Of a DNA stretch of 64,000 bases, positions 1 to 64,000 are shown one piece after another. Source of the DNA: an uncultured Alphaproteobacteria bacterium (GTDB lineage: Bacteria > Pseudomonadota > Alphaproteobacteria > Rhodobacterales > Rhodobacteraceae); the NCBI GenBank assembly GCA_913031285.1, contig CAJWEI010000008.1:1-64000 (forward strand), written 5' to 3'. Positions within the stretch are counted from its first letter, which is position 1; the number at the start of each line of letters is the position of its first letter. The notes below the pieces were generated by a model, which saw only the letters and a list, made by a program, of their open reading frames with translations, was not told the DNA's origin and did no database searches. Position numbers and translations under genes: made by a program.

Positions 1-8
1 GATGCCCT

Positions 9-998
9 GTGGCGGCACGTAAATCGACATCAAAGTCAAATATTTTGGCGGATGAGCTTTTGAAGTATTATAAGGATATGTTGATGATCCGGCGGTTTGA
101 AGAAAAAGCCGGCCAACTTTACGGGATGGGTCTCATCTGTGGGTTTTGCCATCTCTATATTGGACAAGAGGCGGTTGTCGTTGGATTGGAGGCCGCTGCA
201 GAAAGCGGTGATAAACGGATTACATCCTATCGTGATCATGGGCACATGCTGGCCGCGGGAATGAGTCCTGATGGCGTAATGGCCGAGTTGACTGGTCGTG
301 TTGGAGGCTACTCGAAGGGTAAAGGCGGTTCGATGCATATGTTCAGCAAAGAAAAGCACTTTTATGGGGGCCATGGCATTGTAGCAGCTCAAGTACCCTT
401 GGGGGCAGGACTAGCCTTTGCTGATAAATATCAGGAAAACGGTCGCGTCACCTTTACCTACTTCGGTGATGGCGCCGCAAATCAGGGGCAAGTCTACGAA
501 ACGTTTAACATGGCCGCTCTGTGGGAATTACCTGTTATTTTTGTGATTGAGAATAACCAATATGCTATGGGTACGTCTCAGCAACGCTCGACGTCATCTC
601 CAGATATTTACACGCGTGGCGCGGCGTTTGGAATTCCTGGTGAAGCAGTTGATGGTATGGACGTTTTAGCTGTGAAAGAAGCTGGAGACAAAGCCGTTAA
701 GCATTGCCGTTCGGGTAAAGGCCCTTACATCTTGGAAATTAAAACCTATCGCTACCGTGGCCATTCGATGTCTGATCCAGCCAAATATCGAACCCGAGAG
801 GAAGTCCAGAAAATGCGCGAAGAGCGTGATGCTATAGAACACATAAGATCTCTTTTACTGACTGGGGAACACGCAAGTGAAGAAGATTTGAAGACTATCG
901 ACAAGGAGGTAAAGGCGATCGTTAATGCATCTGCTGACTTTGCCAAAGAAAGCCCGGAGCCTGGTCTGGACGAGCTTTGGACTGATATTTACGCGTAA
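9..998 (+). CDS. pdhA: pyruvate dehydrogenase E1 component, alpha subunit
   Basis: Thiamine-diphosphate-dependent E1 alpha, which with E1 beta decarboxylates pyruvate and reductively acetylates the lipoyl arm of the pyruvate dehydrogenase complex in the cytoplasm. The 329-residue product has the ThDP motif beginning GDGAANQG near residue 153 and the phosphorylation-loop-like YRYRGHSMSDPAKYR near residue 245, both typical of the heterotetrameric E1 alpha family, and the length is normal. The start is GTG at base 9; only eight upstream bases are visible, so the ribosome site cannot be judged. It is the first gene of a pdhA-pdhB-pdhC run, with 18 bases to pdhB. Branched-chain 2-oxoacid E1 alpha is the alternative; pairing with a lipoyl-bearing E1 beta makes PDH much more likely. 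Confidence 0.95.
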   Translation: MAARKSTSKSNILADELLKYYKDMLMIRRFEEKAGQLYGMGLICGFCHLYIGQEAVVVGLEAAAESGDKRITSYRDHGHMLAAGMSPDGVMAELTGRVGGYSKGKGGSMHMFSKEKHFYGGHGIVAAQVPLGAGLAFADKYQENGRVTFTYFGDGAANQGQVYETFNMAALWELPVIFVIENNQYAMGTSQQRSTSSPDIYTRGAAFGIPGEAVDGMDVLAVKEAGDKAVKHCRSGKGPYILEIKTYRYRGHSMSDPAKYRTREEVQKMREERDAIEHIRSLLLTGEHASEEDLKTIDKEVKAIVNASADFAKESPEPGLDELWTDIYA

Positions 999-1016
999 TG
1001 CAGGAGATTTAAGACT

Positions 1017-2402
1017 ATGGCAATTCAAATTCTTATGCCTGCGCTGTCGCCTACAATGGAAGAAGGCACTCTGGCAAAATGGTTTGTTAAAGAAGGCGAT
1101 GTTGTCGCCTCTGGCGATATCATTGCTGAAATTGAAACGGACAAGGCGACGATGGAGTTTGAAGCCATCAGTGATGGTATTATTGGGAAACTGTTGATCG
1201 CTGAAGGGACCGAGGCTGTTCAAGTGAATGCGCCGATCGCGATGCTGTTGGAGGAAGGTGAAAGCAGCGATGCGAATAATATTGATGCGCCCACAGCTGT
1301 CCTACAACCCGCGCCAAAAGAACAAGCTTTGATTGAGCCAGTGCTAAGTGTGCCTGCCGCAATAGCTGCACCAGCGATGATATCAGCACGGGCTGGTCCA
1401 GACTGGACCGAAGGGACGCCCGTTAAACAGCAAAGTGTTCGAGAAGCGCTGCGCGATGCAATGGCCGAAGAGATGACTTCTGATCCAACGGTCTTTCTGA
1501 TGGGCGAAGAAGTTGGCGAATATCAGGGAGCATATAAAGTCTCTCAAGGTTTGTTAGAAAAATTCGGCAATAAACGCATTATAGATACGCCAATCACTGA
1601 ACATGGTTTTGCCGGAATTGCGGTTGGGGCAGCCTTTGGCGGTTTGCGCCCAATTGTAGAGTTTATGACGTTTAATTTCGCAATGCAGGCAATGGATCAG
1701 ATCATTAACTCCGCTGCAAAAACACTTTATATGTCCGGCGGTCAGATGGGGGCACCTATGGTATTTCGTGGTCCCAATGGCGCGGCGGCGCGTGTGGGTG
1801 CTCAACACTCTCAGGACTTTGCAGCTTGGTTTGCGCAGATTCCAGGTCTGAAAGTTGCAATGCCCTATTCGGCGTCTGACGCCAAAGGGCTATTGAAAAC
1901 AGCTATTCGCGATCCTAATCCTGTGATTTTTCTTGAAAATGAAATCCTTTATGGCCGCAGTTTTGATGTGCCTGTTATTGATGATTTTACCGTTCCATTT
2001 GGCAAAGCTCGTATCTGGCGGGAAGGTAGTGACGTAACGATTGTCAGTTTTGGTATTGGCATGCAGCATGCTCTAGAAGCAGCAGAAAAACTTGGCACTG
2101 ATGGTATCGATGCTGAAGTACTCGACCTGCGCACATTGCGGCCTATCGATTATGACACTGTGATTACTTCTGTCCAAAAAACCAATCGCTGCGTAACAGT
2201 TGAAGAGGGTTTTCCAGTGGGCTCGATCGGCAATCATTTGTCCTCTGTGATTATGGAACGTGCATTTGATTATCTGGACGCACCGGTAGTTAATTGTACA
2301 GGCAAAGATGTGCCTATGCCCTACGCAGCCAATCTTGAAAAACTGGCGCTCTTGACGAGCGATCAAGTAGTTACGGCTGTTAAGTCAGTGACATATCGCT
2401 AA
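1017..2402 (+). CDS. pdhB: pyruvate dehydrogenase E1 component, beta subunit with N-terminal lipoyl domain
   Basis: Beta half of the E1 heterotetramer, completing the ThDP site. The 461-residue protein is about 130 residues longer than a plain E1 beta because residues 1-80 form a biotinyl/lipoyl domain with the lipoylation motif [10 protein letters not shown] (Lys near 42). A linker rich in Ala, Pro and Glu follows to about residue 125, then a normal E1 beta transketolase-like domain (for example [14 protein letters not shown] and [12 protein letters not shown]). This fusion is well known in alphaproteobacteria. A purine-rich site (GCAGGAG) precedes the ATG at 1017. It lies between pdhA and pdhC and is presumably cotranscribed with both. 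Confidence 0.95.
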
Positions 2403-2415
2403 GGAAGGTAGAGAC

Positions 2416-3687
2416 ATGCCTACAGAAATATTAATGCCGGCGCTGTCCCCAACGATGGAAGAGGGTAATTTGGCAAAATGGCTTGTAGAAGTGGGCGACA
2501 TTGTAGTCTCTGGAGATCTGATTGCGGAAATTGAGACTGACAAAGCCATTATGGAGTTTGAGGCTGTTGATGAGGGAGTTATTGGGAAAATTCTCGTACC
2601 AGAAGGGACTGAGAATGTCAAAGTTAACAGCCCAATCGCAGTTTTACTTGAAGACGGCGAAGAGATGTCCGACGTGTCTGGCTCGCCCGAACCTTTAGCT
2701 CAGCAGCCACAGGAAGACGCTACGCCCAAAGTTGCACTAATTGCTGATAACCCTGTTTCAGTTGCTCCTTTTGCGCTTGGAGGACGGGTCTTTGCATCTC
2801 CTTTGGCGCGTCGTATTGCTGCGGAAAAGGGTTTGGATTTGAGCCAAGTCTCAGGTAGCGGGCCTCATGGTCGAATCATAAAGGCTGACGTCGTAGCAGC
2901 CAAAATTGGCGCCTTGCCATCAGCATCCACAAGCCAAATTACAACAGCTCCGACTGCAATGACGAGCGACGCGGTTATAAAACTATATCAAAATCGAAAG
3001 ACGGTTGAAGTGTCGTTGGATGGCATGCGAAAGACAATTGCTGCGCGCTTGACTGAAGCCAAACAGACTATTCCACACTTTTACCTTCGTCGGGATATAA
3101 ACATTGATGCTCTTATGGCATTTCGCGCTCAAGCCAATAGCCAATTGGAAACTCGCGGCATCAAGCTGTCTGTTAATGATTTTATCATCAAAGCCTGTGC
3201 CATGGCGCTGCAATCCCTACCGGCAGCCAACACCGTATGGGCCGGAGATCGGCTTTTGCAGCTATCAGCATCCGATATCGCCGTCGCTGTGGCAATTGAC
3301 GGCGGGTTAATAACGCCAGTTCTAAAAAATGTTGAGCAGAAATCACTTGCTACACTCAGTGCTGAGATGAAGGATCTAGCTAGTCGAGCGCGTAGTAAAA
3401 AACTTGCGCCCGTTGAATATCAAGGTGGGAGTTTTTCTATATCGAATTTGGGGATGTTTGGCATTGATAATTTTGACGCCGTGATTAACCCGCCACAGTC
3501 GGCCATTCTGGCTGTTGGTGCCGGCAAGCAAAAACCGGTTGTGGGTCTGGATGGGGATCTTTCTGTGGCAACAATTATGTCAGTGACATTGTCTGTTGAT
3601 CATCGGGCAGTTGACGGAGCTTTAGGGGCGCAATTACTGGGTGCAATCGTCAAAAACCTCGAAAACCCAATAAGAATCTTAGTCTAA
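2416..3687 (+). CDS. pdhC: dihydrolipoamide acetyltransferase (E2 of pyruvate dehydrogenase)
   Basis: E2 core, which transfers acetyl from its lipoyl arm to CoA. Domain order in 423 residues: one lipoyl domain (1-78, motif ETDKAIMEFE), a variable linker, a peripheral-subunit-binding domain near 125-165 (ASPLARRIAAEKGLDLS and SGSGPHGRI), another linker, then the catalytic chloramphenicol-acetyltransferase-like domain ending with the active-site motif DHRAVDG near residue 394. It has a single lipoyl domain, unlike the three of E. coli AceF. The ATG at 2416 follows AAGGAAGGTAG, a strong ribosome site, 13 bases after the pdhB stop. No E3 gene (lpd) follows in this window; a terminator hairpin comes next instead. 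Confidence 0.95.
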   Translation: MPTEILMPALSPTMEEGNLAKWLVEVGDIVVSGDLIAEIETDKAIMEFEAVDEGVIGKILVPEGTENVKVNSPIAVLLEDGEEMSDVSGSPEPLAQQPQEDATPKVALIADNPVSVAPFALGGRVFASPLARRIAAEKGLDLSQVSGSGPHGRIIKADVVAAKIGALPSASTSQITTAPTAMTSDAVIKLYQNRKTVEVSLDGMRKTIAARLTEAKQTIPHFYLRRDINIDALMAFRAQANSQLETRGIKLSVNDFIIKACAMALQSLPAANTVWAGDRLLQLSASDIAVAVAIDGGLITPVLKNVEQKSLATLSAEMKDLASRARSKKLAPVEYQGGSFSISNLGMFGIDNFDAVINPPQSAILAVGAGKQKPVVGLDGDLSVATIMSVTLSVDHRAVDGALGAQLLGAIVKNLENPIRILV

Positions 3688-3732
3688 ATATTAGTATTTA
3701 GTAAATAGCCTGTCCCTTTCGGGGGCTTTTTG
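3684..3732 (+). terminator. terminator region after pdhC
   Basis: A perfect 7-bp inverted repeat with a TTAG loop (3684-3701) overlaps the pdhC stop codon. It is followed by a GC-rich hairpin, AGCC...CCC-TTTC-GGG...GGCT (3707-3727), running into TTTTT. The second hairpin plus T-run fits a Rho-independent terminator for pdhABC. cysE converges from the other side and could share the hairpin, but the opposite strand lacks a good T-run. Confidence 0.7.
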
Positions 3733-3759
3733 TTTAGAATAATTTTATTGGGTTCTGAC

Positions 3760-4590
3760 TTAATTTGCCGCTGGGGTGGCATCAGCATTTTCAGATAGTA
3801 ATTGGTCCATTGTAGCAGAGGGTGTCGTGCATCCTGCTTCGCCAACCACTACGGCAGGTACACCTGCCACAGTTGATTTGGAAGGCACATTTTGCAGCAC
3901 CACTGATCCAGCCGCGATACGAGAGCAATGCCCAACGCGGATGTTTCCTAGCACTTTTGCTCCAGCTCCGATCAAAACGCCATCATCAATTTTGGGATGG
4001 CGGTCTTCTTCCTCTTTACCTGTTCCGCCTAAGGTCACTGAGTGCAGCATCGACACGTTGTCACCTATAACTGCCGTTTCACCAATGACTATCGAATGGG
4101 CATGATCGATCATAAGCCCTTTTCCAATTTTGGCGTTGGGGTGAATATCTAGTCCAAACACTTCAGACACGCGCGACTGCATAAAATAGGCAATGTCTCG
4201 CTGGCCACTTATCCACATGAAATGCGCAATACGATATGCTTGTACCGCTTGAAATCCTTTAAAATACAATAAGGGCTGCAAAAACCGATGGCACGCTGCG
4301 TCGCGATCATACGTCGCCATGATGTCAGCCCGGGCAGAAGCGGCAAGTGTATTATCATCAGCAAAGGCCCTATTACAAAATTCGCGCAAATACTGTTCGG
4401 ACATTTCAAGTGAGGCGAGTTTTAGCGAAATACGGTGCGCCAGCGCATTTTCGATTGTAAAATGCTGTAATACATTTTTGTGAAGAAACGCCCCCAAGAG
4501 CGGTTCGTCCTTTACCGCCACTTCTGCTTCAGAGCGGATCTTTGCCCAAACGGGGTCTAGCTCCGCTAGTTGTGGTTGTGTTTTTCCCAT
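3760..4590 (-). CDS. cysE: serine O-acetyltransferase
   Basis: Transfers acetyl from acetyl-CoA to L-serine, giving O-acetylserine for cysteine synthesis in the cytoplasm. The C-terminal half carries left-handed beta-helix hexapeptide repeats and signature stretches such as GKGLMIDHAHSIVIGETAVIG and HPKIDDGVLIGAGAKVLGN, after the N-terminal alpha-helical SAT domain (residues about 10-110). The frame is open upstream to 4653, but I prefer the ATG at 4590 (MGKTQPQLAELD..., 276 residues) because a ribosome site (AGGGAC) lies about 8 bases before it and the extra 21 residues look unlike the family. It stands alone, convergent with pdhC. Confidence 0.93.
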   Translation of the reverse strand: MGKTQPQLAELDPVWAKIRSEAEVAVKDEPLLGAFLHKNVLQHFTIENALAHRISLKLASLEMSEQYLREFCNRAFADDNTLAASARADIMATYDRDAACHRFLQPLLYFKGFQAVQAYRIAHFMWISGQRDIAYFMQSRVSEVFGLDIHPNAKIGKGLMIDHAHSIVIGETAVIGDNVSMLHSVTLGGTGKEEEDRHPKIDDGVLIGAGAKVLGNIRVGHCSRIAAGSVVLQNVPSKSTVAGVPAVVVGEAGCTTPSATMDQLLSENADATPAAN

Positions 4591-5216
4591 AAAAAATGTC
4601 CCTGACCTGCATGTTAATTTTGCTACGTTTTTAAAAAATAGGACATGAAACAAATATTCAATGACCCAGAGCTGAATTAGTAGTTGGATAATTTTATGTT
4701 AGATTAATCTCAAAGCCGGATACAGCAAAAATTCGCGAAATTAGTTTGTGAGAATTATTTGGACATCGACGACAGCACACTGTCAAGCTAGATCAGAAAC
4801 TAGTTGGGCGGCAGCCGCATCGATGCTCTGCAGTCTCAGGCAATGGCTCAGGCCAGCCCAGAAAAGGTGCCGTGATATCCAGAAAAATGCCTTTGCTATT
4901 GCTTTGCTTCGGCTGGATGGGGTGAAATAGGATATCGTGATGACTGCGGCGATGACATTTCATAGGCTCGACTAAAGCCAATCTCGCTTTAAGGAAATGT
5001 ATTTTTTGTCTGTGCGGGTTGACAAACTTAATCACATTTTCGCGGTATTACTTAAAAAATTTCAAGCTTAGATTTACTGATCCCAATTCTTGCAGGATGG
5101 TATCTCTTGATGTGCATTTTATCCGTTGTATACTTCTTCCATCAGCTCTGCGTTAAACGCTCTTTTGCTGGGCATGAAATAGACCTCATGTCGTTTGGGT
5201 TAAAGAGATACTGGTC
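4591..5216. other. intergenic stretch between cysE and tyrS
   Basis: About 625 bases with no gene I can support. Two overlapping open frames (4748-4930 plus; 4793-5035 minus) show no recognisable domain, no ribosome site and no coding-like composition. The part near 4591-4700 presumably holds the cysE promoter. I see no clear terminator for tyrS, which reads into this stretch on the minus strand. Confidence 0.5.
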
Positions 5217-6470
5217 CTAATTTTTCAATCTCACAAGAACATGCCTTTTTTTACCAGCGCTAAGTTTGATTGTATTTTTTAGGGCTTCAGCCTCTATCAT
5301 TTGGCCCGCCTCGCTAAGAGGGGCATCGTTGAGGCGGGCACCATTTTCTGCGATCAAACGCTTGGCCTCCTTGCCTGATTTCACTAAGCCCGCTCTGACG
5401 ATAAGCTGCGCCACCGAAATCGCGTCGCCTACATCTGCCGTGTTTAGTATGACTGTAGGCAGGTCGTCCCCAATACCGCCTTTTTCAAATACCTCGCGCG
5501 CCGTTACCTGGGCATTGGCTGCGGCCTCTGCACCGTGAAGGAGTGTTGTGACCTCATTAGCCAAAATGATCTTGGCATCGTTGATGTCTGAGCCTTCAAG
5601 CGTACCCAACTTGTCACATTCCTCCAGTGGAACCTCTGTGTAGAGCTTGAGGAACCGCCCGACATCCGCGTCAGCAGTGTTACGCCAGAACTGCCAGAAC
5701 TCATAAGGGCTCCGCATGTTGGCATTTAACCAGACAGCCCCATCTTGGGATTTGCCCATTTTTTTGCCGTCCGATGTTGTCAAAAGTGGTGATGTCAGGC
5801 CAAATATATGACCTTCCATTGATCGACGCGTTAGATCAATTCCATTGATAATATTGCCCCATTGATCCGATCCGCCCATTTGCAGCATACAGCCATATCG
5901 CTTGTGTAGCTCAAGAAAATCATAAGCCTGCAGTATCATGTAGTTAAATTCCAAAAAAGACAGTGACTGGTCACGGCCTAGTCGAGATTTTACGCTCTCA
6001 AAGCTTAGCATTCGATTAACCGAAAAATGCCGTCCGACATCGCGCAGAAAGTCAAGATAGTTCAGCTCATCCAGCCACTCTGCGTTGTTGATCATTAACG
6101 CATCCGACGGGCCATCTCCATAGGTCATGTAGGCCGAAAAAACCTGTTTAATCCCAGCTATATTATCTTGAATCTTTGCAGGTGTCAGTAAAGGGCGTTC
6201 ATCAGCACGAAAGCTTGGGTCGCCAACCTTTGTCGTTCCGCCGCCCATAAGCGTGATAGGACGCCCATCTGTTTTTTGCAACCAGCGTAACATCATGATT
6301 TGGATTAGGCTGCCCACATGTAAAGAAGTAGCTGTCGCATCAAATCCGATATAGGCAGGCATACCGCCTTCGAGCAAAGCATCATCTAGGCGCGAGTAAT
6401 CTGTGCAGTCAGCGATAAAGCCACGGTCCATCATAATATTCAAAAAATCGGATTTTGGCGTAAAGGTCAT
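5217..6470 (-). CDS. tyrS: tyrosine--tRNA ligase
   Basis: Class I aminoacyl-tRNA synthetase charging tRNA-Tyr. It shows the adenylate-binding motif as SLHVGSL near residue 50 (HIGH equivalent), the tyrosine-site stretch [12 protein letters not shown], the KMSKS loop as KMGKS near residue 238, and a C-terminal S4-type RNA-binding domain ([16 protein letters not shown]). An in-frame ATG exists at 6482, but the second ATG at 6470 ([11 protein letters not shown]..., 417 residues) matches the usual family start and has GGGGCAAGAG just upstream. It is divergent from anmK with only about 60 bases between starts, so the two promoters must be compact or overlapping. Confidence 0.95.
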
Positions 6471-6533
6471 CTCTTGCCCCATTTGGTTTGTTCAGTCATT
6501 CCTATAAATGCTAAGCTGCCTAAGGAAAAGATT

Positions 6534-7628
6534 ATGTTTACGAAAAAGCCGACCATTTGTGTAGGGTCCATGTCTGGAACATCTTTGGATGGAGTGGATG
6601 GTGCTCAAATTACCACAGATGGTGAAGATATTTTTGAGTTTGGGCCAACGCGTTTCTCTGGATATTCGGCACAGGAAAAACAGATACTTCACGGGGTGCT
6701 TGGTAAATGGGCCTATGAAGAAGGACTAGAGCCCGCGCGCGCGCTTATTCACCGTAAACATATCGAGGTCCTGGCCCAATTTCCACAGGCTAAGCTTTTC
6801 GGATTCCATGGCCAGACGTTGGCCCATGAGCCCAAATCAAAGCGCACGCATCAATTGGGAGACGGACATGCCATTGCAGGTGTGATTGGCCGCCCTGTAG
6901 TTTGGGATTTTCGAAGTGAAGATGTTGCATCGGGTGGTGAAGGGGCTCCGCTGGCAGCATTTTTTCACTTTGCTTGTGCGAAATGGACTGGAGCAAAAGT
7001 ACCTCTGGTCATCCTAAATCTTGGCGGGGTTGGCAATCTGACTTGGATAAACCCAAGCAAGAGCAAGGCAGAAGATCAAGGCGCGCTGTTGGCCTTTGAC
7101 ACGGGTCCTGCAAATGCCCCGATCAATGATATGATGCGCGCTCGCCTTGGCGTGGATATGGATGAAGGGGGGGCAATTGCGGCCACCGGGCGTGTGCAGG
7201 ACCATGTGCTCAAAGTCGTCGCACGCGATCCTTATTTCTGCAAAATTCCACCAAAATCGCTTGATCGTAATACTTTTGTGACGATACTCGATCTGGTGAA
7301 AGAGTGTAGCAATGCCGATGCAGTGGCGACCTTGACGGCCATATGCGCCATGGGCGTGATGAGTGCATTGAAATTTTGTCCCAGCCCGCCTCAGCGTATT
7401 CTTGTCACCGGGGGTGGGCGGCATAATCGAGCGATGATGCAGATGATTTCTGCCGGTGTGGCCTGTCCGGTGGTCGCGGTGGAAGAGGTTGGTCTGGACG
7501 GCGATATGCTAGAGGCGCAGGCCTTTGCGTATCTGGCCATGCGCGTTGCGCGTGGTCTTCCCACATCGGGCCCAACCACAACTGGGGTCGCCATGTTGAC
7601 CGGTGGTGGCGTCTTATCCTCTGCGTGA
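6534..7628 (+). CDS. anmK: anhydro-N-acetylmuramic acid kinase
   Basis: Cleaves and phosphorylates 1,6-anhydro-MurNAc to MurNAc-6-phosphate during peptidoglycan recycling in the cytoplasm. The N-terminal signature [13 protein letters not shown], the central [13 protein letters not shown] and the C-terminal LVTGGGRHN are family hallmarks; 364 residues is normal. The open frame begins at 6474, but the ATG at 6534 with AAGGA 7 bases upstream puts the ATP-binding signature at the usual distance from the N-terminus. It is a single-gene unit followed by a terminator hairpin. It connects with nagZ at 25.5 kb, which makes the anhydro-MurNAc substrate. Confidence 0.94.
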
Positions 7629-7641
7629 GGCCAATAGTTCG

Positions 7642-7680
7642 AGAGTGTGACAGCTTTTCGCCGGCACACTCTAATTTTTA
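7642..7680 (+). terminator. Rho-independent terminator of anmK
   Basis: An 8-bp perfect stem AGAGTGTG (7642-7649) / CACACTCT (7665-7672) with a 15-base loop, followed by TAATTTTTA. It lies 14 bases after the anmK stop and is oriented to end anmK transcripts. Confidence 0.75.
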
Positions 7681-7909
7681 TCGGACGTAAAGCCCAAGCT
7701 CAATAAGTTTAAACCCCTGATACCAAGATGTAATTCAGCCACCATGAGCGCTGAGTTTTATGGTAGGGGCTGTGCTTGCGTTGTTTGGTGTGGTACATTT
7801 CCAAGTCGCCAAAGCACCGTTCGATCGGCAGGGCGCATCTATTACTCGTTGAAATTGACAATTGTATGGCTGAAGCCCATAGCACGCCGGTTTTGGCAAA
7901 TATTTGCCT

Positions 7910-8854
7910 TTAGGCGGAGCAGCTTGCCCCACCCAAGACACAGAATTTGGCGCAATGAGGGTGATTTAGGAAAACAGGTTTGGATGCGTCTTGTAACGTT
8001 TTACCAAGTTCAAATTCAGGTTCATACGGCAATAAAGTACAGGCGATCACACGCGGTGTTCTATCGCCTTTGCGTTTCACGATCATGCGCGAATAACTGC
8101 ACATCATATCTGTTGGCGTCTTGTTTAAAATACTCCAGCAGGAAGTTGTGATCTCCGGCACATCAGCAGTCTCATCCATCTCTGGAAAGAGCACAGTTTT
8201 TGATGGATTGAACGCATCGATATCAAAGCCGTGTTTGGCAAAAAGATTGGAATATTCCTGTCTAACATTTTCCCCTGGTTTGGCCAATAAGGCGCGTCCG
8301 GCAATTGTCATGTTGAGTCCGTTTTCACTCAGCCAGCGCATGCCTTTTAGTGTTTCGTCATAGCTGCTTTTGCCGCGTTCTTTGTCGTGGGAGGCTTTCG
8401 ACCAATGATCCAAAGAAATCCTAAGGTTCAGCTGATTGCCAAATGAACTATTCAACTCCAACAGTTTTTGTTTTACTTTTTGCCGCATCATTGGGCGCAT
8501 TGCATTTGTCAGGATCAACACTTGATAGCCTTTTTGTAGACAGATTTGGGTCATTGAGACTATTTCTGGGTTCATAAAAGGCTCACCACCCGTAAACCCG
8601 ATCTGTTTAGTGTCATGCCCGTCAGAACTTAATTCGCGCAGAAACCCTTTCACATCGTTTAGGGTAAGGTACACGAGGCTGTCGTTTTGTGGTGAACTTT
8701 TTATATAGCAATTTTTGCATGCTATATTGCAAAGTGTTCCTGTATTGAACCAAAGTGTCTCTAGGCCTTCAAAATTGACATATGCCCGATTCGATCCGTC
8801 TAACGTCTTGTCGCTGCGGTTAAATTTACCACCAGTGAATTTATTTTGCGTCAT
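7910..8854 (-). CDS. radical SAM protein with cysteine-rich C-terminus, function unknown
   Basis: A 314-residue radical S-adenosylmethionine enzyme of unknown substrate. The cluster motif CNIACKNC (Cys 42, 46, 49) is a standard CxxxCxxC, and GGEP follows at about 89-92. The C-terminal third holds further cysteines, ending HCAKFCVLGGASCSA, which suggests an auxiliary Fe-S cluster as in SPASM/twitch-type enzymes (inference). The frame is open to 8941, but the ATG at 8854 has an AAGGAG site 6 bases upstream. It stands alone, divergent from zwf; no precursor-peptide or partner gene is evident nearby. Peptide or small-molecule modification are both possible. Confidence 0.85.
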   Translation of the reverse strand: MTQNKFTGGKFNRSDKTLDGSNRAYVNFEGLETLWFNTGTLCNIACKNCYIKSSPQNDSLVYLTLNDVKGFLRELSSDGHDTKQIGFTGGEPFMNPEIVSMTQICLQKGYQVLILTNAMRPMMRQKVKQKLLELNSSFGNQLNLRISLDHWSKASHDKERGKSSYDETLKGMRWLSENGLNMTIAGRALLAKPGENVRQEYSNLFAKHGFDIDAFNPSKTVLFPEMDETADVPEITTSCWSILNKTPTDMMCSYSRMIVKRKGDRTPRVIACTLLPYEPEFELGKTLQDASKPVFLNHPHCAKFCVLGGASCSA

Positions 8855-8989
8855 AATTATGCTCCTTACGTTAGAAATATTATATTGTAACTTATCGATG
8901 CAGTAAGATACTTTTACGAAAATGACACATTCTTTAATCAAAATTCCTAATGTACAAATAGCATGTTTTCAGTTAAGAAATCAGGTGTG

Positions 8990-9003
8990 TGATAGCGCTA
9001 ACA
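8990..9003 (+). promoter_or_regulatory. palindromic LacI-family-type operator upstream of zwf
   Basis: TGATAGCGCTAACA is a near-perfect palindrome centred on AGCGCT, 67 bases before the zwf start. From memory, alphaproteobacterial LacI-family regulators, in particular CceR of Rhodobacter sphaeroides, which represses zwf-pgl-pgi and other hexose genes, use operators of this shape. The assignment to a CceR-like repressor is inference; the palindrome itself is seen directly. Confidence 0.6.
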
Positions 9004-9029
9004 AAACAGCGACTACTATGGCTGTTTTT
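9003..9029 (+). promoter_or_regulatory. leader hairpin upstream of zwf
   Basis: A perfect 8-bp inverted repeat AAAACAGC (9003-9010) / GCTGTTTT (9021-9028) with a 10-base loop, directly abutting the operator and followed by T-rich sequence. It resembles a short A/T-flanked terminator or attenuator in the zwf 5' leader, though it could be a second protein-binding site. Confidence 0.45.
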
Positions 9030-9069
9030 CTTTGGTTAATATTTCCCTAATTGAGAGGATAATAAGAAT

Positions 9070-10515
9070 ATGGTCTCACGAGTTATTCCAGTTGATCCAT
9101 TTGACCTTGTCATTTTTGGTGGCACTGGTGATCTTGCCAAGCGCAAAATTTTACCGGGACTTTTTCGCCGATTTGTTGCGGGGCAGATGCCCTCTGAAGC
9201 TTTAATTAAGGGTGCTGCGCGAGCGGAAATGGACGATATGGGATATAGGGGTCTGGTACAGACCGCGATCTTGGAATTTGGTAGTGGTATTGTGGATGAA
9301 AAAATGCTGTCTAAATTTCTTGAGAAAGTGAGCTATCTACGCATTGATGCCACTGGTGAAATAGGGTGGTTAGAGCTTGCCAGAAGTATGCGTGAAGGGC
9401 CGGTGCGCGCGTTTTATTTTTCCGTTTCGCCGTCACTTTTTGGAGCGTTGGCAGAGCGTCTGAAAAAAAACAAAATTGCTTTGTCCGATAGTCGAGTCGT
9501 GGTCGAAAAACCCTTTGGTCGGGATTTGGAAAGTGCCAAGATTTTGAATGCAACTTTAGCCGCGCATTTTTCTGAAGATCAGATTTATCGGATTGATCAT
9601 TATTTGGGCAAAGAAACTGTACAGAATTTGATGGCCATCAGATTTGGTAACTTGCTTTTTGAACCGCTTTGGAATTCGCAATACATTGACCATATCCAGA
9701 TTACGGTGGCAGAAAAGGTCGATGTTAAGGGCCGTGGTGAATATTATGATAAATCTGGTGCAATGCGGGATATGGTTCAAAACCATTTGATGCAGTTATT
9801 GTGTCTGATTGCAATGGAGCCGCCGGCCCAATTTATTCCTGATGCTGTTCGTGACGAAAAACTGAAAGTTATTCGTGCTTTGGATAAGGTTCTACCGCAT
9901 CACATTGTGCGAGGCCAATACGAGGCCTCCTCAGACAGCCGAGGGTATCGAGAACATGCCAATGACGCTAAATCTAAAACGGAAAGCTATGTTGCGATCA
10001 AGGCCCATGTAAGAAATTGGAGGTGGGCTGGGGTGCCATTTTATTTGCGGACGGGAAAAAGACTACGGGCGCGTTGTTCTGAGATCGCAGTAATGTTCAA
10101 ACAGCTGCCACATTCAATTTTTGGCAGCGAGGCAGGCTCGCATCGAAACGCTCTGGTCATCAGATTGCAACCAAACGAGGGGATAACGATGGACATGACC
10201 ATCAAAGAGCCTGGGCCAGGCGGTATGCGATTAATTACGGTGCCGTTGGATATGACTTTCTCAGAGGCGCTTGGACCGGCAGTGGAAGAAGTGCCAGATG
10301 CTTATGAACGTCTTATCATGGATGTTATTCGTGGTAATCCGACGTTGTTTATGCGTGGTGACGAGGTCGAGGCCGCATGGGAGTGGACCGATCCTATTAT
10401 CGAAGGATGGAGGGAGCGAAACGACGTTCCGAAGCCCTATGATTCAGGAAGTTCTGGACCCGATGATGCATTGATGCTCTTACATCGTGAAAACCGCAAA
10501 TGGAGACCCTTATAA
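9070..10515 (+). CDS. zwf: glucose-6-phosphate 1-dehydrogenase
   Basis: Oxidises glucose 6-phosphate to 6-phosphogluconolactone, making NAD(P)H; entry to the Entner-Doudoroff and oxidative pentose phosphate routes. The N-terminal Rossmann fingerprint GGTGDLAKRK (residues about 14-23) and the substrate-binding/catalytic RIDHYLGKE (about 172) are present, and 481 residues is normal. AGAGGATAA precedes the ATG at 9070. The stop overlaps the pgl start (TAATG), so zwf-pgl-pgi is almost certainly one operon, probably controlled by the palindrome at 8990. The edd and eda genes are not in this window. Confidence 0.96.
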   Translation: MVSRVIPVDPFDLVIFGGTGDLAKRKILPGLFRRFVAGQMPSEALIKGAARAEMDDMGYRGLVQTAILEFGSGIVDEKMLSKFLEKVSYLRIDATGEIGWLELARSMREGPVRAFYFSVSPSLFGALAERLKKNKIALSDSRVVVEKPFGRDLESAKILNATLAAHFSEDQIYRIDHYLGKETVQNLMAIRFGNLLFEPLWNSQYIDHIQITVAEKVDVKGRGEYYDKSGAMRDMVQNHLMQLLCLIAMEPPAQFIPDAVRDEKLKVIRALDKVLPHHIVRGQYEASSDSRGYREHANDAKSKTESYVAIKAHVRNWRWAGVPFYLRTGKRLRARCSEIAVMFKQLPHSIFGSEAGSHRNALVIRLQPNEGITMDMTIKEPGPGGMRLITVPLDMTFSEALGPAVEEVPDAYERLIMDVIRGNPTLFMRGDEVEAAWEWTDPIIEGWRERNDVPKPYDSGSSGPDDALMLLHRENRKWRPL

Positions 10516-11186
10516 TGGAGTTTGTTGAATACACTGATCGTGATTTATTAACGATGAGTTTGGCAAATTATTTGACTGAAGATTTGAGAAACGCTTTGAA
10601 CAATAAAGAGCGCGTGAGCTTTGTGGTGCCTGGTGGCAATACGCCGGGACCCGTGTTTGATCAGCTGTGCGCCGCTGACATTGATTGGGATCGCGTCGAC
10701 CTTATGTTGAGCGATGAAAGGTGGGTGCCCAATACGAGCGATCGGTCAAACACCCGGTTACTTGAACAACGTATGTTGGTGGATCGTGCGGCAAAAGCAC
10801 ATCTTGTGCCATCGTATTTGCCCTATAAAACTCCAGAAGAGGCCATGGACACGCTGACGGAAGAGCTTAGTTATCTTTTTCCAATATCTGTTCTTTTGTT
10901 GGGCATGGGTTCTGATATGCATACTGCCTCGTTGTTTCCTGAGGCTGATAAACTTGATTTAGCCCTCAGTGATAGTGCGCCGCCTTTGGTGGCAATGCGT
11001 GCACCTGGTGCACGTGAGCCGCGGATAACTTTATCGGCGCGGTTCTTGAATGGAGCAATTAAAAAACATCTAATCATCTTTGGCATTGAAAAAAAAGTGG
11101 CTTTTAAAAAAGCCCAAACACTATCTTCAAAAGAGGCCCCTATCGCAGCGGTTTTGGACGGATTAAACGTACATTGGGCGGCGTAA
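10515..11186 (+). CDS. pgl: 6-phosphogluconolactonase
   Basis: Hydrolyses 6-phosphogluconolactone to 6-phosphogluconate. The 223-residue protein has the NagB/SOL-type motifs VVPGGNTPGPVFDQL near residue 38, LSDERWVP near 65 and LLGMGSDMHTASLFPEA near 130. The frame is open from 10500, but the ATG at 10515 overlaps the last base of the zwf stop, the usual translational-coupling arrangement, and gives a typical N-terminus. pgi follows after 36 bases. Confidence 0.94.
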   Translation: MEFVEYTDRDLLTMSLANYLTEDLRNALNNKERVSFVVPGGNTPGPVFDQLCAADIDWDRVDLMLSDERWVPNTSDRSNTRLLEQRMLVDRAAKAHLVPSYLPYKTPEEAMDTLTEELSYLFPISVLLLGMGSDMHTASLFPEADKLDLALSDSAPPLVAMRAPGAREPRITLSARFLNGAIKKHLIIFGIEKKVAFKKAQTLSSKEAPIAAVLDGLNVHWAA

Positions 11187-11222
11187 TAATTAGAAGTTTA
11201 TTGGACATGGACACATTATAAA

Positions 11223-12821
11223 ATGTTTGAGGCATTAAAATCGCAATTTAAAAAGATTGATGGTCGGAAGATTACCTCGCTTTTTGAAAATGAAAATAGG
11301 GCGACGGAATTTTCAATAACAAGTTGTGAAATTCTGTTTGACTATACAAAAACAAACATTGACAGCGCAACTCAATTTGCCTTGTTAGATCTGCTTGATG
11401 CCAGTAACTTCTCTGAAAAGCGCGCCGATATGTTTTCGGGAGCCAAGATAAATCGGACTGAGGACCGAGCTGTTCTACACACTGCTTTGCGCAATTTGGA
11501 TGGCCGTCCAATCCAAGTGGATGGCCTAGACATTATGCCTGAAGTTCTTGCAACTCTTGGGGCAATGCGGACTTTTGCTGACGCAGTACGTAGTGGTGCA
11601 TATACGGGACAGGGCGGTGCAATCACAGACGTCGTGAATATTGGTATTGGCGGCTCTGATTTAGGGCCGGCGATGGCGACCTGTGCCTTGTCACCGTATC
11701 ACGATGGACCGGCCTGCCACTTTGTGTCCAATATTGATGGGGCGCACATAAGCGATACGCTGCGTACTCTTAATCCCGAAACAACACTGGTGATTGTCGC
11801 CTCCAAAACGTTTACGACGGTTGAAACAATGACAAACGCTAAAACCGCTTTTGACTGGATGGCAAAAACAGTCCATGAACCTGCAGCGCAATTTGCTGCA
11901 CTGTCCACTGCTGCAGACAAAACTGCCGCCTTTGGTATTTCGTCTGAGCGGGTTTTTGGCTTTGCCGAGTGGGTTGGAGGGCGTTTTTCACTTTGGGGGC
12001 CAATTGGAGTGAGTTTGATGATTGCCATCGGGCCGGACAGTTTTATGGCTTTTTTGAGTGGTGCCCAGACGATGGATCAGCATTTCTTAACGGCTGATCC
12101 GCAGGATAATATGCCGGTCATGATGGCTCTTGTCGGTATTTGGCACAATCAAGTCTGCGGTTACAACACGCGCGCTGTTTTGCCATATGATCAACGTTTG
12201 TCTCGACTTCCTGCTTATCTTCAGCAACTTGAAATGGAGAGCAATGGCAAACGCGTCACCATGGACGGGGAAGATGTCAGCTATGGCTCTAGCCCGGTTG
12301 TCTGGGGAGAACCAGGTACGAATGGACAGCACGCGTTTTACCAGCTGATCCATCAGGGAACTCAAATTGTGCCCTGTGAGTTTTTGGTTGCAGCCAAAGG
12401 TCATGAGCCTGACTTGACGCATCATCATACATTGCTTCTGGCAAATTGCTTAGCTCAGTCTAAGGCTTTGATGCTTGGTCGTTCACTATCTGTCGGGCGC
12501 GGGATTGTCGCTGCCACAGGAATATCTGGTCCCAACTTGGACAAGCAGGCCAATCACCGTGTCTTTGAAGGCAACAGGCCATCAACGACCTTAATTTATC
12601 CAAAACTCACGCCTCAGATGTTGGGTAAAATGATTGCACTTTATGAACATCGGGTGTTTGTAGAGGGCGTTGTTTTGAACATTAACAGCTTCGATCAATG
12701 GGGGGTTGAATTGGGAAAAGAACTCGCCAATGCGCTTGAGCCTGTCTTAAGATCTGGTAAATCTTCCCAAGATCAAGATCCTTCAACACATAACCTTATC
12801 AAGTTTATCCGCGCTCAGTAG
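11223..12821 (+). CDS. pgi: glucose-6-phosphate isomerase
   Basis: Interconverts glucose 6-phosphate and fructose 6-phosphate. The 532-residue product carries the PGI signatures IGIGGSDLGPAM (about 141), the sugar-phosphate stretch VASKTFTTVETMTNA (about 193) and a C-terminal signature region ending VELGKELAN (about 500). Third gene of the zwf operon; with zwf upstream it lets fructose 6-phosphate be recycled through the oxidative route. The ribosome site before the ATG is weak (GGACA about 15 bases upstream), so translation may depend partly on coupling. It converges with the M48 protease gene with only 30 bases between stops. Confidence 0.96.
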   Translation: MFEALKSQFKKIDGRKITSLFENENRATEFSITSCEILFDYTKTNIDSATQFALLDLLDASNFSEKRADMFSGAKINRTEDRAVLHTALRNLDGRPIQVDGLDIMPEVLATLGAMRTFADAVRSGAYTGQGGAITDVVNIGIGGSDLGPAMATCALSPYHDGPACHFVSNIDGAHISDTLRTLNPETTLVIVASKTFTTVETMTNAKTAFDWMAKTVHEPAAQFAALSTAADKTAAFGISSERVFGFAEWVGGRFSLWGPIGVSLMIAIGPDSFMAFLSGAQTMDQHFLTADPQDNMPVMMALVGIWHNQVCGYNTRAVLPYDQRLSRLPAYLQQLEMESNGKRVTMDGEDVSYGSSPVVWGEPGTNGQHAFYQLIHQGTQIVPCEFLVAAKGHEPDLTHHHTLLLANCLAQSKALMLGRSLSVGRGIVAATGISGPNLDKQANHRVFEGNRPSTTLIYPKLTPQMLGKMIALYEHRVFVEGVVLNINSFDQWGVELGKELANALEPVLRSGKSSQDQDPSTHNLIKFIRAQ

Positions 12822-12851
12822 CTGTTAAGGTACAAAACGTAGTTGGAAGGG

Positions 12852-13535
12852 CTAATTGCCTTGCCACTTGTGTTCGCGTTTTTGGATGGTTTTAATCCGA
12901 TCCTCTGTTGCAGGATGGCTTAGTAGCCATGCCGGCATACTTCCCGTCTGACCCGTCAGAGCCTCAAGCTTTTCAAATAATGTGATCTGTGGTTTGGTGC
13001 CGATACCGCTTTTAACTAGGAGCGCAGAGGCATATTCGTCGGCTTCATATTCATCTGAGCGTGATAGTTTAGCCATAAGGAGATTTGCAAATATATTGGC
13101 CACCCAGTTTCCTATACCCGGCAGAAAACGACCCAAAATCATCCCAATCGCTGCACGGATTGCATTTTGGCTGGAAAAATCAATCATCCTGCGGCGAGAG
13201 TGCCCCAAAGCGATATGGCCCAATTCATGGGCTATGACGGCGGCGATCTCTTCTGCGCAAACGTCGCCAGACTTATATTTGTTATAAAAGCCCCTCGTGA
13301 TAAAAATTCGACCATCAGGCGAGGCAAGCCCGTTCACGGGATCAACTTCGTACAAATGGACTTTGACCCGATCAACACCTAGCGCTTTGGCCATATTGTT
13401 TAAAACTGGCTGCAGACTGGGGTCCAACAATTCTGCGGATTGCGCATCAAGAGCCTTGCGCAAACGCATGGTTGAGAACCAGTACATACCAAGACCGTAC
13501 AACAGAGCCAGTAAGATTGGAGAAAAACGTATCAT
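12852..13535 (-). CDS. M48-family membrane-associated metalloprotease
   Basis: A 227-residue zinc endopeptidase. Residues about 4-22 form one hydrophobic segment (membrane anchor or uncleaved signal), followed by the catalytic motif HELGHIALGH (HExxH, about residue 105) and, about 60 residues on, DEYEADEYA, which supplies the glutamate zinc ligand. This matches short M48 (HtpX/Oma1-like) proteases, probably acting on the periplasmic side. It lies 44 bases after the VWA gene on the same strand and may be the last member of that unit. The ribosome site is poor. The substrate is unknown. Confidence 0.87.
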   Translation of the reverse strand: MIRFSPILLALLYGLGMYWFSTMRLRKALDAQSAELLDPSLQPVLNNMAKALGVDRVKVHLYEVDPVNGLASPDGRIFITRGFYNKYKSGDVCAEEIAAVIAHELGHIALGHSRRRMIDFSSQNAIRAAIGMILGRFLPGIGNWVANIFANLLMAKLSRSDEYEADEYASALLVKSGIGTKPQITLFEKLEALTGQTGSMPAWLLSHPATEDRIKTIQKREHKWQGN

Positions 13536-13579
13536 GTCTTGGATATGGGGTTTGGATTGCGTAAAGGCAAGTCTGGACT

Positions 13580-14764
13580 CTAACGCAAAAGTTCTTTCAT
13601 ACCCCGTTCAAGGCCCGAAAGCGTCATCGGCACCATTCGCTGATCAAAGATTTTGCGGATCATATCTATTGATTGTGTATATGTCCAATGGCGTTCAGGA
13701 ATAGGGTTAATCCATAAATGAGAGGGCCACTGCTCCTTGATGCGTTCAAGCCATACTTGCCCAGACTCTTGGTTCCAATGTTCGTTGGCCCCGCCTGAAT
13801 AGGCTATTTCATAGGGTGACATGCTAGCATCGCCAACAAAAATACATTTGTAATCAGACCCGTAAGTTCGCAGGATTTCGTGAGTAGGTGTTTGATCATC
13901 CCAGCGACGGGCATTGTCACGCCATACACCTTCGTATATGCAGTTGTGAAAATAAAAATACTCAAGATGTTTGAATTCACTGCGGGCCGCGGAAAATAAT
14001 TCTTGAACAATTTTCACATAAGGGTCCATCGAACCACCTACGTCAAGAAAAATTAGGACTTTGACAGCGTTGCGACGTTCCGGACGTGTTTTTACATCGA
14101 GGTAGCCATTTTCAGCTGTTGAGCGGATTGTACCCGATATATCAAGTTCGTCATCCGCTCCATCACGGGCCCACCTGCGCAGGCGTTTGAGCGCTACTTT
14201 TATGTTGCGTGTGCCAAGTTCGACTTGATCATCAAGGTTTTTAAATTCGCGTTTGTCCCAGACTTTGACTGCACGTTGATGCCTGCTTCTATCCTGGCCG
14301 ATACGTACGCCTTCAGGATTATAGCCATATGCGCCAAACGGAGAGGTTCCTGCCGTGCCAATCCATTTGCTGCCGCCTTGGTGACGTTTTTCCTGCTCTT
14401 TGACACGCTCTTTGAGAGTTTCCATCAGTTTGTCAAAACCACCCAGTGCCTCAATCTCAGCCTTCTCTTCATCGCTAAGGTGCTTTTCTGCCATTCTATT
14501 CAGCCATTCGGCTGGAATATCGACGGCATTCAAAACCTGTTCGTTAGAAATTTCTTCAATGCCTTTAAAGGTTGCAGCAAATGCGCGGTCAAATTTATCG
14601 AGATTTCGTTCGTCTTTGACCATTGTGGTACGGGCCAAAAAATAGAAAGCTTCTACGTCATAAGTGGTAAGACCAACCTTCATACCCTCTAAAAAGCCCA
14701 AGAATTCGCGCAATGAAACTGGAATTCCAACATATCTTAGATTGTCAAAGAAAGGCAGAAACAT
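13580..14764 (-). CDS. CoxE-like VWA-domain protein
   Basis: A 394-residue cytoplasmic protein of the von Willebrand A/CoxE type. The C-terminal half (from about residue 235) holds the MIDAS-like loop VLIFLDVGGSMDPYVK, in which the usual DxSxS reads DxGxS. Such proteins typically pair with MoxR AAA+ ATPases, and a MoxR gene lies upstream on the same strand (15900-16739). The middle is rich in basic residues (about 130-200). Its ATG is 3 bases after the stop of the 54-residue membrane protein, so the two are likely co-translated. The target of the pair is not deducible here. Confidence 0.88.
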   Translation of the reverse strand: MFLPFFDNLRYVGIPVSLREFLGFLEGMKVGLTTYDVEAFYFLARTTMVKDERNLDKFDRAFAATFKGIEEISNEQVLNAVDIPAEWLNRMAEKHLSDEEKAEIEALGGFDKLMETLKERVKEQEKRHQGGSKWIGTAGTSPFGAYGYNPEGVRIGQDRSRHQRAVKVWDKREFKNLDDQVELGTRNIKVALKRLRRWARDGADDELDISGTIRSTAENGYLDVKTRPERRNAVKVLIFLDVGGSMDPYVKIVQELFSAARSEFKHLEYFYFHNCIYEGVWRDNARRWDDQTPTHEILRTYGSDYKCIFVGDASMSPYEIAYSGGANEHWNQESGQVWLERIKEQWPSHLWINPIPERHWTYTQSIDMIRKIFDQRMVPMTLSGLERGMKELLR

Positions 14765-14767
14765 GGA

Positions 14768-14932
14768 TCAGATGACCGTCCTATCAGCGATAATTGTGAG
14801 CACTAACCCTATCAGAGCAAACAAAATGCCATAAGCGGCAGAATACTGAGCTATGTCGGCCGCCCTTCCATTTTTCTTTTTTGCGGCCCGTGCTCCGATC
14901 AGGGCGCCAATAAAACCGCATATTAAATACAT
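14768..14932 (-). CDS. 54-residue membrane protein, coupled to the VWA gene
   Basis: Small gene read directly from the sequence. The product has a hydrophobic segment (about 1-17, rich in Gly, Ala and Ile), a short basic loop (RAAKKKNGR), and a second hydrophobic segment (about 28-48), ending DRTVI. The start ATG at 14932 is preceded by GAGCGGAAC and the stop is 3 bases before the VWA start, both favouring a real, translationally coupled gene. I recall similar short proteins in Rhodobacteraceae, often carrying a dubious 'apolipoprotein acyltransferase' label; the size rules that function out. Probably two membrane helices; function unknown. Confidence 0.75.
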   Translation of the reverse strand: MYLICGFIGALIGARAAKKKNGRAADIAQYSAAYGILFALIGLVLTIIADRTVI

Positions 14933-14940
14933 GTTCCGCT

Positions 14941-15899
14941 CTTTTTTACTAGTCTGTCAAATTTAGGTTGCTGATCTTACGCAATTATCAACTAATCCCA
15001 TTATCTGATGCCAATCCGTAACCTGCAAACGCTGTCATGTCCAGACGGACCTTATGACATTCCGATGCTTGCCCATTTATATTAAGTCCTTTTGCCAATA
15101 GAAAAATAAATGCGACAAACCGGGATGCATTTTTTATTCAAAAGCGGCCTGAATATAAGCCGCAAGTACGATTAAATTACTCCCACCGTCATTTTTTTAA
15201 TTTGATTACCGGCCAATTACACTTCAAAAAAGGCACTTTGAAGGGTACTGCGGACTGAGTGGATAAAAATCGTCGCTGCTTTTTAAAACATTTTATTTGC
15301 CATATGTAGAACAGTTATGGGATCATCTGTGTCAGATTATTCTGGTTGATCTTTAAGTAGCGATCAATGCGGGCAGCTTCCGGACTATTTCAACGTATTT
15401 TCCGCAAGCGGTTTTTTCTAAATTTGCATATTTGAGTCTGATATTTTTAGAATTCAGTAGTTACGCGAATAGCCTTTTGATTTCATGTAGTGTGGCGCAA
15501 TTACACCGTAAGTGCATTGAGTTTTGAAAGTTTGTTGAGGGAAATAGGTTCAATCTGCCAGTTTTTTGTAATATTTTGTGTTTCTTGTCATTAACTCTCT
15601 GGGAGAGGAGGGCATTCATCGACCAAGTCCTAAGCAAGATTGCAATTTGTATCTGTGGAGAATTTCAATCATTATCAAAGTCAAATGGTCATTTGCAAGA
15701 CAAATTGACGATATAATTAAATGCTTTCCCCAGAGCTTTGTTTAACCTTATTCGAAATTTACTCACTCTAATTCTTCATTCTAATGCAAAAAGTCATGTG
15801 ATCTTTTACACCTAATTATACGAGGGACGTGGCAAAATCATCAACTATGCGAAAAGTACAGTGAGGTATTTCCCACTATACGTTCATTTTTTCTGCGTT
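14941..15899. other. unexplained gap within the moxR-VWA run
   Basis: About 960 bases without a supportable gene. Reading both strands gives only frames broken by stops and no recognisable domain. One small inverted repeat (GCGGC...GCCGC, 15144-15163) could be a terminator on the minus strand (followed there by TTTT). The stretch is AT-richer than its surroundings, and could hold a decayed gene, a promoter for the small-protein/VWA pair, or a small RNA. Confidence 0.4.
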
Positions 15900-16739
15900 T
15901 TAACGGTTCCCTCGGGCCATAAAGGCGATACGTTCAAACAAATGAACGTCTTGTTCATTTTTAAGCAATGCACCATGGAGCCTCGGCAGTGCATTTGGGC
16001 CATCGCGTCTAATGTCTTCTGGCGTTAAATCCTCTGCCAGTAATAATTTTAGCCAGTCTAGAACTTCTGACGTGGATGGTTTTTTCTTAATACCAGGTTG
16101 CGCACGCAGCTCGAAAAACTGTGTTAACGCGCTTGTTAGAAGTGATTCTTTGATGTCGGCATGATGTACTTTCACAATCATTTTTAGCGTATCTGTGTCG
16201 GGAAAGCGTATATAATGGAAAAAGCAACGACGCAGAAATGCATCGGGAAGTTCTTTTTCATTATTGGATGTGATGATTACAATAGGGCGTTGTCGGGCAA
16301 AAATTGTCTCGCCGGTTTCGTAGACGTAAAACTCCATCTTATCCAATTCTTGCAACAGATCATTGGGGAACTCGATATCGGCTTTATCAATTTCGTCAAT
16401 TAATAGGACAACTTTTTTGTCTGAGTTAAAGGCCTGCCATAGCTTACCTTTACGAATATAGTTTTTTACGTCGTGTACACGCTCTTCCCCAAGCTGGCTA
16501 TCGCGCAGACGGCTCACGGCGTCATACTCATAAAGCCCTTGCTGTGCTTTAGTTGTGGACTTTATGTTCCACTCAATCATTTCGAGGCCGAGACCCTTTG
16601 CCACTTGTTTAGCAAGTTCGGTTTTTCCAGTGCCGGGTTCGCCTTTTATCAGCAATGGGCGCTCAAGCGTTACCGCGGCATTTACCGCAACTTTGAGATC
16701 TTCCGTTGCGACATAATCTTTAGTACCGCTAAATTTCAT
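15900..16739 (-). CDS. MoxR-family AAA+ ATPase
   Basis: A 279-residue AAA+ ATPase. Walker A is GEPGTGKTELA (about 33-43), Walker B is VVLLIDEIDKAD (about 110-121), and TSNNEKELPDAFLRRC contains sensor 1 and the arginine-finger region. MoxR ATPases act as chaperone-like factors with a VWA partner; here the CoxE-like VWA gene lies on the same strand, separated by about 1 kb and a small membrane-protein gene. AGGAAATG lies upstream of the ATG. Divergent from dksA. Confidence 0.9.
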   Translation of the reverse strand: MKFSGTKDYVATEDLKVAVNAAVTLERPLLIKGEPGTGKTELAKQVAKGLGLEMIEWNIKSTTKAQQGLYEYDAVSRLRDSQLGEERVHDVKNYIRKGKLWQAFNSDKKVVLLIDEIDKADIEFPNDLLQELDKMEFYVYETGETIFARQRPIVIITSNNEKELPDAFLRRCFFHYIRFPDTDTLKMIVKVHHADIKESLLTSALTQFFELRAQPGIKKKPSTSEVLDWLKLLLAEDLTPEDIRRDGPNALPRLHGALLKNEQDVHLFERIAFMARGNR

Positions 16740-16924
16740 GGATGTATCATTTCCTATTTAATTCTATTTCTGTCAAGAGATACTAGCGTGTTAATAAAAT
16801 TGCTGCAATCTGTTGCTATTGCCTAGTGACAATGACGTTGTGTTGCGATAACTGCAGTCCTCAATAGGGATTGAATGTGGATGGACTGAGCATGTCAGAT
16901 TCTGACCTGCAAGAAGGAGCAAAA

Positions 16925-17347
16925 ATGAAGCAAGAAAAGTTTCTGCCAAAAAACTACGCTCCTGCCGACGACGAGCCTTTTATGAACGATCGTCAGGTTG
17001 AGTACTTTAAGCGTAAGCTACTGGGTTGGAAGGCTGACCTGTTATCGGAAACAAAAGATACGATTGAAGGTTTGCAAGATGGGACGAGGAACATTCCTGA
17101 TGTTGCGGATAGAGCGAGCGAAGAGACTGATCGTGCACTGGAATTGCGGACAAGAGATCGTCAAAGAAAACTGGTTTCAAAAATTGATTCTGCATTGCGA
17201 AGGATAGCCGAGGGGGAGTACGGGTATTGTGAAGTGACCGGAGACCCAATCTCACTTAAGCGCTTGGATGCGCGTCCAATCGCAACTATGAGCCTTGAAG
17301 CTCAGGAGCGGCATGAGAGGCGTGAGAGAGTTCATCGCGAAGATTGA
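16925..17347 (+). CDS. dksA: DksA-type RNA polymerase-binding regulator with single-cysteine zinc-finger region
   Basis: Binds the RNA polymerase secondary channel and, with ppGpp, adjusts stable RNA and amino acid gene transcription. The coiled-coil tip motif DxxDxA is intact (D59, D62, A64). The C-terminal finger has only one cysteine (C102 in YCEVTGDP) where classical DksA has four, so it probably does not hold zinc in the usual way; I recall the same single-Cys form in Rhodobacter sphaeroides, where it is active. The frame opens at 16871, but the ATG at 16925 follows AAGGAG by 6 bases and gives a standard 140-residue protein. Confidence 0.92.
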   Translation: MKQEKFLPKNYAPADDEPFMNDRQVEYFKRKLLGWKADLLSETKDTIEGLQDGTRNIPDVADRASEETDRALELRTRDRQRKLVSKIDSALRRIAEGEYGYCEVTGDPISLKRLDARPIATMSLEAQERHERRERVHRED

Positions 17348-17396
17348 CAGGATGAAACCTGTTAAAAGCCTCAATTTCATATAGCGTTGGGCTAAG

Positions 17397-18566
17397 ATGG
17401 CTGTTTTAGGTGGCACGGTTATTGTTGGGGCGGGTATCGGTGGCTTGGCGGTAGCTCTTGCACTGCGCCAGTATGGTATAAGCGTAAGAGTGATCGAAAA
17501 GGCCGATAAACTTCTAAATGTGGGCGCTGGCGTACAAATTTCGGCCAACGGTTTTCGGGTTTTGACTGCACTGGGGATTGGGTCTGTATGTTCAAAATCC
17601 TCTATAAAGGCGCGCGCAGTTGAACTGATAGCTTATAAATCGGCGCAAACTGTATGTAAGCTGGATATTGGAAAATATAACAATGGCCTAACGCATCTTA
17701 TGATGCATCGGGCAGATCTTATAAACATATTATTTAACTCCTGCATAGATGCCGGCGTTTCTTTTTCATTTGGCGAACGCGTGATTTTGGTATCAAACGA
17801 TACCAAGCCCGAGATTGTCACGACCTTAAATAGATATCGTCCCGAGGTGGCGATCTGTGCCGATGGCGTTCATTCCGTAGGACGTAAAAGTATTCTTGGT
17901 CACGCGAGGCCATATTTCACTGGGAATGTTGCGTGGCGTGCATTGGTTCCCAACACAACCGATCACCCGGAAGTTGCTAGAATATATATGGGTCCCAAAA
18001 AACATGTCGTTACTTACCCTATACGGGATCGTTCTGTAGTTAACCTTGTTTTGATAGAAGAACGTGATGCTTGGATTAAAGAAAGTTGGTCAGAGAAAGG
18101 CGATGCCAATACCCTGCGGCGCTCGTTTTGCGATTTCGACCTTGGGATCGGAGATCTTCTTTCCAACGTCCAAACAACCCATGTTTGGGGACTATTTCGA
18201 CATCCGGTTGCTCACAAATGGCATGCGGGTGGAGTTGTGCTTTTGGGAGATGCGGCGCATCCCACGCTTCCCTTTATGGCGCAGGGGGCAAATCTCGCCC
18301 TAGAAGACGCTTGGGTTCTTGCCAAATGTCTGTCCAAGACATCAGCATTGAAAATGGGTTTGCAAAGTTACCAAGATTTGCGTAAGAGTAGGGTTGAAGA
18401 AATTATTTCTTTAGCCGAAGGCAACACTTGGAAGTACCACCTCGCCTTCCCGCCTCTTAGATGGGCAGCGCATAAGACAATGTGGACGATGTCGAAGTTA
18501 ATGCCGCGGCGGGTGGTTCGGCAATTTGACTGGATATATCGCTATGATGTCACAGCAGAGCCATAG
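17397..18566 (+). CDS. FAD-dependent aromatic-ring-type monooxygenase
   Basis: A 389-residue class A flavoprotein monooxygenase. It has the FAD dinucleotide-binding motif VGAGIGGLAVALALRQYG (about 11-28), the ADP-binding helix end VRVIEKAD, a DG motif (ICADGVHSVGR about 157), and the second FAD motif LLGDAAHPTLPF (about 282). Best described as salicylate hydroxylase/UbiH-like; the substrate cannot be told, and no aromatic catabolism genes are adjacent. It starts 49 bases after dksA with a weak GGGCTAAG ribosome site and may share the dksA transcript. Confidence 0.85.
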   Translation: MAVLGGTVIVGAGIGGLAVALALRQYGISVRVIEKADKLLNVGAGVQISANGFRVLTALGIGSVCSKSSIKARAVELIAYKSAQTVCKLDIGKYNNGLTHLMMHRADLINILFNSCIDAGVSFSFGERVILVSNDTKPEIVTTLNRYRPEVAICADGVHSVGRKSILGHARPYFTGNVAWRALVPNTTDHPEVARIYMGPKKHVVTYPIRDRSVVNLVLIEERDAWIKESWSEKGDANTLRRSFCDFDLGIGDLLSNVQTTHVWGLFRHPVAHKWHAGGVVLLGDAAHPTLPFMAQGANLALEDAWVLAKCLSKTSALKMGLQSYQDLRKSRVEEIISLAEGNTWKYHLAFPPLRWAAHKTMWTMSKLMPRRVVRQFDWIYRYDVTAEP

Positions 18567-18670
18567 AAATATTTCTGCAAAGCGCAACTCATTTAGCAAT
18601 GCAGGATTTGGCTGATTTTTTACTGACTGTAATTTTACCACTTATCTAATTTGTTAAGATACCTGCAGTG

Positions 18671-19585
18671 CTAAGGCAACTTCTTAAAACGTGAAAATAA
18701 GCGACCATCTGTGACTGAAAACCCAAGAGCAATAATTGCAAAGCCAATTAGGGCTTCAGGCTTGATCCGTTCATCAAGAAATAAAATGCCGAGAAAAATG
18801 GCAAATGGTGGGATTAGAATAGTGACAAGCAATAAATCGGCTGCGCCCGCACGCGTAAGTATGGCAAAGTATAGTAAATAGGCTTACGCCGTTGATAAGA
18901 GTGCGAGGCCGATAAGCGCAGCCCATGCAATTAGGGAAATATCTAAGTTTGGGGGGCCATCAACCCAAAATACAATCAGAGCCATTATTACAGAACTACC
19001 ACTAAGCATCCCAAAGCGTTCACAAGATGATGTGGGCGTTAAGCGCTACCCTTCCCAAACTCCTGCAAGAGCATAAGACAAAGAAGCGCTGAGGATGGCT
19101 AACCGAGCTAGATTTCTTAAATCTAACTGTATTAACTCACTTGGCCCTATGATGCAGGACACACTGGCTAAGCCTAATCATTTCTCAAATAATTTTCTTT
19201 TGAGTCAATGGCTCATCTGCAAGAAATAGCCCTGTGACGACTGCAGCAAATATCGCGGTTGTTGCATTCAAAATAGAAGCTAAGCAGCTTTCAATTATTG
19301 TCTGACCCCAGAAAATTAAGGAAATCGGCAGTGCGGTATTTAGGTTACTCATCATCAAGTGAGCCAGCCAAATCGGAGTCGAAATTGGCATTTTTATCCC
19401 TTTCACCAAGACTATTATCAAAAGTATCGGAACTGCCCAGATCACTCAGAGAAAAGTTGCGGGTAGTGGCGGAACGTCTTGAAGTGCGATTTCTGCAAAG
19501 AAAAACGATCTCCCTAAACGGCCGTAAGAGACAATAACATTATCAGGGATTTGAAATCTAATACTGGTGTGGCAAGAGCCTTCAT
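18671..19585 (-). pseudogene. decayed EamA/DMT-family transporter gene
   Basis: Fragments of one 10-helix drug/metabolite transporter can be followed on the minus strand through different frames. It begins MKALATPVLDFKSLIMLL with an in-frame TAG where the family has Trp (LTAVWG), then after a frameshift SFFFAEIALQDVPPLPATF. Next comes the open stretch 19445-19185 (IWAVPILLIIVL to ADEPLTQKK), then a heavily damaged second half, ending with an intact-looking RAGAADLLLVTILIPPFAIF...IIALGFSVTDGR. Several stops and frameshifts exclude a single sequencing error. The original substrate is unknown; the first half alone would be only an 86-residue piece. Confidence 0.85.
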
Positions 19586-19774
19586 GTTCCTTGGTCCTAT
19601 AACGTTGATTTATGTTCAATTTGATTATAAACGCGACCCGTTTCTTGCTAATTAAGGGTTGGGTTGTGGCGTTATTTCCACAAAAAGCGACTGTGACAGC
19701 TGTTCTTGTCTATTTTTGAACGGCAAAACCTTATAATTCGTCAGGGTGCTTGTCCACCTAGTTTGTAAATAGCC

Positions 19775-20554
19775 CTAATTGTCTAGCTTGACCCAAACTG
19801 GAACATGATCGGATGGTTTTTCTTGATCCCTCACATGTTTGTCTATTTGGCAATCGACCAACATATCTGCGCAAGATGGTGTCATCAGAATATGATCAAT
19901 GCGTATTCCATTGTTGCGGTTCCACGCGCCACCCTGATAATCCCAGAAACTATATTGACCCGGTGACGGGTCGCGCGCACGGAACGCATCAGTGAAGCCA
20001 AGTGCAACAATCCGGCGGAATGCATCCCTACTTTGAGGCAGAAACAAAGCGTCATCGGTCCAGATTTGGGGCGTTGCAGCATCTTCCGGCTGTGGAATTA
20101 TATTGTAGTCACCGGCCATTAATGCGGGCATTTCTGACTGTATCAAATCTTGAGCGCGGTTATATAATCGTTTCATCCAGCTAAGTTTATAGTCGTATTT
20201 GGGCCCCGGAGCAGGGTTCCCATTTGGAAGGTAAAGGCCGCATATATGCAGAGCCTGCCTACCAATCACTGTAGCTTCAATCCATCGCGCCTGTTCGTCG
20301 CTGTCATCGCCAGGCAAACCGATTTGAACATTTTCCAGTGGCAGTTTGGAAAGAATTGCGACGCCGTTAAATGACTTTTGTCCGTGGGTGTAAACATTAT
20401 AGCCACGATTTTCAAAATGCTCCCGTGGAAAGCCTTCATTGACTGATTTTACTTCTTGCAATAGAGCGATATCTGGCTGGGCTTCATCGAGCCAGTCACC
20501 CAGTGCATGAATGCGCGCTTTTATACCGTTAATGTTAAATGTCGCAATTTTCAT
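19775..20554 (-). CDS. xth: exodeoxyribonuclease III (AP endonuclease)
   Basis: Mg-dependent exonuclease/abasic-site endonuclease of base excision repair. The 259-residue EEP-fold protein starts MKIATFNINGIKARI and has the catalytic-site motifs LLQEVKS (Glu about 37), GDYNIIP (Asp/Asn about 148), and the C-terminal RIDHILMT and SDHVPVWV (Asp/His). Start is supported by AGAGGA 5 bases upstream of the ATG. A single-gene unit on the minus strand, lying just beyond the decayed transporter gene. Confidence 0.95.
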   Translation of the reverse strand: MKIATFNINGIKARIHALGDWLDEAQPDIALLQEVKSVNEGFPREHFENRGYNVYTHGQKSFNGVAILSKLPLENVQIGLPGDDSDEQARWIEATVIGRQALHICGLYLPNGNPAPGPKYDYKLSWMKRLYNRAQDLIQSEMPALMAGDYNIIPQPEDAATPQIWTDDALFLPQSRDAFRRIVALGFTDAFRARDPSPGQYSFWDYQGGAWNRNNGIRIDHILMTPSCADMLVDCQIDKHVRDQEKPSDHVPVWVKLDN

Positions 20555-21056
20555 GAAAATCCTCTAAAATAATACCAACAACCCTTAGCTGACAATTGAA
20601 CTTAAGCACAGATGATTCGAGCTGTTAAGAAGGTTTTGGAGATTTTGAATTTGAGAAGTCAGTTCGAAAATTTTTTCGTAAGAAAGTATAATTAAAATTA
20701 TAAATATAAATATAAAAAATATGCTTACAGATAACGTAAAATAGGATTTATTAGAGGAAAGATATAGACATCTAATTTTCATTAGATTTAACTTTGAGTG
20801 GCATTGGTTGAAATCATAAAAAGAATGATAGTAGAATGACTGATTTGAAACTGTAGAGAACTGTGGACTAAGACGTTAGGGCTGATCTCAACCGATCTAT
20901 CTAATGATGTCTATAAAGTTCTGGGAAATAATCTAAAGATTATTTAATGAATTTTTCAAAATAATGTTAATCTCGCGCATTTTCAGGCAACTTTTCTGGT
21001 TCAATTACTCTAGATTTCATCAGCGCATAAGGTCGTGCAAAAAAGAGATGGTGAAC
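20555..21056. other. AT-rich intergenic stretch between xth and the IscA-type gene
   Basis: About 500 bases. An open frame at 20585-20782 (minus) would encode a 65-residue peptide with one hydrophobic run rich in Phe and Ile, but it has no ribosome site, lies in AT-rich sequence that produces such frames by chance, and resembles nothing I know. I see no RNA gene. The start-proximal part presumably contains the xth promoter. Confidence 0.4.
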
Positions 21057-21380
21057 TTAAATCGAGAAGCTTGTGCCGCAACCACAAGAACTTGTGGCAT
21101 TGGGGTTCTGGATGATGAAGCGCGCTCCTATCAACTCTTCTGAAAAATCGATAACTGCGTTGTGTAAGAACGAAAGTGACGTACTATCTACAACAACTTC
21201 CTGCCCTTTACCACTGAGAACAAGATCGTCTGCCGCCTTGGTGTCCAGCAGAATATCGTACTGAAATCCTGAGCAACCACCACCCGCAACAGATATTCGT
21301 AGGGCCATTCCCTGGTCGGCCGCGCCTATTTCGGCAAGCCTTTCAAAAGCGCGCTCGGTCACCGTTGGCGGTAAATTCAT
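21057..21380 (-). CDS. iron-sulfur cluster insertion protein, IscA/ErpA type
   Basis: A-type Fe-S carrier of 107 residues. The three conserved cysteines are present: one in AGGGCSGFQYDI (Cys about 35) and the C-terminal pair SCGCGTSFSI (about 99 and 101). It delivers clusters to apo-enzymes in the cytoplasm. GGAG lies 9 bases before the ATG at 21380. Divergent from dgt with an 81-base shared control region. Whether it is functionally ErpA or IscA/SufA cannot be settled from sequence alone; its isolation from suf genes favours an ErpA role. Confidence 0.9.
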   Translation of the reverse strand: MNLPPTVTERAFERLAEIGAADQGMALRISVAGGGCSGFQYDILLDTKAADDLVLSGKGQEVVVDSTSLSFLHNAVIDFSEELIGARFIIQNPNATSSCGCGTSFSI

Positions 21381-21461
21381 TTTTGCTGCTCCAAAAGCTT
21401 AACTCTCTGCCCCGCTCTTAATATACTACTTTTTGTATTGTATAACAAGAAAGGCCGGTAA

Positions 21462-22610
21462 ATGGATAAAATATTTTGTTCCGACCCTCAGTTTAGTCGT
21501 GGGCGGCTATTTTCTGAGAAAGAAAGTACGTTTCGGTCGCCCTATCAGCGTGATCGAGATCGCATAATTCACAGTAGCTCGTTCCGGCGGTTAAAGCACA
21601 AAACCCAAGTTTTTATTGAGCATGAGGGGGACTACTATCGCACGCGCCTCACCCATTCTATTGAAGTGGCACAAGTGGCGCGGACGATCTCGGGTGTTTT
21701 GGGTCTAAATTCTGAATTGACCGAAGCTGTTGCGCTGGCCCATGATCTTGGCCATCCCCCATTCGGCCATACGGGAGAGGATGCACTTGATGCGCTTATG
21801 GCGCCTTACGGCGGCTTTGATCACAACGCCCAGGCTTTAAGGATCGTTACAAAGTTGGAACGTCACTATGCCGATTTTGATGGGCTCAACTTAACGTGGG
21901 AAACCTTGGAAGGGCTTGCAAAGCATAATGGGCCGGTTACCGGGGAACTTCCTTACGCCTTAAGTGATTACAACTATATTCATGATCTAGAATTAGAGAG
22001 TTATGCTAGTGCCGAAGCTCAAGTGGCGGCTTTAGCAGACGATATTGCCTATAATAGTCATGACCTGCACGATGGTTTGAGGGCAGAATTATTCTCGACG
22101 GACGAAATTTCCGAATTACCCGTCTTAAAGGAGTGTTTTACAAAAGTGGACATAAAATATCCGAGTTTGAACTCTTACCGGCGCCGCCATGAAGCGCTAC
22201 GGCGGTTTTTTGGAGTTTTGGTCGAAGATGTGATGTCTGTAAGTCAAGCCAATCTAAATGATCTGCGCCCTCAGAGTGCGAGTGATGTGCGCTGGGCCGG
22301 TCGACAAATGGTTCAGTTCTCCGGCTCGCTTTGGGCTGATCTTAAAGTAATCCGCAAGTTTTTGTTTCGCCGCATGTATCGTGCGCCCAGTGTCACAATA
22401 ATGCGGAAAGAAGTTACCAAGGCTGTGAGCGACCTATTTCCCCTGTTCATGAAGCAGACTGACCTTTTGCCCAAGCAGTGGCGTAAAGATGTTGCGGAAG
22501 TAGAAGATGAAACTGCCCTGGCGCGTATCGTGGCAGATTACATCTCTGGCATGACAGATAGATTTGCCCTTCAGGAACATAAACGGCTGTTTGAAAGGGG
22601 TGATATTTGA
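21462..22610 (+). CDS. dgt: deoxyguanosinetriphosphate triphosphohydrolase-like protein
   Basis: HD-domain dNTP triphosphohydrolase, splitting dNTPs to nucleoside and tripolyphosphate. The 382-residue protein has the metal-binding HD elements RLTHSIEVAQVA (His about 65) and AHDLGHPPFGHTGE (His-Asp about 93), a later conserved ADDIAYNSHD, and SSFRRLKHKTQVF near the N-terminus. Alphaproteobacterial members of this length are usually termed dGTPase-like type 2. It precedes argS by 127 bases and is followed by a likely separate argS promoter. Confidence 0.93.
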   Translation: MDKIFCSDPQFSRGRLFSEKESTFRSPYQRDRDRIIHSSSFRRLKHKTQVFIEHEGDYYRTRLTHSIEVAQVARTISGVLGLNSELTEAVALAHDLGHPPFGHTGEDALDALMAPYGGFDHNAQALRIVTKLERHYADFDGLNLTWETLEGLAKHNGPVTGELPYALSDYNYIHDLELESYASAEAQVAALADDIAYNSHDLHDGLRAELFSTDEISELPVLKECFTKVDIKYPSLNSYRRRHEALRRFFGVLVEDVMSVSQANLNDLRPQSASDVRWAGRQMVQFSGSLWADLKVIRKFLFRRMYRAPSVTIMRKEVTKAVSDLFPLFMKQTDLLPKQWRKDVAEVEDETALARIVADYISGMTDRFALQEHKRLFERGDI

Positions 22611-22737
22611 GTGGTCGCTCAAGTAATTCTAGTATGGTTTTGTGCTTGTGCTGATCTAATTATCTAGAGATTCGTAGAGTCAGATTGACCTTGACGGATA
22701 GCGTGATACACCGCCCTCAACTCAAGGATTACTTGTT

Positions 22738-24483
22738 ATGAACCTCTTTACCGATATTCGTGCCTTAGTGATAGGGGCGCTCGAGACGATGACCAAGGAG
22801 GGTGATCTACCTGCAGGGTTGAATTTCGACAATGTCACAGTGGAACCCCCACGCAATCCGTCACATGGTGATATGGCTACCAATGCAGCTATGGTTTTGG
22901 CGAAGCCTGCAGGGCAGAAGCCACGCTATATTGCTGAGAAACTTATCGGCATTCTGAGTTTGAATGGCGAAATAGTATCTGTGGAAATTGCTGGGCCAGG
23001 TTTTTTGAACATTCGAATTATTCCCTATGTTTGGCAGTCACTGGTCAAAACAGTGATTTTGTCAGGCGGTGCCTACGGTACTTCAGTGATGGGGGCTGGC
23101 AAAAAAGTTAATGTCGAATACGTTAGTGCTAACCCGACAGGGCCATTGCATGTTGGGCATACGCGTGGCGCGGTTTTCGGGGATGCATTAGCGGGCCTCC
23201 TTGATTATGCTGGTTATGAGGTCACACGAGAATATTATGTTAATGATGGTGGCTCTCAAGTAGATGTGTTGGCAAGGTCGGTTTATCTGCGCTATTTAGA
23301 GGCGCATGGACAGGAGGTTGCTTTCGAAGACGGTACGTATCCTGGTGATTACCTTATTCCCCTTGGTCAAGCTTTGAAAAAGGAGGTTGGCAATGCCTAT
23401 CTTGATCAGGATGAGCAAATTTGGCTTGTTAAAATCAGGGAATACGCCACTGAGGCCATGATGGGGATGATCCGGGATGATCTTGCTTTGCTTGGCGTAA
23501 GTATGGATTCATTTTTTAGCGAAAAATCACTTTACGGAACAGGCGCGATCGAAGCCGCTATCGACAATCTTCGCGCCAAGAAGTTAATTTATGAGGGTGT
23601 ACTTGATCCGCCTAAAGGCAAAAAGCCCGAAGATTGGGAGCCGCGCGAACAAACCCTATTTAAATCGTCCGACCATGGAGATGACGTCGATCGTCCTATT
23701 ATGAAGTCAGACGGAAGCTGGACCTACTTTGCCCCAGATATTGCTTATCATGCCGATAAGGTGAACCGGGGCTACGATCTTTTGATCAATATCTTTGGTG
23801 CTGACCACGGTGGCTATGTCAAAAGGATGAAGGCGGCGGTCTCGGCGCTTTCTGAGGGAAAGGTCTCACTAGAAATAAAATTGACTCAGCTGGTTAAGCT
23901 TTTCAAAGATGGTGAACCTTTCAAAATGTCTAAAAGGACAGGCACTTTTGTCACTCTTCGTGATGTGGTGGATCAAGTGGGGGCAGATGTGACCCGTTTT
24001 GTAATGCTGACGCGCAAGAATGATGCGCCTCTTGATTTTGATTTTAATAAAGTGCTTGAGCAATCCCGTGAAAACCCGGTCTACTATGTTCAGTATGCCC
24101 ATGCGCGGGGACGCAGCGTGCAAAGGCGTGCCGTTGAAGCTGGAATAAGCGTGGATATTGCCACTCTTGCGGCGGCTGATTTGTCCCGCCTCAGCCACGA
24201 TGCCGAGTTAGGAGTAATCCGTAGATTGGCCGAATGGCCTCGTTTGATCGAAATAGCAGCGCGCACAAATGAACCTCACCGCGTGGCTTTTTATCTTTAC
24301 GAATTAGCCAGTGAGCTCCATGCATTATGGAATAAAGGCAATGAAGAGCCGACTCTGCGTTTCCTCCAAGTGGACGATCCGGACACATCTCAAGCAAAAA
24401 TTGCCCTCCTACAGGCTGTTTGTGTTGTTATTTCTGCAGGTCTTGGTATTCTAGGGGTGAAGCCGGCAGAAGAAATGCGCTAG
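22738..24483 (+). CDS. argS: arginine--tRNA ligase
   Basis: Class I synthetase charging tRNA-Arg. Of 581 residues, 1-100 form the Arg-specific N-terminal domain; the HIGH motif reads [12 protein letters not shown] near residue 138, the KMSKS-like loop is [12 protein letters not shown] near 395, and the C-terminal DALR anticodon-binding domain ends the protein. The ATG at 22738 follows AAGGA by about 10 bases. It heads the argS-SPOR-nagZ-scpA-scpB series, a gene order I recall as conserved in Rhodobacteraceae. Confidence 0.96.
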
Positions 24484-24559
24484 ATTAAGGTGCTAATTGT
24501 CGGCTTGAGGCATTATAACCGTTTTCCTGAGTTTAATTTGGGGCATAACGGAGGGCAGT

Positions 24560-25489
24560 ATGGCAGAGAACTTTGATCCGAGAGCCACATCTCTCGAGGA
24601 AAGTAATTCAGGTGGGACAGGCATTGGTCTTGTGGCTCAAATCTTAAGTGCGTTGCTAAGCATGGCATTGGCTTTATCAATAGGCATATGGGCCTATAAA
24701 CTAGTGGTGCGGGACGTGAGTGGTATTCCCGTCATTGCTGCGTCAGATGATCCGATGCGCGTTGCCCCAGAGAATCCTGGCGGTATAGCGGCTGCGCATC
24801 AAGGCCTGTCCGTAAATAAAGTTGCTGAAGAAATTAGCAGCATTGGTCCCGAACAGGTTACTCTTGCACCCAGACCCGTTGTACTCGTTCCAGACGATCT
24901 TTCTACCAAAGATATCTCGAAAACTATGGAGCAGACAATTCAAGACAGGACCTTAAATCCAAGTGCTGAAATTGATATGGCTGCATTGGCTGATCAAATT
25001 GGCAAAGATGCCTTGTCCTTTGAGAGTGATGAAAAGGTGATCGAGGCTGCAACTTTGCCAAAAAACAGTATTCAAGACGCGCTGAGAGAGGCGTTGAATA
25101 CAAATCAAGGTTTCGCTGACCGGTCTTCTAAAACAGTGTTGGTGTCGTTGCGCCCCCGCAAACGCCCAGCCGATGCAAGTGTGGCCACTGTAGCCGCCGA
25201 TTCTGTGCGCGATATTGCACTCGAAGATCTTGCGATTGGAACTGCCTTAGTTCAGCTTGGAGCATTTGAAAGTAATAACGTTGCTCGAACAGCATGGCTG
25301 CGGTTGCGTCAGAAATTTCCAAGCTTTATTGCGTCTCGAGAGCGTGTCATTCAACGCGCAACGAGTGGGGGGAAAGTGTTTTACCGCCTTAGGGCGGCAG
25401 GGTTCGACGATTTGGACGACGCGCGACGCTTTTGTTCCCTTCTGGTGGCTAGGAACACTGATTGTATTCCCGTCACTGTGCGCCGATGA
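24560..25489 (+). CDS. SPOR-domain membrane protein
   Basis: A 309-residue single-pass inner-membrane protein: cytoplasmic N-terminus, hydrophobic segment at about 27-50 (IGLVAQILSALLSMALALS region), a long low-complexity periplasmic linker, and a C-terminal SPOR domain (about 230-305, VQLGAFESNNVARTAW to NTDCIPV) that binds glycan strands lacking stem peptides at division sites. GGAGG is 6 bases from the ATG. Its stop overlaps the nagZ start (ATGA), suggesting translational coupling with a peptidoglycan-recycling enzyme. Confidence 0.88.
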   Translation: MAENFDPRATSLEESNSGGTGIGLVAQILSALLSMALALSIGIWAYKLVVRDVSGIPVIAASDDPMRVAPENPGGIAAAHQGLSVNKVAEEISSIGPEQVTLAPRPVVLVPDDLSTKDISKTMEQTIQDRTLNPSAEIDMAALADQIGKDALSFESDEKVIEAATLPKNSIQDALREALNTNQGFADRSSKTVLVSLRPRKRPADASVATVAADSVRDIALEDLAIGTALVQLGAFESNNVARTAWLRLRQKFPSFIASRERVIQRATSGGKVFYRLRAAGFDDLDDARRFCSLLVARNTDCIPVTVRR

Positions 25490-26490
25490 ATGATGCTAAA
25501 TCTGGTCGGTGTGCGGCTATCTTTGGATTTTTGAGTACTGTTCTAAGCGCAAAAGAAAGGACTTTCTTCGCTAAAGTAGATCCTTTTGGTTTCATTTTAT
25601 TTAGTCGCAATATTCAAACTGCTGACCAGATCCGCTCTTTATGCGCCGATCTGCGAGAAACTGTTGGTTGGTATGCGCCAATTTTTATCGATCAAGAGGG
25701 GGGTCGTGTTCAGCGGTTGCGCGAACCTTTGGTAAAAGAGTGGCCGGCGCTTTTGGAGCATGTAGATATCACCGGTGAGAATGCAGAGCAGCAGATTTTT
25801 ACTCGCTATCTTATAATCGCTCAAGAACTGCGGAATTTAGGCATTACGGCTAATTGTGCACCAGTGGCTGACATTGCCCACCCCCACACACATAAGGTTT
25901 TGAAAAACCGGTGCTTTGGCCGTGATGCTATGACCGTTAGTAGGCTTGCCAGAGTTGCTGCAAACGGTCTCTTGACGGGCGGCGTTTTGCCTGTGCTCAA
26001 ACATATTCCAGGCCATGGCTTGGCTCAAGTTGACAGCCATAAAGAGGCACCTATCGTGGCAGAATCGAAAGAGTTACTTGCCGCTATTGATTTTGCGCCT
26101 TTTAATGCGTTAAATGATTTGCCTATAGGTATGACTGCTCATGTCATATATCAAAACATAGATGCGAAACCCGGCACAGTCTCAGAAAAGATTATTAGGT
26201 TGATCCGAAGTGAGCTAGGATTTGGCGGATTATTGATGAGCGACGACATCTCTATGGAGGCCCTCGGTGATAAACTGGCGATTAGGGCTAAAGCCGTTGT
26301 TGATGCGGGATGCGATCTTGTTTTGCACTGTAATGGTGAATTGGAGGAGATGAGTATTATCGCAGATTCTGTAGGTGAAATGAGTGCCACAGCTCAACTG
26401 CGCGCAGACAAAGTTAAAGCCTTGCATAATTCTTTGTCTGGTATCACAGTAGAATTGGCGCAGGCGTACGCGCAGCTTGAGACAAGATGA
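25486..26490 (+). CDS. nagZ: beta-N-acetylhexosaminidase
   Basis: GH3-family enzyme removing N-acetylglucosamine from anhydro-muropeptides in the cytoplasm during peptidoglycan recycling, giving the substrate AnmK (6.5 kb) needs. The family loop reads KHIPGHGLAQVDSHKEAP near residue 171 (standard KHFPGHG...DSH, with Ile for Phe), the catalytic aspartate lies in LLMSDDISMEAL near 254, and DQEGGRVQRLREP near 70 is typical. The frame opens at 25462, but the ATG at 25486 overlaps the SPOR stop as ATGA and gives a normal N-terminus (334 residues). Confidence 0.94.
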   Translation: MNDAKSGRCAAIFGFLSTVLSAKERTFFAKVDPFGFILFSRNIQTADQIRSLCADLRETVGWYAPIFIDQEGGRVQRLREPLVKEWPALLEHVDITGENAEQQIFTRYLIIAQELRNLGITANCAPVADIAHPHTHKVLKNRCFGRDAMTVSRLARVAANGLLTGGVLPVLKHIPGHGLAQVDSHKEAPIVAESKELLAAIDFAPFNALNDLPIGMTAHVIYQNIDAKPGTVSEKIIRLIRSELGFGGLLMSDDISMEALGDKLAIRAKAVVDAGCDLVLHCNGELEEMSIIADSVGEMSATAQLRADKVKALHNSLSGITVELAQAYAQLETR

Positions 26491-26505
26491 TCTAGCCGAG
26501 GCGGA

Positions 26506-27294
26506 ATGACTGAACTCAATAGCTCGATGAATGAGACACTGGACGTTGGTGAACGTTTAGCCGCTGAATCGCTTATAGTGGACGTGGACGGCTTTGAGGG
26601 GCCGCTTGATCTCTTGCTCAGCCTTAGCAGGACGCAAAAAGTTGATCTGTTGAAGATATCGGTTCTTGATCTAGCGCGGCAATACCTTGCGTTTATTGAT
26701 AGGGCAAAAGAACTTCGCATTGAATTGGCTGCAGACTATCTTGTCATGGCTGCATGGTTAGCTTTTTTAAAGTCACGTCTTCTGTTGCCACCTGATCCGA
26801 CTGAGGAAGGACCTTCGGGCGAGGAACTAGCCGCACGGCTTGCATTTCAGCTAGAACGGCTGCAGGCGATGCGAAATGTTGCTGCACAGCTAATGGCACG
26901 TGATCAAAAAGGTCGTGATTTTTTTATTCGTGGCATTCCTGAAAAGCTGGAAATGGTGCGAAGCGTAACTTATACTGCATCCCTGCTTGATTTAATGCAG
27001 GGGTATTCTCGCATCCGGACAAAGGATGAATTTCGCCCGTTTGCGATGGACCGAAACAATGTTTTTACTATGGAAGAGGCGCTTACAAAAATGCGCGGAC
27101 TGATTGGGTCTGCCTGTGATTGGACCGATCTTGCAAGCTATCTCCCAGAAGATTGGCGCACAGATCCAGTGCGTCGTCGCGCTGCAACTTCTGCAAATTT
27201 TGCTGCATCTTTAGAGCTGGCTAAAGTCGGTCAGATTGAATTGCGCCAAAGTGGTACCTTTAAGCCCATTGAATTAAAAAGAAGGGGTGATTGA
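26506..27294 (+). CDS. scpA: segregation and condensation protein A
   Basis: Kleisin subunit of the bacterial condensin SMC-ScpA-ScpB, compacting and segregating the chromosome. The 262-residue protein has the N-terminal kleisin signature FEGPLDLLLSLSRTQKVDL (about 28-46), LEFLKSR-like AWLAFLKSRLLLPP (about 83), and a C-terminal winged-helix region. It begins 15 bases after nagZ and its stop overlaps the scpB start (TGATG), as expected for subunits of one complex. Confidence 0.93.
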   Translation: MTELNSSMNETLDVGERLAAESLIVDVDGFEGPLDLLLSLSRTQKVDLLKISVLDLARQYLAFIDRAKELRIELAADYLVMAAWLAFLKSRLLLPPDPTEEGPSGEELAARLAFQLERLQAMRNVAAQLMARDQKGRDFFIRGIPEKLEMVRSVTYTASLLDLMQGYSRIRTKDEFRPFAMDRNNVFTMEEALTKMRGLIGSACDWTDLASYLPEDWRTDPVRRRAATSANFAASLELAKVGQIELRQSGTFKPIELKRRGD

Positions 27295-27956
27295 TGAGCG
27301 ATCGTGAACAATGGGATAATAGTTCGGAAGATAGCTTGTTCGAGGCGCCGCCGATTAGCGAACAAGAGCGCATGATTGAGGCAATTTTGTTCGCAACTGC
27401 CGAACCAATGACGGTGAGGGCTTTAAATGAACGAATACCGCACGGCTGTGACGCGTCAGAAGCGCTTGTTCATCTGCGTAAACGCTATGCCGGACGAGGC
27501 GTGAATGTCATGAAGGTTGGAGATGCCTGGGCGATTAGAACTGCTTCTGATATGAGTTTTCTAATGCAAAAAGAGCTCGTGGAAACACGCAAACTCAGCC
27601 GAGCCGCAATCGAGACGCTGGCCATTATCGCTTACCACCAGCCAGTAACAAGGGCAGAAATTGAAGAAATTCGTGGCGTAAGTGTCTCTCGTGGTACTGT
27701 GGACCAGTTGATTGAGATGGAATGGATTCGCTTTGGCCGTCGCAAATTGACCCCGGGTCGACCTGTCACTTTTGTTGTGACGCAAAATTTCCTAGATCAC
27801 TTTGGTTTGGAAAGTGCACGCGATCTTCCCGGTCTCAAAGAATTACGTGCCGCGGGACTTTTGGAAAGCCAGCCCGCTATTGGTCCCCTTACAAGTGAGA
27901 CAGGCGAGGTGGAAGAAATGATTAGCGAGGATCAAAGTGAATTATTTGAGGACTAG
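27294..27956 (+). CDS. scpB: segregation and condensation protein B
   Basis: Second non-SMC condensin subunit. The 220-residue protein carries two winged-helix domains; typical stretches are EAILFATAEPMT (about 23), AAIETLAIIAYHQPVTRAEIE (about 101) and FGRRKLTPGRPVTF near 145. The frame could begin at TTG 27291, but the ATG at 27294 follows AAGGGG by 6 bases and overlaps the scpA stop. In related genomes tatA, tatB and tatC usually follow; here the next gene is on the opposite strand. Confidence 0.93.
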   Translation: MSDREQWDNSSEDSLFEAPPISEQERMIEAILFATAEPMTVRALNERIPHGCDASEALVHLRKRYAGRGVNVMKVGDAWAIRTASDMSFLMQKELVETRKLSRAAIETLAIIAYHQPVTRAEIEEIRGVSVSRGTVDQLIEMEWIRFGRRKLTPGRPVTFVVTQNFLDHFGLESARDLPGLKELRAAGLLESQPAIGPLTSETGEVEEMISEDQSELFED

Positions 27957-28173
27957 TGGCTTAACAAGTCGCCAAGGGTATGAATGTCAGTGCCAAAGCT
28001 TTGATTGAAATGGTTATACCATATAAATTTGAAAAGTGCTGCGGCAGCGATTAGATGGTGCCTTTGGTGTAAGGTATCGTCGTACTGCCGACAAATGTGA
28101 TCAGTCTAATACGTAAAAATCAATCTGGGATCAAAGACCAAACGCATACAAGCGCTTCGCTTTGAGCGTAAGG

Positions 28174-29259
28174 TCAATTAGTTTTAAAGTGCTTGGAGAG
28201 CTTGAGGCCTTGACCTTGGTAATTTGAGGCAATTTCGGATCCGTAAAGCTGTTTTGGCTCCTCGCTCATTTTTTCGTAGATTAAGCGGCCGACAATTTGA
28301 GCATGTTCAAGTACAAACGGCGCTTCATGACACCGTACTTCCAGTACACCACGCGATCCTGCACCTGATGTGCAATGGCCAAACCCAGGATCAAAAAAGC
28401 CCGCGTAATGGACGCGAAACTCTCCAACCATTGCCAGGTAGGGGGCCATTTCTGCGGCGCAATTTGGGGGTATACTGATCGCTTCCCTACTGACCAAAAT
28501 ATAAAATGCGCCGGGATCAAGTATTATCCGTTCTTCCGATGTTCGCACTTCTTCCCAATAATCTTCTGGATCATAATACGCAATCTTATCAAGAGCGATA
28601 ACACCTGTATGAGGCTTAGCCCGATACCCGACTAAATCGCTTAAACGGGGCTTGAGGTCGACGGAAAATGCCAAACCGTCTGATATAACAGCATTGCCTG
28701 AGACTATGGGTGTCTGTGTGTGCAATTGCCGCAGGCCTTGGTCCGAAATGATTGTTTTGCCAACTCGAAAGATTATCTGATTCAGCATTTGCCCCATGCG
28801 GGCAACAACAGAAAAAGAGCGTGGACAAATCTCGACATAGAGTGGGCCGCAATAGCCTGCGGGGACACGATCAAACTCGACGCCATTATCCGTGATAACG
28901 CGCGTTAGAAGATCGAGGCGTCCAATGGAAGATTTAGCAGATGCGGCTGCACTCATATCTCGGGGTAGACGTAAAGTTTCAAGTAATGGCACAACATAAA
29001 CGCAGCCTTTTTCTAAAACTGCCCCATCGCTTAGATTCATTTCATGCATTTTAAAGATCTCAAGTCGATCTGAAACACTGGCATTTTTGCCGCTTAGAAA
29101 CGAAGCACGCACGCGATACGCAACGGACCCAAGTCTCAAATCCAAGGATGCAGGCTGAATTTGCACGTCATCAATAGGATAAGTCGCCAATATTTTCCCG
29201 TCCATGATCATTTGGGACATTTGCTGATCAGACAGAACACCTGTTGGGAATTTGTTCAT
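28174..29259 (-). CDS. dcd: 2'-deoxycytidine 5'-triphosphate deaminase, double-length form
   Basis: Deaminates dCTP to dUTP for thymidylate synthesis. The 361-residue protein is about twice the length of E. coli Dcd and contains two dUTPase-like beta domains, the form usual in alphaproteobacteria. N-terminal motif IDDVQIQPASLDLRLGSVAYRVRA; a central SAKSSIGRLDLLTRVITDNG; in the C-terminal half FDPGFGHC. The frame is open to 29310, but the ATG at 29259 (MNKFPTGVLSDQQM) has GAGG 5 bases upstream. A single-gene unit between convergent scpB and upstream tRNA-Pro. Confidence 0.9.
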   Translation of the reverse strand: MNKFPTGVLSDQQMSQMIMDGKILATYPIDDVQIQPASLDLRLGSVAYRVRASFLSGKNASVSDRLEIFKMHEMNLSDGAVLEKGCVYVVPLLETLRLPRDMSAAASAKSSIGRLDLLTRVITDNGVEFDRVPAGYCGPLYVEICPRSFSVVARMGQMLNQIIFRVGKTIISDQGLRQLHTQTPIVSGNAVISDGLAFSVDLKPRLSDLVGYRAKPHTGVIALDKIAYYDPEDYWEEVRTSEERIILDPGAFYILVSREAISIPPNCAAEMAPYLAMVGEFRVHYAGFFDPGFGHCTSGAGSRGVLEVRCHEAPFVLEHAQIVGRLIYEKMSEEPKQLYGSEIASNYQGQGLKLSKHFKTN

Positions 29260-29326
29260 AGCCTCATTTACCTGCCTTAATTCACAAAACGCCCACTGCA
29301 ACATCTGCAAGCGGACGTTTTATGAT

Positions 29327-29403
29327 TGGTCGGGCTAGCAGGACTCGAACCTGCGACCTCCCGTCCCCCAGACGGACGCGCTACCAGGCTGCGCTATAGC
29401 CCG
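29327..29403 (-). tRNA. tRNA-Pro, anticodon GGG
   Basis: A 77-base tRNA reads cleanly on the minus strand. The acceptor stem is CGGGCTA/TAGCCCG with discriminator A and encoded CCA. The D arm is GCGC/GCGC, the anticodon loop CTGGGGG (anticodon GGG), and the T arm GCAGG-TTCGAGT-CCTGC with a perfect stem. GGG reads CCC/CCT proline codons. It lies between the dcd and merR-type genes on the same strand. Confidence 0.97.
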
Positions 29404-29477
29404 ACATATTTTATAGTTCATACTAAACTTAAGCACAGGAGCAAGTACAAAATTGCGCTTGTAAGTGTTCATTTACA

Positions 29478-30428
29478 CTATCCCGCCGCGCGCTGTTCAA
29501 GACGCTTTTCAAGCGTCAATAATATTGGCTTTAAAAGAGCTGTTTTGTCCTGCCCAATTAAGTTGTTTGTTTTGAGATGGGCCATCACGCTGTCATAAGT
29601 TGGCTTAACTAAGGGCACAGTCTTTGAAAGTGCTTCGTTTTGGAGTTTTGCGTCAGGTAGGTTCGCCTGTCTGTCATCGTCCCAGAAATTCAATACTGGT
29701 TGTTCATCTTCAAAAGAGGATTGAAAATTTTCAAAATCCTTTTTCCTGCTGGTTACGTTCTTCGCGGTTTTAACTTGATCTTTGGTCGTTAACAGTGCCT
29801 CTGATAAGTGCTTGCTCTCTGGTCTGCTGCCGATCAAGCCTTTGGCTTGCTCTTCACTTACCTCGTTTGATTGTGGAGTAAAGTTTGGTTCCTCAGCAGA
29901 AGATGGATCTGAGAGCGACTCAAAACTATTTTGAGTACTGGGAAGAGTGGAACTTGCATATGCGGTTGTCCCATCGTTTTCTGACCCTAGATCAACATTT
30001 TCTTGCTCACCAACGGGCAGAAGCGTTGCTGCAATATTTTTACTTACGTCCGTCGCAAAGTCAGATATTTGGATCGGCTGCCAATCAACCGGCTGATTTT
30101 GTACGTTTGGTTTTTCCTTTACATTGGCAGAGTTCGTTTCAAGATCTTCTACACCAAGTGGCTTTGAAAAACTGGAAACATGCTTTGCTCCTTTTTCGTG
30201 AAGGATTTTCTGAGCGCCTTTGATGGTTAAACCATCTTTATGCAATAGCTGCTTAATCCCACCTATCAAAAGCATATCTTCTGGGCGGTAATATCGCCGC
30301 CCACCCGCTCTTTTTACGGGTTTGATCTGCGGGAACTTACTTTCCCAAAACCGAAGCACATGTGTTGGCGTGTCCAACCAATCTGCGACTTCACTAATGG
30401 TTCTAAATGCATAGGCTGATTTACTCAT
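29478..30428 (-). CDS. MerR-family transcriptional regulator
   Basis: A 316-residue protein with an N-terminal MerR winged helix-turn-helix (about 5-75): [20 protein letters not shown] and [20 protein letters not shown] are typical. From about residue 80 to 270 it is low-complexity and acidic/polar with no recognised effector domain, and it ends with a short helical segment ([19 protein letters not shown]). The start is 14 bases after ihfA and has AAGGCGACC upstream, so it is likely cotranscribed with ihfA. I recall this MerR gene as a fixed neighbour of ihfA in Roseobacters; its target and inducer are unknown. Confidence 0.85.
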
Positions 30429-30442
30429 GCCAAAAGGTCGCC

Positions 30443-30745
30443 TTACGCTCTTTTACCAGTGGAAACGCGTTCCTTCATCAAATGCGAGGGACGAAAGGTT
30501 AAGACCCGTCTCCGAGTGATTGGTACTTCTTCACCGGTTTTCGGATTTCTGCCGATACGCGCATTCTTGTCTCGTACGCTAAAGGTTCCAAAAGATGAAA
30601 TTTTGACCTGTTCACCTCTTACTAATGCATCAGACATTAGACTTAATACTGTTTCAACTAACTCTGCGCTTTCATTTCTGGAAAGGCCAACTTCGCGAAA
30701 CACTGCCTCGCTAAGTTCCATGCGGGTTAATGTCTTATCACTCAT
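30443..30745 (-). CDS. ihfA: integration host factor, alpha subunit
   Basis: DNA-bending nucleoid protein, working as a heterodimer with IhfB. The 100-residue product shows the HU/IHF signature, with [20 protein letters not shown] in the beta-ribbon arm and [13 protein letters not shown] containing the intercalating proline region. The frame is open to 30769, but the ATG at 30745 ([15 protein letters not shown]) with GGGGATA upstream matches the family start. A promoter-like sequence lies just upstream, so it may be transcribed both on its own and as part of the plsX-fabH series. Confidence 0.95.
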
Positions 30746-30769
30746 AAAATTATCCCCAGTTTTGTCCAA

Positions 30770-30798
30770 TGTTAGAACCGAGCTATTTTGCGAGTCAA
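30770..30798 (-). promoter_or_regulatory. possible sigma-70 promoter of ihfA
   Basis: On the minus strand TTGACT (30798-30793) is followed, after exactly 17 bases, by CTAACA (30775-30770), a fair -35 and a moderate -10. It lies 25 bases before the preferred ihfA start, so any transcript leader would be short. Confidence 0.4.
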
Positions 30799-30869
30799 CA
30801 TGAATGACAAGCTCAGGGTGATAAATTAATTCTTTTTTTGCTTTTTTGCACGGAATTAATATTTTTTTA

Positions 30870-31850
30870 CTACCAGCGCAACACGACAGCGCCCCAAGCT
30901 AATCCGCCACCGATTGCTTCTGTAATGATAAGGTCATTTTTTTTGAGTTGCCCATTCGCTTTTGCCACTGATAGCGCTAGTGGTATAGATGCGGCGGACG
31001 TGTTGCCGTGATCATGGACAGTCTTTACGACCTTCTCGGGCGCCACGCCCATCTTTTTCGCAGTACTATTGATAATTCGTATATTAGCCTGATGCGGGAC
31101 AACCCAGTCGATATCCTCGGCGCTTACTTGAGCCTTTTTCATGGCAGCTTTTGCTGTTTGGGCTAATTTTTCGACCGCATGGCGAAATACTTCTTTTCCC
31201 TGCATTCTAAGATAACCTGTCTGACCAGTTGATACGCCCCCATCCACATAAAGAATGTCTTTATGGCGTCCGTCAGAGTTTAAATCGACAGAAAGAATAC
31301 CCCTGTCTTTGTTCGAACCCTTGCCTTGTTCAGCCTGTAGTAAAACAGCACCTGCTCCGTCTCCAAACAAGACGCAAGTCGATCGATCTTTCCAGTCCAT
31401 CAAACGGCTGAAAGACTCTGCTCCAATTACCATAACGCGCTTAGATTGGCCTGAAAGAATCTGCGCATTTGCGGTGGACAGAGCAAAGACAAAACCAGCG
31501 CATACAGCTTGTATGTCATAGGCAAACCCGCTCGTCATATCTAGTCCGGATTGTACGATCGACGCCGCTGATGGAAACGTTAGATCTGCAGTTGACGTTG
31601 CAACGATAATTGCGTCTAAATCATTTGAGTCTAGGCCAGCGTCGGTAAGGGCTGCTTTCGCTGCGCTGATTGCCATATCTGATGTTTTTTCTCCCTTAGC
31701 AGCAAAATGGCGCTGCTTAATTCCGGATCGCGCTTGGATCCATTCGTCTGATGTATCAAGAGAGGCTTCGAATTCTGAATTCTCGACAATTCTGTCAGGA
31801 AGGTAATGACCAACCCCTTTAATTACCGCCCGTATAGTCATTTTGCTCAT
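30870..31850 (-). CDS. fabH: 3-oxoacyl-[acyl-carrier-protein] synthase III
   Basis: Condenses acetyl-CoA with malonyl-ACP to start fatty acid synthesis. The 326-residue thiolase-fold protein has the full catalytic triad: Cys in [12 protein letters not shown] (about 115), His in [10 protein letters not shown] (about 250) and Asn in [15 protein letters not shown] (about 280). The ATG at 31850 overlaps the plsX stop (ATGA), indicating coupling; a second ATG three codons later is possible. It is part of the yceD-rpmF-plsX-fabH-ihfA series linking phospholipid and fatty acid initiation. Confidence 0.96.
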
Positions 31851-32944
31851 TCCGCTTTTGATATCGCGTTTTCTGAATTGTGCGTCAATGTGTCCACGGA
31901 TGCAACCCGCTCCGCAAGTTTTTGCGAGAATTGAGAGTTTGCCAAAGTCACGGCAAGGTTGATTGCGGCACTAACCCCAGTCTCATCGGCAGTACCGTGG
32001 GATTTTACAACTGTTTTATTTAGCCCGAGAAAAACGCCTCCATTCACGCGGCGAGGATCTATTCTTTTGCGCAATCTCCGCAAAGAGGAAACAGCAAGCA
32101 GTTGGGTCAAGCGAGAAAGAGGAGAATACCGAAAAGCTTGGAGTAAGAGTTCGCCAATGAGCTGTGCAGTACCCTCTCCGGTTTTTAGGGCAACATTGCC
32201 CGTAAAGCCGTCAGTGACAATAACATCTGCTTTGTCACCTGGGATATCTCCGCCTTCGATAAAACCGACAAACTTGTAATCCCCTGATTTTCCATATTGG
32301 GAAATCAATTCATGCGCTTCATGCAATTCAGCACGTCCTTTGTGATCTTCTGTGCCAACATTCAAAAGGCCAACTCTAGGCAAAGAAATTTCCAGTCCGT
32401 TGCGTGCGTAAGAAACACCCATCAGAGCGTACTGGAACAAGTCCTTAGCATCTGCCTTTATGTCTGCGCCCACATCTAGCATTACATTGAAACCCGACTT
32501 ACTACGCGATGGCCATAAAACTGCGATTGCAGGACGATTCACGCCGGGCAGTTTGCGCAACCGGATCATGCTCATAGCCATTAGGGCTCCGGTATTGCCA
32601 CAAGACACACAAACTTCCGCTTCTCCGTTCCGCACACATTCAAGGGCTGACCACATCGATGTGGATCTACCATTGCGTATTATTTGGCTAGGTTTATCCA
32701 ACATAGAAACTTTTTCCTCGCAGTGACGTACTTCGCACCTGCCAATCAATATTTTATGGACCCTTACCAAGCTATTCAATTCTTCTGCGGGCCCGTGTAC
32801 AATAAACTTTAGGTGTGGATTTTTCGTGGCTGTTGCAGCCATTCCCAATACAATCGGTGAAGGTCCCATGTCTCCGCCCATAGCATCTATACTTAGAACA
32901 GTGCCCGGTAGATTGCGGACTGATTGATCGGCTTTAACGGTCAT
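31847..32944 (-). CDS. plsX: phosphate acyltransferase
   Basis: Converts acyl-ACP to acyl-phosphate, the first step of the PlsX/PlsY route to phosphatidic acid. The N-terminal SIDAMGGDMGPSPIVLG, the central GNTGALMAMSMIRLR, and VTDGFTGNVALKTGEG are family signatures. The frame extends to a TTG at 32959, but that TTG is only 2 bases from the GGGG ahead of it; I prefer the ATG at 32944 (365 residues), although its own ribosome site is weak. It follows rpmF closely and overlaps fabH. Confidence 0.93.
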   Translation of the reverse strand: MTVKADQSVRNLPGTVLSIDAMGGDMGPSPIVLGMAATATKNPHLKFIVHGPAEELNSLVRVHKILIGRCEVRHCEEKVSMLDKPSQIIRNGRSTSMWSALECVRNGEAEVCVSCGNTGALMAMSMIRLRKLPGVNRPAIAVLWPSRSKSGFNVMLDVGADIKADAKDLFQYALMGVSYARNGLEISLPRVGLLNVGTEDHKGRAELHEAHELISQYGKSGDYKFVGFIEGGDIPGDKADVIVTDGFTGNVALKTGEGTAQLIGELLLQAFRYSPLSRLTQLLAVSSLRRLRKRIDPRRVNGGVFLGLNKTVVKSHGTADETGVSAAINLAVTLANSQFSQKLAERVASVDTLTHNSENAISKAE

Positions 32945-32965
32945 ATGCGTTTTTGCCAAACCCCG

Positions 32966-33172
32966 TTATGCAGCATCCTCATCCAGCTCGATTTCCTCGA
33001 CCGATGCGATGACTTCACGATCGCTGTAGTGCCCACAAGACGCACACACATGATGTGGTCGCTTTAGTTCTCCGCAATTTGAACATTCATTTGGATTGTC
33101 AGCGACTAAGCCGTCGTGAGAGCGCCGATTGTTACGACGTGATTTTGATACTTTATTTTGTTGGACAGCCAT
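32966..33172 (-). CDS. rpmF: 50S ribosomal protein L32
   Basis: Small zinc-ribbon protein of the large ribosomal subunit. The 68-residue product starts [19 protein letters not shown] and has two CxxC pairs (CSNC and CASC, about 30-47), the zinc-binding form of L32. GGGG lies about 9 bases upstream of the ATG. It sits between yceD and plsX, an order conserved across many proteobacteria. Confidence 0.96.
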
Positions 33173-33325
33173 GCCTCAACCCCAATCTTCCATGGGCCTA
33201 GACCCCTTGTTCCGTACATATACCTACTTGCTTTCATTGCTTTTCGCAACAGGTACCGCTCTCTTCATTTAGAAGGGGGCAACATACCGCTATATTTCAA
33301 TTTGGCAAGGGGCAAAGGAGTTAAT

Positions 33326-33889
33326 CTACGTCTCTTTGGGTAATTTGCCCATAAGAACTGATAGATTGGCAAACGGTTTAGCGTCTTCAGCGTTTAGAGG
33401 GACGATGCCAGGCGCTGAAATTATCCTATTTTCAAAGGATGCACCAGTCGCTTTTGGGTAGGTTGGCAATTCGATCACCAGTGCTTCAATCATTACCTGC
33501 ATAAGGTCCAATTCTGTTTCAAGAGGCTCGAGAGTATCGTCTTGGTTCATCTCCACTTCGCCATCCAGCCCGATGAAAAGCTCTTCGTATGTTTGTACAG
33601 GAAGATAATTGCGCTCCACCAACGAATCTATTCGTGCCTGGACCGGTGCAAGTGTGAGAACGCAGGTCTGTTCAATAGTCGCACCGATATGAGCTCTCAA
33701 ATGCCAGCTGTCTTTAGCGACATTACTAAGAGTCCCATAAAGGCGAAGTTTTCCTAAGGTCAGGAGCCCAAGATCTTTTGCAACACTCCTACACAATAAG
33801 TTTGAGGGACGTACGTCAAATTTATAGGGCTTTCTTAGATTGATGTCAGAAAAGCGAATAATTGTCTGATTAGGCGGTATGACTCCCAT
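33326..33889 (-). CDS. yceD: YceD-family (DUF177) protein
   Basis: A 187-residue DUF177 protein, the standard neighbour of rpmF. The family has been tied to 23S rRNA/large-subunit biogenesis. Visible features include the central CVLTLAPVQARIDSLVERNY, resembling the conserved C-x-R-C-L region, followed by an acidic patch (about 110-130, DGEVEMNQDD) and the C-terminal FANLSVLMGKLPKE. The gap to rpmF is 153 bases, enough for an internal promoter. Divergent from bamE with 95 bases between. Confidence 0.85.
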   Translation of the reverse strand: MGVIPPNQTIIRFSDINLRKPYKFDVRPSNLLCRSVAKDLGLLTLGKLRLYGTLSNVAKDSWHLRAHIGATIEQTCVLTLAPVQARIDSLVERNYLPVQTYEELFIGLDGEVEMNQDDTLEPLETELDLMQVMIEALVIELPTYPKATGASFENRIISAPGIVPLNAEDAKPFANLSVLMGKLPKET

Positions 33890-33984
33890 CTGCTGAAGAT
33901 GAACCTTTCGTGATCGTTTCCTTTGCGGTATGACGATTAAATAAACCGTAACAAGCGACGATACAAGAGGCGTTAATTAACAAT

Positions 33985-34437
33985 ATGGGTACAGCTTTCG
34001 TTCGTACAGCAATGTTTACTGCCATGCTCACCTTAAGTGCATGTGCAGGTCAATACAGAAATCATGGCTATATGCCGCCGCAAGATCAGATAGACGCATT
34101 GATTGTGGGGGTCGATACGCGAGCAGATATAATCGAAGCAATTGGTGCTCCTACTACCAGAGGTGTAGACGTAGAAAATTCAATTTATTACGTGCGTAGC
34201 CGCGTTCACCACAGAGGCTATGCAAAGCCTGAAGAAATTGACCGTGAAGTGCTGGTGCTGAGTTTTGGTAAAAACCAAGTGCTGCGCAATGTTGAGCGCT
34301 TTGGAATTGAAGAAGGCCGCCTTCTCATGCTTGAGCATCGTGTGACTAAATTTCCGGGGAAGGACAGAGGTACGCTGCAACAGATTTTAGCCTCTATAGG
34401 TGGGTTTAACGCTGCATCCATTTTGCAAGACCAATGA
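33985..34437 (+). CDS. bamE: BamE/SmpA-family outer-membrane assembly lipoprotein
   Basis: A 150-residue lipoprotein, accessory part of the BAM complex that inserts outer-membrane proteins. The N-terminal signal (about 1-19) ends in the lipobox LSAC with Cys 20 as the lipidation site; the mature part has the SmpA/OmlA-type repeat VDTRADIIEAIGAPT and a beta-sheet core (SIYYVRSRV). No strong ribosome site is seen before the ATG. Two members of the machinery are in this window (BamD at 44.7 kb). Confidence 0.85.
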   Translation: MGTAFVRTAMFTAMLTLSACAGQYRNHGYMPPQDQIDALIVGVDTRADIIEAIGAPTTRGVDVENSIYYVRSRVHHRGYAKPEEIDREVLVLSFGKNQVLRNVERFGIEEGRLLMLEHRVTKFPGKDRGTLQQILASIGGFNAASILQDQ

Positions 34438-34504
34438 TATTTTATTATAAAAGCGATGGTCCATGACGGGTTGTGCGATGTTATAGAGTAAACGGAATAC
34501 TGAG

Positions 34505-35239
34505 ATGCCAACTTTAGTGAATTGTAAATATGTTACACGGATTGCAAACACAACAGGTGACATTATAGCTGCTCAAAAATTTCGTCATAAAACGTTTGGG
34601 TTGTCTGATGGCACTGGATTGGACAGCGATAAATTTGATCAGGTGTGTGAACATTTTTTGATCGAAAATAGAAAAACTGGAGAACTAGCGTGCTGTTTTC
34701 GAATCATGAATTTGCAGGATGGCCGCGAGATTGAAAAAAGTTACTCTGCTCAATACTACGAGCTTTCCGCATTGCACGCCTATGACGGAAGAATTGTTGA
34801 AATGGGAAGGTTCTGCGTTGATCCTGAACTTAAGGATGCAGATGTCCTGCGCGTAGCTTGGGGTGCATTGACGCGATATGTCGATTTTCAGTGTGTTGAT
34901 TTTTTGTTTGGCTGTACGTCATTTCAAGGCACGGATGCAAACGCTTATCGGGATGCATTTGCGATACTTCGGGATAAGTATATTGCGCCAAAACGCTGGA
35001 TGCCAAAAGTAAAAGCGCCAGACGTGGTTCGCTTTGCGTCTCGGCTACGAAGCAAGCCGGATATGAAGCAAGCGATGCGTGCTATGCCCCCGCTGTTAAG
35101 AACTTATCTTATGATGGGTGGTTGGGTCAGTGATCACGCCGTTGTCGACAGGCACATGAATACGCTGCATGTATTCACAGGAGTTGAAATAGGTTTGATC
35201 CCAGCGGCCCGAAAACGACTTTTACGCGCCCTTGCTTGA
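34505..35239 (+). CDS. olsB: ornithine lipid synthesis N-acyltransferase (OlsB-like)
   Basis: A 244-residue GNAT-type acyltransferase that transfers a 3-hydroxyacyl group from ACP to the amino group of ornithine, giving lyso-ornithine lipid, a phosphorus-free membrane lipid of alphaproteobacteria. The stretches AQKFRHKTFG (about 23), DQVCEHFLIEN (about 45), RIVEMGRFCVDP (about 98) and LFGCTSFQGTDA (about 136) are typical of OlsB. The partner olsA, often adjacent in Rhodobacteraceae, is not here; the next gene is an ABC-F ATPase. Confidence 0.85.
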   Translation: MPTLVNCKYVTRIANTTGDIIAAQKFRHKTFGLSDGTGLDSDKFDQVCEHFLIENRKTGELACCFRIMNLQDGREIEKSYSAQYYELSALHAYDGRIVEMGRFCVDPELKDADVLRVAWGALTRYVDFQCVDFLFGCTSFQGTDANAYRDAFAILRDKYIAPKRWMPKVKAPDVVRFASRLRSKPDMKQAMRAMPPLLRTYLMMGGWVSDHAVVDRHMNTLHVFTGVEIGLIPAARKRLLRALA

Positions 35240-35271
35240 CCTTTTAGTAAACCCGGATTAGCAATTGCTAC

Positions 35272-37074
35272 ATGGTTCGCATTCCCTTATTGCAACTCTG
35301 CGGTATTTCCGTGAACTTTGGCGGGAAACCCTTATTTGAAGGGCTCAATCTTGTCATTCAGCCGGGTGATCGCGTGGCGCTTGTCGGCCGCAATGGGTCC
35401 GGCAAGTCCACGTTACTTAAACTGATGGCTGCTGTGGTCGAACAGGACAAGGGTACACGCGTCATACCGCCTCAGATATCGGTTGGTTATATGGAGCAGG
35501 AACCGACGATGGAGGGTTTTTCGACCCTTGGTGATTATGCTGCCAGCGGACTTGCATCGGGCGAAATGTACCGAGTTGAGCGGGCGGGTGCGGGGCTAAA
35601 ATTTGAACCTAGCCGAGCTGTTAGTGCTGCCTCAGGTGGAGAGCGGCGCAAATCGGCATTGGCTAAACTTATAGCTGAAGCTCCAGATCTGATGTTGCTA
35701 GATGAGCCGACCAACCATCTGGATATGGAGGCCATTGCCTGGGTCGAGAACGAGTTAAAAACTACAAGGTCAGGTTATGTTTTGATCAGTCATGACAGAG
35801 CATTTCTAAGGGCGCTCACGAAGGCAACTCTCTGGATCGACCGCGGTCAAGTAAGGCGAAATGAGAAAGGATTTGGCGAATTTGAAAGCTGGCGGGATAA
35901 AATTTGGGAAGATGAAGATATGCGGCGCCACAAAATGGAACGCCGTATAAGGTCGGAAGGTCGCTGGGCGGTAGAAGGCATCAGCGCGCGTCGCAAACGC
36001 AATCAGGGGCGTCTTCGCGCGCTTCAAGGTTTGCGGGCAGATCGGGCTGCACTGATACTCCGACAAGGGGCGGCTGCAATGGAGCTATTGTCGGGGCCAA
36101 AATCAGGCCGCAAAGTAATCGAGGCGCTGAATATTTACAAAGCATATCAGAATCATGTAATTGTCAAACGGTTTTCTCTTTCAATTCAACGCGGTGACCG
36201 CGTAGCCTTTGTTGGTCCCAATGGCGTCGGTAAAACGTCATTGCTTAAAATTCTTTTGGGTCAAGAAACGCCGGACGCGGGTGAGATTAGATTGGGCACC
36301 AATTTGGCTCCTGCCATCTTTGACCAGGCCCGTGCACAGTTAGCACCCAAAATGTCGCTATGGGAAAGTTTGACCAGCGATCCTGATATGGGCGTAGTGG
36401 GAAAAGCTGATCACATTCTTGTGCGTGGTGAGCCCAAGCACGTCGTTGGCTATCTGAAAGAATTTCTCTTTGCGGATGCACAAGCAAGAGCTCCGGTTTG
36501 TTCGCTTTCAGGGGGTGAAAAGGCGCGGCTGTTGCTTGCCAAATTGATGGCGAAGGAAAGTAATCTTTTGGTACTTGATGAGCCAACCAACGACTTAGAT
36601 GTTGAGACTCTTGATCTTTTACAAGAGCTGCTTGATGATTATGATGGTACCGTACTTTTGGTGAGCCATGATCGGGATTTTTTAGACCGTATCGCAACGA
36701 CTACGGTAGTCATGGAGGGAGATGGCCAAGTAACTGTATATGCCGGTGGTTGGTCTGATTATCAAGCTCAGAAAAAAGAAATATCGGTAGTCGAAAAAAA
36801 AATAGAACAAAAAGTAAAGGCCGTATCAAATTTTTCTAATGATAGGGATAAGAAAGGTTTAAGCTTTACTGAGAAACATCGCCTGAAAGAACTTCCTGAA
36901 TTGATAGACAAACTGGAAATGGAGATCAGGAGACTGGAAGCTTATATGTCTGATCCAGAGCTGTTCACGCGAGAACCAATAAAATTTCAAAAGGCTACTG
37001 ACGCGCTGGTGGAACGTCACAGTGCCCTTCACGACGCAGAGGAAGAATGGATGTCGCTTGAGGACAAAGTCTAG
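35272..37074 (+). CDS. ABC-F family ATPase (Uup/YheS type)
   Basis: A 600-residue soluble tandem ATPase without membrane segments. Each half has Walker A (GRNGSGKST about 40; GPNGVGKTS about 313), signature (SGGERRKSA; SGGEKARLLL), and Walker B (LLDEPTNHLD; VLDEPTNDLD). The C-terminal ~80 residues form a charged coiled coil, as in Uup. ABC-F proteins act on the ribosome or, for Uup, in genome stability; resistance-type function is not suggested by context. It begins 32 bases after olsB. The alternative label Uup fits the C-terminal coil best. Confidence 0.9.
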   Translation: MVRIPLLQLCGISVNFGGKPLFEGLNLVIQPGDRVALVGRNGSGKSTLLKLMAAVVEQDKGTRVIPPQISVGYMEQEPTMEGFSTLGDYAASGLASGEMYRVERAGAGLKFEPSRAVSAASGGERRKSALAKLIAEAPDLMLLDEPTNHLDMEAIAWVENELKTTRSGYVLISHDRAFLRALTKATLWIDRGQVRRNEKGFGEFESWRDKIWEDEDMRRHKMERRIRSEGRWAVEGISARRKRNQGRLRALQGLRADRAALILRQGAAAMELLSGPKSGRKVIEALNIYKAYQNHVIVKRFSLSIQRGDRVAFVGPNGVGKTSLLKILLGQETPDAGEIRLGTNLAPAIFDQARAQLAPKMSLWESLTSDPDMGVVGKADHILVRGEPKHVVGYLKEFLFADAQARAPVCSLSGGEKARLLLAKLMAKESNLLVLDEPTNDLDVETLDLLQELLDDYDGTVLLVSHDRDFLDRIATTTVVMEGDGQVTVYAGGWSDYQAQKKEISVVEKKIEQKVKAVSNFSNDRDKKGLSFTEKHRLKELPELIDKLEMEIRRLEAYMSDPELFTREPIKFQKATDALVERHSALHDAEEEWMSLEDKV

Positions 37075-37646
37075 TTTTCATTGTTGGGGCAAACATGCTT
37101 TGCAAGAAGCCTGCCTCTCTCTTTGTTGGCATTAGTTATAATTTAAAAAGTGATTGGAGCACTCAATCCAAGCTAGACTTTTTTAGTTTCGAAGTTGTCT
37201 TATAAAATTGTTTACAAGCTTTTTTAGAGGTTTATCGTTCTGGCCTATTGATGCTTCAAATTCCACTGTGATGCCATTATAGGCATCCTTGTTGAATCAG
37301 TAACTTTTGTGAAATTTGTTGATGAGCAAGATCTGATCTCAATAGTAGGAGAGATTTTACAATTAAAAACGGCCTTCTCGAGTCCTTAGGATGACTTTTT
37401 ACCCAAGAAGTTCAGACTTATATGATAAGCCATTGTAGTTTGATTGGGTTTCTTCTCCTAGGCTCTTAGTTTGTTTTACGCCATATGGGGGCGGAGTGGC
37501 GTCTTACTTAATCAAATCTCACCAGCGCGTTAGCCTCACAAATTTTGTTTATGGTCCGGCAGTTGTCCGAGGCGGGCTTAAAAACACTTGCAATCAGAGC
37601 GCGATTTGCGTCAGGTGTCGAAAAACAAATTTTAAAGGTAACCTTT
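37075..37646. other. intergenic stretch before murB
   Basis: About 570 bases without a supportable gene. In related genomes murC and a small DUF2484 gene lie here; I could not find either, nor a convincing remnant. A perfect 6-bp inverted repeat (GATGCC-ATTATA-GGCATC, 37270-37287) is present but has no T-run. The stretch is AT-rich and presumably carries the promoter for the murB cluster. Confidence 0.45.
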
Positions 37647-38579
37647 TTGCCCAAACTGCCACTCCCAAGGGGAAAATTGACTCAAAGCCGTGACCTTTCC
37701 AACCTCACTTGGTTGGGTGTGGGTGGGCCTGCAGATTATTTCTTTCAGCCTGAGGATGAATCTGATCTTGCCAATTTTCTGCGTGATTTGCCTCAAGAAG
37801 TTGCGATCTTTCCAATGGGAGTCGGCAGCAATCTAATTGTACGCGATGGTGGGTTGCGCGCTGTTGTCATCCGTCTTGGTCGCTCATTTAACCAAGTCAT
37901 TATAAAAGAGAATAAGGTAAGTGCTGGGGCCGCAGCGCTTGATGCAATGGTGGCTCGTAAAAGTGCCGAGGCAGGGGTTGATCTCACTTTTCTGCGTACG
38001 ATACCAGGCAGCATTGGTGGGGCAATTTGCATGAATGCTGGGTGCTATGGTTCTTACATCAGCGATCATTTTGTGAAGGCACGTATTGTGACGCGAGAGG
38101 GCGAAGTGCTGACACTAATGGCGGACGATATTTGTTTTGGCTATCGTCAGAGCAATCTGCCGCATGGATCAGTTGTGACTGCAGCTGTCTTTGAAAGTTC
38201 TTTAGAAGATCCGCAAGTCCTTGCGGATAGAATGAGTGTTCAGCTTAAAAAACGCAGTGAGTCGCAACCCACCAAAGACCGCAGTGCTGGTAGTATGTTT
38301 CGCAATCCAGCAGGTTTTTCCAGTAGTGGTCAGGCCGACGATATCCAAGATCTCAAAGCGTGGAAGATAATTGATGATGCTGGAATGCGGGGTGCACGCT
38401 TTGGTGGGGCGCAGATTAGTAAAAAGCACTCAAATTTTCTTATAAACACAGGGGATGCTACGGCCTCTGATCTGGAAGGTTTAGGTGAGCTAGTCCGAAA
38501 AAGGGTTTTCAATCAAAGTAAAATTGAGTTAGAGTGGGAAATCATGCGGGTAGGGGAACCTTGCTCGGACGACACTTGA
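37647..38579 (+). CDS. murB: UDP-N-acetylenolpyruvoylglucosamine reductase
   Basis: FAD/NADPH enzyme making UDP-MurNAc, the second committed step of peptidoglycan synthesis. Motifs: [12 protein letters not shown] (about 20), [13 protein letters not shown] (FAD, about 54), [17 protein letters not shown] (about 115), and [13 protein letters not shown] with the catalytic serine. The ATG frame begins at 37545, but those 34 extra residues do not resemble MurB. The in-frame TTG at 37647 has AAAGGTAACC just upstream and gives the usual [11 protein letters not shown]-terminus and 310 residues. First gene of the cluster through recN. Confidence 0.92.
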
Positions 38580-38627
38580 TAAACAGGTGCAGAAAAAACG
38601 GCGAAATTGGCCGATGATTGAGGCAAA

Positions 38628-39548
38628 ATGGGAATGTCGAGCAGGACTAACCCGCAAGTAGTAGTTTTGATGGGCGGGTTCTCGTTTGAACGCGAGGTGT
38701 CTCTTACGTCTGGGCGCGAATGTGCGGCGGCTTTACGGGGCGAAGGGTTCGATGTGTCAGAGCTTGATGCGGGATCTGATCTGGTTTTGCGTCTTATGGA
38801 ACTAAGTCCGGACGTCGTATTCAATGCTCTTCACGGACGCTGGGGAGAGGATGGATGTGTGCAGGGTATCTTAGAGTGGATGGGTCTTCCATACACGCAC
38901 TCTGGAGTGCTGTCCTCCGCATTGGCGATGGACAAGCAAAAAAGCAAGCATGCATATGCCGCTGCAGGATTGCCAGTTGTGCATAGTGTTATCGTACCCA
39001 AAGAAGATGTGATGGCGCGCCATGTGATGGAGGCTCCCTACGTAGTTAAGCCTAATAACGAAGGATCTTCATGTGGGATATACTTTGTCCAAGAAAACAC
39101 AACTGGGGCTCCTAGACTAGGCAATGAATTGCCCGATAAGTTGATGGTAGAGCAATATGTCAAGGGTCGCGAATTGACAACAACAGTGATGGGGCGGCGG
39201 GCGTTGGGCGTTACCGAAATTCTGACAGATGGCTGGTACGATTACGATGCCAAGTACAAGGCTGGTGGTTCACGTCATGAAATTCCGGCGAATATTCCGG
39301 AAGAAATTACAGATGCTTGCCTAAATTTTGCGCTTAAGGCGCACGAGGTCCTTGGGTGTCGCGGTGTGAGCCGCACTGATTTTCGCTGGGACCATGAGAA
39401 GGGTCTGGCAGGGCTCATTCTGCTTGAAACTAATACACAGCCTGGCATGACGCCAACTTCACTCAGTCCCGAGCAGGCTGTCGCTAACGGTATTAGTTTT
39501 GGCGCATTTTGTCGCTGGATGGTGGAGGATGCATCGTGTCACAGATAA
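38628..39548 (+). CDS. ddl: D-alanine--D-alanine ligase
   Basis: ATP-grasp ligase joining two D-alanines for the peptidoglycan stem. The 306-residue protein has VVVLMGGFSFEREVSLTSG (about 10-28, the GG..SEREVS-type signature with Phe for the usual Ala/Ser), LHGRWGEDGCVQGILE (about 69), the ATP-binding VVKPNNEGSS and the metal-binding LLETNTQPGMT. ATGs at 38628 and 38634 are both possible with GAGG upstream. Its 3' end overlaps the ftsQ start by 13 bases. Confidence 0.94.
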   Translation: MGMSSRTNPQVVVLMGGFSFEREVSLTSGRECAAALRGEGFDVSELDAGSDLVLRLMELSPDVVFNALHGRWGEDGCVQGILEWMGLPYTHSGVLSSALAMDKQKSKHAYAAAGLPVVHSVIVPKEDVMARHVMEAPYVVKPNNEGSSCGIYFVQENTTGAPRLGNELPDKLMVEQYVKGRELTTTVMGRRALGVTEILTDGWYDYDAKYKAGGSRHEIPANIPEEITDACLNFALKAHEVLGCRGVSRTDFRWDHEKGLAGLILLETNTQPGMTPTSLSPEQAVANGISFGAFCRWMVEDASCHR

Positions 39549-40423
39549 ACTCTGATCGTTATGCCCCCTTTGATCCGGCGCCTTCGCTTTGGTCTTATCG
39601 GCTATTGCGACTTATGCTAAGCCCGTTTTTGCGCCGCCTTATATTTTATGGGATACCTGTTCTGCTATTAATAGGAGTAGGGCTTCTTAATTTAACAAAC
39701 GAGCAGCGGCGCGAGCAAGTTTTAACTGCCTTTAATGACTTGAAGATGTTTGTGACGGAGCGGCCGGAGTTCATGGTAAACCTAATGTCGCTCAAAGGTG
39801 CCAGCGTCTCGGTTATGCAGGATATACGTGAAGTGGTGCCCATCGACTTTCCCGTTAGTAGATTTGATCTTGACCTTGACCACATACGTCAGATCATTCT
39901 TGGCCTTGGTCCAGTCAAAGATGCAAATGTCCGGGTCCGTTCAAATGGGGTACTGCAGGTTGATGTTGTTGAGCGTGCTCCAGCCTTTTTATGGCGCCGT
40001 GAGAATGGCCTTGAGGTATTGGATGAGACTGGCATTTATGTACGAACTGGTGCTTCACGCCTGCAGCATCGTGACTTGCCATTGATCGCGGGCGAAGGCG
40101 CAGATTCCCAAGTGGCTCAGGCGCAACAACTTTTTGAGGCGGCGAAACCTCTACGGGAGAGACTTCGAGGCCTTGTTTTTATTGGTGAACGCCGCTGGGA
40201 CGTTGTTCTGGATAATGGTCAGCGTCTGATGCTCCCCGAAAAGAACCCCGTGCTTGCATTGGAACGACTAATCGCAATAAATCAGGCCGAGGATTTACTG
40301 GAAAGGTCTGTGAAAGTTGTCGACTTTCGCCTTCAGCACCGGCCAACGTTACAATTGCGCAGAAGGGCAATGCATGAGTTTAAACAAACAAAGTTGATGC
40401 AGTTGGGACAAATAAATGACTGA
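39536..40423 (+). CDS. ftsQ: cell division protein FtsQ
   Basis: Single-pass inner-membrane divisome protein linking early and late division proteins. A short cytoplasmic N-terminus, a membrane segment at about 41-58 (LIFYGIPVLLLIGVGLL), a POTRA domain (about 80-150; ASVSVMQDIREVVPIDFPVSR region), and a C-terminal FtsQ beta domain (RRWDVVLDNGQRLMLPE). The frame opens at 39509, but I prefer GTG at 39536 (SQINSDRYAPFD), which follows GGAGG by 7 bases; it overlaps the ddl end. The stop overlaps ftsA by 8 bases. Confidence 0.9.
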   Translation: MSQINSDRYAPFDPAPSLWSYRLLRLMLSPFLRRLIFYGIPVLLLIGVGLLNLTNEQRREQVLTAFNDLKMFVTERPEFMVNLMSLKGASVSVMQDIREVVPIDFPVSRFDLDLDHIRQIILGLGPVKDANVRVRSNGVLQVDVVERAPAFLWRRENGLEVLDETGIYVRTGASRLQHRDLPLIAGEGADSQVAQAQQLFEAAKPLRERLRGLVFIGERRWDVVLDNGQRLMLPEKNPVLALERLIAINQAEDLLERSVKVVDFRLQHRPTLQLRRRAMHEFKQTKLMQLGQIND

Positions 40424-41750
40424 TCTCTACCAAAAACAGCGGGCGATGCGGGCAATGCGCAAGGCCGCGATGCAGCGGGGGGTGATCGCCGTTCTGGATG
40501 TTGGTAGTACGAAAATCAGCTGTTTGATACTGCGTTTTGATGGCGTTAACCTTAATGATGAAAGCGAAGGCGTTGGTTCCATAAGAGGTCATTCTAGTTT
40601 CAGCGTAATTGGTTCTGCCACAACTGCTTCGCGTGGTGTGGGTTTTGGTGAGGTCTTGTCAATGCGTGAAGGCGAACGTGCTATTCGTACAGCGCTTCAG
40701 TCGGCTCAGAAGCTAGCAAATATTCGAGTTGATCATGTGATTGCTTGTTTTTCTGGCGGAAAACCACGGTCTTATGGGCTTGCAGGTGAGGCAAACGTTC
40801 AGAACCAAGTCGTTTCTGAACAGGATATTGCACGCGTTCTGAGCGCTTGTGATGTTCCGGATTACGGAGACAGCCGCGAAATACTCCACGCCCAGCCAGT
40901 CAATTTTGGGCTCGACGATCGCAGCGGCCTTGACGATCCGCGCGGACAGCTCGGCGAACGTCTATACACTGATGTGCATATGCTTACAGTAGATGAGAAG
41001 GTAATCCGCGATTTAGCCCATTGCGTAAAGCGATGCGATCTTGAGTTGGCAGGTGTTGCCTCATCCGCCTATGCTTCGGCCGTATCCTCTTTAGTGGAGG
41101 ATGAGCAAGAGCTAGGTGCGGCATGCATTGATATCGGGGGCGGTGCTACTGGTGTTTGCGTTTTTCTCAAAAAGCACATGATTTACTGCGATGCAGTGCG
41201 TTTAGGTGGCGAACATATTACCCGTGATGTGTCTATGGGGTTGCAAGTTCCTATTGTGACAGCTGAACGTATCAAAACCATTAATGGTGGGTTGTTTGCA
41301 ACTGGAATGGATGACCGAGATATGATTGAAGTGCGTGGTGACACGGGTGATTGGGAGCACGATCGCAGGTTGGTTAGTCGCACTGAATTGATCGGGATAA
41401 TGCGCCCTAGAGCAGAAGAAATCCTTGAAGAGGTGCGTAACCATCTTGACGCGGCTGGATTTGAACATCTGCCAAGTCAACAAATTGTCTTGACGGGTGG
41501 ATCCAGTCTAATTCCTGGCCTTGATGGGCTAGCCAGTCGTATCCTAGGCCAACAAGTCCGGCTCGGGCGGCCATTGCGTATTCACCGGCTTCCACAGGCG
41601 TACTCCGGTCCAACCTGTTCTTCGATTGTCGGGCTGAGCCTTTTTGCAGCGCATCCTCAAGATGAATGGTGGGATTTTGAGATGCAACCAGAGGGTTATC
41701 CTGCTCGTTCTGTGAAACGCGCAGTCAGATGGTTCAAAGAAAATTGGTAG
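40416..41750 (+). CDS. ftsA: cell division protein FtsA
   Basis: Actin-like ATPase that tethers FtsZ to the membrane. Of 444 residues: phosphate-1 motif VIAVLDVGSTKISCLI (about 24), SHS2-type subdomain in the middle, phosphate-2 IDIGGGATGVCVF (about 239), adenosine motif VLTGGSSLIPGLDGLA (about 356), and a C-terminal amphipathic helix (SVKRAVRWFKENW) that binds membrane. Overlaps ftsQ by 8 bases. A 170-base gap with promoter potential separates it from ftsZ. Confidence 0.95.
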   Translation: MTDLYQKQRAMRAMRKAAMQRGVIAVLDVGSTKISCLILRFDGVNLNDESEGVGSIRGHSSFSVIGSATTASRGVGFGEVLSMREGERAIRTALQSAQKLANIRVDHVIACFSGGKPRSYGLAGEANVQNQVVSEQDIARVLSACDVPDYGDSREILHAQPVNFGLDDRSGLDDPRGQLGERLYTDVHMLTVDEKVIRDLAHCVKRCDLELAGVASSAYASAVSSLVEDEQELGAACIDIGGGATGVCVFLKKHMIYCDAVRLGGEHITRDVSMGLQVPIVTAERIKTINGGLFATGMDDRDMIEVRGDTGDWEHDRRLVSRTELIGIMRPRAEEILEEVRNHLDAAGFEHLPSQQIVLTGGSSLIPGLDGLASRILGQQVRLGRPLRIHRLPQAYSGPTCSSIVGLSLFAAHPQDEWWDFEMQPEGYPARSVKRAVRWFKENW

Positions 41751-41920
41751 GCTCTAGAACCTTTAATTACGTGACATGGAGTAAAATCAGCAAAAATTCC
41801 TCTATATTAAGTGCATAAACCGCTTTTTTGCGTGACGAGAGCTAAAGGATTGTTTAAGCTTTAACTTAAGTTTATTGAGAACAGTCCCGATTAAGGGGCA
41901 GCAAACAGGCGGACGGATTT

Positions 41921-43483
41921 ATGACACTTAACCTATCGGTTCCAGAACATGACGAACTTAAACCACGTATCACCGTATTTGGAGTCGGTGGTGCTGGCGG
42001 TAATGCCGTAGACAACATGATCGAAAAGCAACTGGATGGCGTGGAATTTGTGGTCGCAAATACTGATGCGCAGGCTCTAGCCCAGAATAATTCAGGCATC
42101 CGAATACAACTTGGAGTGAAAGCCACGCAAGGTCTTGGAGCCGGTGCGCGCGCAAGGGTTGGCGCTGCTGCAGCCGAAGAAAGCATAGAGCAAATCGTTG
42201 ATCATCTTGCTGGCGCACACATGTGTTTTATAACCGCCGGAATGGGCGGTGGAACGGGCACAGGTGCTGCGCCAATTATCGCCCAAGCCGCACGCGAGCT
42301 TGGAGTTCTTACCGTTGGCGTTGTAACCAAACCTTTCCAATTTGAGGGTGCAAAACGCATGCGCCAGGCCGAAGAAGGTGTAGAGGCGCTTCAAAAAATG
42401 GTTGATACTCTCATTATTATCCCAAACCAAAACCTGTTCCGCCTTGCAAACGAGAAAACCACATTTACCGAAGCGTTCAGCATGGCTGATGACGTACTTT
42501 ATCAGGGGGTCAAAGGTGTTACCGATCTCATGGTGCGGCCCGGTTTAATCAATCTAGATTTTGCTGACGTCCGCGCAGTTATGGATGAAATGGGCAAAGC
42601 AATGATGGGCACCGGAGAGGCCGAGGGCGAGGAGCGCGCCATTCAAGCCGCAGAAAAAGCCATCGCCAATCCCCTGTTGGACGAGATAAGCCTGCGCGGT
42701 GCGCGCGGGGTACTAATCAATATCACAGGCGGCAAAGACCTTACTCTTTTTGAACTCGATGAAGCTGCAAACCGTATCCGCGAGGAAGTTGACTCAGATG
42801 CTAACATTATAGTCGGCTCAACGCTAGACGAAAGAATGGAAGGTGTGATGCGTGTCTCAGTTGTTGCTACAGGGATTGATGCGTCTGAAATTATACAAGA
42901 CTTGCCGCTGCCACTTCGCGCATCAGTTGATGAAGATGGCTCGGGTAATGCTTTCCATGAAACAGAGGAAGTTGCCGCTGGAAAAGCAGTGGCGGAGCCC
43001 GATCTGTTTAAAAGTGCAGCACCTTTAATAGCAGAAGATGCGGCCGTACTGCCAACTTCATCGACAAGTCCAGAAGAAAAAGATCTACTTCCGCCACCGG
43101 CTTATGAAGAGCCGGTAGTTCAGGTAGAATCATCTAGCGAGAGTTTTATAGCACCTCAGGCTCCACTGGCCGGAACACCTTCAAATCAAGCAATGGCTCG
43201 GCTCCGTAAAGCAGTACAGAATTCACCAGGATATGGGGATACAGTGCCGGGAATGGAAGATGAGAGCTCTGAAACAGAGCGTTCGCGTTTTGGGATAGGC
43301 TCTCTCATAAACCGGATGTCTGGACAGGATGCCGATAAGAAAGCGCAAGCCGCACGAAAGCAACCGATAGCGGGTGCGCCAACATCATCAATCTACCAAG
43401 AAGAGATAGAAAAAAATGAAGTAGCCGATCCAGAACAGGAACGCATCGAGGTCCCCGCGTTCTTGCGCCGTCAAGCCAATTAA
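41921..43483 (+). CDS. ftsZ: cell division protein FtsZ
   Basis: Tubulin-like GTPase forming the Z-ring. The 520-residue protein has the tubulin signature [10 protein letters not shown] (about 109), [15 protein letters not shown] near 20, the T7 loop region [11 protein letters not shown] (about 207), then a long variable linker (about 320-500) and the C-terminal anchor peptide [10 protein letters not shown] that contacts FtsA. The linker is longer than in E. coli FtsZ, as is usual in alphaproteobacteria. GGCGGACGG precedes the ATG. Confidence 0.97.
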
Positions 43484-43688
43484 AATTTCATACCTTATGT
43501 GAAGATCGTTCTTTTGGGCTATATTTTACAATATATTATGATTATTTAATTTCAAGCAGTACAAATTCGCTATGCTGGAACTCGGATGTTACAAACAGAC
43601 ACAAAGTTTGAATTGAGTTAATTAAAATTAATCCTTAAAAAGTAGGTACAGTGGAATTATATCTTAAAATCAAACCTCGAGGATTAAA

Positions 43689-44609
43689 TTGCAGTCAACT
43701 TTGTCTAAACCATTGCGATTTTCCGGATGCGGTTTGCATAGCGGACTAACAAGCTTGATTACATTATGCCCGGCGCCTGCAAATTATGGTATTCGCTTTG
43801 TTCGAACTGATCAGCCTCCGGAATGCGCGGTTGTCTCTGCCACATGGGAAATGGTAGAGTCTTCAGCTCTTTGCACTAAAATAATGAACCATGCGGGAGT
43901 GTCTGTGAGTACGGTAGAACATGTTCTAGCAGCTCTTGCCGGTTGCGGGATACATAATGCTCGTATTGAGATCGACGGCCAGGAAGCTCCAATTCTGGAT
44001 GGCAGTTCGAGACCGTTTGCTCTCGAAATCTTACGGAATGGGATTGAGTGTTTTGATGCGCCATTAACGGTTCTACGTATCCTGCGCGAAGTGACATTTC
44101 AAAGCGGCTCTGCTTGGGCGAAATTGAGTCCTTATTCTGAACCGTGGATTAGCTTCCATATTGATTTTGAAGACAGCGCTATTGGTATCCAACAAAAAAG
44201 CCTGACATTGTCTAATGGCTCCTTTATCCGTGAATTGTGCAACAGTCGTACATTTTGCCGAAGCAAAGACGTGGACGCTATGCGGGCTAATGGCCTTGCG
44301 CTCGGCGGGACACTGGAAAATGCGGTGGTTTTTGATGGCGATTCAGTACTAAGCCCCGGAGGCTTGCGCCACAAAGACGAAGCCGTTCGTCACAAGATGC
44401 TGGATGCCATTGGTGATCTGTGTTTGGCGGGAGGACCTATTATTGGCCATTATACAGGTCATTGCGCTGGGCACGCTATAACCAACGGCCTTTTACGGGC
44501 ATTGTTTGAGGACAAAAGAGCATATGAATGGGTCAAATGTGACGCTGATCTGTACCGGATTCTACCTGGTTTCAACACGAGCCTTGCGGAATTACCTCTG
44601 GTAGCTTGA
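43689..44609 (+). CDS. lpxC: UDP-3-O-acyl-N-acetylglucosamine deacetylase
   Basis: Zinc enzyme performing the committed step of lipid A synthesis. The 306-residue protein has the zinc ligands in TVEHVLAALAG (His about 77) and RHKMLDAIGDL (His and Asp about 238), and the catalytic histidine in GHCAGHAITNGLL. The start codon is TTG at 43689, preceded by GAGGA with 5 bases between, which is a better fit than any downstream ATG. Placed between ftsZ and bamD as in many alphaproteobacteria. Confidence 0.95.
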   Translation: MQSTLSKPLRFSGCGLHSGLTSLITLCPAPANYGIRFVRTDQPPECAVVSATWEMVESSALCTKIMNHAGVSVSTVEHVLAALAGCGIHNARIEIDGQEAPILDGSSRPFALEILRNGIECFDAPLTVLRILREVTFQSGSAWAKLSPYSEPWISFHIDFEDSAIGIQQKSLTLSNGSFIRELCNSRTFCRSKDVDAMRANGLALGGTLENAVVFDGDSVLSPGGLRHKDEAVRHKMLDAIGDLCLAGGPIIGHYTGHCAGHAITNGLLRALFEDKRAYEWVKCDADLYRILPGFNTSLAELPLVA

Positions 44610-44743
44610 AGATAATTGCATTAGTAGTTCTTTAAGGCAGGGTTTCGTGCCCTAGTATTTTGCAGTTTCATTTTCGGCGCTGGAACGTAGCCCAATAAGC
44701 TTTACATTTGAGTTGTTGTGGTAAGGCATGAGGATAAGAATTT

Positions 44744-45589
44744 ATGAAATCAGGCATGCTTGCTATAATGTCCTTTCTTGTAGCTTTCGGAATAAGTGGT
44801 ATGAGTGGCTGTAGTCCGATAGATTTTGGACACGATAAAGCTGATATTGAATCGTTAAGTCCAGCCCAAATTTTTCAGAAGGGGGAAGTCGAGCTAGAGC
44901 GAAATAATAACGAAAAAGGGGCCTTATTTTTTGGAGAAATAGAACGGCTTTATCCATATTCTGAATGGGCCAAAAGGGGCTTGATTATGCAGGCATTCGC
45001 ATTTCACAGAGACAAGAAATATGATGAAAGCCGTGCAGCTTCAACGCGTTTTGTTGATTTTTATCCGGCAGATGACGATGTTGCCTATGCCAAGTATTTG
45101 TTTGGACTGAGCTATTATGATCAAATTGATGATGTGGGTCGTGATCAGGGTGTTACACGCAAAGCCTTACAAGCTTTTAGAGAACTCTTCGAACAATATC
45201 CCGAAAGCGAATACTCCAAATCGGCAAAGCTGAAATTTGACTTGGCATTTGATCATCTGGCCAGTAAAGAAATGGAAGTTGGTCGATATTATCTCAAAGA
45301 TGCTCACTATAGTTCCGCGATCAATCGATTTAGGTTGGTAGTAGAGGATTTTAAAGCGACTTCTCACACTGCAGAGGCCCTGCACCGTTTAGTAGAAGCA
45401 TATCTGTCTCTTGGACTGTTTGACGAAGCCCAGACGGCTGGTGCTATACTTGGCCAAAGTTACGAGGCATCAGATTGGTACAAGAACAGCTACAATCTTT
45501 TGGAAACAAGGGGTCTGTCGCCTACGGTGAAGGGCAAAAGTTGGTTAAGCAGAGTTCATAGACAGGTTATAAAAGGTCAATGGCTGTAG
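44744..45589 (+). CDS. bamD: outer-membrane assembly lipoprotein BamD
   Basis: Essential BAM subunit, a periplasmic lipoprotein with five TPR-like repeats that binds BamA. Signal (about 1-22) ends in the lipobox MSGC with Cys 23. TPR-type stretches follow: PAQIFQKGEVELERNN, EWAKRGLIMQAFAFHRDKKYDE, DVAYAKYLFGLSYY, and HTAEALHRLVEAYLSLGLFDE. GAGGATAAG lies about 9 bases before the ATG. It ends shortly before recN and probably shares its transcript. Confidence 0.93.
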   Translation: MKSGMLAIMSFLVAFGISGMSGCSPIDFGHDKADIESLSPAQIFQKGEVELERNNNEKGALFFGEIERLYPYSEWAKRGLIMQAFAFHRDKKYDESRAASTRFVDFYPADDDVAYAKYLFGLSYYDQIDDVGRDQGVTRKALQAFRELFEQYPESEYSKSAKLKFDLAFDHLASKEMEVGRYYLKDAHYSSAINRFRLVVEDFKATSHTAEALHRLVEAYLSLGLFDEAQTAGAILGQSYEASDWYKNSYNLLETRGLSPTVKGKSWLSRVHRQVIKGQWL

Positions 45590-45610
45590 TATTTGGGATT
45601 TAACGATTTT

Positions 45611-47263
45611 ATGCTAACCCTTCTTAGCATTCGTGATATACTTATCATTGATCAGCTTGAGCTGGGCTTTGCCGCAGGATTGAATATATTTACTGGGGAA
45701 ACTGGGGCTGGTAAATCGATACTTATGGACAGCTTGGGTTTTGTACTGGGATGGCGTGGTCGTGCTGATCTAGTCCGGTCTGGCGCTGAAAAAGGCGAAG
45801 TAACAGCCATTTTTGAACTTTCTGATGATCATCTGGCTTTAGACGTGCTTAGAAAAGCTGGACTTCAAGACGGTCTAGATTTGATTATTCGGCGGACCAA
45901 CGCCAAGGATGGACGTAAAATTGCATGGATAAATGATCGGCGCGTTTCTGGCGATTTACTACGTAATGTATCAAAGCATCTTGTAGAGCTGCATGGTCAG
46001 CATGATGATCGCGGATTATTGGATTCAAATCGCCATCGTCAGTTGCTTGATCAATTTGGAGGTCACCTTCATCTCAATGAAAGTACGCTACAGGCTTGGC
46101 GCGCCGTTGTAGAAGCCGAGGATGATCTGAAAAAAGAAACTGAATTACTTGAAGCTCTTAGTCAGGAAGAAGAATTTTTGCGCCACTCCGTTGAGGAACT
46201 CACTTCCTTGGATCCTCAACCGGGCGAAGAAGCCGAACTCGATACGCGACGGCGCCTGATGCAATCTGCTGGAAAACTGCGCGTAGATATCGATAAAGCT
46301 GCCCATGCCCTTGGCCGCGAAGCTGCCGAGGGTATGATAGGGGATGCACTTCGTTGGTTGGAAGCTGCTGGCGAAGAAATGGATGGACATTTGGATGCGG
46401 CAATTGATAGTCTGTCTGCGTCGGTTAGCACTCTAAACGAGGCAGTACGGCATATAGAAACGTGTCGTCAAGAGCTAGACTTCAATCCTTATGACCTTGA
46501 AACGGCTGAAGAACGCCTGTTTGCTATTCGTGGTCTTGCGCGCAAGCATAAAGTACCCGCCGATACTTTGACTGAATTTGCTAAAGAGCTAACAATGAGG
46601 CTTGCGGTATTGGATGCAGGGCAGAACTCACTAGCAGAAAAGAAATTGGCGCTCAAGCAGGCCCAAGATGTCTATGATGGATATACAAATACCCTTAGCC
46701 AAGCCCGCAGAACTAGTGCTGTGACGCTCGATAAAGCAATGATCAGCGAGCTGGCTCCGCTGAAAATGAATCGTGCTCTTTTCCAAACGGACGTCACCCC
46801 CTCTGAGCCTGGGCCACATGGAAAAGATATGGTTATCTTTCACGTAAGGACAAACCCTGGCTCACCTGCCGGTCCACTAGCAAGAATTGCGTCTGGCGGA
46901 GAACTCAGCCGTTTTCTTCTGGCACTCAAAGTCTGTTTGAGAACGAATGAAGATGTTCAAACAATTATCTTTGATGAGATAGACCGCGGTGTTGGTGGGG
47001 CGACTGCAGATGCTGTAGGGCGGAGGTTATCTGATCTTGCCACAGACACTCAGGTTCTTGCTGTTACGCATTCGCCCCAAGTCGCTGCATTCGCAACGCG
47101 TCATTTTAGGGTTAGCAAGCAACAATCTGACAACGAAACTCTCTCAGACGTGGAAGACCTGGACCAAGATTCTAGGATAAGAGAAATTGCCCGCATGATT
47201 TCAGGGGATGTCATCACCAAAGAAGCGATCGCCGCTGCAGATACGCTGATAAAATCAAGCTAG
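45611..47263 (+). CDS. recN: DNA repair protein RecN
   Basis: SMC-like ATPase in double-strand-break repair. Walker A is FTGETGAGKSILMDSLGFVLG (about 30), a central coiled coil spans about 150-370, the ABC signature is ASGGELSRFLLALK (about 430) and Walker B follows as TIIFDEIDRGVGG. The frame opens with TTG at 45593, but the ATG at 45611 (MLTLLSIRDILIID) is the usual family start and gives 550 residues. Last gene of the cluster. Confidence 0.94.
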   Translation: MLTLLSIRDILIIDQLELGFAAGLNIFTGETGAGKSILMDSLGFVLGWRGRADLVRSGAEKGEVTAIFELSDDHLALDVLRKAGLQDGLDLIIRRTNAKDGRKIAWINDRRVSGDLLRNVSKHLVELHGQHDDRGLLDSNRHRQLLDQFGGHLHLNESTLQAWRAVVEAEDDLKKETELLEALSQEEEFLRHSVEELTSLDPQPGEEAELDTRRRLMQSAGKLRVDIDKAAHALGREAAEGMIGDALRWLEAAGEEMDGHLDAAIDSLSASVSTLNEAVRHIETCRQELDFNPYDLETAEERLFAIRGLARKHKVPADTLTEFAKELTMRLAVLDAGQNSLAEKKLALKQAQDVYDGYTNTLSQARRTSAVTLDKAMISELAPLKMNRALFQTDVTPSEPGPHGKDMVIFHVRTNPGSPAGPLARIASGGELSRFLLALKVCLRTNEDVQTIIFDEIDRGVGGATADAVGRRLSDLATDTQVLAVTHSPQVAAFATRHFRVSKQQSDNETLSDVEDLDQDSRIREIARMISGDVITKEAIAAADTLIKSS

Positions 47264-47498
47264 AGATATGACGCTTCCCGCGTGTGAGATCTTTCCTTCT
47301 ACAAGATGAAGGTATTTTGGAGGCGTGCGGAAAGGGATTATTATTGAAGCTGCCTGAGAACTATTAAGAGATCGTTGAGTGAATATCGAAAAATGTATGA
47401 TCCAAGTGAATTTTATAATCCGCACATTTAATATGTACAAATCTCAAGCTTGCATAAAGTTATTCATCAATAGGTTCATGATATTTTGCGGCTCTGGC

Positions 47499-48695
47499 TT
47501 ATGTGACTTTAGCCTTTATTTTATATTCAGATCTGTCCCAAAGCGAGTTTTGCATAACATCGGCGATTATTTTGCATGCGACTAGGACGTCGTCTTTATC
47601 AATGTAGAGAGGGGTAAAGCCAAATCGCATGATATCAGGCGCGCGAAAGTCGCCAACTACTCCTCTTGCAATAAGCGCCTGAATGGCGGCATAGCCATCT
47701 TGAAAATGAAAGGACACCTGTGATCCGCGTATTTTTGCGTCGCGTGGTGAAGCGAGTTTTAGCATTGGACAAGAAGTCTTGAGGGTATTTATAAATAGGT
47801 TACTAAGCTCCATAGACGCTGCACGTACGTCCGCCATCTCAACCATGTCCCAAATATCAAGAGCGCTGTCTAGGCTCGCTGAGGCAATAACTCCTGGTGT
47901 TCCCACACGCATTCTTTCGATTGAAAGCCCGGCACGATAGTTTTGCTCGAACTCAAAAGGCGCTGCATGTCCCAGCCAGCCGGACAAAGCTGGCTCAGCT
48001 ATACTGCTATGGCGCGGGGCTACATAAATAAATCCTGGCGATCCAGGGCCACCATTAAGATATTTATAAGTGCAACCAACTGCAAAGTCGGCCTTTGCTT
48101 TGGCAAGATCAACTTCGATGGCGCCTGCAGAATGGGCCAGATCCCAAATTGTGAGCGCCCCTGCAGCGTGAGCGAGCGCAGTAATGTCGGTCATATTGTG
48201 CATGCGCCCGGTGCGATAGTCAATTTCGGTAATCAAAGTAACGGCTACATCTTCCGAAATATGCTGTGCGATTTCTTCTGGGGCTACGACTTGCAGTTTA
48301 TGACCTTGATTAAGAGATTTTACAAGGCCTTCCGCCATATAGAGGTCAGATGGGAAATTACCGCTATCGGTCAAGATAACTTTGCGATCTGGCCGCATAG
48401 CGAGGGCCGACGCAAGTGCCTGATAGACCTTTATGGATAGTGTATCGCCAACGACAAGATGATCTTTCTCAGCCCCAGTGAGGCGCCCAAGCCGGTTTCC
48501 TAGATCTACAGGTTGTTGCATCCACCCAGCTTTATTCCAGCCGGTGATCAACATTTCTCCCCATTCACGCTTCATCATATCAGTCACGCGGTCAATAGCA
48601 GACTTTGGTAGTGGTCCAAGCGAGTTTCCATCTAAATAGATCATATCTTTTGGGAGCTCAAAAAGGTTTTTTGTCATTGAAAATGGGGTATTCAC
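47499..48695 (-). CDS. kynU: kynureninase
   Basis: PLP enzyme splitting kynurenine to anthranilate and alanine in tryptophan breakdown. The 398-residue protein has the substrate-side YLDGNSLGPLPKSA, the cofactor-side IWDLAHSAGAIEVDL (Asp of PLP contact) and the Schiff-base lysine in GCTYKYLNGGPGSPGF (about 221-236). The start is GTG at 48695 with GGAG 7 bases upstream; an in-frame ATG occurs six codons later. No kynA or kynB neighbour is visible. It converges on recN. Confidence 0.92.
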   Translation of the reverse strand: MNTPFSMTKNLFELPKDMIYLDGNSLGPLPKSAIDRVTDMMKREWGEMLITGWNKAGWMQQPVDLGNRLGRLTGAEKDHLVVGDTLSIKVYQALASALAMRPDRKVILTDSGNFPSDLYMAEGLVKSLNQGHKLQVVAPEEIAQHISEDVAVTLITEIDYRTGRMHNMTDITALAHAAGALTIWDLAHSAGAIEVDLAKAKADFAVGCTYKYLNGGPGSPGFIYVAPRHSSIAEPALSGWLGHAAPFEFEQNYRAGLSIERMRVGTPGVIASASLDSALDIWDMVEMADVRAASMELSNLFINTLKTSCPMLKLASPRDAKIRGSQVSFHFQDGYAAIQALIARGVVGDFRAPDIMRFGFTPLYIDKDDVLVACKIIADVMQNSLWDRSEYKIKAKVT

Positions 48696-49231
48696 GCCTA
48701 TTCTCCGGTTGTCTTTTCAAATCTTGTTTACGATGCAGGAAGTTGAAGTGCAAAGTTAAAACTCACAGCCCACAAATTCTTGATAGCTTTTTTGTGCAGG
48801 GCTTAGATGCTCTTAGACTTTTGTTTGATACTAATGAGGCAGGCTCAAAAGCGATTTAAAGCCTCTGCAGTGCTGCAATAAATTCCTTCGTTAAACCTTA
48901 CCCATATTTTCCAATTAAAATTATGTCACTTTAAAAAAATGTTATTATAATTGGATCTAGATGTTTATGGTCATTTGCACATGAATCTTTGCATTTAGTT
49001 GTAAATTCATTTTAATTTTTTGTAAGTTATTGTTATAATGAGAAAATATTTTCTTCCGTCATTTCCAAATTAAATTATACAGCATTAAGGTTTAATTTTG
49101 AAAAAATGAAGTTAATCCAAGCGTAGTTAATTAGTCTGACAAAGCGGCATTCACATTTGGTTGCGTTGATTATAGGAAGACATTTCAAAGTTTAATTAGG
49201 CTTTGTAACCTGAGAAAAAGGGGCGGAAACG
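48696..49231. other. AT-rich intergenic stretch between kynU and pntA
   Basis: About 535 bases separating divergent kynU and pntA. The middle (about 48900-49130) is conspicuously AT-rich with long T and A runs. No open frame carries a recognisable domain, and no RNA gene is evident. It should hold the pntAB and kynU promoters, but I cannot single out a convincing -35/-10 pair. A GAGAAAAAGGGG ribosome-site-like stretch precedes pntA. Confidence 0.45.
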
Positions 49232-50803
49232 TTGAAGATCGGAACACCTAAAGAAGTTAGCTCTGGTGAAGCCAGAGTAGCGATGACACCAGACAGCGCT
49301 CTAGCGCTACAAAAGCTTGGTCATGAATGCTTGGTTGAAACTGGCGCTGGTAAATCAGCAGGTTTCTCTGACACGCTTTACAAAGAGGCCGGCGTTACTG
49401 TCGTAAAGACACCTGCAGCGCTTTGGAAAGCAGCGGATATAATAGCAAAGGTTCGGCCCCCAAACGATACTGAAGCAAAGCGCCTTACAGAAGGGAAGGC
49501 TCTTATTTCGTTGTTTTATCCATCACAAAATGTAGAACAAATGGCGAAGATCGCTGATCAAGGTGCTTCAGTTATCGCGATGGATATGGTGCCGCGGATT
49601 TCTAGGGCGCAGAAGATGGATGCACTCAGTTCAATGGCCAACATAGCTGGATATCGCGCTATCATCGAAGCTGGAAATAACTTTGGCCGCTTCTTTACCG
49701 GTCAAATCACAGCGGCAGGCAAGGTCCCTCCAGCCAAAGTGTTGGTTGTGGGGGCTGGAGTGGCTGGCCTTGCTGCGATTGGTACGGCAACATCCCTCGG
49801 TGCTATAACATATGCGTTTGATGTGCGCCCTGAGGTTGCTGAACAAATCGAATCAATGGGGGCAGAATTTGTCTTCCTCGACTTCGAAGAGAACCAGCAG
49901 GATGGTGCGGAAACTGGTGGCTATGCAGCGCCGTCAAGCCCCGAATTTCGTGAAAAGCAGCTCGAGAAATTTCGTGCCTTAGCGCCGGACATTGACATTG
50001 TCATTACAACTGCACTTATTCCAGGCCAGGATGCCCCCAAGCTGTGGCTCGCTGATATGGTTGCTCTGATGAAACCCGGATCTGTCGTGGTTGATCTCGC
50101 TGCTGAGCGTGGCGGAAACTGTGATTTGACCGTTCCAGACGAGAAAATTGTGAGCCCCAATGGTGTTACGGTCGTTGGCTACACAGATTTCCCAAGTCGT
50201 ATGGCTGCGCAGTCTTCGACACTTTACTCAACCAATATTCGCCATATGATGACTGATTTGACCCCTGAGAAAGATGGCCAGGTCAACCATAATATGGAAG
50301 ATGACGTCATCCGCGGGGCAACAGCAACGCACCAAGGCGCCGTGACTTTCCCGCCGCCGCCGCCTAAAGTGCAGGCGATTGCAGCTAAACCGAAAGAAAA
50401 ACAAAAAGAAAAAACGCGCGTTGAACTGCAAGCTGAAGAAATGGCATCATTTAAACAGCAAACCAAAAATCAAGTTTCACTTCTTTTGATTGGTGGTGCG
50501 TTAACATTGGGTTTGGGATTGATAGCCCCTGTTAGTTTTATGCAGCATTTCATTGTGTTCGTTTTATCTGTTTTCGTGGGGTTCCAAGTGATTTGGAATG
50601 TAAGTCATTCTCTTCACACACCTCTGATGGCCGTGACGAACGCTATTTCGTCGATCATAATTCTGGGCGCATTGATGCAAATTGGTTCAAGTTCGTACCT
50701 TGTGGTCATACTTGCCGCAGCTTCAGTCTTTATGGCTGGCATAAATATTTTTGGTGGCTTTATGGTGACGCGCCGCATGCTCGCTATGTTTCAGAAATCG
50801 TAA
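49232..50803 (+). CDS. pntA: NAD(P) transhydrogenase, alpha subunit
   Basis: Proton-translocating transhydrogenase subunit binding NAD(H). In 523 residues: N-terminal AlaDH/PNT-type domains with KIGTPKEVSSGEARVA at the start, the Rossmann motif VLVVGAGVAGLAAIGTA (about 170), a hinge rich in Lys, Glu and Pro (about 375-410), and four hydrophobic segments at the C-terminus (about 420-515). So this is the undivided PntA form, not the split PntAA/PntAB. The start is TTG at 49232 behind AAAAAGGGGCGG. pntB follows after 15 bases. Confidence 0.95.
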   Translation: MKIGTPKEVSSGEARVAMTPDSALALQKLGHECLVETGAGKSAGFSDTLYKEAGVTVVKTPAALWKAADIIAKVRPPNDTEAKRLTEGKALISLFYPSQNVEQMAKIADQGASVIAMDMVPRISRAQKMDALSSMANIAGYRAIIEAGNNFGRFFTGQITAAGKVPPAKVLVVGAGVAGLAAIGTATSLGAITYAFDVRPEVAEQIESMGAEFVFLDFEENQQDGAETGGYAAPSSPEFREKQLEKFRALAPDIDIVITTALIPGQDAPKLWLADMVALMKPGSVVVDLAAERGGNCDLTVPDEKIVSPNGVTVVGYTDFPSRMAAQSSTLYSTNIRHMMTDLTPEKDGQVNHNMEDDVIRGATATHQGAVTFPPPPPKVQAIAAKPKEKQKEKTRVELQAEEMASFKQQTKNQVSLLLIGGALTLGLGLIAPVSFMQHFIVFVLSVFVGFQVIWNVSHSLHTPLMAVTNAISSIIILGALMQIGSSSYLVVILAAASVFMAGINIFGGFMVTRRMLAMFQKS

Positions 50804-50818
50804 AAGGAAATAGGACTA

Positions 50819-52252
50819 ATGGAATTTGGATTTACCACAGCCGCTTATGTCGTGGCGGCAGTTCTCTTCATCCTGTCTTTGGGCGGTTTGTCGGGACAAG
50901 AAAGCGCGAAGCGAGCGGTCTGGTATGGGATCGTCGGGATGGCGTTGGCAGCGTTTGCAACGCTTATTGGTCCAGGCCAGGGTCTTTGGGCTTTGTCGCT
51001 TGTCCTTATCGCCGCTGGTGGTGTCGTAGGATATATGCTTGCGTCTAAAGTTGAAATGACTCAGATGCCCGAGCTTGTGGCCGGAATGCATGCATTGGTT
51101 GGGCTTGCAGCGGTGTTTGTTGGATTTAATGCTCATTTTGAAATGGTGCTGGTTGCTGGAATGGATGGAGCTGCAAAGGCAGCTTTAGATGGCTTTGCAG
51201 CTCTTATTGCAAAAAAGACGTCTATAGAACTAAGCATTCTGCGGGTTGAACTTGTGTTGGGAATCTTCATTGGGGCCGTAACATTCACAGGTTCTGTGAT
51301 CGCTTACGGTAAGCTTGCGGGAAAAGTCAGCTCAGCAGCGACTAAACTGCCTGGCGGTCATGCGCTGAACGCCGGTGCATCAATTATCTCCTTGCTGGGA
51401 TTGTTGGCATACCTGAACAGCGGCGGCATGTTACCCCTCGTAGTCATGACCATTATGGCTCTGTTTATTGGTTATCACTTGATCATGGGTATTGGCGGTG
51501 CGGATATGCCGGTCGTAGTTTCAATGCTTAATTCATACTCGGGCTGGGCGGCTGCCGCGATTGGTTTCTCTCTTGGGAACGATCTTTTAATTGTCGTTGG
51601 GGCTTTGGTTGGGTCTTCTGGTGCTATTCTTTCCTACATCATGTGCAAGGCGATGAATCGCTCGTTTGTTTCCGTAATCCTAGGTGGCTTTGGCGGAACA
51701 TCTGGTCCCCAAATGGAGGTCGATGGTGAGCAAATTGCGATTGAAGCTGATGGCGTGGGGTCAGCTCTAAACGATGCCGACAGCGTGGTCATAATCCCTG
51801 GTTATGGGATGGCAGTGGCTCAGGCGCAGCAGGCTGTTAGTGAATTGACCAATCGATTGATTGCCAAGGGTAAGACTGTCCGCTTTGCGATCCACCCTGT
51901 GGCGGGGCGTTTACCTGGACATATGAATGTGCTATTGGCTGAGGCTAAAGTGCCTTACGATATTGTATTGGAAATGGACGAGATCAATGATGATTTCCCT
52001 CAAACCGATGTGGCAATTGTTATTGGATCAAATGACATAGTAAATCCGGCTGCGCAGGATGATCCAAACAGTCCAATTGCCGGTATGCCCGTTCTGGAAT
52101 GCTGGAAGTCTAAACAGGTTTTTGTATCAAAGCGGGGGCAGGGTACGGGCTATTCTGGTATCGAAAACCCACTCTTCTTTAAAGAAAATACCCGCATGTT
52201 TTATGGTGATGCAAAGCAGTCATTGGACAAATTACTCTCAATAATAGATTAG
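50819..52252 (+). CDS. pntB: NAD(P) transhydrogenase, beta subunit
   Basis: Partner subunit with the remaining membrane helices and the NADP(H) site. Of 477 residues, about 1-260 form eight or nine hydrophobic segments, followed by the NADP-binding domain III with [15 protein letters not shown] (about 325), the conserved [18 protein letters not shown], and [12 protein letters not shown]. Makes NADPH from NADH using the proton gradient, complementing zwf. AAGGAAATAGGA precedes the ATG at 50819. Confidence 0.95.
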
Positions 52253-52382
52253 ACGGGCCGCTTATGAGAGCTAAGGGGCTGCATAAGTTTGTGGGCCTTT
52301 TTTGCTGACAGTAAAGTGCGTTGATTAGTTAATAGAGCAGCATTAGAGTTGGCCAATATCTTAAAGTTAAAAGGGATGGTTT

Positions 52383-53657
52383 ATGAGCCATATACAGGAT
52401 CATCCGCTACGCTATGAGCTGGCAAATGAGCTTCACACGCGTCCAATCCCTTCGATGGAAGCCCCCGGGACAGTCGCGTTTTTAGCACTGAAACAAGTTT
52501 TTGGGTAAGATCGTGATAGAGATGCCGACAGGATTCTGCTGATCAAACTATTGGATCGTTTTGGTGTGCCACATCCTCCGCCGCAGGCGACACATTATTC
52601 AGGAAACCTTGGTGAACATCGGTTAAAGTGGGAAAAGCATACGGAGTTTGCGACATACACTTTATTTAGGGAGGGTCTTTCAGAGCGTCCCTTTGATCCG
52701 GCCGAATTTGAAGCTTATCCCTCCGACTGGGTTTCAGAAATTGAACATTTAAGGATTACATCAATTATCCTTCGAGTGGAACCGCGTAGGGCTGAAGAAG
52801 ATATTACAAAAAAGGTACAAGACTGGTTCGTGCAGGAAAGCGTTGCCCTAAGTGCGATGTTGGATAGTGCGGTAGTTACTGGCGGTGATTTTCGGATAGA
52901 CTCTGCTGGCCATTTGCGATTTGCACTATTTGTTAATCAGGGCGTCGGTAACCGTCGCGTTGGGCGTGTGGTCCAGCGCATTTGTGAGCTGGAAACTTAT
53001 AAGTCTATGTCGATGCTGGGGTTTTCTAAGGTCAAGGAAATGTCTGGAGAAATGAATAGGATTGATGCTGAAATTAATCAGCTCATCTCTAATATGACCG
53101 GTACGGAAAATTCAGCAGAAACTACGTTGCATGCTTTGCTGCGCGTTTCTGCAGAACTCGAAAGTCAATCAGCAAAAAGTGCGTTTCGGTTTGCCGCAAC
53201 CAAAGCCTATGAAGCCATCGTCTCGCAGCGCGTACAAGTACTGCGAGAAGAGCGGTTCCAAGGACGTCAAACCTTTCAAGAGTTCATGACACGCCGATAC
53301 CAGCCTGCGATGCGGACAGTCAAAGCAACCGAGCTCAGGCTGTCTGCCATGACCGATCGTGCGACTCGGGCTGGAAATCTCTTGAGGACGCGCGTTGATG
53401 TTGAACGCTCAGCTCAGAACCAGAGCCTTTTGACAAGCATGGACAAACGGGCGGATCTTCAGCTGCGTTTGCAAAAAACCGTCGAAGGTTTGTCGGTTGT
53501 AGCGATCAGTTATTATGCGGTTTCATTGGCAGGTTATCTTCTCGACCCATTTGCATCTGTGTTTGGTGTGGGCGAAGGAACCCTCAAGGCGATAGTTGCG
53601 CTTCCTATTCTCGCGTTCGTTTGGTGGGCTGTGCGCCGCATAAGGGCTCGCATGTAA
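52383..53657 (+). pseudogene. DUF3422-family gene interrupted by one in-frame TAA
   Basis: From the ATG at 52383 (ribosome site AAGGGATGG) the frame reads MSHIQDHPLRYELANELHTR, the typical DUF3422 start, then meets TAA at 52506-52508 and continues in the same frame (DRDRDADRILLIKLLDRFG) to 53657. Without the stop it is a normal ~424-residue family member with the motif HPPPQATHYSGNLGEHRLKW and two C-terminal hydrophobic segments (about 375-390 and 404-418), so probably membrane-bound. Reinitiation at TTG 52551 could give 368 residues. One nonsense change alone cannot tell a real lesion from a sequencing error. Function of the family is unknown. Confidence 0.8.
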
Positions 53658-53730
53658 TAATAAGATAAGTGCTGCAGACTATATGTCTAGGTGGCGCTTA
53701 ATTCGTTTCGATTTGCATTCTTTACTTTGT

Positions 53731-54633
53731 TCAACGTCCACGTATGCGTGGGTCTAGAGCGTCTCGAATACCATCGCCAACATAGTTTACGCTTAAAACA
53801 GTAAGAGAGATGGCAAGTCCTGGCCAGAATACTCTCTCTGGGTAGAGAGTGAGATATTCTACAGCATCATTTAATAATCTTCCCCAAGTGGGGAAATCGG
53901 GTGGAAATCCGAGACCTAGAAATGACAGCGCACTTTCTGTTATTATTGCATTAGCAATGCCAAGAGTTGCAGAAACAAGAATTGGTGAAATAACATTTGG
54001 CAGAATATGCCTTAGTATTATTTTCGTGTCCGTTGTACCAATTGATCTTGCCGCCAAAATAAATTCACGCTCTTTGAGTGCTAGAACGTCACCGCGAACA
54101 ATTCTAGCAGTAGGCATCCAACTTGTTATGCCTATTGCACATACAATTAGAACAAACATTCCACGCTCTGGACCATATGCCTCGCTGAGCGGTTCGCGAA
54201 ACAGTAACATCATAACTAAAAGCAAAGGAAGGAGTGGGAGAGATAAAAAAAGGTCTGTAAGGCGCATTAACATGCCGTCCAGTCTTCGGTAGTAGCCGGC
54301 TATAACTCCGATACAACTTCCTAAAAGTATTGATAATGCCATTGCTGCCAAGCCGACGGTAATAGATGTTTGGCCTCCAGCGATCATCCTTGCAAAAGTA
54401 TCTCTACCCAATTGGTCTGTTCCAAGTGGATGAAGCCAACTTGGACCCTCATTCCTTTGACGAATATTTATTTCATTTGCTTCGAATATCCAAAAAAAGG
54501 GACCGGCGATTACAGTAAGTGTGATCAGGATGAACACCATACTTCCAACGAGAGCGCCTTTATGTTTTTTGAACTGTGTCCATACATCCAGCCACTTGCC
54601 TGATTGCGAACGATCAATCACTACATCATTCAT
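53731..54633 (-). CDS. peptide-type ABC transporter permease (DppC/OppC family)
   Basis: Inner-membrane permease of 300 residues with six predicted hydrophobic segments. The first follows a cytoplasmic N-terminus (SMVFILITLTVIAGPFFWI, about 31-49), and the EAA-type cytoplasmic loop reads ILAARSIGTTDTKIILRHILP near 190-210. The C-terminus PRIRGR is typical of DppC. Overlaps the dppB-type gene by 8 bases. Works with the upstream permease and binding protein and presumably with the fused ATPase at 57.7 kb. Confidence 0.92.
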   Translation of the reverse strand: MNDVVIDRSQSGKWLDVWTQFKKHKGALVGSMVFILITLTVIAGPFFWIFEANEINIRQRNEGPSWLHPLGTDQLGRDTFARMIAGGQTSITVGLAAMALSILLGSCIGVIAGYYRRLDGMLMRLTDLFLSLPLLPLLLVMMLLFREPLSEAYGPERGMFVLIVCAIGITSWMPTARIVRGDVLALKEREFILAARSIGTTDTKIILRHILPNVISPILVSATLGIANAIITESALSFLGLGFPPDFPTWGRLLNDAVEYLTLYPERVFWPGLAISLTVLSVNYVGDGIRDALDPRIRGR

Positions 54634-55633
54634 AGCGGATCCTTGGGTCGAGAACGCCGTATAAGATATCAGCGATCAAATTGAAGAAAACAATTAACAC
54701 TGCAAACATAAAGGTAAGTGTTTGAACCGTCGGGAGATCATTAGCATAGATTGCCCCAATAAGTTGCTGTCCAATCCCATTCACTTTAAATATTTGTTCA
54801 GTAATAATAGCTCCTCCAAAAATAGCAGGTAAGTTTAGAGCTATGACAGTTACCACCGGTATCATAGAGTTGCGCAAAACATGTATAGCAACAACAGTCC
54901 ATTCTGATAATCCTTTAGCTCTGGCAGTACGCACGTAGTCCTGGCTAAGATTATCTAGCATTGAGGCTCGCATATAACGACTAATTTGTGCGGTAGTTTG
55001 TAAAGCTAAAACCATTACTGGCAAAACCATTTGTCTCAGTTGGGTAACAAATGTATCCCAGTCTACCACGCGAAGAACAGTGTCATATGTAGATGGAAGC
55101 CACCCTAGTTGGACCGCAAAAATAACTATAACCAGTGGACCTGTAAAAAAAGGTGGAATTGAATAGCCAATCATAGTAACGAATGTTCCAGCTTGGTCAA
55201 ATACAGAGTAGTGGCGATAGGCCGAATAGATACCAATTGGAAGCGCAATCAAAATTCCAACAATGTAAGACATACCGACAACCCAGAGAGTTTGCGGCAT
55301 TCTTTGGATTATCATGTCCATTACAGGACTACGCGTCTGCCAACTAATTACTCGCAACTTATCTTCCGAAAAGGAAGTGCCAAACATGTGATCAAAAAAG
55401 ACCTGTGGTTCTATCCAGAAAAATTGGACCAGCCATTTGAAAAACTGAATATAAAGAGGCTGTCCAAGTCCCAGTGCCTCCCGCATTTTTTCTTTAACTT
55501 CAGGTGGGACGGTAAGTGGAACTTGAGCCATTGGGTCATTAGGTGCCAAGTTTAGAAGTAAAAAAATAATTAAACTTATGAACAGAAGTGTTGGTATCGA
55601 AATTAAGGTGCGCCGCATTACAAAATTAAGCAT
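54626..55633 (-). CDS. peptide-type ABC transporter permease (DppB/OppB family)
   Basis: A 335-residue permease starting MLNFVMRRTLISIPTLLFIS (first membrane segment about 9-29), with six hydrophobic segments and the EAA-type loop YVRTARAKGLSEWTVVAIHV near 225-244; it ends VLDPRIRYE as in DppB. Cotranscribed with the DppC-type gene and preceded by the binding protein (75 bases). The longer periplasmic insertion around 70-110 (IEPQVFFDHMFGTSF) is also seen in some dipeptide/opine systems. Confidence 0.92.
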   Translation of the reverse strand: MLNFVMRRTLISIPTLLFISLIIFLLLNLAPNDPMAQVPLTVPPEVKEKMREALGLGQPLYIQFFKWLVQFFWIEPQVFFDHMFGTSFSEDKLRVISWQTRSPVMDMIIQRMPQTLWVVGMSYIVGILIALPIGIYSAYRHYSVFDQAGTFVTMIGYSIPPFFTGPLVIVIFAVQLGWLPSTYDTVLRVVDWDTFVTQLRQMVLPVMVLALQTTAQISRYMRASMLDNLSQDYVRTARAKGLSEWTVVAIHVLRNSMIPVVTVIALNLPAIFGGAIITEQIFKVNGIGQQLIGAIYANDLPTVQTLTFMFAVLIVFFNLIADILYGVLDPRIRYE

Positions 55634-55708
55634 TCAAAGTGCCCTGAGGTAAAGTCTAAAAAACTTGCGCCGGATTAAAACATCAGGCGCAAGTCCCATT
55701 ATTTGTAT

Positions 55709-57409
55709 TTACTTAATGCGGTGCCAATCCGCAACATTCCAAAGCTCAGAATCCCACGTGTTCAGCACAACACCACCCAAAGAGTTCGCGTGGGCGGATA
55801 CACGGCCACGGTGCACTAAAGGAACAATTGTGTAGCTGTCTTTTGTAAGCATATTATTGAGTCTGATTGCGATCTCGCCGCGTTTTTCGAGATCTCCAGT
55901 CTTCGTCAATTCCGCATGCAAGGCATCGTATTCAGGCTCACAAAAGCGATTTATATTCTCACCTTGCCATTGACTTTCTGGACGAGGCTCTGTTCCACAC
56001 AAGTATTGTGCTAAATACGATTGGGGATCTGTTCCGCTGAAGGTATTAGCGTACATCTCAACGTCAGAGTAAAACTTTTGAAATGTATCAGGGGAGCCGG
56101 GATCGCCACCGAAAAACACTGAGGCGGAAAGGTTACGTAGCTCAGTTTCCACACCAATTTGGCTCCACCATTCTTTGATTAATGCTTGGAAATCTTGGCG
56201 TACTGCGTTTGTAGAGGTCTGATAGAGGACCGAAAGGCGCATACCGTCTTTAGTCCGCACTCCGTCTGCTCCTTTTGTCCAGCCTGCGCCGTCAAGCAGA
56301 GCGTTTGCCCCGGCAATATCCTGCTTTACACAATAGTCATTGTTCGCTGCGTAAAGATCTGGTGCTGGGACGAGATCACAGGTGACTTTTCCTGCTTTTC
56401 CATATCCAATCTCAACTAATAGCGTTCGGTCAATTGCCATTGACATTGCTTTGCGCACGTTGATGTCTGTTAGAAATGGATGTGGTGCTTTGCGAGTGGC
56501 ACGAGTGTCAGCGTCAAGAGATGGCGACGGGTCTGTTAAATTCATCTCGATTCGCTCAACCAGTGGTCCAAACCCAGCAATCGCAACGCCTTTTCCTGCT
56601 TTCTCCATGTTGGCAATAACTTCTGGAGCCAGCTGTAGATTCCACGCATAGTCAAATTCGCCAGTTTCAAGAACTGAGCGTCCAGCACCTGTAGCATCAC
56701 CGCCGCCTTTAAACGTAACCGTTGCGAATGCTGGTTTGCCGGCCTCGCGATAGTTTTCATTTGCGACCATTTGAATTACGTCATTTGGCTTGAATTCTGT
56801 TACAACGAATGGTCCTGTTCCGATTGGTCCAAAGTTGGCTTCAGTGCAGTTTGGAGCAGCTGCTCCCATACAATTTTCAAACTGCGCCTTTTGTATAATG
56901 GGCGTTGTATAGCCCATGTATGGACCATAAGGGTTGGGTTTTGGGGAGTCAAAATTTACCTTAACGGTCAGCGCATCCACAATATCAACGCTTGTTACCC
57001 CCGCAAAATAAGATAGGGACGCGCAACCCATATCTGGGTGTAAACAATAATCTGCGCTAAATTTCACATCTTCCGACGTTACTGCAGTTCCATCTGACCA
57101 AAGTAAACCATCTTTCAGCGTCCAAGTTATAGACATTAAGTCCGCACTGACGCCACCATTGCCTACCGTCGGTATCTCTTTGGCGAGATAGGGAACCAGA
57201 GCGCCTGTGTTGTCATATCTGCCCAATGGTTCAATTACCATTGACGAAGATTCTAGATCCTTCGTCCCACCTGTTAGGTATGGGTTAAGTATTGAAGGTG
57301 CTTGCCAATAAATGATGCTGACGTTTCCATCAGATCCTCTTTCTGCAAAGCTTGCTGGAGCAAACGCGATACATCCCGCAATGCTCAGTAAAAGTGACTT
57401 TAGTTTCAT
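55709..57409 (-). CDS. periplasmic substrate-binding protein of peptide-type ABC transporter (family 5)
   Basis: A 566-residue SBP_bac_5-type protein. The N-terminal Sec signal (about 1-22, hydrophobic run then ASFA before ERG) exports it to the periplasm. Family stretches include DGLLWSDGTAVTSEDVKFSAD (about 110), ILNPYLTGGTKDLESSSMV, and the C-terminal LNNMLTKDSYTIVPLVHRGR. GGGAG precedes the ATG by 7 bases. Its ligand is unknown: neighbouring M20 hydrolases suggest an N-acyl amino acid, dipeptide or opine. Confidence 0.92.
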   Translation of the reverse strand: MKLKSLLLSIAGCIAFAPASFAERGSDGNVSIIYWQAPSILNPYLTGGTKDLESSSMVIEPLGRYDNTGALVPYLAKEIPTVGNGGVSADLMSITWTLKDGLLWSDGTAVTSEDVKFSADYCLHPDMGCASLSYFAGVTSVDIVDALTVKVNFDSPKPNPYGPYMGYTTPIIQKAQFENCMGAAAPNCTEANFGPIGTGPFVVTEFKPNDVIQMVANENYREAGKPAFATVTFKGGGDATGAGRSVLETGEFDYAWNLQLAPEVIANMEKAGKGVAIAGFGPLVERIEMNLTDPSPSLDADTRATRKAPHPFLTDINVRKAMSMAIDRTLLVEIGYGKAGKVTCDLVPAPDLYAANNDYCVKQDIAGANALLDGAGWTKGADGVRTKDGMRLSVLYQTSTNAVRQDFQALIKEWWSQIGVETELRNLSASVFFGGDPGSPDTFQKFYSDVEMYANTFSGTDPQSYLAQYLCGTEPRPESQWQGENINRFCEPEYDALHAELTKTGDLEKRGEIAIRLNNMLTKDSYTIVPLVHRGRVSAHANSLGGVVLNTWDSELWNVADWHRIK

Positions 57410-57619
57410 TTTTTTCTCCCATTTGTGACATCACAAGATCAGTTTCTAAGCTCGGATATAAAAACCAATTTGTTGTGCCATATTACGAATTGAAAACTGT
57501 TAAACCTTACTGGCTGGTTTTCAATAGATCAAGATCATATAGTATCTGAACGCTTGTTTTTATGCTTTTAAACGTACCCCTTAGTACGGTAATAAAATTA
57601 TAAAATTTTTGCTAACTAT

Positions 57620-57648
57620 TTGACATTTCTACAATGCTTTGGATAGCG
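57620..57648 (+). promoter_or_regulatory. possible sigma-70 promoter of the fused ATPase operon
   Basis: TTGACA (57620-57625), a consensus -35, is followed after 17 bases by ATAGCG (57643-57648), a mediocre -10. It lies 30 bases before the ATG of the ATPase gene in the divergent dppA/dppDF interval. Confidence 0.35.
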
Positions 57649-57676
57649 TTGCAGGATAAGAGGATGATCTAATCTC

Positions 57677-59506
57677 ATGCTAGATGAACAAAACCAGCCT
57701 ATAGCCCGCTTTGAAAATCTTAGAGTCGAATTCCAAACAAAAGACGGCACGATAGTGGGCGTTGAAGATGTGTCTTTTTCAGTCAATCCAGGAGAGACTG
57801 TTTGCATAGTAGGAGAATCTGGTTCAGGGAAATCAGTTTCTTCGCTGTCCATGATGCGACTTGTCGAATTTGGCGGTGGTAATATTGCCAGTGGAAAATT
57901 ATTTTTTGATCGTAAAACTGATGGCGTAATTGATGTTGTAAAAACAAACCAAGGTTTGATGCAAACAATTCGTGGCAATGAAATTGGCATGATTTTTCAA
58001 GAGCCAATGACAGCACTCAACCCAGTATTTACTGTTGGGCGTCAATTAACAGAAGGTCTTCGAGTGCACAAAGGCATGAATCGCTCGCAGGCTAGATCAC
58101 AGGCTCTTGACCTTCTGCAGCAAGTCCGAATACCTGAGCCTGAGAGTCGACTTTCACAGTACCCACATGAATTGTCTGGTGGCATGCGACAGAGAGTTGT
58201 GATAGCGATGGCTTTGGCATGTGAACCGCGGCTGCTGATTGCTGATGAGCCAACAACTGCTCTCGATGTAACAATTCAAGCAGAAATTTTGGCGTTGATT
58301 GACCGGCTGAAACGCGAAACTGGGACAGCAGTTATGTTTATCACTCACGACATGGCCGTTGTTGCCCAAATGGCTGATCGCGTTGTCGTTATGTACCGTG
58401 GTAATAAAGTAGAAGAAGGTACTGTGGAGCAGATCTTTGAAGATCCACAGCATGATTACACAAAAGCACTTTTGGCAGCTGTTCCAAAATTGGGCGAAAT
58501 GCGAGGAAAGCCTTATCCAGAGCGGATGCGTCTTCTAGATGATAATAATATTATACTTGCTCCTTTGATTGGGACCGATGAACCTCTTTTGCAAGTTAAT
58601 AATTTGGTAACTCGGTTCCCGATGCCGGGTGGTTTTTTTCGGCGTACTGTGTCAAATGTTCATGCTGTTGAGGATGTTTCCTTTACTTTAATGAAGGGCC
58701 GTACGCTCGCGTTGGTGGGTGAGTCCGGATGTGGAAAGTCGACAGTTGGGCGGTCGCTTCTCAGGCTTGTCCAACCATTATCTGGCCAAGTGAAGATAGA
58801 TGGACAAAACGTACTGGAGATGAGCAAAGAAGCTTTGCGTGCTGCACGAAGCGAAATGCAGATGGTATTTCAAGATCCCTTTGCATCGCTTGACCCCCAA
58901 ATGTTGCTGATGGATCAAGTTGCAGAGCCAATGCTAAATTATGGAACGCATAAGGGAGACGTGTTGACTCGAAGAGTTGAAATGCTATTTGAACGCGTCG
59001 AGCTGCCACTCAGTTTTCTGCGTCGCTACCCTCATGAACTTTCTGGCGGACAGAGGCAAAGGGTGGCCATTGCACGCGCTCTGGCGCTCAATCCCAAACT
59101 TATTATCGCAGATGAGGCAGTCAGTGCACTCGATGTGTCCGTTCAGGCGCAAGTGTTAAACCTTATGATGGAGTTGCAGTCTGAACTTGGTATTTCATTC
59201 CTATTTATCAGCCATGATATGGCGGTCGTGGAACGGGTAAGTCATGATGTAGGTGTTATGTATTTGGGCCGTATCGTTGAAATTGGGCCACGCTCTAAAG
59301 TCTTTGAAAGTCCCCAGCACGCTTATACACAAGCGTTGATGAAGGCGGTTCCAATTGCCGACCCGCGTCAGCGTAAATCTGAAAAAGATCTAAATTTTCA
59401 ACCTATACCATCTCCAGTGCATGATCTCGATTATGTCGCTGAACCTTCTGAATACAAAAAAATCTCAGACGGGCATTTCGTTCTTACAACAAATAGTGGT
59501 TATTAA
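57677..59506 (+). CDS. fused ABC transporter ATP-binding protein (DppD-DppF type)
   Basis: A 609-residue protein holding two complete peptide-type ABC ATPases. First half: Walker A GESGSGKSVSS (about 47), signature ELSGGMRQRV, Walker B LLIADEPTTALD. Second half: GESGCGKSTVG (about 348), ELSGGQRQRV, LIIADEAVSALD. Each half ends with a DppD/F-type tail (DPQHDYTKALLAAVP; SPQHAYTQALMKAVP). It powers the permeases encoded divergently at 53.7-55.6 kb. It is 2 bases from the next gene, so it heads an operon with two M20 hydrolases and a glycosyltransferase-like gene. Confidence 0.93.
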   Translation: MLDEQNQPIARFENLRVEFQTKDGTIVGVEDVSFSVNPGETVCIVGESGSGKSVSSLSMMRLVEFGGGNIASGKLFFDRKTDGVIDVVKTNQGLMQTIRGNEIGMIFQEPMTALNPVFTVGRQLTEGLRVHKGMNRSQARSQALDLLQQVRIPEPESRLSQYPHELSGGMRQRVVIAMALACEPRLLIADEPTTALDVTIQAEILALIDRLKRETGTAVMFITHDMAVVAQMADRVVVMYRGNKVEEGTVEQIFEDPQHDYTKALLAAVPKLGEMRGKPYPERMRLLDDNNIILAPLIGTDEPLLQVNNLVTRFPMPGGFFRRTVSNVHAVEDVSFTLMKGRTLALVGESGCGKSTVGRSLLRLVQPLSGQVKIDGQNVLEMSKEALRAARSEMQMVFQDPFASLDPQMLLMDQVAEPMLNYGTHKGDVLTRRVEMLFERVELPLSFLRRYPHELSGGQRQRVAIARALALNPKLIIADEAVSALDVSVQAQVLNLMMELQSELGISFLFISHDMAVVERVSHDVGVMYLGRIVEIGPRSKVFESPQHAYTQALMKAVPIADPRQRKSEKDLNFQPIPSPVHDLDYVAEPSEYKKISDGHFVLTTNSGY

Positions 59507-59508
59507 AT

Positions 59509-60678
59509 ATGAGTTCACAACGCTTAACTCCATTTGAACTGATGGAAAAACTGGTGTCTTTCCCAACTGTCAGCCGTGACAGTAATCTTCCGCTTGTTGA
59601 CTGGGTCCAAGATTACCTCGAGAGCCATGGTATTGTGACCCATAGGCACTATGACGAAACTAAGGAAAAGGCGGCGTTATTTGCACATGCTGGTCCCAAT
59701 ATTGATGGTGGAATCGTTCTATCAGGTCATACAGATGTGGTGCCTGTTGATGGACAACCTTGGGACAGTGATCCGTGGACAGTGACGCAGAGAAAAAACA
59801 AATATTATGGGCGTGGCGTTTGCGATATGAAAGGTTTTGATGCTCTGGCTATTTGGGCCATTGTCGAGGCATCGTATAGTCGTCTGACGCGACCACTACA
59901 ACTTGCTCTGAGCTACGATGAAGAAGTTGGTTGCTTGGGAGCACCCCCTATGATTGAAAAAATGCTGGAAGTTTTACCTAAGGCCAGTGCAGTAATTGTT
60001 GGAGAACCCTCAACGATGCTTGTGGTCACAGCGCATAAAGGTGGGATTGGCTATGCTACGCATGTGGTAGGGTTTGAAGTTCACTCTTCCATCAGTCACA
60101 CAGGTGTAAGCGCAATTATGTCCGGCGCAAAGATTGTCGAATGGGCAAACGAAGTGAATGCAGCCAATAGAGCGAACCAGCCGAGCCAAATTGCCTCTAT
60201 GTTTGACCCGCCCTATACAACTGCTCATGTTGGTATGATCTCCGGTGGAACAGCTCATAACATCACGGCAAAAGACTGCCATTTCAGCGTTGATTTCCGC
60301 ATTGTTGCAGACGAGAAAGGCGATGATTGGTACGAAAAATTGATGGGCCGCGTGCGTGAAATTGAAGCCGATATGAAGTCGGTCCGTGGTGAGACTTACA
60401 TAGAGGTGACACCTCGCTTTTTCGTGCCAGGCCTACAGCCCGAAGAAAATGGAGAGGCCGAGACCTTAGTGCGCCAGCTGACAGGTGATAACGGAGATCA
60501 TGTGGTGTCTTATGGCACCGAGGCAGGACAGTTCCAGCATCGTGGCTATTCTGCCGTCATTTGTGGGCCGGGTGATATTGCTCAAGCCCATCAGCCGAAT
60601 GAATTTATTGAAATTTCTCAGTTTGAGTCTGGTCATCAATTTATGAAAGACCTCCTTGAGCGTATGGAAAAGAGTTAA
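59509..60678 (+). CDS. M20-family deacylase, acetylornithine deacetylase (ArgE)-like
   Basis: A 389-residue zinc hydrolase of the ArgE/DapE group. Metal-site motifs are present: LSGHTDVVPVDG (His-x-Asp, about 73), YGRGVCDMKGFDA (Asp about 106), and SYDEEVGCLGAP (catalytic Glu/metal Glu about 134), with GEPSTM and a C-terminal GPGDIAQAHQPNE (His ligand). Family function is release of ornithine from N-acetylornithine; but placement in a transporter operon suggests it processes an imported N-acyl compound. The true substrate is undetermined, so no symbol is given. 3 bases precede the next gene. Confidence 0.88.
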   Translation: MSSQRLTPFELMEKLVSFPTVSRDSNLPLVDWVQDYLESHGIVTHRHYDETKEKAALFAHAGPNIDGGIVLSGHTDVVPVDGQPWDSDPWTVTQRKNKYYGRGVCDMKGFDALAIWAIVEASYSRLTRPLQLALSYDEEVGCLGAPPMIEKMLEVLPKASAVIVGEPSTMLVVTAHKGGIGYATHVVGFEVHSSISHTGVSAIMSGAKIVEWANEVNAANRANQPSQIASMFDPPYTTAHVGMISGGTAHNITAKDCHFSVDFRIVADEKGDDWYEKLMGRVREIEADMKSVRGETYIEVTPRFFVPGLQPEENGEAETLVRQLTGDNGDHVVSYGTEAGQFQHRGYSAVICGPGDIAQAHQPNEFIEISQFESGHQFMKDLLERMEKS

Positions 60679-60681
60679 TTA

Positions 60682-61848
60682 ATGGCTATTAAAAACCGTT
60701 TTGCCCAATTACACGAAGAAATTTGCGTTTGGCGCCAAGATATCCACCAACACCCTGAACTTTTGTTTGATACGCATCGTACATCTGCATTTGTTACGGA
60801 TCAGCTAAAAGAATTTTGTGTAGATGATGTGGTTACTGGCATCGGCCGTACGGGAGTGGTTGGCGTGATAAAGGGTAAATCTAACACATCGGGCAAAGTT
60901 ATTGGTTTACGCGCTGATATGGATGCATTGCCCATTCAGGAAGCAACTGGACTTGAGTATGCTAGCAAAACTGATGGTGTCATGCACGCTTGTGGTCATG
61001 ATGGCCACACAGCGATGCTTTTGGGCGTGGCAAAATACCTTGCCGAAACGCGACAGTTTGACGGAACAGTTGTGGTGATTTTCCAACCGGCTGAAGAGGG
61101 CGGCGGCGGCGGTCGTGAAATGTGCGAAGACGGCATGATGGATAGATTTGGTGTTCAGGAAGTCTACGCTATGCATAATTGGCCACTTTTCGCGTCTGGT
61201 GAATTTGCAATCCGGTCAGGGCCATTTTTTGCAGCCTCTGATCTTATCGAAATAACTATTTCTGGAGTGGGCGGGCATGCAGCGAAACCACAAGAAACGG
61301 TTGACACAACGCTCGTGGCCAGTCATCTGATTTTGGCACTGCAATCTATTGCAAGCCGAAATGCCGACCCGATTGAAAAAGTTGTAGTATCTGTTACGTC
61401 TTTTGAGACGTCTTCAAAAGCGTTTAATGTCATTCCTGAGCGCGTACATTTGCGAGGTACAGTGCGTACTATGACACCAGAAATGCGCGATATGGTTGAA
61501 AAGCGTATCCTCGAGATTTCTCGCTTGACGGCAGAAACCTATGGCGCCGTAGCCGATGCGGAATACATACGCAGCTATCCGGTCATGGTCAATTCGCCAG
61601 AACAGACACAGTTTGCCGCAGAAGTTGCCTCCAAAGTTGCGGGTAAATGTGATGAAGCCAGCCTCGTGATGGGTGGGGAAGATTTTTCTTTTATGCTCGA
61701 AGAGCGTCCAGGAGCCTATATTCTTTTAGGTAATGGAGACAGCGCACCTGTCCATACAGAGCGGTATAACTTTAATGATGAAATCATTCCGGTTGGATGT
61801 AGTTGGTTTGCCGAATTGGCCGAACGGCGGATGCCACTGCGCAAATGA
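60682..61848 (+). CDS. M20-family amidohydrolase (hippurate hydrolase/HipO-like)
   Basis: A 388-residue N-acyl-amino-acid amidohydrolase of the M20D type. Visible metal-site motifs: IGLRADMDALPIQEATG (about 74), MHACGHDGHTAMLLG (Cys-Gly-His-Asp, about 102), FQPAEEGGGGGREM (Glu pair, about 136), AMHNWPLF (about 163) and the C-terminal MGGEDFSFML. Starts 3 bases after the ArgE-like gene. Together the two hydrolases imply cytoplasmic cleavage of what the ABC system imports. Confidence 0.92.
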   Translation: MAIKNRFAQLHEEICVWRQDIHQHPELLFDTHRTSAFVTDQLKEFCVDDVVTGIGRTGVVGVIKGKSNTSGKVIGLRADMDALPIQEATGLEYASKTDGVMHACGHDGHTAMLLGVAKYLAETRQFDGTVVVIFQPAEEGGGGGREMCEDGMMDRFGVQEVYAMHNWPLFASGEFAIRSGPFFAASDLIEITISGVGGHAAKPQETVDTTLVASHLILALQSIASRNADPIEKVVVSVTSFETSSKAFNVIPERVHLRGTVRTMTPEMRDMVEKRILEISRLTAETYGAVADAEYIRSYPVMVNSPEQTQFAAEVASKVAGKCDEASLVMGGEDFSFMLEERPGAYILLGNGDSAPVHTERYNFNDEIIPVGCSWFAELAERRMPLRK

Positions 61849-61908
61849 TATCAATCCTTTCCCAGAGCTCTGAAAAGCGATACTAAGTCTCTGAATTCAG
61901 GAGACGGC

Positions 61909-62739
61909 ATGACTATTGCAAATATTATCTGCATTAAATGGGGCACACTTTTTGGGCCGGAATATGTTAACCGGCTTTATTCTGGTGTGCGACGGAATAT
62001 AAATGCAGACGTAAGATTTTTCTGCATGACAGAGGATAGTGACGGCTTTCATCCTGATATCGAAGTGCTTGAACTTCCAATCGAGCCATTTTTGGAGCCT
62101 ATGAATGCTGCTTTGGCCGTGGCAAACCGCCAAGGGGCCATGCGTAAGACATCGCTCTTTCGCCAAGGGCTTATTCCTGATCTTGAAGGGCCTCTTTTAG
62201 GCTTTGATCTGGATGTGGTCATTACGGGCGATTTGACCCCAATTTGGGAGATGGCACCTGGCAAACTTACTATGCGTCATGATTGGATAGAGGCGCGCAA
62301 AGGCCGCCCTACCGGACATGGTTCGGTGTTTCGCTTTGATCCTGAGTTACATGGCTATCTTTATGATGAGCTCGCTGACAATCCTTACGAAGAAGTCCAA
62401 AAGGCGCGAGGTTCGGAACAGAGATATACTTCGCACAAAGCCATGGAACGGGGGGATTTTGACTACATTCCTGAAGATCTAGTTGTAAGCTTCAAACACG
62501 GTTGTCTTGATATTCCACCGATGAATTTTCTCCGCGCCCCTAAACTTCCCAATAATGCCTGCGTTGTTTGCTTTCATGGCCGTCCTAAGATGACGGAAGC
62601 AGTGGATGGTTATCGCGGATCCTTGCTTCGATGGTCACTGCCTGCCGAATGGCTCAAAGAACACTGGATAACGAAGGCAAAGGACGATCTTGGAAAGGGC
62701 TTTGCCGGTTCTGTAAGTCAAGAAGCAATCGTGAATTAG
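61909..62739 (+). CDS. glycosyltransferase-like protein of unknown function
   Basis: A 276-residue protein without signal or membrane segments. It begins ANIICIKWGTLFGPEYVNRL and contains GPLLGFDLDVVITGDL (about 100), where a D-x-D-like pair (FDLDVV) would be the nucleotide-sugar/metal site of a GT-A fold; it ends with VVCFHGRPKM. The overall look is of a short GT-A/GT8-like family seen in Roseobacters, but I am inferring the class. AGGAGACGGC precedes the ATG. It is the last gene on this strand and may share the transporter operon (60 bases after hipO-like gene). Confidence 0.65.
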   Translation: MTIANIICIKWGTLFGPEYVNRLYSGVRRNINADVRFFCMTEDSDGFHPDIEVLELPIEPFLEPMNAALAVANRQGAMRKTSLFRQGLIPDLEGPLLGFDLDVVITGDLTPIWEMAPGKLTMRHDWIEARKGRPTGHGSVFRFDPELHGYLYDELADNPYEEVQKARGSEQRYTSHKAMERGDFDYIPEDLVVSFKHGCLDIPPMNFLRAPKLPNNACVVCFHGRPKMTEAVDGYRGSLLRWSLPAEWLKEHWITKAKDDLGKGFAGSVSQEAIVN

Positions 62740-63237
62740 ATAGCCTCTAGTATTTATTAAGACTGAGCCAATTGGTATGCCACAACGATACTTTACCATT
62801 CTAAAAAGCATTTTTAATTTTATCTAAATGAAGAACTAAAATGAGTTAATTTTAAAATTTTAGACTAGTGCGGTTTTCTGAGTCTTTCTTGGAAACCCAA
62901 TGTGATAAGTGCGTGTTAAAATTATGAATTTTTAGTAATTTTCAGACACGGTGGTTGCACATTTAGGATTGGTGTAATGGCCACGTTAAGCTTTTGAGTG
63001 TTACAAATTTGCTGTGTATTAAGCAGGATCTTATCTTTTTGCTACAGTGGGATGAGTTGCTGATTAATATTTGCCTTACATTTTGCGAGATGTTTTGCAT
63101 TTGCTCAAGTTTTCCCTCACTGAAAGGCAGATGCTACCATTTATTTTATATCTGATGATTTTATTTGGCTCGCGAGTGTCCTCGAATTGGCTTAAGACCT
63201 TTTATGGTCTCATGTTGCAGTTTCTAGCATCTTTTAC
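62740..63237. other. intergenic stretch between the glycosyltransferase-like gene and moaA
   Basis: About 500 bases where two converging units end. A 63-codon open frame (63071-63262, plus) overlaps the moaA end and lacks a ribosome site or recognisable domain. A 5-bp hairpin AGACC-TTTTAT-GGTCT sits at 63195-63210 without a proper T-run. I see no RNA gene. Confidence 0.45.
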
Positions 63238-64000
63238 TCAACCGCCGGTATGGCTCATGTGACGGTCCATTTGGCCAGAAATTCCCTGACGAGAATAGTC
63301 AAAGTCATGGCCTTTGGGTTTGTGAAGAATGGCGTTTCGAATTGCTATTTCTAGCGATTGGTCTGTCTCTGGATAATCCCGTAGCGGACTTCGCAAATCG
63401 GCCATATCCTCTTGTCCCAGACACATATAAAGCTCTCCCGTGCAAGTTAGCCGTACGCGGTTACAACTTTCGCAAAAATTATGTGTGAGGGGCGTGATAA
63501 ACCCAATCTTTTGCCCAGTCTCTTCCAGACGAACGTAACGGGCTGGTCCACCAGTGCATTCTGTAAGGTCGGTTATCGTGTAGTTTTTGCGCAGTTCATC
63601 ACGCATCTCGCTGAGTGCCCAATATTGTCCGACACGGTCTTCTTCACCAAGGTCTCCCATGGGCATTACTTCGATCCACGTGAGGTCCATATCGCGACTT
63701 GCGCACCATTGAGTTATTTTCAAAAGCTCGTCTTCGTTAAATCCTTTTAATGCAACAGTATTGACTTTTACTCGCAATCCGGCGCGTTGGGCGGCGTCAA
63801 TGCCGCGCAAAACTTGCGGCAGACGGCCCCAACGCGTTACGCGAGCGAATTTTTGTTCATCCAATGTATCGATTGAAATATTAACCCGCCGCACGCCAGC
63901 GGCATAAAGATCATCTGCAAAACGTTCAAGCTGTGATCCGTTCGTCGTGAGAGTTAATTCTTTCAATGTATCATTCTCTAAGTGGCGCGCCATACCATTA
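63238..64000 (-). CDS. moaA: GTP 3',8-cyclase MoaA, 3' part (5' end outside the window)
   Basis: Radical SAM enzyme of molybdenum cofactor synthesis, turning GTP into 3',8-cH2GTP. Only the C-terminal ~254 codons are inside the window; the frame runs past base 64000, so the N-terminal CxxxCxxC cluster motif is not visible. The C-terminal auxiliary 4Fe-4S cluster motif is clear: [19 protein letters not shown] (about 60 residues from the end, three cysteines as CxxC...C). [26 protein letters not shown] and WIEVMPMGD are typical. The protein ends in a Gly-Gly pair (HTGG), as MoaA needs. Confidence 0.95.

Follow-up and report, generated by a model that had tools for sequence, protein, structure and literature searches.

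A conserved 54-residue predicted membrane hairpin of the Rhodobacteraceae is separable from the MoxR-VWA genes beside it and travels with lnt on plasmids

The window analysed here, a 64,000-nucleotide stretch of Rhodobacteraceae DNA, carries a 54-codon frame immediately upstream of a gene for a VWA protein, which raises two questions: does so short a frame encode a protein and, if it does, does this protein belong with the MoxR-type ATPase and the VWA protein encoded around it? An earlier note on this DNA had argued that the gene is real, and had suggested that the product could be the membrane anchor or target of the ATPase-VWA pair. The frame, hereafter the small gene (Table 1), begins with ATG and its 54-residue product is MYLICGFIGALIGARAAKKKNGRAADIAQYSAAYGILFALIGLVLTIIADRTVI. 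Three nucleotides separate its stop from the ATG that opens the VWA ORF (13580-14764, minus strand), exactly the spacing that the note had given. Of the translation signals claimed alongside, the ATG is in place, and the ribosome-site part of the claim is modest, as the sequence in front of the ATG (AAAAAAGAGCGGAAC-ATG) has a purine-rich stretch that resembles a ribosome site only weakly.

Table 1 Genes and gene remnants at the small-gene locus of the window
Feature	Position	Strand	Basis
Small gene, 54-aa two-helix membrane protein; the subject of this study	14768..14932	minus	ORF list, homologues, codon selection, structure model
Gene for a VWA_CoxE-type protein of 394 aa, starting 3 nt after the small gene ends	13580..14764	minus	PF05762, E 8e-8
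Gene for an M48 metallopeptidase of 227 aa, following the VWA gene	12852..13535	minus	PF01435, E 5e-25
MoxR-type AAA ATPase gene, 279 aa	15900..16739	minus	PF00004/PF07728
DUF2927 lipoprotein gene remnant, 3′ end	14961..15170	minus	tblastn, three in-frame stops

A search with the single protein sequence (E ≤ 0.01) matched the small gene in 264 of 295 genomes of the Rhodobacteraceae family (236 of 259 among those at least 90% complete), and a profile search added 13 of the 31 genomes missed by the single sequence, bringing the overall count to 277 of 295. In a second draw of genomes, made at the order level and consisting of members of this family alone, 61 of 61 carried the gene; at the genus level it was found in six of seven genomes, the seventh being 55% complete. 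Between the small gene of the window and its closest relative, 21.0 synonymous and 1.0 non-synonymous differences are spread over 41.3 and 120.7 sites, respectively, which corresponds to a dN/dS of 0.010, and two other close pairs gave 0.012 and 0.036. An intact frame of 54–59 codons is present in all 80 named loci, which are the best 80 among the 446 relatives found, and in all 19 loci taken from genomes that lack the VWA gene. Six residues, G13, A17, G22, D26, Q29, and Y30, are invariant across 40 divergent homologues; some of these vary in the VWA-less genomes, where, for example, W or H replaces Y30. The TAG seen ‘inside’ the frame in two genomes (G302 and G326) is the small gene’s own stop, and its reading as decay was rejected.

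The frame is short and the region is full of chance frames of about 50 codons, as would be expected if it were a fortuitous ORF or a leader that merely couples translation to the VWA gene. Purifying selection at the amino-acid level, the invariant residues, and the retention of the frame where the VWA gene is missing (see below) leave this reading almost no probability, and we regard it as ruled out. It is thus close to certain that the small gene is a real protein gene under strong purifying selection, as the earlier note had held. It is equally close to certain that the protein, 54–59 residues long, is restricted to the Rhodobacteraceae/Roseobacteraceae/Paracoccaceae: no convincing small gene was present among 285 genomes of the class from outside the family, and four class-level matches (E 8e-4 to 7e-3), all situated within long frames, were read as chance.

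The prediction that the product is a two-helix membrane protein is borne out by modeling. AlphaFold2, run with 40 sequences, places helices at residues 2–19 and 24–53 (mean pLDDT 95.6, pTM 0.72), and the predicted fold is that of a membrane hairpin in which two hydrophobic helices are joined by a short basic loop. A GxxxG motif lies in helix 1, the basic loop is followed by a conserved D-x-x-Q-Y, and helix 2 contains a conserved glycine. In the best 80 of 446 relatives, lysines and arginines average 3.9 in residues 17–29, 0 in the first three residues, and 1 in the last six. By the positive-inside rule, basic loops of membrane proteins face the cytoplasm, and the loop of the hairpin is therefore probably cytoplasmic.

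The protein appears to be new to the libraries that we searched. The small protein of the window matched no Pfam or NCBIfam family, and 34 homologues produced scattered matches only (at most three of the 34 per family, best E 0.0017), among which the LNT_N and CN_hydrolase domains were absent. The single match of a PDB profile search (E 3.9) was a soluble reductase and not a relative. A Foldseek search with the hairpin model listed 35 matches, none at E ≤ 0.001; the low-scoring hairpins among them, some from complex I, were not taken as evidence. No publication on the small protein was found in the open-licence PMC literature, a search of which also gave no support for the name ‘apolipoprotein acyltransferase’ for such proteins; plasmid records label the plasmid-borne copies ‘hypothetical protein’. 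Term searches covered the R. sphaeroides Tn-seq paper (PMC5513736) and the CenKR paper (PMC9275681); a CenR table names a ‘Putative MoxR family protein’, RSP_1024, whose link to the moxR gene discussed here is only a candidate one. By kind, the small protein is probably a small inner-membrane accessory protein, one without a relative in these libraries.

On the chromosome, the small gene resides in a recurrent gene order. Among the matches listed, 121 genomes had coordinates for both the small gene and the VWA gene, and in 118 of these the former immediately precedes the latter in the same orientation, no more than 500 nt away; the exceptions are G007 (747 nt apart), G134 (1886 nt), and G083, in which the two occupy separate contigs, the small gene sitting beside a GNAT gene on one (L258, L259). 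Within the best 80 of 446 relatives, VWA is found in 79 loci (the contig of the 80th ends), MoxR in 77, and M48 in 70. The spacing between the small gene and VWA in the 79 loci is 2–10 nt in 68, a 1-base overlap in four, and 16–295 nt in seven, so that the tight coupling noticed in the window (no more than 10 nt apart, or overlapping by 1 nt) recurs in 72 of 79. The conserved homologues upstream of VWA that the note had asked for in related genomes are present, and the substitution pattern given above is one of purifying selection.

The earlier description of a MoxR/VWA/M48 unit named genes that are indeed there, but it is incomplete, because two further genes intervene in most relatives: in the same 80 loci, a DUF2927 match, broken in some, lies between MoxR and the small gene in 76, and a GNAT gene (located with two queries) in 49. 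The junction between DUF2927 and the small gene is often a 4-nt overlap or a 3-nt gap, and each of the three DUF2927 sequences inspected shows a lipobox-like leader. We conclude that the chromosomal order is, close to certainly, moxR-gnat-DUF2927 lipoprotein-small-VWA-(..)-M48, with the small gene separable from every one of its neighbors. In the window itself, the best NCBIfam match of the MoxR protein is MadB, far under the cut-off of that family, and the long interval that separates the small gene from MoxR (14936-15899) has lost the GNAT gene and retains only a decaying DUF2927 remnant. This remnant aligns with residues 385–448 of the intact gene of a related locus, L131 (37% identity, tblastn E 4e-9; E 4e-10 with the L136 gene as the query), and the DUF2927 gene is also broken in L031, L032, L130, and L132. 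The small gene of the window has remained under constraint although its DUF2927 neighbor is dead.

If the small protein were part of the MoxR-VWA system, the small gene and the pair should occur and vanish together. Outside the family, the VWA gene is present in 117 of 285 genomes of the class (121 of 289 minus four family members), the same 285 in which no convincing small gene was detected. In the 66 of these 117 loci that we read, VWA has MoxR upstream at a distance of 200 nt or less in 45 cases and at a larger distance in eight; in 13, no MoxR was found within the stretch read. A hydrophobic short frame occupies the slot of the small gene in two of the 66 (L060 and L214). The one in L060 (about 1314-1478), directly upstream of VWA, is a different 54-residue frame that does not align with the family, and was rejected as a relative.

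The converse arrangement occurs inside the family. The VWA gene is absent from 27 of 295 family genomes, six of which retain MoxR (in two of the six, G155 and G170, the locus reaches a contig end) and 21 of which are without both; in VWA-bearing controls, MoxR was found in 27 of 27, twice as a partial match. Instead of being lost together with the pair, the small gene is kept in 17 of these 21 genomes and is missing from G122, G150, G195, and G273, two of which are less than 80% complete. In G248 and G059 it stands amid genes of the original locus (DksA-, xthA- or FMO-like, as judged by eye), in genomes that gave no match to MoxR, VWA or, at E ≤ 1e-30, M48. The pair without the small gene outside the family and the small gene without the pair inside it show that the two are separable in both directions.

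In the 21 genomes in which MoxR and VWA are jointly absent (e.g., G120, G065, and G094), the DUF2927, small, and M48 genes often stay, which suggests that MoxR-VWA is one functional unit and the remaining genes another. An M48 tree requires five changes to account for the MoxR-VWA losses (4–5 in the bootstrap), of which supported branches force just one, and we therefore claim no number of independent losses.

These observations bear on the proposal that the hairpin is a membrane anchor, or a substrate, that recruits the MoxR-VWA complex to the inner membrane where the complex is present. The small gene is encoded beside the pair, with the adjacency and close spacing given above, and RavA-ViaA, another such pair, works at the inner membrane according to one report (PMC9489729). 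The same report, however, describes RavA and ViaA themselves as binding lipids, MoxR and VWA stand close together in most of the loci read outside the family, where a hydrophobic short frame fills the slot in two of 66 and the one in L060 does not align, and the small gene outlives the pair in most of the genomes that lack it. The suggestion of the earlier note that the protein is the anchor or target of MoxR-VWA is thus unsupported, and we consider anchoring improbable, although it may be an additional role in genomes with that pair.

The M48 metallopeptidase, often the neighbor that is left once MoxR-VWA are lost, is another potential partner, which the small protein might serve as a regulator, adaptor or substrate. 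Among the 17 genomes that retain the small gene without MoxR and VWA, 11 have an M48 gene behind it on the same strand, at a distance of up to about 420 nt, and M48 was detected in 21 of the 27 VWA-less genomes versus 26 of 27 controls. This adjacency would, however, arise trivially, because the deletion of VWA from a small-VWA-M48 arrangement leaves the outer two genes side by side. Furthermore, the small gene is present in four genomes (G059, G248, G170, and G013) with no M48 match at E ≤ 1e-30, and no M48 gene is listed near the plasmid copies described below. An M48 partnership therefore has little likelihood in our estimation, although it may be an additional role in genomes with M48.

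The second genomic context of the small gene emerged from extra copies. The single-sequence search returned two or three matches in 20 family genomes, and we surveyed these and G302 (21 genomes) with the profile. Of the 27 copy loci read (L111, L250, L288-L312), four are ordinary chromosomal loci and 23, from 19 genomes, are non-canonical. In 21 of these 23, the small gene immediately follows, in the same orientation, an lnt gene, which encodes apolipoprotein N-acyltransferase; no chromosomal small gene was found beside lnt in the loci read. The two extra copies without lnt are L293 and L312, the latter a fragment beside a ZIP gene. The identity of Lnt was confirmed by PF20154 and PF00795 in L111 and L250, and that of LspA by PF01252 in L111. 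The usual order is ZIP transporter-lspA-lnt-small, with ZIP and lspA both present in 18 of 23 extra-copy loci. The genome of the window has one copy of the small gene only.

The extra copy is found on 114 plasmid records, 76 of them typed as conjugative, which belong to Pseudosulfitobacter (63), Sulfitobacter (13), Roseovarius (7), Dinoroseobacter (6), and others; a query of the chromosomal type matched no plasmid at E ≤ 0.01. Annotated lspA-lnt genes precede the small gene on Dinoroseobacter, Sulfitobacter, and Roseovarius plasmids, where the overlaps are 1–10 nt. On pDSHI03 of Dinoroseobacter shibae, the last base of lnt is the first base of the small frame, at which the PLSDB table, incomplete by its own account, shows no gene; in Sulfitobacter mediterraneus and Roseovarius indicus, the frame is annotated as a ‘hypothetical protein’ and shares 10 and 1 nt, respectively, with lnt. 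D. shibae carries the ZIP-lspA-lnt-small cassette on two plasmids. Genes for SCO, PCu(A)C, DUF411, an M23 peptidase, and oxidase assembly also accompany the cassette (L111, L250, L288-L312; plasmids L313-L315), and, judged from these gene names, the plasmid surroundings are a copper/envelope cassette. In a tree built on 55 columns the extra copies cluster; four changes are needed, of which supported branches force only one, and the link to lnt could thus stem from one or a few recruitments.

Both contexts share an envelope/lipoprotein theme, because a lipoprotein gene lies upstream of the small gene on the chromosome and the last two enzymes of lipoprotein maturation are encoded upstream of it on plasmids. 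We therefore read the small protein as a putative accessory of an inner-membrane envelope or lipoprotein machine, and Lnt or a lipoprotein-maturation protein appears to us its likeliest partner. We propose, with a probability of roughly 0.3, that the hairpin packs on, and adjusts, a bigger protein of the inner membrane that acts in lipoprotein maturation, with Lnt as the first candidate. In this model, the hairpin would sit in the inner membrane with its loop in the cytoplasm, and its glycine face would pack against the larger membrane protein of envelope or lipoprotein biogenesis, most plausibly Lnt or a component of the maturation step, whose stability or activity would be adjusted as a result. 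In the chromosomal operon, the hairpin would serve the lipoprotein encoded upstream and the envelope proteins made there, and coupling to the neighboring genes would set its dose. A point against Lnt as the partner is that in the lineage of the window the upstream lipoprotein gene is dead and the small gene persists. Moreover, as the genome of the window has a single copy and the chromosomal copy is not by lnt, the partner of the plasmid copies need not be shared by the chromosomal one.

A more far-reaching version of the proposal, which we regard as rather unlikely, is that the small protein is a dedicated and hitherto unrecognised cofactor of lipoprotein maturation in the Rhodobacteraceae that binds Lnt or acts at the hand-over from LspA to Lnt; conjugative metal-resistance plasmids would carry it beside lspA-lnt to meet a need of the plasmid-borne enzyme, and the chromosomal copy would attend to the host enzyme.

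The most serious rival to a role with Lnt is that the small protein belongs, as a supernumerary subunit, to a universal complex of the inner membrane whose genes lie elsewhere, such as the respiratory chain, the ATP synthase or the translocon. This would explain why the gene is retained in nearly all family genomes whatever its neighbors, and the plasmid cassettes do include SCO and CtaG-type oxidase assembly genes. Several membrane complexes of the Rhodobacteraceae family have solved structures, but no PDB chain fits the profile (best E 3.9), and the plasmid link is directly to lspA-lnt. We deem such a subunit possible but doubtful, and retain a partner in lipoprotein maturation as the working model.

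Present in 277 of 295 genomes from a major marine family and absent from the libraries searched, the small gene marks an annotation gap that can be closed now, and its two-way separation from MoxR-VWA guards against its classification as part of a chaperone. Should the link to lnt prove functional, a universal envelope pathway that is regarded as complete would gain a further protein component, and the presence of the small gene with lspA and lnt in mobile metal cassettes would be explained. The small protein is thus a promising unstudied envelope protein.

Among known systems, AcrZ, MgtS, and CydX are small single-helix accessory proteins of the inner membrane. The small protein resembles them in being a short helical protein that would bind a larger membrane protein and differs from them in having two helices; no sequence similarity is claimed. 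Its usual neighbors, an AAA ATPase and a VWA_CoxE protein that are often adjacent outside the family as well, are of the kind described for the MoxR-VWA systems NorQ-NorD, RavA-ViaA, and CoxD-CoxE (PMC9976466, PMC13036017, PMC9489729, PMC3471820). Unlike the parts of those systems, the small protein is no obligate component, as it and the pair each occur alone. Its extra copies follow and overlap lnt genes, although the protein, at about 54 residues and without an Lnt domain, is unlike the Lnt enzyme itself, and its chromosomal copy is not seen by lnt. Finally, although the organisms and protein classes differ, the two-component lipoprotein acyltransferase of Staphylococcus aureus (PMC7387801) is a precedent for lipoprotein acylation requiring a second protein.
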